A model generated the notes under the pieces. The model saw only the letters and a list, made by a program, of their open reading frames with translations. It ran no database searches and was not told the origin of the DNA. From Clostridia bacterium (GTDB lineage: Bacteria; Bacillota_A; Clostridia; Oscillospirales; Acutalibacteraceae): a DNA stretch of 37,517 bases. The stretch is from assembly GCA_017456015.1 (NCBI GenBank), contig JAFTLL010000009.1, positions 1-37,517 on the forward strand. Direction: 5' to 3'. The translations under genes and the position numbers were made by a program. Below are positions 1-37,517 of this stretch, piece after piece; the first letter of the stretch is position 1; each line of letters begins with the position of its first letter.

Positions 1-605
1 TTCGCCTCTTTCAAAAGCTCGGTAACCTTAGGGCTAAGATAATTTGAAAGCATATCCACAACTGCCTCTGCCGAATAATCGTAATATGCGCTGCCGTCAT
101 TGACAGCGATGCGGAATCCACCGTCAAAATTATCATTCGCCTTCAAAGTGATACCCTTTAACATTTTTTCTTTAAGTGCTGCCAGTAAGGTTTCTTCCAA
201 CTTATTAAGGTCTTGAGTATTCAAAATCACTGCGATATCTTCTGCATCCGGCTTGTTTGCCCAATTTTCAACAATGCTGATAATCAGCTCTGCGAATGCA
301 TTCGATGAATATACAGCAGTAACATTTTCGCTAACGATAGCATTAAGCTCTCTCGTTACACTTTCTCTGAAAGAAATAAGCAGATTGCGACCCGCCTGAC
401 GAATAGCATCCTCGCTTGATTTCGTCATTCGCTCGGTTTCAGTTCTTGCAAGGCTCAAGATTTTATCTGCCTGTGCATGTGCATCGGCAATAATCTTTTC
501 GGCATCTGACTTTGCCGCTTCAACGATAGCCTTAGCTTCTGCTTCAGCGGTTTCAACACCATCCTTCTTAATCTGCTCAATAAGCTCCTGAAGTTGAACT
601 TCCAT
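1..605 (-). CDS. V-type ATP synthase subunit E (3' end cut by window)
   Basis: This encodes the peripheral-stalk subunit E of a V/A-type ATPase, which links the catalytic V1 head to the membrane rotor. 201 codons are visible and the family is about 200 aa, so it is almost complete. The N-terminal ~60 residues form the expected charged, Ala/Glu/Lys-rich coiled coil; the C-terminal half has the globular pattern, including DGGFRI and a YDYS segment. The ATG at 605 follows AAAGGAG with 8 nt spacing. It is probably an early or first gene of an ATPase operon running out of the window to the left, because a strong promoter and a hairpin leader lie directly upstream. Family assignment is by recognition of the coiled-coil plus C-terminal pattern. 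Confidence 0.85.
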   Translation of the reverse strand, partial: MEVQLQELIEQIKKDGVETAEAEAKAIVEAAKSDAEKIIADAHAQADKILSLARTETERMTKSSEDAIRQAGRNLLISFRESVTRELNAIVSENVTAVYSSNAFAELIISIVENWANKPDAEDIAVILNTQDLNKLEETLLAALKEKMLKGITLKANDNFDGGFRIAVNDGSAYYDYSAEAVVDMLSNYLSPKVTELLKEA

Positions 606-652
606 AATTCTATCTCCTTTTATATTTAGTCAATTTTGCTGCAAAAAAACAA

Positions 653-690
653 AATGGATCCGACTTCCTCTGCAGACAGCTGGATCCATT
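653..690 (-). terminator. Terminator-like hairpin in the V-ATPase leader
   Basis: AATGGATCC (653-661) pairs perfectly with GGATCCATT (682-690). On the minus strand it is followed at once by a T-rich run (about 641-652). It lies between the minus-strand promoter and the subunit E start, so it would act as a leader attenuator or a 5' stabilising structure. No ORF precedes it. Confidence 0.5.
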
Positions 691-719
691 AATATTAAAA
701 TAATTATTCAATTTTAATT

Positions 720-748
720 ATTTTAACATATTTATCGTTTTTCGTCAA
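720..748 (-). promoter_or_regulatory. Sigma-A promoter for the V-ATPase operon
   Basis: On the minus strand a -35 TTGACG (743-748) and -10 TAAAAT (720-725) are separated by 17 bp. The predicted start near 713 gives a leader of about 108 nt that contains the 653-690 hairpin. Confidence 0.7.
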
Positions 749-798
749 TAGTTTTAATGACAACATTTTAGAACAGTGTAAAGTGTATTTTCTTTGAG

Positions 799-826
799 TT
801 GTAATTCTTAAATTATATTGTATAAT
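799..826 (+). promoter_or_regulatory. Sigma-A promoter for the beta-CASP nuclease and LOG genes
   Basis: -35 TTGTAA (799-804) and -10 TATAAT (821-826), 16 bp spacer. It is divergent from the V-ATPase promoter. Confidence 0.65.
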
Positions 827-854
827 ATAATCAGAAGCATTGGAGGTGTAGCAA

Positions 855-2462
855 TTGAGAATACAATTTATTGGAGCGACTCACGAAGTTACAGGAAGTT
901 GTACTCTTTTGGAAATCAACAATAGATACTTTTTGGTAGATTGCGGAATGGAGCAAGGTAAGGATATTTTCCAAAATATCAGCTTGCCGATTGCCGCAAA
1001 TCAAATTGATTCCGTTTTCTTGACACACGCACATATTGACCATTCCGGCATGTTGCCAAAGTTATATAAGGATGGCTTTAAAGGAAAAATCTATGCAACC
1101 GATGTAACCTGCGATTTATGTGACATTATGTTGCGTGATTCCGCACACATTCAGGAAACGGAAGCAAAATGGCGTTCCAGAAAAGCAGAGCGTGCAGGAC
1201 TGGATACCTATGAGCCGGTATACGATATGCAGGATGCAGTTGGAGCCATTTCACTATTTCGCAGATGCAACTACGGCGAGATTATATATCCGGCCGAGGG
1301 AATTGAGTTACGCTTTACAGATATTGGTCATCTTCTTGGCTCAGCCTGTATAGAGCTTTGGATGACCGAAGGTACTGTGAGTAAAAAGATTGTTTTCAGC
1401 GGCGATGTCGGTAATACCAATCAACGAATTATCAGAGATCCACAGCAAGTGGCTGAAACGGATTATCTTGTGATTGAATCCACCTACGGTAATCGTCTGC
1501 ATAGCGCTGACCGAAGCAATGTAATCCACGAACTTGCAGGATATATTCAAAAAGCGTTAGACCGTGGTGGCAATGTTGTTATCCCTTCGTTTGCTGTCGG
1601 TCGTACACAGGAAATGCTATATGCTATTCGTGAAATTAAGCAAAACGGACTTGTAAAGGGACATGAACATTTTCCTGTTTATGTAGACAGTCCCCTTGCT
1701 GCAGAAGCGACTGCAATCTTTATGCAATGTAATCCCGTTTGTTTTGATGAAGAAACTCTTGCTCTAATTAAGCAAGGCATTAACCCTATCTGGTTTGACG
1801 ATATCCGTATGTCTATGACATCTGAGGAATCAAAACAAATCAACTTTAACAATGAGCCCAAAGTCATTATTTCTGCAAGTGGAATGTGTGAAGCCGGTCG
1901 TATCCGTCATCATTTAAAGCACAACTTATGGAAAGAAAACAACATTATTCTCTTTGTTGGTTATCAGGCAGAAGGCTCTCTCGGTCGCATACTTTTAAAC
2001 GGAGAAAAATCTGTAACTCTTTTCGGTGAAGAAATTTCGGTGAATGCAGAAATTTGCTCACTCCACGGAACAAGCGGTCACGCAGATCAAGCAGGTTTGC
2101 TTTCTTGGATAGAGGGATACGAAACAAAGCCCGAGCTTATCTTTGTGAATCACGGTAATGAAGATTCCTGCGAGGATTTTAAAGATTTGCTCATTCAAAA
2201 GGGTTATCGCGCCGAAGCGCCATTCAGCGGAACTGAATACGATTTGGCCACGGGAAGAATGACAATTTATACCGAAGGTAAACCCATTGACCGAGTGATA
2301 ACCTACAAGGGCAATACTCGTGCTGATATAATTTTCAATGAGCTTGTCGCAACAGCCGAAAAACTATTGACTATTGCTAAAGGGCGCCGTGGTATGACAA
2401 ATAAAGAAAACGCAAGACTGACTTCTCAAATTCGAGAACTTTGCGAAAAATATAAAGATTAG
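855..2462 (+). CDS. MBL-fold beta-CASP ribonuclease (CPSF/RNase J-like)
   Basis: A 535-aa metallo-beta-lactamase/beta-CASP protein, a family of zinc-dependent RNA endo/exonucleases. Zinc motifs are visible: THAHIDHSG at residues 57-65, HLLGSA with His159, and GDVGN with Asp184. The beta-CASP part carries ESTYGNR (~208), SFAVGRTQE, SASGMCEAGR, and the late histidine motifs HGTSGHAD and FVNHGNED. Length and order match the archaeal CPSF/bacterial YsiC-like group rather than RNase J1. The start is TTG: GGAGGTG ends 6 nt upstream and no better ATG exists. It is co-transcribed with the LOG gene 15 nt downstream. The RNA substrate cannot be deduced from sequence. Confidence 0.88.
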   Translation: MRIQFIGATHEVTGSCTLLEINNRYFLVDCGMEQGKDIFQNISLPIAANQIDSVFLTHAHIDHSGMLPKLYKDGFKGKIYATDVTCDLCDIMLRDSAHIQETEAKWRSRKAERAGLDTYEPVYDMQDAVGAISLFRRCNYGEIIYPAEGIELRFTDIGHLLGSACIELWMTEGTVSKKIVFSGDVGNTNQRIIRDPQQVAETDYLVIESTYGNRLHSADRSNVIHELAGYIQKALDRGGNVVIPSFAVGRTQEMLYAIREIKQNGLVKGHEHFPVYVDSPLAAEATAIFMQCNPVCFDEETLALIKQGINPIWFDDIRMSMTSEESKQINFNNEPKVIISASGMCEAGRIRHHLKHNLWKENNIILFVGYQAEGSLGRILLNGEKSVTLFGEEISVNAEICSLHGTSGHADQAGLLSWIEGYETKPELIFVNHGNEDSCEDFKDLLIQKGYRAEAPFSGTEYDLATGRMTIYTEGKPIDRVITYKGNTRADIIFNELVATAEKLLTIAKGRRGMTNKENARLTSQIRELCEKYKD

Positions 2463-2477
2463 AAAAGAGGTAATCCA

Positions 2478-3059
2478 ATGAGGATATGTGTATATGGAGC
2501 AGCATCCCCAACAATCGATAAGGAATATATTGATTTGGTTGAAAAAATGGGACAAGAAATGGCAAACCGTGGACATTCACTTGTGTTTGGCGGCGGCGGT
2601 AACGGTCTGATGGGTGCCGCAGCAAGAGGTGTTAAATCCGGCGGAGGTTACATTTTAGGTGTTATTCCTAAATTCTTCGATGAAGAAAAAGTTGAGGCCA
2701 TATGTGATTTTTGCGACGAACTTATACAGCCAGACACAATGCGTCAACGTAAGCAGTTAATGGAGGATAATGCAGATGCATTTATTATAGTTCCGGGTGG
2801 CATTGGAACATATGAGGAGTTCTTTGAAATCCTAACGCTGAAACAATTATGCCGACACAATAAACCGATTGCTCTTTATAATATAATGGGATATTACGAT
2901 GATATAAATTATGCAATGGAACAAGCTATGAAGAAAAACTTTATTCGTGATAATTGCAAAGAGCTATATTATGTAACGGATAAACTTGATGATTTGCTTC
3001 GTTATGTTGAAACTCCGGTTAATAAAATAAGAACGGTCAAGGAATTAAAAGATGGTTAA
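2478..3059 (+). CDS. LOG family protein (cytokinin riboside 5'-monophosphate phosphoribohydrolase-like)
   Basis: A 193-aa Rossmann-like SLOG-superfamily protein (TIGR00730/LOG). It shows the nucleotide-binding glycine run GGGGNGLMGAAA at about residues 37-48 and the diagnostic PGGIGTYEEFFE motif near residue 110. Family members hydrolyse N6-modified AMP or related nucleoside monophosphates to base plus ribose phosphate; the bacterial physiological substrate is often unknown. RBS AGAGGT precedes the ATG. It is second in an operon with the beta-CASP nuclease. Its last 15 bp overlap a convergent truncated SLOG gene. Confidence 0.88.
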   Translation: MRICVYGAASPTIDKEYIDLVEKMGQEMANRGHSLVFGGGGNGLMGAAARGVKSGGGYILGVIPKFFDEEKVEAICDFCDELIQPDTMRQRKQLMEDNADAFIIVPGGIGTYEEFFEILTLKQLCRHNKPIALYNIMGYYDDINYAMEQAMKKNFIRDNCKELYYVTDKLDDLLRYVETPVNKIRTVKELKDG

Positions 3060-3374
3060 AACGCCGAGCACCGATTTTGGGAAATAGGTATCCTCATAAT
3101 TTTCTAACAGGTATGCTTTATAGCTTTCATCAATATACGGATATTCCGCCCTCACAAAAATTCTTTTTATGTGAGGGCACTTTTTCTTTGTTTCGGTTAC
3201 TATATCATAGCAGAGATCATCAAAGTGGCTCTTGCTCCCAAAAAGAAAAGTGTCAATACTTTCATCAGTAATTAAATGCTCGATTACTACACGTAGTTTT
3301 TCCTTTAACTCATCAGTCACATTTATTTCCCTGTGACCGATAAAACAACAAATATTCTCTAACACAGCACTCAT
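3045..3374 (-). CDS. Truncated SLOG-family protein (DUF1273-like), probable remnant
   Basis: A 109-aa product beginning with the CFIGHRE signature near residue 10, typical of small SLOG/DUF1273-like proteins that average 170-190 aa. The N-terminal half looks intact (FLFGSKSHFDDLCYDI, HIKRIFVRAEYPYI). It then ends in an unrelated-looking tail after YFPK, exactly where it enters the 3' end of the convergent LOG gene. The ATG at 3374 has a GAGGGG RBS. It lacks the second half of the fold, so it is either a pseudogene cut by a rearrangement or a short variant. No partner gene is evident. Confidence 0.55.
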   Translation of the reverse strand: MSAVLENICCFIGHREINVTDELKEKLRVVIEHLITDESIDTFLFGSKSHFDDLCYDIVTETKKKCPHIKRIFVRAEYPYIDESYKAYLLENYEDTYFPKSVLGVLTIF

Positions 3375-3490
3375 TACCCCTCAACTTAATTATATAATAC
3401 AGTTTAACATAACGGTATACACATTACAAGTCTTGGGTATAAAACCATTAAGTTAAGCGGTAAAATATAGTTAAGAAAGGTGGTGAGGCT

Positions 3491-3802
3491 ATGGATACAC
3501 ATAAGAGGCTTCGTCAGTTATTGGATGAGCGTGGATGGACTGAATATCGCCTGTCAAAAGAATGCGGGTTATCCGAATCTACTCTTGCTAATATTTTTAG
3601 ACGAAATACTTTGCCTTCAATAAGCACATTAGAAGCAATTTGCGCCGGATTCGGCATTACAATATCCCAGTTCTTTGCAGATGGAGATATGGTTGAGATG
3701 ACACCCGAAATTAAAGAACTCTTTGACTCTTGGGTTAGCCTCACAGCCGAACAGAAAAAAGTGGTCATGCAGATGATCCGCACAATTAACTCTAATAAGT
3801 AG
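3491..3802 (+). CDS. XRE-family helix-turn-helix regulator
   Basis: A 103-aa DNA-binding protein. Residues ~5-60 form a Cro/C1-type HTH (RLSKECGLSESTLANIFRR as recognition region, then LPSISTLEAICAGFGITISQFF). The C-terminal 35 residues are a short helical tail (LTAEQKKVVMQMIRTI), as in many small clostridial regulators. The AAAGGTGGTGAGG RBS precedes the ATG. It appears monocistronic, ending in a strong terminator. Its target is not evident from context. Confidence 0.85.
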   Translation: MDTHKRLRQLLDERGWTEYRLSKECGLSESTLANIFRRNTLPSISTLEAICAGFGITISQFFADGDMVEMTPEIKELFDSWVSLTAEQKKVVMQMIRTINSNK

Positions 3803-3831
3803 TAAAAGCCGCCCACTCGGGCGGCTTTTAC
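3802..3831. terminator. Intrinsic terminator after the XRE gene (possibly bidirectional)
   Basis: A perfect 13-bp stem GTAAAAGCCGCCC (3802-3814) / GGGCGGCTTTTAC (3819-3831) with loop ACTC. It sits 7 bp from the end of the convergent transglutaminase gene and could serve both. Confidence 0.8.
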
Positions 3832-3838
3832 AATGCTC

Positions 3839-4741
3839 TTAATATATCTTCGTTATGAAAAATTCTTCATCCGTAACAAATGCACAATCAATTTTACGGA
3901 GTCCGTAAAGGCACTCTCGATTAATAGTTTGAATGGTGTCAAAAGTTACATCTATATTCCACCAAGAATCATTAAAATAAACTCTATTCCAGGTATGGTG
4001 ATACTGAACATTTTCTCGTTTATTACCGTCAACTACATAGCAGGGGATATTTTGACTACGACAAAGCGTGGCAAACAGATGGGAAAATTCATAACACATT
4101 CCTTTTCGGGTTTCGATTGTTTTATGTACATTAAAATATTGGACTATGGGAGTATAATTGTAGTCATACTCGAAATTATGTATCATCCATTCGTATATTG
4201 CTTTTACCTTTTCTTCATCAGTATCACAATAGACGCAAATTTCGTCAGCAAGTGCAACAGTGTTCGTATCCCACAAGGTTTCCTGACCATTGGTAAGAGA
4301 AACATCATCTTGCTTGTAGACTAAAATGTATGCTGAGAAGAGCAATGCCACAATTGCCGTGGATACCACCAACACATAAATTTTCGTCAATAGATTATCT
4401 TTCCCTTTATTGTCGGCAAAGCAGATAAAATACATAAAAACGATAACAAGTGATATGATTGCTAAAATGGGAAATACTCTTCGACAATAAATCGCATGAG
4501 CAATATTCATACAAGCAATGAGTATCAGCGAAATATAAACCGTCGATCTCATTGCTTTTGAATTTATATTAACAGTTAAAAACAAAGTGGGTAGAGCCGA
4601 TAGTAGATAGAAAACTTGTAAAGTGGGAGAGAGAACAAGAAAATCTCTCAAGTAAAATGCCAATATTAAATTATATGTAAGTGCAATAGTAAAGAAAATA
4701 ATTCTTGATGTATTAGTTTTAGTTTCTTTTTTAGTCTTCAT
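3839..4741 (-). CDS. Membrane-anchored transglutaminase-like protein
   Basis: A 300-aa protein with four or five hydrophobic helices in the first ~160 residues (IIFFTIALTYNLILAFYL, LISLILIACMNIAHAIY, AIVALLFSAYILVY). The C-terminal extracytoplasmic-type domain carries the transglutaminase/papain-like triad: Cys in RKGMCYEFSHLF, His in QYHHTWNRV, Asp in WNIDVTFD. Bacterial members are cysteine peptidases or amide-forming enzymes acting on peptides or the envelope. The ATG at 4741 was preferred over an upstream in-frame ATG at 4840 because AAAGGAG precedes it and the extension reads like untranslated sequence. It is followed at 3831 by the shared terminator. Confidence 0.78.
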   Translation of the reverse strand: MKTKKETKTNTSRIIFFTIALTYNLILAFYLRDFLVLSPTLQVFYLLSALPTLFLTVNINSKAMRSTVYISLILIACMNIAHAIYCRRVFPILAIISLVIVFMYFICFADNKGKDNLLTKIYVLVVSTAIVALLFSAYILVYKQDDVSLTNGQETLWDTNTVALADEICVYCDTDEEKVKAIYEWMIHNFEYDYNYTPIVQYFNVHKTIETRKGMCYEFSHLFATLCRSQNIPCYVVDGNKRENVQYHHTWNRVYFNDSWWNIDVTFDTIQTINRECLYGLRKIDCAFVTDEEFFITKIY

Positions 4742-4856
4742 TTCAAAATCTCCTTTATGTGCGAAAATTCTTTGAAACGAAGAAGTGGTAGTACAGAGCA
4801 AAACGCTTTGTACTGCCACAAACAAAGGCTTATTTAACATCTTTTAAGAAAACAAC

Positions 4857-4896
4857 AAACCCGAACGTTTCACCGATTGGTAAAAGGTTCGGGTTT
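4857..4896 (-). terminator. Terminator downstream of tRNA-Leu
   Basis: AAACCCGAAC (4857-4866) pairs with GTTCGGGTTT (4887-4896); the minus-strand continuation is T-rich. It ends the tRNA-Leu transcript before the transglutaminase gene. Confidence 0.65.
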
Positions 4897-4904
4897 GAAT
4901 GCTT

Positions 4905-4991
4905 TGGTGCCGGTGGCCGGACTCGAACCGGCACGCTGTCGCCAGCGGTGGATTTTGAGTCCACTACGTCTGCCAATTCCATCACACCGGC
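4905..4991 (-). tRNA. tRNA-Leu (anticodon CAA)
   Basis: An 87-nt class II tRNA with encoded CCA. Acceptor GCCGGTG pairs with CACCGGC, the anticodon loop is CTCAAAA, there is a long variable arm (CTGGCGACAG region), and the T arm has GTTCGAGTC. Its own promoter and terminator flank it. Confidence 0.95.
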
Positions 4992-5022
4992 ATGGTGTGC
5001 GCCGAATCAATCGACGCAAAAC

Positions 5023-5051
5023 ATTATACAATAAAGTGAGAATAAAATCAA
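5023..5051 (-). promoter_or_regulatory. Promoter of tRNA-Leu
   Basis: Minus-strand -35 TTGATT (5046-5051) and consensus -10 TATAAT (5023-5028), 17-bp spacer. Confidence 0.75.
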
Positions 5052-5064
5052 GTGTTTTTTTGAA

Positions 5065-6006
5065 TTATTTAAACATACCTTTTGCTATGAGCACGATTGT
5101 GGCAATAATTGCAATAGCAAAAGCAACAACGAGAGGGACAACAACCGTTTGCGCACCGGGCAATGCACCTGCAAATTCTCCGATATTCATACCGTAAAAG
5201 CTGAAAACCATGGTTGGTATAGCCATGACGATGGTCAGTGAGGTAAGTATCTTCATGACAATGTTCAGATTATTGGAAATAATCGAAGCAAAGGCATCCA
5301 TCGTGCCGCTTAAAATACTCAAATGAATGTTACACATTTCCAACGCCTGCTTGATTTCAATCATAACGTCTTCAAGCAATTCCTGGTCTTCTTCATACAT
5401 TTTAATAAAGTTGTTTTTTGTAATTTTTTGCAAGGTCAACTCATTGGATTTGAGCGAGGTTTGGAAATAAACCAGGGATTTCTCGTAATCAAGCATACCG
5501 GTCAATTCCTTATTTCGCATCGAGCGCCGCAAATTCATTTCGAGCTCTGTCGTGCGCTTGTCAATCAGTTTCAAATGATTCAAGTATCTCGCGGTTGCAT
5601 GCAACAAAATTTGGAAAACAAACTTGGTTTTATAGGCGGTATTTATATTTTTTATTTTTCCGTCAGTAAAATCCTTGATTACGGTATTTTCCTTAATGGA
5701 TACGGTAATAATATTGTTCTCGGTCAGTATAATGCCAATCGGTATGGTATAATATCGAATGTCATCATCCACCTTTTGCGAAAAGGGAATATCCACAATA
5801 ATCAGTTTTTTGTTGTCCTCTGCCTCAATATGCGAGGACTCCTCTTCATCCAATGCGGCGGCAAGAAATTCGTGCGGAATTTCAAGGTTGGTTATCAACC
5901 AATCCAGCTCGGCCTCATCCGGCGCACAAACATTAATCCAGCAGCCGGGCTCATTTTGCGGAATTTCGTGAATAGCGCCATGGATAGAATGATAGAATTT
6001 AATCAA
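5065..6006 (-). CDS. corA: CorA-family magnesium/divalent cation transporter
   Basis: A 313-aa CorA-type channel mediating Mg2+ (or Co2+/Ni2+) uptake as a homopentamer. The long cytoplasmic helical domain is followed by TM1 (IVMAIPTMVFSFY), the signature YGMN at about residues 271-274, an acidic periplasmic loop (IGEF), and TM2 (VVPLVVAFAIAIIATIVLIA), with a basic KGMFK tail. RBS AGGAGG precedes the ATG at 6006. A 145-nt leader containing a compensated RNA stem separates it from its promoter, so expression may be RNA-controlled, although I do not recognise a known magnesium riboswitch. Confidence 0.92.
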   Translation of the reverse strand: MIKFYHSIHGAIHEIPQNEPGCWINVCAPDEAELDWLITNLEIPHEFLAAALDEEESSHIEAEDNKKLIIVDIPFSQKVDDDIRYYTIPIGIILTENNIITVSIKENTVIKDFTDGKIKNINTAYKTKFVFQILLHATARYLNHLKLIDKRTTELEMNLRRSMRNKELTGMLDYEKSLVYFQTSLKSNELTLQKITKNNFIKMYEEDQELLEDVMIEIKQALEMCNIHLSILSGTMDAFASIISNNLNIVMKILTSLTIVMAIPTMVFSFYGMNIGEFAGALPGAQTVVVPLVVAFAIAIIATIVLIAKGMFK

Positions 6007-6024
6007 TTTTCACGCCTCCTATTA

Positions 6025-6068
6025 CAGGACGCGGAAAAGCTTACCGAAAGTAAACGCAGCGCGCCCTG
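6025..6068 (-). promoter_or_regulatory. Structured 5' leader element of corA
   Basis: On the minus-strand RNA, CAGGGCGCG and CGCGTCCTG (6060-6068 with 6025-6033) form a 9-bp stem. It encloses a hairpin GTTTAC/GTAAGC (6050-6055 with 6039-6044). Imperfections are G-U in the minus-strand RNA but A-C on the plus strand, which points to a functional minus-strand RNA. It lies just upstream of the corA RBS. It is unlike the M-box as I know it. Confidence 0.4.
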
Positions 6069-6157
6069 CTTTTTTGTTTTGTTTTTTGGTACTACTTCGT
6101 CCAGGTTCAGGACTCACTGTGTTTCACTTCCTTTAAAATTAAAATAGGTACAAGATT

Positions 6158-6186
6158 AGAATACCACACTTTTTTTTGGATTTCAA
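6158..6186 (-). promoter_or_regulatory. Promoter of corA
   Basis: Minus-strand -35 TTGAAA (6181-6186) and -10 TATTCT (6158-6163), 17-bp spacer. The predicted start is near 6151, giving a leader of ~145 nt. Confidence 0.6.
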
Positions 6187-6207
6187 CACAAAAAATATAA
6201 AAATGTA

Positions 6208-6236
6208 TTGACAATTCAATCTTTAATTGCTATAAT
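6208..6236 (+). promoter_or_regulatory. Promoter of tRNA-Lys
   Basis: Consensus TTGACA (6208-6213) and TATAAT (6231-6236) with a 17-bp spacer. Confidence 0.85.
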
Positions 6237-6253
6237 ATCAAGGTCGCAAAAGC

Positions 6254-6329
6254 GAGCTATTAGCTCAGTTGGCAGAGCACTTGACTTTTAATCAAGGTGT
6301 CCGGAGTTCGAATCTCCGATAGCTCACCA
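6254..6329 (+). tRNA. tRNA-Lys (anticodon TTT)
   Basis: A 76-nt tRNA with encoded CCA: acceptor GAGCTAT/ATAGCTC, D loop AGCTCAGTTGGCAGAGC, anticodon loop CTTTTAA, T loop GTTCGAATC. Confidence 0.96.
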
Positions 6330-6330
6330 A

Positions 6331-6360
6331 AAGCAACCAACCTATTCGGGTTGGTTGCTT
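6331..6360 (+). terminator. Terminator of tRNA-Lys
   Basis: AAGCAACCAACC (6331-6342) pairs with GGTTGGTTGCTT (6349-6360), followed by TTTTATA. The stop codon of the convergent 70-aa gene lies inside it (6342-6344). Confidence 0.85.
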
Positions 6361-6554
6361 TTTATATACCCGTATTTCTTTAAAAGGGCGGTGTAGTCCT
6401 CGTATCTATGCGGGCGGATAGGCCGGACATAGGGCTCGGTTTTAAAAAACAGGAGCAGGCACGCGCCGATTTGCCTATAACTGTGTACAAAGCAAAAGTC
6501 CTCCAATTCACCGTTTTTAATGCGTTGTTTGATACGATTGTGGTATGGGTACAT
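6342..6554 (-). CDS. Conserved small hypothetical protein (70 aa)
   Basis: A 70-aa basic, Tyr-rich protein with no membrane segment; motifs include YHNRIKQRIKNGEL and YTALLKKYGYI. I cannot name its function. Support for being real: a GAGGTGAG RBS six nt before the ATG, protein-like composition, and no larger gene on the other strand. The gene's final codons read through the tRNA-Lys terminator stem, so its 3' end and that terminator have co-evolved. No clear promoter was found immediately upstream. Confidence 0.6.
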   Translation of the reverse strand: MYPYHNRIKQRIKNGELEDFCFVHSYRQIGACLLLFFKTEPYVRPIRPHRYEDYTALLKKYGYIKSNQPE

Positions 6555-6595
6555 CGGCTCACCTCATCTTTTAGTCTGCCCATTTAATTTTTTTC

Positions 6596-6624
6596 TTGTA
6601 ATCGCTGACAAATAATTATATAAT
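6596..6624 (+). promoter_or_regulatory. Promoter of the DUF4364 gene
   Basis: -35 TTGTAA (6596-6601) and -10 TATAAT (6619-6624), 17-bp spacer; leader of about 70 nt. Confidence 0.7.
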
Positions 6625-6702
6625 AGAGAATATACAGTATCCGTTGCATGGTGTATATGGTCTTGACGGGTGCAATAAAATCATAACCATCAGAGGTATA
6701 TT

Positions 6703-7275
6703 ATGGACTTTGACGCATTAACTGCCAATGTTGCGCCGGGCGGACTCAACAACCGTACCGAAATTCGTGTATTGCTTTGTTGCTTGCTCGCAAATGCGAA
6801 GCATCCGGTGTCTGCGCGCCTGCTGAAAGAAGGACTTCATTTTGAAGGCCTTGTCAATTATTTTGAAGTGGCGTATGCCATGGAAGATTTGCTGAAAAAC
6901 GGAAATATACAGTTGGTAGAAGCCGAGCAGGAGTTATATGCCATTACCGATTCGGGGAAAATGGTGGCCGACACGCTGTGCGGAGATTTACCCATAACAG
7001 TTTTACAAAAGGGTACACAGCTTGTTGCGCGTATTCTTACCCGTATGCGAAATGAAAAAGAAAACAAGGTGGAATTTGAGTCGGTAGGGAATGGCTGTAT
7101 GGTGCATTGCAGTATAATGGAAGGCGAGCGCACCGTCATGAAGGTCAGCCTTCTTGTACCTGACCGTATCTGCGGCAACCGCATCAAGGAGTCTTTTTTA
7201 GAGGACCCGGAATCGGTTTATGTGGATATTATGGAAAAATTGACAAAAACCCGTATCAAAAGCGACCCGCAATAA
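6703..7275 (+). CDS. DUF4364 family protein
   Basis: A 190-aa cytoplasmic protein of the DUF4364 family, which is widespread in Clostridia and structurally a winged-helix-like domain; the role is unproven, probably regulatory. The N-terminal ~90 residues look like a wHTH (EIRVLLCCLLANAKHPVSARLLKEGL, then ELYAITDSGKMVADTL as the wing). The C-terminal half is a beta-rich domain (KVEFESVGNGCMVHCSI, MKVSLLVPD). The ATG at 6703 has AGAGGT upstream. It appears monocistronic between its own promoter and a terminator. Confidence 0.8.
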   Translation: MDFDALTANVAPGGLNNRTEIRVLLCCLLANAKHPVSARLLKEGLHFEGLVNYFEVAYAMEDLLKNGNIQLVEAEQELYAITDSGKMVADTLCGDLPITVLQKGTQLVARILTRMRNEKENKVEFESVGNGCMVHCSIMEGERTVMKVSLLVPDRICGNRIKESFLEDPESVYVDIMEKLTKTRIKSDPQ

Positions 7276-7283
7276 TCCATAAA

Positions 7284-7318
7284 AAATACGCACCTCATCA
7301 TTCATGAGATGCGTATTT
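7284..7318 (+). terminator. Terminator after the DUF4364 gene
   Basis: AAATACGCA...CTCAT pairs with ATGAG...TGCGTATTT around loop CATTC; the right arm ends in ATTTCT. Confidence 0.6.
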
Positions 7319-7334
7319 CTGCGGCGAAAACCGT

Positions 7335-7410
7335 TGGAGCTGAAGATGGGACTCGAACCCACGATCTGCTGATTACGAATCAGCTGCTCTACCAACTGAG
7401 CCACTTCAGC
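7335..7410 (-). tRNA. tRNA-Thr (anticodon CGT)
   Basis: A 76-nt tRNA: acceptor GCTGAAG/CTTCAGC, encoded TCCA end, D arm GGCTCAGTTGGTAGAGC, anticodon loop TTCGTAA, T loop GTTCGAGTC. Confidence 0.95.
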
Positions 7411-7427
7411 ACAAATGGACACGCTAT

Positions 7428-7456
7428 ATTATAGCAACATATTTAAAAATAGTCAA
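7428..7456 (-). promoter_or_regulatory. Promoter of tRNA-Thr
   Basis: Minus-strand TTGACT (7451-7456) and TATAAT (7428-7433), 17-bp spacer. Confidence 0.8.
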
Positions 7457-7480
7457 GCGTAAAATTAAGGAGATGAGAAA

Positions 7481-7882
7481 ATGCCGAAAAGCAAGCGCCC
7501 GAAAACACAACTGGCGGAAAAACTGATTGAATATCGCCAAGAATTCGGTTTTACACAGCAAAAAGTATCGGATATTTTGGGGATTAAACGCTCGACCTAC
7601 GGTTATTATGAAATTGATGTTTGTCCGCCGATTGCTATTTTGAAAAAGCTTTCAAATATGTATAATATTTCGCTGGATACGCTCACGGGAGAATATCCTT
7701 TGGTCGAGCCGGTGGGGCCGGAGATTTTAAAGGTGGGGCAGCCGGAATCGGAATATGTCACAGCAATCACGCAGAAAAATGCTGATGAAAGTGAACTGTT
7801 GATGCTGTATCGCATTCTGCCGGCAGAACTTAAATCCCAAGTAAAAGAAATTGTTAAAGGCTTTGCAGACAAACTGGATTGA
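7481..7882 (+). CDS. XRE-family helix-turn-helix regulator
   Basis: A 133-aa regulator. The Cro/C1 HTH is at residues ~10-70 (LIEYRQEFGFTQQKVSDILGI, RSTYGYYEID, LKKLSNMYNISLDTLTGEY), followed by an acidic linker and a C-terminal helix (LLMLYRILPAELKSQVKEIVKGF) resembling that of the XRE protein at 3491. RBS AAGGAGATGAG precedes the ATG. Its upstream region is shared with the divergent tRNA-Thr promoter, and it ends in a strong terminator. The regulated genes are not known. Confidence 0.85.
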   Translation: MPKSKRPKTQLAEKLIEYRQEFGFTQQKVSDILGIKRSTYGYYEIDVCPPIAILKKLSNMYNISLDTLTGEYPLVEPVGPEILKVGQPESEYVTAITQKNADESELLMLYRILPAELKSQVKEIVKGFADKLD

Positions 7883-7900
7883 TGATATGTTTATGTAAAT

Positions 7901-7940
7901 AAAAGGGTGCCGTTTTCTATACGGAAAACGGCACCTTTTT
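7901..7940. terminator. Bidirectional terminator between the XRE gene and acpP
   Basis: AAAAGGGTGCCGTTTTC (7901-7917) pairs with GAAAACGGCACCTTTTT (7924-7940). A/T runs on both sides suit both converging genes. Confidence 0.85.
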
Positions 7941-7963
7941 GATTTTTTTAATAAAAACAATTT

Positions 7964-8194
7964 TTATTTATTGGCTTCAATGTAGTTGACAATATCGCCT
8001 ACGGTTTTAATATTGGCTACTTCTTCATCCGGCATTTCCAATTCAAATTCATCTTCCAAGGACATGATTAAGTCTACAACATCAATACTGTCTGCGCCCA
8101 AATCATCGGCAATATCGGAATTCATGGTTATTGCGCTTTCATCGGCATCCAACTGTTCACACAAAATATCTCTTACTTTTTCAAAAATCATCAT
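7964..8194 (-). CDS. acpP: Acyl carrier protein
   Basis: A 76-aa acyl carrier protein of type II fatty acid synthesis. The 4'-phosphopantetheine attachment site is [12 protein letters not shown] with Ser36, followed by the acidic helix ([14 protein letters not shown]) that docks partner enzymes. Total length is typical. Two adjacent ATGs (8194 and 8191) both suit the GGAGGG RBS; the first is used. It is monocistronic here, away from other fab genes, so it could be the housekeeping carrier or a specialised second copy. Promoter at 8252-8280. Confidence 0.92.
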
Positions 8195-8251
8195 TGTTCC
8201 CTCCGTATTTTAAAACGTACACTGAATCGATTGAATAGGTTTGTTTATAAA

Positions 8252-8280
8252 ATAATATGTTGAAATGATAAATTTGTCAA
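8252..8280 (-). promoter_or_regulatory. Promoter of acpP
   Basis: Minus-strand -35 TTGACA (8275-8280) and -10 TATTAT (8252-8257), 17-bp spacer. Confidence 0.75.
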
Positions 8281-8340
8281 TATGTTTTTTGCAATTTTTT
8301 CATTTTAGGTAAAATAATGGACTTGTTTTCTATAATGAAA

Positions 8341-9834
8341 TCAAACGGGTTGAACCTGAATGTTGAGGTCGACATTGCCGGAAATGCCGTTGATCTTGCC
8401 ACTATCCGAATACTGCCAAATTTTATAATTGTATTTGTTTACAGGTGAGTCATCGGCCGCATTAGAGTATACCGCAAGCCATAAATCATAGTTTTTCAGG
8501 CGTTCATATTCCAAATGATTTTGCAAAAAGCTGCGGTAGGTATAATACATTGCCTTATAGCCGGCACTTTTGATAGCCTCTAAAAAAGCGATGGTATTAT
8601 CGGTGAATTGCTTTTTTGTCATGCCGGCACAACGGTCGGTATACCGTTCCACATCGTACATAATCGGATAGTCCAGTTTGTAGTTTTTTACAGCACTAAG
8701 GACAAAAGCAGCTTCCTCTAAGGCTTCGGCGGTGTTGATTGCGGTGGAGTATATGTAAACGCCACAGGGAACACCGGCCGCCGTTGCTCCCTTTATATTT
8801 TTCTCAAAATATGTATCCAGTGTCAATTTACCGGTACCATAGCCACGGTAGCCGACGCGGATAATGGCAAAGTCAACACCGGCTTCTTTTACGCTTTCCC
8901 AATCAATGTTGGTTTGATAGCGGGATACATCAATACCCACCTTACTGATTTTTACGCCCGAGCTGTCAAACAGGTGTCGCAAACCGCCGATAACCTGCCA
9001 GCCGGTAATCGGCTTGCCGTTTACATAATAGTAGGTTTTGCCGTCAATAACCTGCCAGCCTTGCAAATTGCTGGGTGAAGAAACGGTTGAACTGGATACC
9101 GATGAACCGGTAGAAGATGCCGAAGAGGAGGGCGCAGAGGAAATGGCGGAGGAGACTGCCGAAGAACTGCTGCTTTGCGGCTTGGAATTCAGCGAGTCAA
9201 TACTTTCGTTGGTTGCCTCAGTGTATAGCGCCGAAATATAAAGGGTTTTGCCCTCATAGACAACGCGCCGCCAACTGTTTCCGGTTTTGCTGGTACATTC
9301 GGCATTGCAGAGCAGACGTTGTCCGCTGTTGACCTTTGTGTAAATCGAAGAATCGCTTGCGGTCGACATAACGGTACGCAACCGTACATCATTACCGGTC
9401 ACCCGCACAACATAGGGCGTCACCTCGGTAACGGTATCTTTTTTAGGTACGGTATCGGTCAGCGAAGAACTATTGTTTCGGTCATCGTCAACCGGTTTAT
9501 TGGTCAAAGTAGGATCTTGCTTTTTATCCTCTTCGGTTTCCTTGTATGTGGAATTATTCAAAACATTTGGAATGGAGGATGCAGTTACAATGGAAGTAAA
9601 GCTCTCGGCCAAAGAAGATACATCGGTCGAAGAGGGGAGAGAAGAAAAAGAATTATCGGCTTCAAAGGGAACAGAAAAAGTTTCTGATATGGAGATGTCG
9701 CTGTCTTGCGGATTGAAAACGGGGAGGGCGTCTGCAAAAAGTGAAAAATACAAAGAGCAGGAATGCCCGGCAATAAAGACGGCAATACATATGATGCTGA
9801 ATACCTTTTTTCGACCAAATAATCGTTTCTTCAT
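8341..9834 (-). CDS. GH25 muramidase with SH3-like domain and cell-wall-binding repeats
   Basis: A 497-aa secreted or membrane-anchored lysozyme that cleaves MurNAc-GlcNAc bonds of peptidoglycan. Order: cytoplasmic basic start and TM/signal helix (residues 11-33), Ser/Thr-rich stretch, bacterial SH3-like domain (~140-205), low-complexity Ser linker (~217-255), a choline-binding-type repeat pair (GWQVIDGKTYYYVNGKPITGW, split by eye), then the GH25 catalytic domain from ~298. Catalytic acids: Asp302 in GIDVSRYQ, and Asp394/Glu396 in MYDVERY. RBS TGGAG precedes the ATG. Likely roles are autolysis, remodelling or competitor lysis. It shares a compact divergent promoter with the ABC-F gene. Confidence 0.92.
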   Translation of the reverse strand: MKKRLFGRKKVFSIICIAVFIAGHSCSLYFSLFADALPVFNPQDSDISISETFSVPFEADNSFSSLPSSTDVSSLAESFTSIVTASSIPNVLNNSTYKETEEDKKQDPTLTNKPVDDDRNNSSSLTDTVPKKDTVTEVTPYVVRVTGNDVRLRTVMSTASDSSIYTKVNSGQRLLCNAECTSKTGNSWRRVVYEGKTLYISALYTEATNESIDSLNSKPQSSSSSAVSSAISSAPSSSASSTGSSVSSSTVSSPSNLQGWQVIDGKTYYYVNGKPITGWQVIGGLRHLFDSSGVKISKVGIDVSRYQTNIDWESVKEAGVDFAIIRVGYRGYGTGKLTLDTYFEKNIKGATAAGVPCGVYIYSTAINTAEALEEAAFVLSAVKNYKLDYPIMYDVERYTDRCAGMTKKQFTDNTIAFLEAIKSAGYKAMYYTYRSFLQNHLEYERLKNYDLWLAVYSNAADDSPVNKYNYKIWQYSDSGKINGISGNVDLNIQVQPV

Positions 9835-9866
9835 TCTTTTACTCCAAATTTCGATACTCTATCAAC

Positions 9867-9895
9867 AGTATAATAGATTATGGAGAAAATTACAA
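9867..9895 (-). promoter_or_regulatory. Promoter of the GH25 gene
   Basis: Minus-strand -35 TTGTAA (9890-9895) and -10 TATACT (9867-9872), 17-bp spacer. Its -35 box abuts that of the opposing promoter. Confidence 0.7.
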
Positions 9896-9924
9896 TTGTT
9901 ATTTTTTGGAGGATATGGTACAAT
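9896..9924 (+). promoter_or_regulatory. Promoter of the ABC-F gene
   Basis: -35 TTGTTA (9896-9901) and -10 TACAAT (9919-9924), 17-bp spacer. The predicted start near 9931 excludes upstream in-frame start codons for the ABC-F protein. Confidence 0.7.
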
Positions 9925-9948
9925 GTCAAAATGAAACGAGGTGAGGGT

Positions 9949-11844
9949 GTGCTGTTAAATTTGGTTGCGGTGTCGAAGTCCTATGGAGAACGCCTGCTCT
10001 TTTCTGACGCGTCGCTGTCGGTGGAGAGGGGCATGAAAATCGGACTGATTGGGGCAAACGGTGCCGGAAAGACAACATTGTTTCGCATGATTGTCGGGAA
10101 AGAACAGGCCGACGTAGGTCAAGTGGTTGTGGGCAGCGGAGTAAAAATCGGCTATTTGGAACAGCATACCTGTGCTGATTCCTCCCGTACAACCTATACC
10201 GAAGCCTTGCAAATTTTCCGTGAATTACAGGAAACCGAGCGCACCCTCAACGCCCTTACCGAAATGCTTTCGGTAAAGAATGATGCGGCAACGCTGGAAC
10301 AGTACAACAAAACGCTGGAAGCCTTTCAAAATGCCGGTGGGTTGACCTATGCTTCCCGTACACGGGCTACCTTAAAAGGACTCGGATTTACAGATGCTGA
10401 ATTGGAGTTGCCGGTGCAAATGCTTTCTGGTGGGCAAAAGGCCAAAATCGGCTTGGCGAAACTGTTGTTGAGCGAACCGGATATTATGCTGCTGGATGAG
10501 CCGACCAATCACCTTGACCTGCCCTCTGTAATTTGGTTGGAGGAGTTTTTACAGCAAAGCAAATGTGCCTGCCTGCTGATTTCGCATGACCGCTACTTTT
10601 TGGACCGTATTACTACCCACACAGCTGAGATTTATGCAAAAAAACTCTATTTTACCAAAGGTAATTATTCTCGTTATCAAGAACTCAAAGAGGAACGATT
10701 ACTCTCTGAACAGCGGCATTACGATAATGTGATGGCAGAGGTGCATCGGCTGGAAAATATCATTCGACAGCAGAGAAAATGGAACCGAGAACGCAATATT
10801 CGTATGGCCGAGAGCAAGGAAAAGCAAATCGCTCGACTGACCGATAATCTGTATAAGCCGGAAAGCGAAAACAATGCCATTTCTTTTCGGTTTGTTGCGC
10901 CTGCCCCTTGTGGTGAGGAGGTCTTGAAGGCCGAAGGTCTTTCAATGGCTTTTGAAGATAAATCACTTTACCGCGGAGTGGATTTGGAGATTCGAAAAGG
11001 GGAAAAGGTTTTTTTGGTCGGCGCAAATGGCTGCGGAAAAACCACTCTGTTGCGTACATTGTTGCATCCTGAACAGGCGCCGGTGCTGTACGGTGTAGGT
11101 GTGAAGGTCGGGTATTTTGAACAGCATCAGCAAAATTTGACCCTTGAAAACACGGCATTTTCAGAATTGCGAAATGCCTTTCCGCACATTGGAGATACCG
11201 TATTGCGCAATACTTTGGCCGTTTTTGGTTTTCGCGGTGATGAGGTGTTTGAAAAAATCGCCGATTTAAGCGGCGGCGAGCGTGCGCGAATATCGCTTTG
11301 TAAATTGGTGCTGACCGGTGCCAATCTGTTGATTTTGGACGAGCCGACCAACCATTTGGATATTTATTCGGTGTCGGCTCTGGAAACAGCGCTTGCCCTT
11401 TTTGAAGGTACGGTACTGGCCGTTTCGCACGACCGGTATTTTATCAATGCTTTGGCTGACCGGGTTTTAGAATTGGCACCCGAAGGACTGACCGAATATA
11501 CAAACAGTGCCGATTATTTTGCCAAAGCCTCTGTGACACCGGTAGAACAAAAGGCCGAAAAGACGGTCGGCGCAGGCAAGGAGGTTTATTTGCGCCGTAA
11601 AGAAGAACGGGCGCAGCTGCGCCGAATGCAGAATCGGAAACGCACGCTGGAAAAAGAAATTGCTGAGCTTGAAAACAAAACGGCGGAATGGAATCGAAGG
11701 CTGCGTGAGGAAGTTGACGTTGCCGATTACGAGGAAATCACCCGGATAACCACCGATATCGCGGTCTTAGAAAACCGATATGAAGAACTGTTAGAAGCCT
11801 GGGAAGAAAATGAAAACGAGCTTTTACAGTTTGACGGTGAATGA
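9949..11844 (+). CDS. ABC-F family ATP-binding protein (ribosome-associated type)
   Basis: A 631-aa soluble twin-ABC protein without transmembrane segments; ABC-F proteins act on the ribosome E site, some giving antibiotic resistance. First domain: Walker A GANGAGKTT (~35-43), signature LSGGQ (159-163), Walker B LLDEPTNHLDL. Second domain: GANGCGKTTLL, LSGGERARISL, LILDEPTNHLDI. A charged helical linker lies between them, and a C-terminal coiled coil (KRTLEKEIAELENK) ends the protein, as in YdiF/Uup-like members. GTG 9949 is chosen because AGGTGAG sits just upstream and the promoter start is near 9931. No resistance role can be inferred. Confidence 0.9.
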   Translation: MLLNLVAVSKSYGERLLFSDASLSVERGMKIGLIGANGAGKTTLFRMIVGKEQADVGQVVVGSGVKIGYLEQHTCADSSRTTYTEALQIFRELQETERTLNALTEMLSVKNDAATLEQYNKTLEAFQNAGGLTYASRTRATLKGLGFTDAELELPVQMLSGGQKAKIGLAKLLLSEPDIMLLDEPTNHLDLPSVIWLEEFLQQSKCACLLISHDRYFLDRITTHTAEIYAKKLYFTKGNYSRYQELKEERLLSEQRHYDNVMAEVHRLENIIRQQRKWNRERNIRMAESKEKQIARLTDNLYKPESENNAISFRFVAPAPCGEEVLKAEGLSMAFEDKSLYRGVDLEIRKGEKVFLVGANGCGKTTLLRTLLHPEQAPVLYGVGVKVGYFEQHQQNLTLENTAFSELRNAFPHIGDTVLRNTLAVFGFRGDEVFEKIADLSGGERARISLCKLVLTGANLLILDEPTNHLDIYSVSALETALALFEGTVLAVSHDRYFINALADRVLELAPEGLTEYTNSADYFAKASVTPVEQKAEKTVGAGKEVYLRRKEERAQLRRMQNRKRTLEKEIAELENKTAEWNRRLREEVDVADYEEITRITTDIAVLENRYEELLEAWEENENELLQFDGE

Positions 11845-11854
11845 TAAAAATATG

Positions 11855-11887
11855 AAAACCGTCCGTGCCAACAGCACAGGCGGTTTT
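11855..11887. terminator. Terminator between ABC-F gene and galU
   Basis: AAAACCG...GTGC pairs with GCAC...CGGTTTT, followed by GTGTTTTT. It serves the plus-strand gene and possibly the converging galU operon. Confidence 0.7.
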
Positions 11888-11899
11888 GTGTTTTTATGT

Positions 11900-12769
11900 T
11901 TATAATTTTGCAACCAAATCTTTTAAATAGGCTTTCAGACCCTCGGCAACCTCCGGATATTGCAGTCCCACTTCAATATTGGCCTGCAAAATACCGAGTT
12001 TATTGCCCATATCATACCGAGTGCCGGTGAAATCGACACCGATCATACCGTCACGACGGGCCAGCGTCTTCATCGCATCGGTCAGCTGTAACTCGCCGCC
12101 TGCACCGCGCTGGGTATGCTCCAAAATTTCAAAAATCTCGGCCGGCAGAACGCATCGCCCCAGGATAGAAAAGAGGGACATAATCTGTTCCGGCTTCGGT
12201 TTTTCAATCATATCGTCAATCAGATAATGGTTATCGCACAGATGGGTGGTTTTCATGGAGCTGTATTTGAGGATGGCCTCCGGCGATACTTCCTTGATAC
12301 CGACTACGCCCTTACCGTGTTTTTCATAGGCGCGGCAAAGCTGGGCAATGGCCGGGTCCTCCCCGATAATGACATCGTCACCGTAAAGAACTGCGAAGGG
12401 GTCGTTGCCTACAAACCGCTTGGCACAGAGCACAGCATGACCTAAGCCGGCGGTTTGTTTTTGCCGCAGAAAATAGATGTTTGCCAAAGAAGCGACCTTT
12501 GCAATCTGTTCTGCTTCGGCGGTATTTCCTTTTTCTCGCAGGGTCTGTTCCAGTTCAAAGGCATGGTCAAAATGGTCTTCAATGGCGCCTTTTCCGCGGT
12601 TGGTGATAATTAAAATATCGGTAATTCCGGCCCTTACCGCCTCTTCTACAATATACTGAATGGCAGGCTTATCCACAATGGGAAGCATTTCCTTTGGAAT
12701 GGCCTTGGAGGCAGGAAGCACACGGGTGCCCAGGCCGGCGGCGGGAATAATGGCTTTTTTGATTTGCAT
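11900..12769 (-). CDS. galU: UTP-glucose-1-phosphate uridylyltransferase
   Basis: A 289-aa enzyme making UDP-glucose from UTP and glucose-1-phosphate for envelope glycans. The nucleotide-binding start IIPAAGLGTRVLPASKAIPK, then EMLPIVDKPAIQYIVEEA, GLGHAVLCAK, YGDDVI and the late TGTRYDMGNK match GalU, and length is normal. ATG 12769 is preferred to the GTG at 12778: GGAGG lies 8 nt from the ATG but abuts the GTG. It is the last gene of a five-gene minus-strand operon that starts with the beta-helix protein at 15874. Confidence 0.93.
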   Translation of the reverse strand: MQIKKAIIPAAGLGTRVLPASKAIPKEMLPIVDKPAIQYIVEEAVRAGITDILIITNRGKGAIEDHFDHAFELEQTLREKGNTAEAEQIAKVASLANIYFLRQKQTAGLGHAVLCAKRFVGNDPFAVLYGDDVIIGEDPAIAQLCRAYEKHGKGVVGIKEVSPEAILKYSSMKTTHLCDNHYLIDDMIEKPKPEQIMSLFSILGRCVLPAEIFEILEHTQRGAGGELQLTDAMKTLARRDGMIGVDFTGTRYDMGNKLGILQANIEVGLQYPEVAEGLKAYLKDLVAKL

Positions 12770-12797
12770 TTTTTCCACCTCCTTCGTTTGTGATAAT

Positions 12798-13721
12798 TTA
12801 ATCTAACAAAAATAAAGAAAACAAGGGTGCCATGCTGGAAAAAACGATGGCAACCGACAGAATGCTTGTGCCAACGGTAAAGAGTATGCCGGAAAGTACA
12901 GCAGCCAAGGTAGAGGTGCCACCGGCGTTACGCAAAGCATAAAGTTCGTCTTGTCCGGAGACTTTCAAAAGAGCAAGCTTCTTTTCGCAATGGTTTTTGT
13001 AAATATTATCGGCGTATACCGACAGGAGAATTATGAAAACCAGATTTGCAACGCTCAAAAGAGAAGCGGACAGTATACAAAAGACCATTTTCGGAAACTT
13101 TGGCCCTAATACCGAAAGCATTTTTTCGACCTGCTCATCAGATATATCTTCGCCGGCACCGCTGCGAAAGCCGTCTTCAAAAGAATCTTCAAAATCCGAA
13201 TTTAACCAGTCGGAGTTATCGGCAGTTGTATACCCTACAACCGTAGAATAGGGGTCGTCACTTTCCATGACGCTTGCAAAATCAATTGTTGCAACAGCAT
13301 CGAAAATCGGTGAAAGAAATCCGGCGGCACAGCCGACAGTACCCAAAAGAATGGCAAGTGTTACGAGCAGAACGGCGGTACCTTGTTTGTACATTTTTCT
13401 GTAATAGAACCAAACAAAGGGCAGACCGAGGAAAAATCCGAAAAGAAAGACCGGCCAGTTCCAGGACGCTTTTTTGGCACGAGCTCTCATGCTCAGCATT
13501 TTTTGTGCGCGTTCGTATCCGTTGGTGCCGATAAAGGCAGAGAGTTTGTCCAGTTCAGAAGGTTCCTCTGTGGGTGCATCAGGGGCATAAAAGGGAGGTG
13601 CGACCGGTGCGGGCGCAGGAGCAGGTGCGGCCTCAGGTAGTTTGGCACCGCAGTTTTTACAAAATTGAAAATCCTCACGGTTTTCGGTACCGCAAGCGGT
13701 ACAGGTTCTTTTTTCCTCCAT
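12798..13721 (-). CDS. Zinc-ribbon DUF2628 membrane protein
   Basis: A 307-aa protein with an N-terminal zinc ribbon (CTACGTENREDFQFCKNCG), a Pro/Ala-rich linker (~31-45), then a DUF2628-type region with KASWNWPVFLFGFF and FYYRKMY, and about four hydrophobic segments, three of them (AVLLVTLAILLGTVGC, FCILSASLLSVANLVFII, LAAVLSGILFTVGTSI) easy to see. Function is unknown; such proteins are thought to be membrane sensors or scaffolds. AGGAGG overlaps the stop of the upstream paralogue, giving tight coupling. The next gene (13734-14669) has the same DUF2628 core, so the two are tandem paralogues. Confidence 0.75.
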   Translation of the reverse strand: MEEKRTCTACGTENREDFQFCKNCGAKLPEAAPAPAPAPVAPPFYAPDAPTEEPSELDKLSAFIGTNGYERAQKMLSMRARAKKASWNWPVFLFGFFLGLPFVWFYYRKMYKQGTAVLLVTLAILLGTVGCAAGFLSPIFDAVATIDFASVMESDDPYSTVVGYTTADNSDWLNSDFEDSFEDGFRSGAGEDISDEQVEKMLSVLGPKFPKMVFCILSASLLSVANLVFIILLSVYADNIYKNHCEKKLALLKVSGQDELYALRNAGGTSTLAAVLSGILFTVGTSILSVAIVFSSMAPLFSLFLLD

Positions 13722-13733
13722 TGTATTTACCTC

Positions 13734-14669
13734 CTAAAAGAATAAAACATATAAAATGTTGGGTAACCAAGAAGCCGCTAATGTAGTCAGCAACAGCAAA
13801 TACACATTGGGTAATCCTTTTTTCATATATTCCTGTTCTTTGATTTCCGGCTCTAAAACCGAGAGCTTTTTTACCGAGTGAATCACATGGTTTTTATACC
13901 AACGGTCGGCAAAAGCACCACAAAGAATACGCAGAAGCAATATGAGCAAGGAACTGGCGAGGGACAACCACAAAGCCGATGAGGAAACCGAAATACCGTT
14001 TTGCATCGTTGCAGTAAGAATATCCGAAAAGGTTGCGTTCATCGGCAACGCGTCGGACAACCGGAGTATTTCGGCCTGCATGGGCAAGCCCAAAATGATG
14101 GCGGCGAGGTAAATGGCCGAAACCAAAAAACCGAGCCGGTACATTTTGCGGAAGAAGAAAAAACTGTGCGGCAATAAAAAGGCCAACCAGTTCCAGGACG
14201 CCTTGGCGTCCGACGCGAACTTGGGAATATACCGCATGGTATTGACCTTGATAAATTCCGCCGCCTGTTTGGCAGTTACACCCTCACCTAAATCGGTTGC
14301 CGGATGCACACCGCCCAACGGGTCGGCTCGGTGTACGAAAAACGGATATTTATCTGCGGTTTGTGCGGGTTCACCGCGCATTTTACCGCAGTGAGGGCAA
14401 AAAAGCATTTCCTCACTTAACGACCTGCCGCAGGAGGGACAATGCAAACCTTGCTTTTCGGTATGTTCTGCCTTTGCCTTGGCATTTTGTGCGCGGTCGT
14501 ATTGCTGTTCAGTGCCATGCAGTGCTTCTACGCCGCAATGTCCTAATGACTGATAACAGGCCCTGTGATGCGGAGCACCGCAAATCGGACACACAACAAT
14601 ATCGTCTGCATCTTCAAACAAATAACCGTTGCATACGGGGCATTTTACCCCTTCGTATCTGTTATTCAT
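13734..14669 (-). CDS. RING-finger/zinc-ribbon DUF2628 membrane protein
   Basis: A 311-aa protein with two metal-binding modules. Residues ~9-45 form a prokaryotic RING-like finger (CPVCNGYLF, CPICGAPHHRACYQ, plus a later GHCG). A zinc ribbon follows at ~77-98 (CPSCGRSLS, FCPHCGKM). Then comes the DUF2628 core (KASWNWLAFLLPHSFFFFRKMY) and several TM helices. Function is unknown; bacterial RING-like domains are not proven ubiquitin ligases. ATG 14669 (16 codons into the open frame) follows AAAGGAAC and overlaps the Nudix gene end by 8 bp; the longer form would overlap more deeply. Confidence 0.72.
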   Translation of the reverse strand: MNNRYEGVKCPVCNGYLFEDADDIVVCPICGAPHHRACYQSLGHCGVEALHGTEQQYDRAQNAKAKAEHTEKQGLHCPSCGRSLSEEMLFCPHCGKMRGEPAQTADKYPFFVHRADPLGGVHPATDLGEGVTAKQAAEFIKVNTMRYIPKFASDAKASWNWLAFLLPHSFFFFRKMYRLGFLVSAIYLAAIILGLPMQAEILRLSDALPMNATFSDILTATMQNGISVSSSALWLSLASSLLILLLRILCGAFADRWYKNHVIHSVKKLSVLEPEIKEQEYMKKGLPNVYLLLLTTLAASWLPNILYVLFF

Positions 14670-15198
14670 GCCTTTGTTCCTTTCGGGGTGACCGTTTATA
14701 TTTCCGGAAACCCGCAAATAATGTGTTGAAATATTCCTTGCCGTAGTTATGATATTCGCCTTTGCGCACCATGCTCATCAATTTGTTGCGATGCACCCAT
14801 TCGGCGCAGGCAACCTCTTCTTTTTGCAGGTGCAGGTCCTCTATATTCGCATCATGGTGGACAAGATAGATATCCAGAAATGAATTTTTGCGCATAATAC
14901 GCTTGATTAAAAGCAACTTCTCGGTTGGAACGTCCAGTCCCAGTTCCTCTTTCAATTCTCTGTGCGCGGCGGTCAAAGAATCCTCCCCGGAAATTGCGGC
15001 ACCACCAGTTGCCGCCCATTCACCCGGCATCAGCGGCTTGTCATCAGACCGGCGCTGAATCAAAACCCGTCCGTCCGAGCCGACAACCCATATGTGCACT
15101 ACCAAATGATATTCACCATGCGCCAGGCGCACATTGCGGCGTGCAACGGTTCTTCCGGTCGGGTTGCCGTTTTTATCTAATATATCCCACTGTTCCAT
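14662..15198 (-). CDS. Nudix hydrolase (IPP isomerase-like NUDIX)
   Basis: A 178-aa Nudix enzyme. The Nudix box is present: GGAAISGEDSL followed by REL.EELG, matching Gx5Ex7REUxEExGU. The N-terminus EQWDILDKNGNPTG, HLVVHIWV and RRSDDKPLMPG resemble the YfcD/isopentenyl-diphosphate-isomerase-like Nudix group, hydrolysing nucleoside diphosphate-linked substrates. The substrate is unknown. ATG 15198 is 4 nt from the upstream stop. The upstream extension to 15339 lies inside the beta-helix gene, so it is rejected. The SD is weak, suggesting translational coupling. Confidence 0.82.
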   Translation of the reverse strand: MEQWDILDKNGNPTGRTVARRNVRLAHGEYHLVVHIWVVGSDGRVLIQRRSDDKPLMPGEWAATGGAAISGEDSLTAAHRELKEELGLDVPTEKLLLIKRIMRKNSFLDIYLVHHDANIEDLHLQKEEVACAEWVHRNKLMSMVRKGEYHNYGKEYFNTLFAGFRKYKRSPRKEQRHE

Positions 15199-15202
15199 AG
15201 CG

Positions 15203-15874
15203 TTATCTCGGTTCTTTGCCGACAATTTGGTCGGCGGCTTTAAAAATAGAGTTTGCCGGAACAAAACCGCGAACCGAAGAAAGTGGATAAATGTTGGAGT
15301 TTTTCCCGATGACCGTACCGGGGTTGAGAACCGAGCCACAGCCGACTTCTACACCGTCACCCAACATGGCACCGAATTTTTTGAGTCCGGTCGGAATACT
15401 GCCGCTGTCGCACTTGACCGTCACAAGGGTTTTGTCCGATTTAACATTGGAGGTAATCGAACCGGCACCCATGTGGGATTTATAGCCAAGACAGGCGTCT
15501 CCGATGTAGTTGTAATGGGGAACCTGTACCCGGTCAAAGAGAACCGAATTTTTCACCTCGGTAGAATTACCGACAACGGCCCCCTTGCCGATGATTGCGT
15601 TTCCGCGGATAAAAGCACAATGCCGGATTTCGGCTTCCTCGTCAATGATACAGGGGCCGGTAATGCTGGCGCTTTCAAAAACCGTTGCGCTGTTGGCAAT
15701 CCAAACATTTTTCTTAACTTCGGTAAAACGGGCAGAATCCAATTTTGGGCCAAGGGTTAGAATATAAGCACCGATTTCGGAGAGTACCTCCCAGGGGTAC
15801 TGCTTATCGGCAAAGAGCCCTGCCGCAACCGTATGTTGCAAAGAAAGCAGGGCGTGAATGGTAAGTTGTTCCAA
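15203..15874 (-). CDS. Left-handed beta-helix acyl/nucleotidyl-transferase-like protein
   Basis: A 223-aa protein dominated by hexapeptide repeats typical of left-handed beta-helix enzymes: VWIANSATVFESASITGPCIID, AFIRGNAIIGKGAVVGN (read in parts), GDGVEVGCGSVLNPGTVIGKNS. It resembles the C-terminal domain of GlmU without the pyrophosphorylase domain, so an acetyltransferase or UDP-sugar role is plausible but not proven. TTG 15874 is chosen: GGAGG lies 8 nt upstream, and a sigma-A promoter (15909-15937) sits inside the longer open frame that begins at 15973. It is the first gene of the operon ending with galU. Confidence 0.75.
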   Translation of the reverse strand: MEQLTIHALLSLQHTVAAGLFADKQYPWEVLSEIGAYILTLGPKLDSARFTEVKKNVWIANSATVFESASITGPCIIDEEAEIRHCAFIRGNAIIGKGAVVGNSTEVKNSVLFDRVQVPHYNYIGDACLGYKSHMGAGSITSNVKSDKTLVTVKCDSGSIPTGLKKFGAMLGDGVEVGCGSVLNPGTVIGKNSNIYPLSSVRGFVPANSIFKAADQIVGKEPR

Positions 15875-15908
15875 TGCGGATACCTCCGTAGATTTGCTGT
15901 TTTTTTTT

Positions 15909-15937
15909 ATTTTATCAAATTTAGACTGTATATACAA
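15909..15937 (-). promoter_or_regulatory. Promoter of the beta-helix-Nudix-RING-galU operon
   Basis: Minus-strand -35 TTGTAT (15932-15937) and -10 TAAAAT (15909-15914), 17-bp spacer. It decides the TTG start at 15874. Confidence 0.65.
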
Positions 15938-15966
15938 GTGAAAATTAAAAAACTTTTGTTTTTCGG

Positions 15967-15995
15967 TTGCCAAAACGACCGAAATGTTGTATAAT
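15967..15995 (+). promoter_or_regulatory. Promoter of the SRP RNA
   Basis: -35 TTGCCA (15967-15972) and -10 TATAAT (15990-15995), 17-bp spacer. It is divergent from the operon promoter at 15909-15937. Confidence 0.75.
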
Positions 15996-16002
15996 GCTCA
16001 TA

Positions 16003-16182
16003 GTATGGTGGGCAGTGGCTTTTCTATACAGCACAATATGCGTCCTTTGGCGTGCGAACGGTCGGGTCCTGTGCGATGGGTACCCGTGAACCATGTCAGG
16101 CGGGGAACCGAGCAGCATTAAGCGGTGTTGCCCATGCGCCACAGTCCATCCGGTCGTTCGTACACCAAAGGGCGTGTTTTTT
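16003..16182 (+). ncRNA. ffs: Signal recognition particle RNA (4.5S/scRNA)
   Basis: A long rod-like RNA upstream of dnaX, the usual position in Firmicutes. The conserved domain IV is present: GTCAGG (16095-16100), GGAA tetraloop capped by CGG/CCG (16101-16110), and GAGCAGC. The two flanks pair along most of their length: GCGTCCTTTGG (16040-16050) pairs with CCAAAGGGCGT (16165-16175), and the adjacent GAACGGTC-type segment with its complement. TTTTTT at 16177-16182 ends the RNA. The 5' part (16003-16039) probably forms the remaining arm; the exact ends are approximate. Confidence 0.88.
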
Positions 16183-16219
16183 AGATTTTCGCCATAGGCA
16201 TATAAAGGGAGGGCATACC

Positions 16220-17788
16220 ATGTATAGGGCACTTTACCGGAAATACCGTCCGTCTGCATTCCGCGATGTGGTCGGACAGGAGCATATTGTTACAACCTTG
16301 CAGAATCAATTGAAAAACGGTAAAATCTCGCATGCCTATCTTTTTACCGGCTCTCGCGGTACCGGCAAAACCAGTTGCGCGAAGATTCTTGCAAAGGCCG
16401 TAAATTGTTTGCAATTACAGGAAGGGGACGCTTGCCTGCAATGCGAGTCCTGCCGCCGGATTGAAAATGAAGAAAACTTTGATATCGTCGAAATTGACGC
16501 AGCCTCAAACAACGGCGTGGAAAACATTCGCAATTTAAGAGAACAGGTAGCCTACGCGCCGGCACAATCCAAATACCGAGTTTATATTATAGATGAGGTG
16601 CATATGCTCTCATCGGGTGCTTTTAATGCATTGCTGAAAACGCTGGAAGAACCGCCGTCAACCGTTGTCTTTATATTGGCAACCACCGAAGTGCATAAGA
16701 TGCCGGCGACCATTCTTTCGCGTTGCCAGCGGTTTGATTTTCACCGCATCGAGCCGGAACTGATTGCCGGCCGTCTGCTGAAAATCGCCGACCTGGAAGG
16801 ACTGGAACTTGAACAGGATGCGGCTATGCTGATGGCCATGATGGCGGATGGCGGTATGCGTGATGCCCTTTCCATGTTGGACGTCTGTGCCGCCAAGGGA
16901 GGAAAAATTACCGAACAAACGGTGGAGGATGCCACCGCAATCGCAGGTCATGATGCGCTTTTTCGGTTGGTGGAAGCCATGCAGCAAGGGGACATTCCTG
17001 CCGCTCTACGTTTGATTGATATAGTATATAAGGGTGCGGTCGATATTCAGCATCTGTGTGAACAGTTGCTCGGCGCGTATCGCAATTTGATGATTTTGCG
17101 CTCGGTACCGGATGCAGTCGCACTGGTGCCCTGCCCGAAAGCACAGCTTTCCCGTTTGCAGGCAATTGCCGAGAAATATGCGTTGGAAGATATTATGATG
17201 TCCATTCGTCAGCTTTCGGATGCGTTAAATCGTATGAACACATCTAACTGCCGGAGTGAACTGGAAATGGCGGTCATCAAAATTTGCACACCGGCACTTT
17301 CAGGCGAAACCGAAAACATTCTTCAACGACTGGCCGCATTGGAAAAGGGACATTCCGCACCGGTTGCAACGCCTGTGCCGAAGGCTGTATCCGAACCGCC
17401 GCAAACCGAACCGGAACCGAAAGCACCGGTCGTGCAGGAAAAGCCTAAAAACCCGGAAACACCCCGTACCGAATCTCCGGCCGCCGGTCAGGTGGAAAAT
17501 TGGGCGGCTGTGGTCCGTGAGTTGGGGAAAACACACCCCCTTTTGGCGGGCTATCTGCATGCCTCTGCCGCGTATGTGCAGGGAGATTTTCTGTTAATTG
17601 ATTCTCAAAATACGCAATTCAACGATTTAATTCGTCAGGCAACCTACCGTGACGCGCTTCGTCGCGCAGCCGAAAATGTGCTGGGTAAGCAATATAAGCT
17701 CGGCCCCTATAAAAAGAAAATAAATGAGGGTGCCAGCAAAGACCCTCTGGATGAAATCATGCAAAAACTTGAAACATTTGAGATGTAA
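16220..17788 (+). CDS. dnaX: DNA polymerase III subunits gamma/tau
   Basis: A 522-aa clamp-loader ATPase. MYRALYRKYRPSAF is the canonical N-terminus. Walker A GSRGTGKTS is at residues 44-52, zinc-module cysteines are C63, C72, C75 and C78, DEVHML is at 125-130, and the sensor motif LSRCQRF is near 166-172. The Pro/Glu-rich linker (~390-430) leads to a short C-terminal tau-like domain. GGGAGGG precedes ATG 16220; the longer frame beginning at 16052 reads through the SRP RNA and is not coding. No slippery A-tract/hairpin was seen mid-gene, so a separate gamma form is not predicted. It is followed by ybaB and recR. Confidence 0.95.
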   Translation: MYRALYRKYRPSAFRDVVGQEHIVTTLQNQLKNGKISHAYLFTGSRGTGKTSCAKILAKAVNCLQLQEGDACLQCESCRRIENEENFDIVEIDAASNNGVENIRNLREQVAYAPAQSKYRVYIIDEVHMLSSGAFNALLKTLEEPPSTVVFILATTEVHKMPATILSRCQRFDFHRIEPELIAGRLLKIADLEGLELEQDAAMLMAMMADGGMRDALSMLDVCAAKGGKITEQTVEDATAIAGHDALFRLVEAMQQGDIPAALRLIDIVYKGAVDIQHLCEQLLGAYRNLMILRSVPDAVALVPCPKAQLSRLQAIAEKYALEDIMMSIRQLSDALNRMNTSNCRSELEMAVIKICTPALSGETENILQRLAALEKGHSAPVATPVPKAVSEPPQTEPEPKAPVVQEKPKNPETPRTESPAAGQVENWAAVVRELGKTHPLLAGYLHASAAYVQGDFLLIDSQNTQFNDLIRQATYRDALRRAAENVLGKQYKLGPYKKKINEGASKDPLDEIMQKLETFEM

Positions 17789-17802
17789 GGAGAAATAAAG
17801 GA

Positions 17803-18144
17803 ATGAAAGCAAGATTGCCGCAAAATATGCAGCCCGGGAACATGAACCAAATGCTCAAACAAGCCCAGAAAATGCAGGAGGATATGGCCGCCTTGCAGGA
17901 GGATTTAGAGGCGCGTGAGTACACCGCATCGGCAGGAGGCGGCATGGTAGAGGTTACGGTGACCGGTAAGCATAAAATACAGAAAATTACCATCAATCCC
18001 GAAGCCATTGACCCTGACGATGTTGAAATGCTGGAAGATTTTATCACTATTGCCGTGAATGAGGCGGTATCCAACGCAGAAAAAACCGCAGAGGAAGAAA
18101 TGGCGGCGATTACGGGCGGCATGAATCTTCCGGGAATGTTTTAA
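17803..18144 (+). CDS. ybaB: YbaB/EbfC nucleoid-associated protein
   Basis: A 113-aa small dimeric DNA-binding protein. The N-terminal helix MNQMLKQAQKMQEDMA, the beta segment MVEVTVTGKHKIQKITINPE, and the C-terminal helix with the GGMNLPG tail are characteristic. It sits between dnaX and recR, the conserved arrangement, and starts 14 nt after dnaX with AAGGAG upstream. Confidence 0.93.
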   Translation: MKARLPQNMQPGNMNQMLKQAQKMQEDMAALQEDLEAREYTASAGGGMVEVTVTGKHKIQKITINPEAIDPDDVEMLEDFITIAVNEAVSNAEKTAEEEMAAITGGMNLPGMF

Positions 18145-18147
18145 GCC

Positions 18148-18747
18148 ATGGCCTATCAAGTAGTGCCGTTACAGCGGCTGATTGAACAGTTTGAAAAATT
18201 GCCGGGAATCGGTAAAAAAACCGCCCAAAGGCTGGCCTTTTATGTGCTTTCTATGCCCGACACCTATGCAAAGGATTTTGCCGAGGCTTTAACCGATGCA
18301 AAACAAAAAATCAAATATTGCAAGGTCTGTTGTAATTTAACCGACGGAGATACCTGCTCGGTCTGTGCGGACACGACGCGTGATCGTACCACCATCTGTG
18401 TTGTGGAGGAACCGCAGGATGTCGCTGCCTTTGAGCGTGCGCGTGAATACCGCGGGCTGTATCATATTTTGCACGGCACCATTTCTCCGTTAGACGGCAT
18501 CGGTCCCGAACAATTGCGCATTAAAGAACTGATGGCTCGCCTGGGTGACCCCGATTTAAAAGAGGTTATCATTGCCACCAACCCCACCGTGGAGGGGGAG
18601 GCAACCGCCAGTTATCTTTCCCGCTTAATTAAGCCAATGGGCTTGCGGGTTTCCCGACTGGCTTACGGAATTCCCGTAGGCGGAGATTTAGAGTACGCCG
18701 ATGAGGTGACGCTGATGCGCGCTTTGGAGGGCAGAAACGTATTATAA
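18148..18747 (+). CDS. recR: Recombination mediator RecR
   Basis: A 199-aa protein that works with RecF/RecO to load RecA at gaps. It shows the helix-hairpin-helix [14 protein letters not shown] (18-31), the Cys4 zinc finger C58, C61, C70, C73, and the Toprim domain from [11 protein letters not shown] (~82) to [10 protein letters not shown], plus the Walker B-like end. It begins 3 nt after ybaB with only a weak SD, so translation is probably coupled. The gene ends inside a terminator shared with citrate synthase. Confidence 0.95.
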
Positions 18748-18790
18748 AATAAAGACAAGGCCACCCGTCGGGTGGCCTTGTCTTTATTTT
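18746..18790. terminator. Shared bidirectional terminator of recR and citrate synthase
   Basis: A near-perfect 20-bp stem, GACAAGGCCACCC (18754-18766) pairing with GGGTGGCCTTGTC, with A/T tails on both sides. The recR stop (18745-18747) and the citrate synthase stop (18784-18786) both fall in or at the stem. Confidence 0.88.
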
Positions 18791-20169
18791 CTGTTCTGTA
18801 ACGGCTGATATTCTCTGCGAGGGTGCACGCTTTTGTATGCCGGTCGAATGATTTTTCCGGAATTAACCAATTCTTCAATGCGGTGGGCACTCCAACCGGA
18901 AATGCGAGCCATAGCGAAAATGGGGGTATACAATTCCGGCGGTAAATCCAGCATGTCATAAACAAATCCGCTGTAAAAGTCAATGTTTGCACTGACACCT
19001 TTATACATTTTGCGTTCCTCGGCGATTATTTTCGGGGCAAGTGACTCAACCGAAGCGTAAAGTTTGTATTCCGCGTTTAATCCCTTTTCTTCCGAAAGGC
19101 TTTGAACAAAAGAACGGAAGATGGTGGCGCGTGGGTCAGATATAGAGTAAACGGCATGCCCGATACCGTAAATCAATCCGGCACGGTCAAAGGTTTCTTT
19201 GTGCAAGATTTTCTTTAAATAGGTGCTGATTTCTTCCTCATCATTCCAATCTCGCACATTTTCTTTAATGTCATTAAACATGGCACAGACCTTAATATTG
19301 GCACCGCCGTGTTTCGGGCCTTTGAGTGAGCCAAGCGCGGCCGCGATGGCTGAATATGTATCGGTTCCGGAAGAGGAAACGACACGGGTGGTAAAGGAGG
19401 AGTTGTTGCCGCCGCCGTGTTCTGCGTGCAGAACCAAGGCCAAATCTAAAATTTTGGCTTCCAGAGGGGTGTATTTGCTGTCAATGCGCAGCATGTGCAA
19501 AATATTTTCCGCCGTAGAGAGCGAAGCATCCGGTTCATGAATAAAGAAACTGCGATTGTTGCACTTGTAATAATTATAAGAATGATAGCTGTAAACCGAT
19601 AGCATGGGGAATGTGGAAATCAGCTGTAAGCATTGGCGCAGCACATTGGGAATGCTGGTGTCATTGGGATTGTTGTCATAAGAATATAGTGTAAGTACGC
19701 TGCGCGCGAGGGAATTCATCATATCGGTAGACGGGGCTTTCATGATAATGTCCCGAACAAAGGATTCCGGCAAGGAACGGTAATCGGTTAAAACCTGCTT
19801 AAATTCCTCCAACTGCTGTACGGTTGGCAAATTACCAAACAACAACAGATAGGTGATTTCCTCGAACCCAAAACGGTTGCTCTCTAAAAAGCCGGATACC
19901 AGTGATTCAATATCGTATCCGCGATAATACAGTTTGCCAGGGCAGGGAAGTTCCTGCCCGTTTACCGTTTGCTTGGAAATGATTTCGGAAATTTCGGTCA
20001 ATCCGGTTAAAACACCCTTGCCGTTTAAATCGCGCAGGCCGCGATATACTTTGTACTCGGAATATAACTGTGGCTCTATATTACCATCCTCCATACAAAG
20101 TGCAGCATAGTTTTCAATCTGCGGCGTGATGGCGGAATAATCTCTTTCGATATTATTGATGATATTCAT
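18784..20169 (-). CDS. gltA: Citrate synthase
   Basis: A 461-aa citrate synthase of the long clostridial type, condensing oxaloacetate and acetyl-CoA, here probably feeding 2-oxoglutarate and glutamate synthesis. Catalytic residues are visible: His287 in GPKHGGAN, His338 in GIGHAVYSISDPRA and Asp397 in NIDFYSG. LHAEHGGGNNSSF and KLYYRGYDIESL are further family motifs. GAGGT precedes the ATG. It is monocistronic and convergent with recR; gdhA lies about 7.4 kb away. Confidence 0.95.
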   Translation of the reverse strand: MNIINNIERDYSAITPQIENYAALCMEDGNIEPQLYSEYKVYRGLRDLNGKGVLTGLTEISEIISKQTVNGQELPCPGKLYYRGYDIESLVSGFLESNRFGFEEITYLLLFGNLPTVQQLEEFKQVLTDYRSLPESFVRDIIMKAPSTDMMNSLARSVLTLYSYDNNPNDTSIPNVLRQCLQLISTFPMLSVYSYHSYNYYKCNNRSFFIHEPDASLSTAENILHMLRIDSKYTPLEAKILDLALVLHAEHGGGNNSSFTTRVVSSSGTDTYSAIAAALGSLKGPKHGGANIKVCAMFNDIKENVRDWNDEEEISTYLKKILHKETFDRAGLIYGIGHAVYSISDPRATIFRSFVQSLSEEKGLNAEYKLYASVESLAPKIIAEERKMYKGVSANIDFYSGFVYDMLDLPPELYTPIFAMARISGWSAHRIEELVNSGKIIRPAYKSVHPRREYQPLQNRK

Positions 20170-20243
20170 TTTCTACCTCACTTTCTTTTATATACATTGT
20201 ACCACACATTTTGGAAAAATGTTGAACAGTTTGTAAAAACAAT

Positions 20244-20269
20244 AAAAGCCGGTCAAGTCACCGGCTTTT
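20244..20269 (-). terminator. Terminator of the membrane protein gene
   Basis: AAAAGCCGGT (20244-20253) pairs with ACCGGCTTTT (20260-20269); the minus-strand continuation is ATTGTTTTT. Confidence 0.75.
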
Positions 20270-20274
20270 TCATC

Positions 20275-21129
20275 TTAAAATCCGTTCTGCAAGACTACGG
20301 GGGTGTTATTTTTCTGTAACGGCACAGCTTGGTTGGGACCCTTGCTGGTGTTGTTCTTGCTGTTTAGAGTGAAAATAAAGATAACCATATAAATTGCAGA
20401 AATAAACAAGGTCATATCCGGTAATTCGGTATAGTGTAAAACATAGGATTTTTTAAAAAGAATCAGAATGTATTCCGAAAGATGGGTGATGCCTACGATC
20501 ACAGCGGTGGTTAAACCGACAACCGTTAGCCGCCGCGCATTTTTTCTCAGGTTGACATAACATATCACTTTTGCGAGAAGGGTATAGCAAACGAGCATCA
20601 AAATGATGGCCGCCATACGATATAGGTTTTCCGAAATAATGGCCATGTCGGTAATTTCAATAAAGAAGGTAATCAGCATGTAAATCCAGTAGGGCAGGGG
20701 CAAAAAACAGAGAATCGGCATAATGGCTTTTCCGGCAATGCCGTAAGCAACCAGCGCAACAAAAAAGACCAGGATTAATACAGAAAAAAAGATTTGCATA
20801 GGTGGTGTGCCATTTGGGGAGCAAAGTTTCACAACCAAATCACAGAAAAAACCGGCCAAACAAAGAATGGCACCGAGAAGGTTGGGAAGATGCAATTCTC
20901 CGGCACCTTTGTATTTCGGTTTATCCAGATGTACAAGCACAAAAATCAATACAGCAAACAAAAGAAGAAAGAAAAACGTAATCCATGCAAAGGGTGCAAA
21001 TCCGGTGTAATAAAATCCGGTGGAAGAATCAATAAAATATATCATTTCTACAATTCTCAAAAGGACAATAAGGGCTGTTGCGGCCGCAAAGGATAAAGAG
21101 AGCAATTTTGTTTTCATATATTTGTCCAC
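20275..21129 (-). CDS. Multi-spanning membrane protein of unknown function
   Basis: A 284-aa hydrophobic protein with about seven predicted TM helices, for example SLSFAAATALIVLLRIVEMI, ITFFFLLLFAVLIFVLVHL, FFSVLILVFFVALVAYGI and MTLFISAIYMVIFIFTL. The C-terminus is a polar, Asn/Gln-rich tail. I recognise no family. GTG 21129 is one possible start, close to GGAGAAG. The ATG at 21117 is a possible alternative and would shorten it by 4 residues. It is divergent from the SpoIID gene across ~80 bp of AT-rich DNA. Confidence 0.65.
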   Translation of the reverse strand: MDKYMKTKLLSLSFAAATALIVLLRIVEMIYFIDSSTGFYYTGFAPFAWITFFFLLLFAVLIFVLVHLDKPKYKGAGELHLPNLLGAILCLAGFFCDLVVKLCSPNGTPPMQIFFSVLILVFFVALVAYGIAGKAIMPILCFLPLPYWIYMLITFFIEITDMAIISENLYRMAAIILMLVCYTLLAKVICYVNLRKNARRLTVVGLTTAVIVGITHLSEYILILFKKSYVLHYTELPDMTLFISAIYMVIFIFTLNSKNNTSKGPNQAVPLQKNNTPVVLQNGF

Positions 21130-21209
21130 TTCTCCATAAATATTTAATATATATTATTTATATTAAACCGAACAGGAATAAAAGTCAATAAAAAAACGGA
21201 GGAGCAAAA

Positions 21210-22169
21210 ATGAAGTATGTGCATCTAATCGTATTGGGAATTATGTTTCTTTCCATTCTTTTAATACCCCTGATTGCAATGAAGGAGGTCGAACAAAAAA
21301 CAGAAAAAACCTCCTCTGCCCAATCGTCGGAAAGCAAAAAAACGAATGAGGCCTGTTTTCGGGTAAAGTTTACAGACGGTAAGGTGCAAAACATACCGGA
21401 AGAAGACTATATTTGCTCGGTCGTGGCGGCGGAAATGCCGGCGGTCTACGAACCGGAAGCATTAAAAGCCCAGGCTGTTGCGGCCTATACATATGCCTGT
21501 TTTCGCAGAGAATCAAGGAAAAACGAGGCGTACGATGTGTCGGCCGATTCAACAAGTGACCAGGGCTATGTTACTATGGAAAAAGCGGCTGAAAAATGGG
21601 GAGATAAGGCCAAGGAATACACAAAGAAAATACAATCTGCCGTACAGTCTGTACAAGGGTATAAAATCACCTACAACGGGAAACTGATTCTGGCGGCGTA
21701 TCACGCCATATCTTCGGGTAAAACCGAAACCGGAAAAAATGTTTGGGGAGATAATTATGAATATCTTACTTCTGTGGAGAGCATCGGCGACCTGTTGGCT
21801 GAGGGGTATTTAAGCTCGGTCACATTTACACCGGAAGAATTTAAAGCCAAGGCAGCAGAATTGAATGCAACCATGAGCGGTGATGCATCAACATGGTTGC
21901 GGGAACCCTCACGCACAGAAACCGGCATGGTCAAGGAATACCAACTGGGCGATAAACGGGTCGCAGGAACTGATATGCGCAAAGCTTTTGGTTTGCGTAG
22001 CGCAAATTTTGATTTAACCTTTGCTGAAAACAAGTTTACCTTTACGGTGCGCGGTTACGGGCATGGCGCCGGCATGAGCCAAAACGGTGCAAATTACATG
22101 GCAAAGCAGGGGAGTACATTTTTGGAGATTTTAAGTTGGTATTACCCCGAATGTAAGTTGGAAAAATAA
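21210..22169 (+). CDS. spoIID: SpoIID/LytB-domain protein
   Basis: A 319-aa protein related to stage II sporulation protein D, a lytic transglycosylase that removes peptidoglycan during engulfment. An N-terminal membrane anchor (residues ~4-24, VHLIVLGIMFLSILLIPLIA) is followed by the SpoIID domain: DYICSVVAAEMPAVYEPEALKA in two pieces, with catalytic Glu75, QAVAAYTYACF, then the C-terminal GYGHGAGMSQNGANYMA. RBS GGAGGAG precedes the ATG. The gene context does not show sporulation partners (spoIIQ, spoIIP), so a vegetative LytB-like role is possible. Confidence 0.88.
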   Translation: MKYVHLIVLGIMFLSILLIPLIAMKEVEQKTEKTSSAQSSESKKTNEACFRVKFTDGKVQNIPEEDYICSVVAAEMPAVYEPEALKAQAVAAYTYACFRRESRKNEAYDVSADSTSDQGYVTMEKAAEKWGDKAKEYTKKIQSAVQSVQGYKITYNGKLILAAYHAISSGKTETGKNVWGDNYEYLTSVESIGDLLAEGYLSSVTFTPEEFKAKAAELNATMSGDASTWLREPSRTETGMVKEYQLGDKRVAGTDMRKAFGLRSANFDLTFAENKFTFTVRGYGHGAGMSQNGANYMAKQGSTFLEILSWYYPECKLEK

Positions 22170-22195
22170 AAGGGGAGGGAAGATAAAAAATGTGG

Positions 22196-22223
22196 TTGAC
22201 AAACCACCATTTTGTGTTATAAT
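22196..22223 (+). promoter_or_regulatory. Promoter of the CAT-anticodon and Trp tRNA genes
   Basis: -35 TTGACA (22196-22201) and -10 TATAAT (22218-22223), 16-bp spacer. It probably drives both tRNAs, as no terminator lies between them. Confidence 0.8.
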
Positions 22224-22257
22224 ACTTTTGTTACGGCAATAAAAATACTCTCAATAG

Positions 22258-22334
22258 GGGCCATTAGCTCAGTTGGTTAGAGCAACCGGCTCATAACCGG
22301 TCGGTCCGGGGTTCGAGTCCCTGATGGCCCACCA
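22258..22334 (+). tRNA. tRNA with CAT anticodon (Ile2/lysidine type, or Met)
   Basis: A 77-nt tRNA: acceptor GGGCCAT/ATGGCCC plus ACCA, D loop AGCTCAGTTGGTTAGAGC, anticodon loop CTCATAA, T arm GGTTCGAGTCC. C4-G69 and C5-G68 pairs and the CTCATAA loop suit TilS-modified tRNA-Ile2 better than elongator Met (which in many Firmicutes has TTCATAC). Not an initiator. Confidence 0.88.
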
Positions 22335-22403
22335 GCCGCAAGGCTCGGCACCCAAGAGGTTTCTTTTTGAGGTGTCAATTGCGACAAGTTTTATATCGTA
22401 TAC

Positions 22404-22478
22404 AGGGGCATGGTGTCAATGGTAGCATGCCGGTCTCCAAAACCGTTGGTGAGGGTTCGAATCCTTCTGCCCCTGCCA
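22404..22478 (+). tRNA. tRNA-Trp (anticodon CCA)
   Basis: A 75-nt tRNA: acceptor AGGGGCA/TGCCCCT plus GCCA, D arm ATGGTGTCAATGGTAGCAT, anticodon loop CTCCAAA, T loop GTTCGAATC. It ends just before the accessory island. Confidence 0.95.
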
Positions 22479-22485
22479 TCTAAAG

Positions 22486-22528
22486 ACACCATTGAAATCT
22501 GAACCCTCAAGTTCAGACTCAATGGTGT
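22486..22528 (+). terminator. Terminator of the tRNA pair
   Basis: ACACCATTGA (22486-22495) pairs with TCAATGGTGT (22519-22528); an inner CTGAAC/GTTCAG stem extends it; TTTTT follows. Confidence 0.8.
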
Positions 22529-22675
22529 TTTTATTATAAACCCCAGTATTTATGCGGCTTTTCAAGGTCGCATTTTCTTTTTGTCAGCTGGACTAAAAAC
22601 AGAAAAACGCAAATTTTATAATCCGAAGATTTAAAAGCAAACCTTTTCGAACCCATAAGTCTATCTGCACGTGTC
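22529..22675. other. Non-coding boundary sequence between tRNA-Trp and the IS3 element
   Basis: About 150 bp of AT-rich DNA with no ORF, promoter or clear inverted repeat visible. It may contain the left boundary of an insertion, but I could not fix the end. Confidence 0.4.
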
Positions 22676-23815
22676 TTATAAACCCGCGTCCTTCAAGGCA
22701 TATTCCTCTTCCTTCTGTTCGGGAGTCTTGTATTGCAGTTTCCTGTGCGGACGTTTTGTATTGTAGAAAATTATGTACTTGTCAACTGCACTTCGGAAGT
22801 CTGCTTCCGAACGGTATTTCGTGCGATACAATTCCTCACGCTTCAAAGAAGCGAAGAACGATTCCATTACAGAATTGTCATACGGCACGTGCGCTCTTGA
22901 AAAGGAGTGCGTGATGTGCAGTGACCGCATATAGTCGTTCATCGTTTTGGAATGATAGTTGCCACCGCGGTCAGTATGGAATATCAGACTTGAATCCGGT
23001 TGACGTGCTTTATAGGCCATTTGAAAAGTCGACTTTACAAGTTGCGTGCTGTTCGTCTTTCCAATTTTATAGCCCACGACCATACGGGAATACAAGTCGA
23101 TAATCACGCAAATGTAATAAGCGTTTTCGCCGTACTTGAAATAGGTAACATCACTAACCCACACTTCGTTCGGTTTGCACGTGTCAAACTCTTGGTTAAG
23201 ATGATTTTTATACTTGCGGCCTTCGTCCTCGTAAAGTTTCTTTGATGACTGTCGGATGCTGAACAATCCCATATCACGCATAAGCGTGCGTACCATTTCA
23301 TTACTGACTTTGAAGCCTTCACTTTTCATAACTGCCGCAATTTTAGCGGCACCGAAGATCTGATTACTTTCGTCGTAGATCTCCTGTATGCGAAGCCGTA
23401 GTTCCTCCCGACGTTTCGCATACCAAGTGTTGTCTTTCTTATTGCGGAGAACGTGGTTGTAAAACGTTCCGCGGGGAATGTCAAACGCATCGCAGATCAC
23501 GTGCACATTATATTTTCCATAAAGCTGCTCGGCGGCATACAATCGCTGCTTTAATGGTGACTTCGGCGTGCAAGTTGCGGATTTAAGGATTTCAACGATG
23601 CTTTCCAAGCGTGCGACCTTGTTTTCGAGCAAATGGAAATTGCGGATATCCACCGTTCTCCTATTGGCAGCGTTTTGTTCCTCTTGGTAAATGCGTAGCC
23701 AACTGTAAAAGGTACTCTTGGGTATACCGGTGTCAGCAAGGATATGTGCCGACGGTTCACCGGATATAACACGGTCAATGACCGCTTGTTTTTCTTCTTT
23801 AGTATAAGTTCTCAT
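22676..23815 (-). mobile_element. IS3-family transposase (single fused ORF)
   Basis: A 379-aa transposase uniting the OrfA-like HTH (residues ~1-45, ADTGIPKSTFYSWL) with an OrfB-like part: a second helix-turn-helix region (~85-125) and the rve/DDE integrase core. Catalytic residues Asp222 (WVSDVTYF), Asp282 (HTDRGGNY) and Glu318 (VMESFFASLKREE) show the D-x35-E spacing of IS3. Many IS3 members need -1 frameshifting between two ORFs; here the frame is continuous, with no interruption. It appears intact. Terminal inverted repeats and target duplications could not be identified by eye. Located immediately upstream of the RM genes. Confidence 0.9.
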
Positions 23816-23885
23816 ATTTTCAACTCCTATATTGAATGCATTGAAACAATTCTACGATAATTTTCTATATACAGAAATTATTTTG

Positions 23886-23914
23886 CATTGCGCATCTTGA
23901 CACGATGTGCAATG
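23886..23914 (+). promoter_or_regulatory. Palindromic operator-like repeat over the methylase promoter
   Basis: CATTGCGCATC (23886-23896) and GATGTGCAATG (23904-23914) form an 11-bp inverted repeat with one mismatch, separated by TTGACAC. The -35 box lies in the spacer, an arrangement suited to repression. Confidence 0.55.
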
Positions 23915-23925
23915 ATGACTATAAT
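23897..23925 (+). promoter_or_regulatory. Promoter of the methylase-specificity gene
   Basis: Consensus -35 TTGACA (23897-23902) and -10 TATAAT (23920-23925), 17-bp spacer. The predicted start near 23932 leaves a ~22-nt leader. Confidence 0.8.
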
Positions 23926-23954
23926 GTTCATATAACCTATTGGGAGGGAAAAAA

Positions 23955-25817
23955 GTGGATACCATCTCGCAAATGTCATTTGACTATAATGCATGTTTCA
24001 AGAGCATATATTATCAACTTTATTCGAATAGTAGTACTAGTCGAGCAGAACGGATTGTCTCCGATATAACGAAAATTCTACTGTGTAAACTTATTGCCGA
24101 ACAAGAGCAAATTGTAGATATTTCTAATTACACGAAGAAAGAACTCATTTCTTTGTTAAAGGAGAAATATCCGCAGAGTTGTGAAAACTTTGATGATTTC
24201 GCTTTGCGTGATAACGATATCTCTGCGGTCTTAGATGTTCTTAATAACATTTCACTTCTTGATGCGCCATCACATATTATCGGAGATGCGTTTCAAGCGA
24301 TTATTGGCCCAAGAATCAGAGGAGACAAAGGTCAGTTTTTTACACCCAAAGAGTTGGTTGAATGCTTAGTTGAAATCATTTCGCCTTCGTCTAATAGTAC
24401 CATAGTAGACCCAGCTTGCGGAACAGGCGGTTTTTTGACTGCAGCCTACGCATATGCTGAGGCCTCACCGGATGCAGATGCATCTTCTATCAAACTGATT
24501 GGCGTAGATAAAGATAGAGATATGGCGGATATGGCTCTCGCAACAACAGAGATTATCAGTCACGGAAGATCGGAAGTTTTTAATCGGAATTCACTTGAGA
24601 TCGTATCGCCTAAGAGTGACTTACACTATTTATTAAACAGTGCAGATGTAATCTTAACCAATCCCCCATTTGGTGCAAAAATTGGCATTACAGATGAGTC
24701 ACTTCTAAGTTTGTATGAGTTTGGATATAATTGGTCTTATTCCGAAACCGATAAATGTTGGTATAAGCTAAACACAGTAGCAAAAAACCAGGCTCCGCAA
24801 ATCTTGTTTATTGAGCTTTGTGTTCGATTGTTAAAGCCATACGGCAAGATGGCAATTGTACTTCCTGAAGGGATATTCGGCAATAAAACCTTGGGGTTTG
24901 TTTGGGCATACCTAAAAAAACACGGCAGAGTTGTTGCGTTGATTGATTGCCCGAGAAACACGTTCCAGCCATCTACCGATACTAAGACAAATGTCTTGAT
25001 ATTCGAAAAAGGTCAATCTTTTTCGGAGGACATTATTGTTGCTGTTTCGAAAAACTGCGGCCACGATAAGAGAGGACGGGTAACAAACTCTGCGAATGAA
25101 GTGCTTCCTAATGATTTTGCAGCAATTGCCAAAGAGTATACTAGCGGAAACTATACAGAGTTTTGGCGACAAGCTAAATTGATTGGTAACTATTATGTTC
25201 CTCGGTATTTGTCCGAAAAAGCCGTTAGACATGAACCTGGTGAATATATTACAATTGGCGAAATGATTCAGCGAGGATATTTAAGAAAAAAGAGCGGTAA
25301 AGAAGTCGGCAGTGAAGCATATGGAACAGGTAATATTCCGTTTGTTAGAACATCTGATATAATTAATTTTGAGATTTCAAGCGATCCTACTAATGCAGTT
25401 AGTGAAGAAATCTATCAACAATATGCCGCACAGCAGAATCTTGAAATAGGGGATATTCTATTTATAGCGGATGGTCGATACAGGATTGGAAAGACAGCAA
25501 TAATAACTAAGTATAATATTAAAAGTCTAATACAAAGTCATATTGAAATTCTTTCGCTGACACCAGATGCACCATTAACACCTTATGAGTTTCTGTATTG
25601 CTTAAACACAGATGAAGTTCAAAACCAAGTAAGAAGCCTAATATTTATTCAATCAACATTGGGAACGATAGGTAATAGAATTAATGAAATTGCTATTCGT
25701 TTGCCTGACAAGACCGAGGAATGGACTAAAAAAATACACGCATTTCAACATAACATTGAAATGCGTGCAGAGTGTTTATTTGCGTTGAAGGAAAGCGAAA
25801 ACTCATTCGAATTATAA
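23955..25817 (+). CDS. N6-adenine DNA methylase fused to a specificity (TRD) domain
   Basis: A 620-aa HsdM-like gamma-class methylase with a C-terminal HsdS-like target-recognition domain. SAM/catalytic motifs: GQFFTP at residues 126-131, DPACGTGGF at 152-160, and NPPF at 236-239. From ~420 a single TRD-like region follows (YVPRYLSEKAV, GNIPFVRTSDI, GDILFIADGRYRIGK, SLIFIQSTLGT), ending in a helical stretch. One TRD suggests dimerisation on an interrupted palindrome (inference). GTG 23955 follows GGGAGG 7 nt upstream; a TTG at 23940 is too near the transcription start. It is convergent with an HNH-like nuclease and C protein, making an RM system. Confidence 0.88.
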   Translation: MDTISQMSFDYNACFKSIYYQLYSNSSTSRAERIVSDITKILLCKLIAEQEQIVDISNYTKKELISLLKEKYPQSCENFDDFALRDNDISAVLDVLNNISLLDAPSHIIGDAFQAIIGPRIRGDKGQFFTPKELVECLVEIISPSSNSTIVDPACGTGGFLTAAYAYAEASPDADASSIKLIGVDKDRDMADMALATTEIISHGRSEVFNRNSLEIVSPKSDLHYLLNSADVILTNPPFGAKIGITDESLLSLYEFGYNWSYSETDKCWYKLNTVAKNQAPQILFIELCVRLLKPYGKMAIVLPEGIFGNKTLGFVWAYLKKHGRVVALIDCPRNTFQPSTDTKTNVLIFEKGQSFSEDIIVAVSKNCGHDKRGRVTNSANEVLPNDFAAIAKEYTSGNYTEFWRQAKLIGNYYVPRYLSEKAVRHEPGEYITIGEMIQRGYLRKKSGKEVGSEAYGTGNIPFVRTSDIINFEISSDPTNAVSEEIYQQYAAQQNLEIGDILFIADGRYRIGKTAIITKYNIKSLIQSHIEILSLTPDAPLTPYEFLYCLNTDEVQNQVRSLIFIQSTLGTIGNRINEIAIRLPDKTEEWTKKIHAFQHNIEMRAECLFALKESENSFEL

Positions 25818-25829
25818 TGAACAAATAAA

Positions 25830-26507
25830 TTATCTGTTCGCCCTTCCTAAAATGTCGCGAATCCATTCATAGAATTCGTCGAGAGTTTTCGCACCTTGGG
25901 CGATGTTGCACTCGCGGTGACCAAATCCTACATTATCAGGATTATGCATTCTAGGGTTTTTATGACAGGTCTCAATGGCTGCCTTTCCTCTGGCTGCCAT
26001 TGAGAACAATCCATAATTCAAAGGCAAACGACAGATAACACAACAAGTTGAAGAAGATGTCATCGGACCAAAAAGTTCTTCAAGATATTGTTTAATTTCG
26101 AGGGTAGGTTGAGGCGCATCCTCCATTTGATACACCAACCAAGTGAGTTTAGCAGCAACTAAAATACAAGAATCGTAGTCAGCGGCTTTCTCTCTAAGTT
26201 TTGCTACAACGCCTGGTTTTAGATCTGCCATGTTAATTCCATAGCTAGCCAAGGCTTCGTCACTTAACAGCATTACCCACCGTAAAATTCGGTTAGGACC
26301 GGCATCTGCACTTTTCCAAGCTGCACCGGTGGTCATTGTAGCATCTCGTTTTATCTTATCGGCTACTTGCTTATCAACAGACTGCAGATGTCGCAAAAAA
26401 GGGAATTCATCACATCTGCCAGTATGCCCTCTTCGGCAGTGACATCTGTGATCTGCTGCGTCGGCATATTGAGATCTTGTTGGAATAATTCGATTGCAAA
26501 ATTGCAT
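25830..26507 (-). CDS. HNH-like (H-N-N variant) putative restriction endonuclease
   Basis: A 225-aa protein. The C-terminal third has a zinc/HNH-like pattern: CVIC (C156, C159), TCHKNP (H182), DNVGFGHRECN with N192, H197, C200 and N201, like the N-x4-H-x2-CN ending of many HNH nucleases. A second Cys/His cluster is N-terminal (RCHCRRGHTGRC, residues 21-32). The middle resembles a helical recognition domain. Position decides the call: it follows a C protein by 6 nt and converges on a methylase. No named REase family was recognised, so specificity and cleavage are unknown. RBS AGGGG precedes ATG 26507. Exact role moderately certain. Confidence 0.65.
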   Translation of the reverse strand: MQFCNRIIPTRSQYADAADHRCHCRRGHTGRCDEFPFLRHLQSVDKQVADKIKRDATMTTGAAWKSADAGPNRILRWVMLLSDEALASYGINMADLKPGVVAKLREKAADYDSCILVAAKLTWLVYQMEDAPQPTLEIKQYLEELFGPMTSSSTCCVICRLPLNYGLFSMAARGKAAIETCHKNPRMHNPDNVGFGHRECNIAQGAKTLDEFYEWIRDILGRANR

Positions 26508-26513
26508 AGTAAT

Positions 26514-26738
26514 TCACCCCTTTATTTCTGTATTAATTGAGAGTAGACTTGCGGGATCGGTGTTTAGTGCGCTAGCAATGATAACTATATTTTTCAGGCT
26601 AACATTTCTGTCGCCTCGCTCTACGGCTCCAATATATGTTCTATGTAAATCGCATATTTCGGCAAGTTGCTCTTGAGTGAGTTTGTTTTTTATTCTCAAA
26701 GCTCTTATATTGGCGCCAAGGATACTGAAATAATCCAT
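26514..26738 (-). CDS. C-protein-like controller of the RM system (XRE HTH)
   Basis: A 74-aa XRE-type DNA-binding protein closely resembling type II RM controller proteins: LTQEQLAEICDLHRTYIGAV, then ERGDRNVSLKNIVIIASAL. C proteins delay nuclease expression until DNA is methylated. ATG 26738 has AAGGAG upstream; an upstream start at 26774 lies inside the operator palindrome and is rejected. The stop is 6 nt before the nuclease gene's ATG, so the two form an operon. A perfect palindrome sits over the promoter, suggesting autoregulation. Confidence 0.82.
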   Translation of the reverse strand: MDYFSILGANIRALRIKNKLTQEQLAEICDLHRTYIGAVERGDRNVSLKNIVIIASALNTDPASLLSINTEIKG

Positions 26739-26760
26739 AAGATCACTCCTTAATACGATA

Positions 26761-26782
26761 CTTATATAATTCATTATATAAG
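26761..26782 (-). promoter_or_regulatory. Perfect palindromic C-box-like operator and -10 region
   Basis: CTTATATAAT (26761-26770) and ATTATATAAG (26773-26782) are perfect complements with a 2-bp centre. The arms contain TATAAT on the minus strand, 22 bp upstream of the C-protein ATG. No convincing -35 was seen, as in activator-dependent C promoters. Confidence 0.7.
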
Positions 26783-27083
26783 ATTTGTCACAAAAAGTAT
26801 GCAGAATATAAGTAGCATTTTGTTTTTTAGATAAACAGTACTAAGATTTTGCCATTAGTGATAATTTTTCACGATTGCCTGTACCATTTAACAAAAGATC
26901 GGTTGGGGTGTGTATTTTGTATCAAAATAGGGAACTTAACATCGCCTTGAGCGACCGCACAAAACCTCATTATGCCGCAAGATATAACTTCACATCGGCG
27001 TTAGCCGCTACTTCACTAGAATCTACGAGAGTTCGAATTCATACGAAAAAACGAAAAAAATATCTTTTTTGTAGCCCATAGCC
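26783..27083. other. Non-coding AT-rich stretch right of the RM system
   Basis: No credible gene. A 68-codon open frame at 26875-27081 has no RBS and unlike composition. Nothing else is visible. Confidence 0.5.
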
Positions 27084-27214
27084 AAAAAATCGACTTGTGA
27101 AAACAAGTCGATTTTTTTATCCATTGCGAAAGCAATGGCATATCATCAGCCGTAAGGCTGTATATCATCAACAATGGTTACGCCTTTGTTGATGATATAC
27201 ACGGCTTCGCCGTG
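27084..27214. repeat. Cluster of four adjacent palindromic hairpins
   Basis: 27084-27118 is a terminator-like stem (AATCGACTTGT/ACAAGTCGATT). Then CCATTGC/GCAATGG (27121-27138), CAGCC/GGCTG (27147-27160), TATATCATCAACA/TGTTGATGATATA (27161-27199) and CACGGC/GCCGTG (27200-27214). The ATATCATCA motif recurs in both orientations. The module looks like a mobile palindromic unit or REP-like element; I recall similar GATGATATA units in gut clostridia but cannot name one. Confidence 0.55.
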
Positions 27215-27252
27215 ATTATAAAATATGCAGAAGTTTGCACACATAATCCAAA

Positions 27253-27276
27253 AAAGGCCGCATATTTTCGGCCTTT
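27253..27276. terminator. Terminator-like hairpin
   Basis: AAAGGCCG (27253-27260) pairs with CGGCCTTT (27269-27276). No upstream gene uses it obviously. Confidence 0.45.
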
Positions 27277-27484
27277 ATACGGTTATTTGAAAGTCACCTG
27301 GTTATAATAGATATGAAACACTTTTCAGCATGTCAACATTTAATAATCATTAGGAAAAAATACGTATGATGAATATGTATTGATATGCAACGGTCCATTG
27401 CATGTTTTTCGATATAACGGTGTGTCTCCGGCTCCTCTATATGGCGTTCGGTGATGCGTATCCATGCTCGATGACGCTGTTTTT
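27277..27484. other. Non-coding stretch upstream of the gdhA promoter
   Basis: About 200 bp with no supported gene. A minus-strand open frame here lacks an RBS. It may hold decayed coding sequence but nothing is identifiable. Confidence 0.4.
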
Positions 27485-27513
27485 TTCACAGATTTCAAAA
27501 AACAAAATATTAT
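27485..27513 (+). promoter_or_regulatory. Promoter of gdhA
   Basis: -35 TTCACA (27485-27490) and -10 TATTAT (27508-27513), 17-bp spacer; predicted start near 27520. Confidence 0.55.
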
Positions 27514-27520
27514 GTAATAA

Positions 27521-28930
<1,410 letters not shown>

Positions 28931-28962
28931 TATTGGATACCTCAAATAAATATTGTAAAGGC

Positions 28963-29003
28963 AAAGGCGTCGTTTTAGTGATTTTCATTAAAAGACGCCT
29001 TTG
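28963..29003 (+). terminator. Terminator of gdhA
   Basis: AAAGGCGTCGTTTTA pairs with TAAAAGACGCCTTT, followed by GTTTTTTT. Its left arm resembles the leader hairpin's left arm, 13 of 14 bases (28958-28971 versus 27519-27532). Confidence 0.85.
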
Positions 29004-29069
29004 TTTTTTTGACTCTGACACGGCGAGAATTGATTTTTGGCGCATAAATTAAGTAAGGAGATTTTTATT

Positions 29070-29252
29070 GTGGAAATGGCACCTATGAAAAAGAAAAAAG
29101 TCAGATTTACTCCATGGATAGATTTTAATGAGCTGACTCCTGAAATATGCATCGGCGCAGAAAAGCGCCATCCTCTTTATGAAAGGGCCTTTCTTTTCGG
29201 TGAGGATAAGAGTGAAACCGAACTTGCTCAGAATACAACTACCTGGGACTGA
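29070..29252 (+). CDS. Small hypothetical protein (60 aa)
   Basis: A 60-aa protein with a basic start (MKKKKVRFTPWI) and acidic C-terminus; no membrane segment. I do not recognise a family. GTG 29070 is preferred because AAGGAG lies 9 nt upstream; ATG 29076 is also possible. It sits between gdhA (with a terminator) and glmS (72 nt on) on the same strand, so co-transcription with glmS is plausible. Small proteins beside glmS/gdhA may modulate amidotransferase activity, but this is speculation. No promoter of its own was clear. Confidence 0.55.
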   Translation: MEMAPMKKKKVRFTPWIDFNELTPEICIGAEKRHPLYERAFLFGEDKSETELAQNTTTWD

Positions 29253-29324
29253 TAATTCAATATTCAAAAGCGTTTGAGAAAACCGTAAAATGGGAATAAC
29301 AATAAGGAAAGGGAGTTTTGACAT

Positions 29325-31151
29325 ATGTGTGGAATCGTTGGATATACAGGTGTTCAGCAAGCAGCACCGATATTATTAGAAGGGTTAAAGAAACTTGAAT
29401 ATCGCGGTTATGATTCCGCCGGTATTGCCGTTGTCTGTGATGAACTGATTTCGGTCAGCAAGGTTACTGGAAGAATTGCAAATCTGTGTGAAAAGACAAA
29501 TGACGGAAAATCCTGTCCGGGCACAGTCGGTATCGGTCATACCCGATGGGCTACGCACGGTGCTCCTACTGATACGAACGCACACCCGCACATGAGCAAC
29601 AACAGAAAATTTGCGGTAGTCCACAACGGCATCGTTGAAAACTATATGAGCCTTCGCGAAGAGTTGATGCAAAAGGGATATCATTTTGAAAGTCAAACCG
29701 ATACAGAGGTCATCGTACATCTGATTGAGAACTACTATACCGGAAATATAAAAAGAGCGGTAATCAAAGCATCGGCGAGATTGCAGGGTTCCTATGCGCT
29801 TGGCGTAGTTTGTGCCGATGAACCCGAAAAAGTATATGTGGCACGCGAATCGAGTCCGCTGATTCTCGGTGTGGGTATAGGTGAAAACTACTTTGCCTCC
29901 GATGTTACGGCATTGGTCCCTTACACAAGAAATGCAATCTATTTGGATGACGGTGAGTTTGCTGAAATAACGCCCGATGCCATAAAGGTCTACGACCCCG
30001 CAGGACAGCCGATTCAAAAAAAAATAAACCATATCACCTGGGATATCCAATCGGCCGAAAAAGGCGGCTATGAGCACTTCATGCTCAAAGAGATTATCGA
30101 ACAGCCGAGAGCTGTAAAAGCTACGATAGCTCCCCGAATCAAAGAAGGGGAGATTGTTCTTGATGAAACCGAGCTTACCGCCGATTATTTGAACCGTATC
30201 GATAAAATCGTTATTACAGCCTGTGGCTCTGCTTATTATGCCGGATGTGCCGGCAAATACGCCATTGAAAAACTTTGCTGTATTCCGGTACAGACAGAGT
30301 TAGCAAGCGAACTGCGTTACAGCAATCCTCTTATCGATGAACGCACCTTGCTAATCGTGTTATCGCAATCCGGTGAGACCGCTGATACGATAGCAGCGAT
30401 GAAAGAGTGCAAAAATCGCGGGGCGAAAACACTTGCGGTGGTCAATGTACTCGGAAGCACGATTGCGAAAACGGCCGACTACACGCTTTATACTTGGGCG
30501 GGTCCCGAAATCGCCGTTGCAACAACAAAGGGCTACACCACCCAACTATCGGTTTTGTATTTGTTTGCCTTGTACGCGGCCAAGAAAATGAATCGCATCG
30601 ACAATGAACTTTACAGCAACCTTTTGGAAACTTTAAAAGCACTGCCAAAGCGAATTCAAGAAGCACTTGATATGAACTCGTCGATTTCAAATTTGGCGAA
30701 AAAGTACCATGCAACCGACTCCATGTTTTTCATTGGACGAAATACCGATTATGCGGTTGCGCTTGAAGGTGCGCTGAAAATGAAGGAAATATCCTATATT
30801 CATGCGGAATCATATGCCGCAGGCGAATTAAAACACGGCACGATTGCTCTGATAGAGGAGCACCAGCCCGTGATATCGCTGTGTTGCAACGATTCGATTA
30901 TGGATAAAACCATGAGCAATATTGTGGAAGTAAAGGCAAGAGGTGCGGAGGTTCTCGCGGTTACCTTTAAAAACAATCAAAAAATAATATCCTTAGCGGA
31001 TGATGTGATTTTCGTGCCGAATGTAGAAACGATATTTTCAGCGGTTGTAGAAATTATCCCTCTGCAATTGCTTGCATATTACGTAGCCAAAGAAAACGGC
31101 TGCGATATTGACAAGCCGAAGAATCTGGCAAAATCGGTTACGGTTGAATAA
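29325..31151 (+). CDS. glmS: Glutamine-fructose-6-phosphate aminotransferase (GlcN-6-P synthase)
   Basis: A 608-aa enzyme producing glucosamine-6-phosphate for peptidoglycan. The N-terminal nucleophile is Cys2 in MCGIVGYTG; the glutaminase domain has HTRWATHG and NGIVENY. Two SIS domains follow (TACGSAYYAG, LSQSGETADTI, MFFIGRNTDYAVALEGALKMK in segments), ending KNLAKSVTVE as usual. RBS GGAAAGGGAG precedes the ATG. The preceding 72 nt are too short for a glmS ribozyme and show none. The relic of pyrG starts 20 nt downstream. Confidence 0.96.
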   Translation: MCGIVGYTGVQQAAPILLEGLKKLEYRGYDSAGIAVVCDELISVSKVTGRIANLCEKTNDGKSCPGTVGIGHTRWATHGAPTDTNAHPHMSNNRKFAVVHNGIVENYMSLREELMQKGYHFESQTDTEVIVHLIENYYTGNIKRAVIKASARLQGSYALGVVCADEPEKVYVARESSPLILGVGIGENYFASDVTALVPYTRNAIYLDDGEFAEITPDAIKVYDPAGQPIQKKINHITWDIQSAEKGGYEHFMLKEIIEQPRAVKATIAPRIKEGEIVLDETELTADYLNRIDKIVITACGSAYYAGCAGKYAIEKLCCIPVQTELASELRYSNPLIDERTLLIVLSQSGETADTIAAMKECKNRGAKTLAVVNVLGSTIAKTADYTLYTWAGPEIAVATTKGYTTQLSVLYLFALYAAKKMNRIDNELYSNLLETLKALPKRIQEALDMNSSISNLAKKYHATDSMFFIGRNTDYAVALEGALKMKEISYIHAESYAAGELKHGTIALIEEHQPVISLCCNDSIMDKTMSNIVEVKARGAEVLAVTFKNNQKIISLADDVIFVPNVETIFSAVVEIIPLQLLAYYVAKENGCDIDKPKNLAKSVTVE

Positions 31152-31171
31152 CCGTTTGAGGAGAAAACGAA

Positions 31172-31222
31172 ATGACGAAATATATATTTGTAACGGGAGG
31201 CGTTGTATCCGGTCTTGGCAAG
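31172..31222 (+). pseudogene. pyrG: pyrG (CTP synthase) 5' relic
   Basis: The first 17 codons read MTKYIFVTGGVVSGLGK, the exact N-terminus of CTP synthase, preceded by an intact RBS (GAGGAG) 7 nt from the ATG. After GLGK the family continues GITAASLG, but here the reading becomes VLTHQFPFDG and loses all similarity. A one-base slip (GGGT to GGT) may extend weak similarity a few codons. A full pyrG is ~535 aa, so about 97% is missing. The remaining open frame runs to 31375 and has no recognisable content. It follows glmS by 20 nt. Confidence 0.85.
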
Positions 31223-31287
31223 GTATTGACGCACCAATTCCCATTTGACGGAGTGCGCAGCAATAAGAATATCGGCTATAAAACAGA

Positions 31288-31327
31288 AAACGGCGGTAGA
31301 GAGATTAACTTCTCACTGCCGCCGTTT
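31288..31327 (-). terminator. Terminator of the Rrf2 gene
   Basis: AAACGGCGG (31288-31296) pairs with CCGCCGTTT (31319-31327); the inner AGAG/CTCT segments add pairs. The minus-strand continuation is TTTTCTGTTTT. Confidence 0.7.
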
Positions 31328-31337
31328 ATAATAATCA

Positions 31338-31766
31338 CTATATCGAATAATTATCTGACATATCTGTTTTCATAATATCTGCAAGGGTTATTCCGTCAAA
31401 GTAGTTGTTGACGATTCTGTAAAATTCCGTCCACATGGGATAGGTACGGCAGGCATAGGCCCGCGCACAGGGCTTTGCTCCGCGTTCAAGACAGGCAACC
31501 GGGGCAAGGTCACCTTCTGTCAGCCGTAAAATATCTCCTACCTTGCAATCCTCGGGAGCCTTTACAAGACGATATCCGCCGCCCTTTCCATGCACACCTT
31601 CAACAAATCCGTTTTTAGATAATGCAGGAACAATTTGCTCTAAATATTTTAACGAGATGCCTTGTCTGTTCGCAATTTCTTTCATAGGGATATAACTGTC
31701 ACCGGCGTGTTCCGCAAGGTCAATCAAAACTCGTAATGCATATCTGCCTCTTGTTGATATCATCAT
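31338..31766 (-). CDS. Rrf2-family transcriptional regulator (CymR/IscR-like)
   Basis: A 142-aa Rrf2 protein. The winged HTH covers residues 1-70 (STRGRYALRVLIDLAEH, YIPMKEIANRQGISLKYLEQIV, VHGKGGGYRL). Three cysteines follow (ACLERGAKPCARAYAC, C92/C99/C105 approximately), suiting an Fe-S or thiol-sensing IscR-like protein; CymR regulators lack such a set as a rule. Neighbouring cysK and O-acetylhomoserine sulfhydrylase genes suggest it represses sulfur assimilation, supported by Rrf2-like operators at 33668-33730. GAGGTG precedes the ATG. Its own promoter is at 31798-31827. Confidence 0.88.
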   Translation of the reverse strand: MMISTRGRYALRVLIDLAEHAGDSYIPMKEIANRQGISLKYLEQIVPALSKNGFVEGVHGKGGGYRLVKAPEDCKVGDILRLTEGDLAPVACLERGAKPCARAYACRTYPMWTEFYRIVNNYFDGITLADIMKTDMSDNYSI

Positions 31767-31797
31767 TGTTTTTTCACCTCTATATTCTCATCAACCT

Positions 31798-31827
31798 ATT
31801 ATACTACGAAATTGGTATGCAATTCAA
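31798..31827 (-). promoter_or_regulatory. Promoter of the Rrf2 gene
   Basis: Minus-strand -35 TTGAAT (31822-31827) and -10 TATAAT (31798-31803), 18-bp spacer. Confidence 0.6.
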
Positions 31828-31888
31828 GTAATACGCCGCATAATTATCATAATTTCGACTTTTTAAATTGCCGCAATAAAATAGGATT

Positions 31889-31926
31889 CAAGGCTCCGAT
31901 ACAAAAACAATCGTACCGGAGCCTTG
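31889..31926 (-). terminator. Terminator of cysK
   Basis: CAAGGCTCCGATAC (31889-31902) pairs with GTACCGGAGCCTTG (31913-31926), one A-C mismatch that is a G-U pair in the minus-strand RNA. Confidence 0.75.
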
Positions 31927-31930
31927 ATGT

Positions 31931-32863
31931 TTAATCTGCAAATAGTGGGGTGGATAAATATCTGTCACCGGTATCAGGCAAAAGTACAACAATGGTTTTT
32001 CCTTCATTTTCGGGGCGTTTTGCAAGCTCGATAGCCGCAAAGACAGCAGCACCGGAGGAAATACCTACGAGAATGCCCTCGCTATTGCCAATCCGCTTTC
32101 CGGTGGCAAAAGCATCTTCGTTGGAAACAGGAATGATTTCATCGTAGATTTCGGTGTTGAGAACATCGGGAACAAAGCCGGCTCCGATACCCTGAATTTT
32201 GTGAGGACCAGCAACACCGGTAGAGAGCACCGCAGAGGCGGTAGGCTCAACGGCAACGACCTTGACAGCAGGGTTCATGGATTTCAGATATTCACCGACA
32301 CCGGTTACCGTACCGCCGGTACCTACGCCTGCAACAAAGATATCTACCTTTCCGTCAGTATCCTCATAAATTTCAGGGCCGGTGTTTTCTCTGTGCGCTT
32401 TGGGGTTGGCAGGGTTCACAAACTGTCCGGGAATAAAACTGTTTGGCGTCTCATCGGCCAGTTCTTCCGCCTTGGCAATGGCACCTTTCATACCTTTGGC
32501 ACCCTCAGTCAAAACCAGCTCTGCACCGTATGCCTTCATAAGTTGACGGCGTTCCACCGACATGGTTTCGGGCATTACAATAATAATTCTGTAACCTCTT
32601 GCAGCAGCCACAGCTGCAAGACCGATACCGGTATTGCCCGAAGTCGGCTCGATGATAACCGAACCGGGTTTCAGTTTGCCGCTCGCCTCCGCCTCATCAA
32701 TCATTTCCTTTGCAATACGGTCTTTGACCGAGCCGGCCGGATTAAAGTATTCCAGCTTGGCAACCACCTTTGCTTTCAGTCCCAAGGCTTTTTCAATATG
32801 TGTCAACTCCAAAAGGGGCGTTTTCCCGATAAGTTGGTCGGCAGATGTATAAATATTGCTCAT
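31931..32863 (-). CDS. cysK: Cysteine synthase A
   Basis: A 310-aa PLP enzyme converting O-acetylserine and sulfide to cysteine. PLP lysine is in NPAGSVKDR (K47); the phosphate-binding TSGNTG follows at 74-79; [10 protein letters not shown] and GISSGAAV are the later family motifs. The RBS AAAGGAGG lies inside the end of the upstream sulfhydrylase fragment and only 2 nt separate the genes, so translation is coupled. Part of an operon under the Met/Cys leader at 33337-33730. Confidence 0.95.
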
Positions 32864-32865
32864 AA

Positions 32866-33354
<489 letters not shown>

Positions 33355-33396
33355 TTATGGAATATTGGATGTATGCTTATATTTTATGGGTTGTTT

Positions 33397-33471
33397 TTAC
33401 TGCATCATACATCGACACATTCGTCCGAATCGGAAATTTGCTCTGACGAGCTTTTCAAAATCGTTTTCCAT
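33397..33471 (-). CDS. Candidate Met/Cys leader peptide (24 aa)
   Basis: A 24-codon ORF ending GRMCRCMMQ-stop, with two cysteines and three methionines in its last nine codons. ATG 33471 follows AAGGTGG at proper spacing. The stop lies 60 nt before the sulfhydrylase ATG. The codons for the Cys-Met-Met run pair with a sequence near 33365-33373. This layout suggests ribosome stalling in Met/Cys starvation alters the downstream RNA fold (inference). Confidence 0.42.
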   Translation of the reverse strand: MENDFEKLVRANFRFGRMCRCMMQ

Positions 33472-33485
33472 AGGGTTTACCCACC

Positions 33486-33644
33486 TTACAAAATAATAAG
33501 TCGGGAAATTTCGATAAAGTCTCCCGACCGTAGCCTTTGAGATGGAGAACATATCGAATACAGACGCGCAAAAGTCATGCATATCTGGCAAGCCCACATA
33601 CACATCTCCATCATCATAATCATCATGGAATGAAGCTTTTGCAT
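33486..33644 (-). CDS. Met-rich upstream ORF (52 aa, tentative)
   Basis: A 52-codon frame with nine Met and four Cys, clustered in MMIMMMEMCMWACQICM (residues 7-23). ATG 33644 has GAGAAGG upstream. It lies within the leader and ends before a terminator-like hairpin. Alternatively, a longer frame of normal composition overlaps it without an ATG; which, if any, is translated is unclear. Confidence 0.25.
   Translation of the reverse strand: MQKLHSMMIMMMEMCMWACQICMTFARLYSICSPSQRLRSGDFIEISRLIIL
33500..33528 (-). terminator. Attenuator-like hairpin in the sulfhydrylase leader
   Basis: GTCGGGA and TCCCGAC arms (33500-33506 with 33522-33528) enclose a 15-nt loop, followed on the minus strand by TTATTATTTTG. 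It sits between the two leader ORFs. Confidence 0.45.
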
Positions 33645-33667
33645 GACGCCTTCTCGGTTCTTTTTGA

Positions 33668-33730
33668 ATTACCTACTAATTAGGTTGGTATAAGCATAGC
33701 ATAATTTACCTACTTTATCAATAGGTAAAT
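33668..33730 (-). promoter_or_regulatory. Promoter with Rrf2-like operator repeats
   Basis: Minus-strand -35 TTGATA (33716-33721) and -10 TATGCT (33693-33698), 17-bp spacer. It is flanked by ATTTACCTA/TAGGTAAAT (33704-33712 with 33722-33730) and ACCTA/TAGGT (33671-33675 with 33681-33685). The ACCTA..TAGGT pairs resemble Rrf2 sites, so the nearby Rrf2 regulator is a candidate binder. The leader of ~350 nt to the sulfhydrylase start is otherwise covered above. Confidence 0.5.
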
Positions 33731-33867
33731 ATTTTTTTTGAATAAAACCTGTCTCATATGCTTTGCAATGGCACGGTTAAATTAAAGATTTGGAGTTAAA
33801 ACAGTGACATTTTCCACAATTTCGGCATACGATAACCATTATAGTATAATATAAAGGAGGCAAAGGC

Positions 33868-34350
33868 ATGAGAGTGATACCTTATAATAGGGAAGCGGCT
33901 ATGGCATATGCACGCAAATGGGCATTGAACCGAAATCCCGCTTACTATGATTTTGAGAATATTGGAGGGGATTGCACCAATTTTGCTTCGCAAAGTATTT
34001 ATGCGGGTGCGGGTGTGATGAATTTTACACCGGTTACGGGATGGTACTATCGCTCCGCTTCTGACCGTACTGCTTCATGGACCGGTGTGGAATACCTTTA
34101 CCGTTTTCTTGTGAACAACCGGTCTGTCGGTCCGTATGGACATATCGTGCCGCAAAGTGAGGCTAAACCCGGTGATATTGTACAGCTTGGAACATATGAC
34201 GGCAGTTTTTATCATTCACCTGTTATCACAGCAATAAGACCAACTATACTCATAGCAGCACACACATATGATGCATTGGACAGACCGCTGTCTTCTTATC
34301 ATTATGATGTTGCCCGATTTATTCATATAGACGGCGTGCGAACGTGGTGA
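33868..34350 (+). CDS. Amidase_6-domain protein (CwlO-like putative amidase)
   Basis: A 160-aa putative amidase-domain protein (PF12671-like). The sequence begins YNREAAMAYARKWALNRNP, typical of the family, with the conserved GGDCTNFASQ (catalytic-type Cys36), then QLGTYDGSFYHSPVI (candidate His) and AAHTYDALDRPLS. No signal peptide is seen, so it may be cytoplasmic or part of a larger ancestral protein. Function: likely peptidoglycan or peptide amide hydrolysis. AAAGGAGG precedes the ATG. A downstream YitT gene follows with its own promoter overlapping the gene's end. Confidence 0.8.
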   Translation: MRVIPYNREAAMAYARKWALNRNPAYYDFENIGGDCTNFASQSIYAGAGVMNFTPVTGWYYRSASDRTASWTGVEYLYRFLVNNRSVGPYGHIVPQSEAKPGDIVQLGTYDGSFYHSPVITAIRPTILIAAHTYDALDRPLSSYHYDVARFIHIDGVRTW

Positions 34351-34380
34351 AAAAAAGGGCGGAATCACAGGGTTTTTGTC

Positions 34381-34409
34381 TTGCGATTCCATTACTTTTA
34401 TGCTATAAT
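34381..34409 (+). promoter_or_regulatory. Promoter of the yitT gene
   Basis: -35 TTGCGA (34381-34386) and -10 TATAAT (34404-34409), 17-bp spacer; located inside the longer open frame, so the start is ATG 34431. Confidence 0.7.
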
Positions 34410-34430
34410 AGGCACAAAGGCGGTGTACTT

Positions 34431-35282
34431 ATGAATTTAAAAACTCTAAAATCCTATTTTCTTATTACGCTCGGAACCGTTCTGATGGCTGTCGGCGTTT
34501 ATTTTTTTGAATTTACCAATAAATTTTCAACCGGAGGAACAAGCGGTATAGCATTGGTTTTAAGCAACCTTTTTCATTGGGTTTCGCCGGCGCAGCTTGC
34601 AACTATTTTAAACATATTCTTGCTGATTGTGGGATTCATAATATTGGGCAAGTCTTTTGCGATAAAAACGGTTTATTGTTCTCTGCTGTTGTCTTTCCTC
34701 TTGAACCTTTTTGAACAATGCTTTCCAATGACCGCACCCTTTACCAACCAAATTATGCTGGAACTTTTTATTGATATGGTTCTGGTGTCGCTTGGGGCGG
34801 CATTGATATTCAATGAAGAGGGTAGCTCAGGCGGTACAGACGTTATTGCAATGATACTTCAAAAATACACGAGAATCAATGTGGGAAAAGCGCTTTTTAT
34901 CGTGGATTCTATCGTTATTGTCATGGCCTTTGCTATTTTTGGAACAGAATTGGGTATGATTTCATTGTTTGCGATTGTAATCAGAGCCTTGGTTATTGAC
35001 GGTGCAATTGACGGATTTAATTCCTCAAAATTCTTTATCGTCATTACCGATAAGGAAACCGAAATACTCAATTACATAATGCAGGATTTAGAAAGAGGCG
35101 CAAGTGTTGTAAATGATTGTGTCGGTGCCTATACGAACAATAAAAAGAAGATGATTGTGTCGGTGGTTGACAAACGGCAATCGGTAAAATTAAAGCATAA
35201 AATTAAGAATATAGACCCATCCGCTTTTATTATCGTCGGAACCTCAAACGAAATCGTGGGCGATGGGTTCAAAGCTTCGTAA
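34431..35282 (+). CDS. yitT: YitT family membrane protein (DUF2179)
   Basis: A 283-aa protein: five TM segments in the first ~190 residues (YFLITLGTVLMAVGVYFF, LATILNIFLLIVGFIILG, LFIDMVLVSLGAALIF, FIVDSIVIVMAFAIFG) and GGTSGIA/SSGGTDVIA repeats of the YitT fold, then a cytoplasmic DUF2179 domain (FIVITDKETEILNYIM, RGASVVNDCVGAYT, IDPSAFIIVG). The physiological substrate is not established. ATG 34431 is 22 nt from the -10; the longer frame from 34344 would include the promoter. Confidence 0.85.
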   Translation: MNLKTLKSYFLITLGTVLMAVGVYFFEFTNKFSTGGTSGIALVLSNLFHWVSPAQLATILNIFLLIVGFIILGKSFAIKTVYCSLLLSFLLNLFEQCFPMTAPFTNQIMLELFIDMVLVSLGAALIFNEEGSSGGTDVIAMILQKYTRINVGKALFIVDSIVIVMAFAIFGTELGMISLFAIVIRALVIDGAIDGFNSSKFFIVITDKETEILNYIMQDLERGASVVNDCVGAYTNNKKKMIVSVVDKRQSVKLKHKIKNIDPSAFIIVGTSNEIVGDGFKAS

Positions 35283-35298
35283 CGCCAATATGTTCAAC

Positions 35299-35330
35299 AA
35301 AAAAAGACATCCCTACGGATGTCTTTTTTT
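35299..35330. terminator. Bidirectional terminator of yitT and the GH2 gene
   Basis: AAAAAAAGACATCC (35299-35312) pairs with GGATGTCTTTTTTT (35317-35330), loop CTAC. It lies 9 bp from the end of the converging GH2 gene. Confidence 0.85.
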
Positions 35331-35338
35331 GTTCCATT

Positions 35339-37516
35339 TTAGTCCTTGGCTCTGATTTTGTTGAGCTTGGCATTGATTTCCAGCAGCTCTTCCTTGGTGA
35401 AGCTGATGTTCATCATGCCCAGCATGCTGGTTAAACGCAATAGGGTAAAGCCGCCCATCATTTGCATCATGTCTTCGGTAAGTTCAAAGCCCATAGCGCT
35501 GGCCGACTCGCCCTTCTTTCCTTTGGGCATCAATTTTAAGAACAAACTGCCCATCAAAAGCTTGCCGCGGACGGTTGCCATAATATCACTCATTTTACTG
35601 TTCAAAGAAAGGTAACCTTCCGGTTCGGTGATGTCAAACCAGTTGAGAATCGCTCCCTTTTCTTTTAAGCGGTAGGCCTCGTTGGGGGTTTCTACCTTGC
35701 GGATGATTCCCTCGTCTTTCAACTCACCCGAAACAGCGACCAGATGGGTTTCGCCCACGTTGGGCACTTCAAAATAGAAGAAGTGGTCGGCAGCTTCCTT
35801 AACACCCAGGGAAACACCGTTGGCAAATAATTCTACGGTAGGCTGGTTTGAGTAGACGGTAACCTTGGTCACTTCTTCTACCCGGTCAATGTAGCGTTTG
35901 CCACAAAGATGAACAAAGGGTTCATCGGATAACCATGCTTTGTAGGCATAGAAGGAGTCCTTTTTATATTTCCGGTCAAAGGTGATTAGACCCTTGTGGT
36001 TTTGGCCGTTCTCACCGCCCTCTGCACGGGCGTCGGCACCAAAATCAAACATGTTCCATACATGGGTCGCCCACATATATTTACGGCTGAAAAGCTGTTT
36101 AATCAGTTCCTCATGGTAGTAAGCCTGATACTCCTCGGTGTAATCTCCCTGTGTGGGCTTGGAGGTGTGCCAGTTTAAAGCCTCGCAACCGTACTCGGAG
36201 CAACCGATGGGAAGATGGGGGTGCATTGCATGGAATTTGTCAAACCAGGGGCCGTTCATCGAGGTTTCGCCGCCGTACCAACCGAAGTAGTGATTGTAGG
36301 AAACGGTGTCAGGGATGTTTAAATATTCTGCATCCATCGGGCACATGGAAACAACCGCCATGGTGGTCAGACGGGTTTTGTCCATTTCGTGGCATAGGTC
36401 ATTGAGGATGCGGTGGTTTTCCAATAGGTCAGGGTCTTTTTCACCTTTCATGGTGATTTCGTTGCTCAGGCCCCAAACCACAATGGAAGGGTGGTTGTAG
36501 TTTTGAGAAATCAATTCCTTCATTTGGCTGATGGTGTTCTCACGACCGCCGGGCATGTGCTGGGAAATGTACGGGATTTCTGCCCAGATAACCATACCTT
36601 TTTCATCACACAGGTCATAGAAATACTGGTCGTGCTGATAATGGGCCAGCCGAATAGTGGTGGCACCCATTTCACAAATCAGTTCCATATCTTCTTCATG
36701 ATGCTCCGGAAGTAAAGCATTACCGATACCCCAACGGTCTTGGTGACGGGAAACGCCGCGCAGGGGATATTCTTCTCCGTTAAGGATAAAACCGTTATCC
36801 GGGTCGATTTTGTAACTCCGGCAGCCAAAACGGGCAGAAACGGCATCGATAACCGTGTCCTCTTCCGCCAATTCTGCGGTAGCGGTGTAGAGATAAGGGT
36901 CTTTGCGGCCATGCCACTTGTGGACATTTTCAATCGTAAAGGAAACCTTGGTTTCGGCCGAAACGGTTGCCGCAACCGGATTGCCTTGCTTGTCGGTAAG
37001 TGTATAGCGTATCTGTTGGCCCGCTTTAACGTTGGTAACAAAAACCTCCACCTCTACGTTGGCATTGTTACCGTCCATGATAGGGGTGACCTTGATACCG
37101 GGCGCACCGCAATAATCCAAATCAAAATGAGAAGCAGAAACAGCAATCAGGTTCACATCGCGATATAGACCGCCATAGAAGGTAAAGTCTGCCATTTGGG
37201 GATATACCTGCTCGTTGGGGGCATTGTCCACAGCAATAACCAATAAATTTTCAGCAACCAGTGCATCGGTCACGTTAACACGCCAGGTTGAGTAGCCGCC
37301 GTCATGGTGAGCCAGATGCTGACCGTTGATATAAACATCGGCAGAGGAATTGGCGCCTCGTAACTCTAAATAATAGCAATCGGTTTCGGGCAAATCGGCC
37401 TTACTTAGCTTCTTTGCATAATAAGCCGTACCGCGGAAATAGTCGTTCTCACCGTCCTGGCCGTCAATGGCATTCCAGGAATGGGGTAAATTGACAAAAT
37501 TCCATTTAGAAGAAAT
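35339..37516 (-). CDS. Glycoside hydrolase family 2 enzyme (beta-galactosidase/glucuronidase type; 5' end outside window)
   Basis: At least 725 codons of a GH2 enzyme. The visible N-terminal sugar-binding domain has NLPHSWNAIDGQDG and RGTAYYAKKL; a central Ig-like domain; then the TIM barrel with the acid/base in VVWGLSNEI (Glu) and the nucleophile in GCSEYGCEA (Glu). The barrel ends near WATHVWNMFDFG. A long C-terminal domain (YLSLNSKMSD, then Met-rich GFTLLRLTSMLGMM) is not catalytic. The true start lies beyond the window, since the frame is open to 37516. Substrate (galactoside, glucuronide or mannoside) cannot be settled from this part. Confidence 0.9.
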   Translation of the reverse strand: MSSKWNFVNLPHSWNAIDGQDGENDYFRGTAYYAKKLSKADLPETDCYYLELRGANSSADVYINGQHLAHHDGGYSTWRVNVTDALVAENLLVIAVDNAPNEQVYPQMADFTFYGGLYRDVNLIAVSASHFDLDYCGAPGIKVTPIMDGNNANVEVEVFVTNVKAGQQIRYTLTDKQGNPVAATVSAETKVSFTIENVHKWHGRKDPYLYTATAELAEEDTVIDAVSARFGCRSYKIDPDNGFILNGEEYPLRGVSRHQDRWGIGNALLPEHHEEDMELICEMGATTIRLAHYQHDQYFYDLCDEKGMVIWAEIPYISQHMPGGRENTISQMKELISQNYNHPSIVVWGLSNEITMKGEKDPDLLENHRILNDLCHEMDKTRLTTMAVVSMCPMDAEYLNIPDTVSYNHYFGWYGGETSMNGPWFDKFHAMHPHLPIGCSEYGCEALNWHTSKPTQGDYTEEYQAYYHEELIKQLFSRKYMWATHVWNMFDFGADARAEGGENGQNHKGLITFDRKYKKDSFYAYKAWLSDEPFVHLCGKRYIDRVEEVTKVTVYSNQPTVELFANGVSLGVKEAADHFFYFEVPNVGETHLVAVSGELKDEGIIRKVETPNEAYRLKEKGAILNWFDITEPEGYLSLNSKMSDIMATVRGKLLMGSLFLKLMPKGKKGESASAMGFELTEDMMQMMGGFTLLRLTSMLGMMNISFTKEELLEINAKLNKIRAKD

Positions 37517-37517
37517 T

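What the first reader, a model, noticed from the sequence alone, without database searches (positions are those of the whole stretch)
23886..26782. Compact RM system: fused M-S methylase converging on a C protein plus small HNH-like nuclease
A type I-like gamma N6-methylase carries its own single TRD in one chain, yet the nuclease is a separate 225-aa H-N-N protein with a C-protein gene, as in type II systems, not HsdR. One TRD per chain predicts a dimer on an interrupted palindrome. I know of BstXI-like systems (HsdM-like methylase, separate R) from memory only; the nuclease sequence was not recognised as any named family. The two cassettes converge with a 12-bp gap, so read-through could give antisense control.
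Basis: partly seen in the sequence, partly recalled or inferred. Interest (0 to 1): 0.75.

Follow-up and report, generated by a model that had tools for sequence, protein, structure and literature searches.

The report
DraIII-type restriction system, self-targeted methylase promoter
These three genes are an ordinary DNA-cutting defence set of the known DraIII kind; the unreported detail is that the protective enzyme's own target site sits inside its gene's on-switch, so it probably turns itself down.

Summary
The genes are real, but the nuclease is a DraIII (Pfam PF21586, E 7e-81; 54% identical to crystallised DraIII 4L0K), with all eight zinc ligands and both catalytic residues kept. The methylase is a fused gamma N6-adenine M~S chain with one target-recognition domain, a known homodimeric kind (M.XmnI, M.DrdI). 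The third gene is a C protein with a C-box. The convergent layout holds in 13 of 13 readable systems.

CACNNNGTG lies upstream of M in 7 of 11 systems, 6 at this position, and ranks first of 704 gapped palindromes; one of the seven was found after the prediction. Four of 11 lack it, including all three Chloroflexota. Likely mechanism: the methylase represses its own gene, as described for AhdI, while C times the nuclease. Repression is inferred, not shown. A C-box in the window's M promoter was not supported. New member of a known kind.

The parts
23897..23925 (+). sigma-70-type promoter of M, TTGACA-17-TATAAT
   Evidence: 12 of 12 consensus matches; the same 12 of 12 upstream of M in L007, L001 and L003
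23901..23909 (.). CACGATGTG, a match to the DraIII recognition site, overlapping the last two bases of the -35 hexamer; the top-strand adenine at 23902 is the last base of TTGACA
   Evidence: one of 2 matches in the window; 7 of 11 relatives incl. the window have a site upstream of M, 6 at this position
23955..25817 (+). M: fused gamma N6-adenine methylase (M~S), 620 aa; catalytic domain about residues 107-396, type I-like TRD about 391-610
   Evidence: Pfam N6_Mtase E 2e-34; PADLOC Specificity_I E 3e-12; AlphaFold2 mean pLDDT 83.9
25735..25769 (-). terminator-like hairpin plus T run for the C-R transcript, inside the 3' end of M
   Evidence: 16 pairs; fold z -5.9; like hairpin in L007, none reported in L001 and L003
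25830..26507 (-). R: DraIII-family endonuclease, 225 aa, zinc-bound HNH (beta-beta-alpha-Me) type
   Evidence: PF21586 E 7.2e-81; 4L0K E 2e-78; zinc ligands and H182/N201 kept
26514..26738 (-). C: controller protein, HTH_3, likely 74 aa (listed ORF starts at 26774, 86 aa)
   Evidence: Pfam HTH_3 E 2e-15; PADLOC Control_protein E 2e-22; AAGGAG before the ATG at 26738
26759..26772 (+). possible second, inverted C operator (reads TACTTATATAATTC on +), just downstream of the C promoter -10
   Evidence: p 0.083 in the window; the same spacing scores p < 0.01 in L007 and p 0.010 in L003; inverted pair I7
26801..26814 (-). C-box TACTTATATTCTGC upstream of C
   Evidence: core present upstream of C in 12 of 12 systems scanned (pattern chosen after seeing the sequences)

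Best explanation
A complete type IIP RM system of the DraIII kind. Shown by sequence: R is of the DraIII family with its active site; M is a fused gamma N6-adenine methylase with one TRD; C has a C-box; C-R and M converge. Inferred: R and M recognise CACNNNGTG; M acts as a homodimer, one TRD per CAC half-site, and methylates the only adenine of each half-site. On entering a naive cell, M is made at once from its consensus promoter. As M accumulates it methylates or binds the CACGATGTG site in that promoter, whose top-strand adenine is the last -35 base, and lowers its own transcription. C accumulates through its C-box, raises C-R transcription and then limits it. R therefore appears late and M is held at a ceiling.
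For: R: with PMC3996161. M; homodimeric gamma kind in PMC3874165. C and C-box. Layout 13 of 13. Own site in the M promoter: window; 6 of the first 10 systems against a shuffle mean of 0.27 and maximum of 4 in 2000; an 11th system found afterwards has it at the same place; first of 704 gapped palindromes. Precedent AhdI: M represses its own core promoter, convergent layout, C-controlled (PMC5333194; PMC11736437).
Against: 4 of 11 systems lack a perfect site: L005 (CATATTGTG) and the three Chloroflexota L142, L143, L145. Over 10 aligned core promoters the GTG half is kept in 10, CAC in 6, so the element may not be only a DraIII site. The systems are related and the -35 constraint is not in the shuffles, so the odds are optimistic. 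Two of 4.7 expected sites in the window is no significant avoidance and L001 has six in 12.7 kb. No activity, methylation or transcript was measured.
Confidence: 0.65

Rival explanations
1. A DraIII-type system, but the conserved promoter element is an operator for the C protein (or core promoter plus C operator), and M is repressed by C as in Esp1396I; the match to CACNNNGTG is partly incidental.
For: GTG and neighbouring bases of the spacer are kept even where CAC is lost (10 of 10 against 6 of 10 core promoters). In 6 of the 9 other systems scanned (L001, L005, L008, L137, L143, L145) the best C-box-like match lies at the -10 (p 0.033-0.17). C represses M in Esp1396I (PMC11736437).
Against: In the window the best C-box score in the M promoter is not significant (p 0.43) and lies elsewhere. 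In L003, where the -35 position reads CATTTCGTG, a perfect CACATTGTG lies between the -10 and the start of M. The blind ranking gives CACNNNGTG upstream of M but the C-box core ACTNNNAGT upstream of C.
Confidence: 0.2
2. A DraIII-type system in which the promoter site is an inherited, functionless part of a strong promoter; M is constitutive and only C-R is regulated.
For: The -35 TTGACA already gives CA of CAC; relatives share ancestry; 4 of 11 do without the site.
Against: The site persists while M proteins diverge to 44% identity and between clostridial, Bacteroidota and alphaproteobacterial systems; it is displaced rather than lost in L003.
Confidence: 0.12
3. A new compact RM type with an unknown nuclease and antisense control.
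For: Tail-to-tail layout is conserved (-13 to +67 nt between stops, overlapping in 9 of 13); a C-R terminator-like hairpin lies inside M in the window and L007.
Against: R is DraIII; M is a known homodimeric gamma kind; no such hairpin was reported in L001 or L003.
Confidence: 0.03

Closest known systems
DraIII (type IIP, CACNNNGTG; PDB 4L0K; PMC3996161)
   Same: Nuclease family, length, zinc ligands, catalytic residues; a partner methylase gene draIIIM exists.
   Different: Sequence 46% different. The session held no sequence of draIIIM or of a C gene at the draIII locus, so M and C could not be compared with the type member.
AhdI (type II, GACNNNNNGTC, C-controlled; PMC5333194, PMC11736437)
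   Same: Convergent C-R and M; C-box control; M's own recognition site in M's core promoter.
   Different: AhdI has separate M and S subunits (2M+2S), here fused; AhdI C is read from a leaderless transcript, here C has a Shine-Dalgarno-like AAGGAG; R is DraIII.
Homodimeric gamma methylases M.XmnI, M.DrdI, M.XcmI (PMC3874165)
   Same: One chain, M~S with one half-site TRD, interrupted palindrome.
   Different: Different half-site and gap; dimerisation not tested here.
Esp1396I (C-controlled; PMC3758141, PMC11736437 passages)
   Same: C protein and C-box control of C-R.
   Different: C also represses M there; a C-box in the window's M promoter was not supported.
BstXI
   Same: HsdM-like methylase with a separate nuclease on a gapped palindrome.
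   Different: BstXI has a separate S subunit with two TRDs; here there is one fused TRD.

Membership tests
DraIII endonuclease family (PF21586) | Full-length match to the family profile above its cut-off | tested here: met
   270 bits against a cut-off of 27, profile positions 1-168 of 168
DraIII endonuclease family (PF21586) | HNH active site H183 and N202 | tested here: met
   H182 and N201 align with them and are invariant in 35 rows; roles from PMC3996161 section 8
DraIII endonuclease family (PF21586) | Two zinc sites C4 C22 H28 C32 and C157 C160 H198 C201 | tested here: met
   all eight present here, C-terminal four shifted by one; in 35 rows six invariant, H28 and C32 at 90% or more
DraIII endonuclease family (PF21586) | Cleaves CACNNNGTG | not testable with these tools
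   only indirect: CACNNNGTG is the top gapped palindrome upstream of M in the family
Homodimeric gamma M~S methylase | Gamma N6-adenine catalytic domain followed by one TRD in one chain | tested here: met
   N6_Mtase 107-396, DPACGTGG then NPPF, Specificity_I 391-610; Methylase_S in 6 of 23 relatives, not in the window's protein
Homodimeric gamma M~S methylase | Acts as a homodimer on an interrupted palindrome | not testable with these tools
   inferred; the model ends in a long helix, 588-615
AhdI-like self-repressing C-controlled RM | Own recognition site overlapping the M core promoter | tested here: met
   CACGATGTG 23901-23909 inside the promoter 23897-23925, if the DraIII specificity holds
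AhdI-like self-repressing C-controlled RM | Convergent C-R and M with C-box upstream of C | tested here: met
AhdI-like self-repressing C-controlled RM | Separate M and S subunits | tested here: not met
   M and TRD are one chain; so it may work like AhdI but is not of that subclass
AhdI-like self-repressing C-controlled RM | Methylation of the promoter represses M | not testable with these tools
   needs a reporter or in vitro transcription
AhdI-like self-repressing C-controlled RM | Leaderless C transcript | tested here: inconclusive
   AAGGAG precedes the likely C start, which argues against; no transcript start is known
Esp1396I-like (C represses M) | C operator in the M promoter | tested here: inconclusive
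   window p 0.43; 6 of the 9 other systems have the best match at the -10 with p 0.033-0.17
BstXI-like | Separate S subunit with two TRDs | tested here: not met
   one TRD-length region fused to M; no S gene among the ORFs of 60 aa or more next to M, R and C

The most novel reading that the evidence does not exclude
DraIII-family systems of clostridial, Bacteroidota and alphaproteobacterial origin share a built-in methylation-sensitive switch: the M promoter is built around the system's own CACNNNGTG site, a methylatable adenine being the last base of the -35 box. A fused homodimeric gamma methylase is thus its own repressor, in parallel with C control of the nuclease, and the recognition sequence of such a system can be read from its promoter alone.
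Probability: 0.6. Interest if true: 0.5.

Novelty: new member of a known kind. Interest (0 to 1): 0.4.

Why it matters
The enzymes are of known kinds, so the claim of a new compact RM type falls. What remains useful is regulatory. Control by methylation of the promoter is called 'apparently rarely used' in a 2025 review that names CfrBI, AhdI and LlaDII (PMC12707154 passages). Here it looks conserved across phyla within one family, with a methylatable base inside the -35 box. If true, it gives a simple reporter test of how RM systems set the methylase ceiling, and a way to read a gapped-palindrome specificity from promoter DNA.

Tried and rejected
Novel nuclease family: rejected by Pfam and PDB matches. 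NCBIfam had no R match and PADLOC one weak match, E 0.0038. MAD2 (methylation-associated defence) as the identity of M: NCBIfam NF047738 matches at 201 bits, far below its cut-off of 720. Type I system: no ORF of HsdR size in 22000-29000. C repression of M as in Esp1396I: not supported for the window. Site avoidance as a sign of specificity: not significant. Integration at the nearby tRNAs: no direct repeat of 14 nt or more of a tRNA end flanking the system was reported in 22200-27600. Host genome: none held. The viral scan with the R alignment gave only L007; with the M alignment the same contig was the only close hit (78%), the other 79 of the 80 kept (of 190) being 23-33% identical. No R match in the phage collection; one in plasmids. 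M relatives on 12 other plasmids, 24-34% identical, were listed and not followed. A literature search for DraIII with methyltransferase, promoter and C protein gave 0 papers, in a library of openly licensed papers only; a search for own-site autoregulation wording gave 1 (Kpn2I paper, listing only).

Papers: PMC3996161 abstract, sections 8 and 12 and passages; PMC3874165 section 34 and passages; PMC12707154, PMC3874152, PMC5333194, PMC11736437 and PMC3758141 passages only. Two ids that I recalled for the primary AhdI and Esp1396I papers were not held, so nothing was seen of those papers.

Full report
OBSERVATION. M runs on + to 25817, with its likely GTG start at 23955. R (225 aa) is 26507-25830 on the minus strand and C ends at 26514. 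The M-R gap is 12 bp. C very likely starts at 26738 (74 aa) behind AAGGAG, because the 86-aa start at 26774 lies inside a TATAAT that looks like the -10 of the C promoter.

NUCLEASE. R matches Pfam DraIII over the whole profile (E 7.2e-81) and crystallised DraIII 4L0K (E 2e-78), with 54% identity over 224 aligned positions. The DraIII paper (PMC3996161, section 8) names zinc ligands C4, C22, H28, C32, C157, C160, H198, C201 and catalytic H183 and N202. All ten are present here, the C-terminal six shifted by one residue. In an alignment of 35 family members they are invariant except H28 and C32, which are at 90% or more. A protein search gave 645 relatives at E <= 0.001 among 872 candidates, best 120 listed. 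The family is rare in genomes: 1 of 398, 2 of 395 and 3 of 301 in three phylum samples, each count including the centre genome, which was chosen for having it.

C AND LAYOUT. C matches control-protein profiles (E 2e-22). A C-box core lies upstream of C in 12 of 12 systems scanned, with a pattern chosen after seeing them, and by eye in L228; L004, nearly identical to L003 there, was left out. Where both gene ends could be read, 13 of 14, R and M converge in all 13, with -13 to +67 nt between stops and overlap in 9. M relatives are 44-78% identical to the window's M over the stretches matched.

THE OWN SITE IN THE M PROMOTER. CACNNNGTG occurs twice in the window (4.7 expected). One copy, 23901-23909, sits in the M promoter, a 12-of-12 match TTGACA-17-TATAAT at 23897-23925. 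The adenine that would be methylated on the top strand, 23902, is the last base of the -35 hexamer. The M start was available in 11 of the 14 systems (contigs of L002, L004 and L006 end too soon). Of the first 10, 6 have the site within 150 nt upstream of M, against a mean of 0.27 and a maximum of 4 in 2000 shuffles. L228, found after this was noticed, has CACATAGTG at the same place and nowhere else in 4.8 kb. In a blind ranking of 704 gapped palindromes, CACNNNGTG is first upstream of M (7 of 11; the overlapping ACANNNTGT is second with 6). The same procedure upstream of C ranks ACTNNNAGT, part of the C-box, first (7 of 13). Six of the seven sites overlap the end of the -35 hexamer (in L137 that hexamer is GTTACA). 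In L003 the -35 position reads CATTTCGTG and a perfect CACATTGTG lies between the -10 and the start of M. L005 has CATATTGTG at the -35 position. CAT in one half-site is the star half-site reported for DraIII (PMC3996161 abstract); whether that matters here is open.

AGAINST. L142, L143 and L145, all from Chloroflexota searches, have no site, so the rule is not universal. Across 10 aligned core promoters (L142 could not be aligned and was dropped) the GTG half is kept in 10 and CAC in 6. Relatedness and the -35 constraint make the shuffle figures optimistic. Site avoidance is not evident. The best C-box score in the window's M promoter is not significant (p 0.43), while in 6 of the 9 other systems scanned it falls at the -10 with p 0.033-0.17, so a second control by C in other members is not excluded.

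MECHANISM. Best supported: M is expressed at once from its consensus promoter, then limits itself through its own site; C delays and then limits R. AhdI is the working precedent: convergent, C-controlled, M repressing its own core promoter by methylation (PMC5333194; PMC11736437). CfrBI and LlaDII are further cases (PMC12707154). AhdI has separate M and S subunits, so this system may work like AhdI without being a member of that subclass. Repression itself is inferred.

ANTISENSE. A 16-pair hairpin followed by seven T for the C-R strand lies inside M's 3' end (25735-25769; fold z -5.9). L007 has the like; none was reported in L001 and L003. The R transcript therefore probably overlaps the last tens of bases of M in this lineage.

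VERDICT. A new member of a known kind (DraIII type IIP RM). The promoter site is the part worth testing. One search of the open library found no paper on it.

Noticed in passing
window 22676-23815 (-): A transposase-like gene (rve, HTH_21; IS3-like by recall) lies 81 bp upstream of the M promoter, and two tRNA genes (Met, Trp, 22258-22478) lie beyond it; the RM system sits between a SpoIID gene and a glutamate dehydrogenase gene.
   Followed up: partly
window 25735-25769 (-); L007 6734-6766: The likely terminator of the nuclease transcript lies inside the methylase coding sequence, so it is constrained both as RNA hairpin and as protein code.
   Followed up: partly
window 26759-26814; L007 and L003 C upstream regions: In the clostridial systems a second, inverted copy of the C-box lies about 42 nt downstream of the first, past the -10, instead of the adjacent direct pair seen in L005, L008 and L137 (p 0.083 in the window, below 0.01 in L007, 0.010 in L003).
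   Followed up: partly
L227 / L228: The DraIII gene of this genome has one in-frame TAG, while M, C, the C-box and the promoter site are there; possibly a decaying nuclease beside a kept methylase.
   Followed up: no
L007 (IMG/VR contig) and L008 (Phaeobacter plasmid pP129_f): DraIII-type systems ride on a contig called viral and on a 15-kb plasmid typed as conjugative; the plasmid annotation calls the nuclease 'hypothetical protein'.
   Followed up: no
window 27084-27117 and 27159-27201: Two strong hairpins (15 nt arms, 100%; 19 nt arms, 95% complementary) between the C gene and the glutamate dehydrogenase gene.
   Followed up: no
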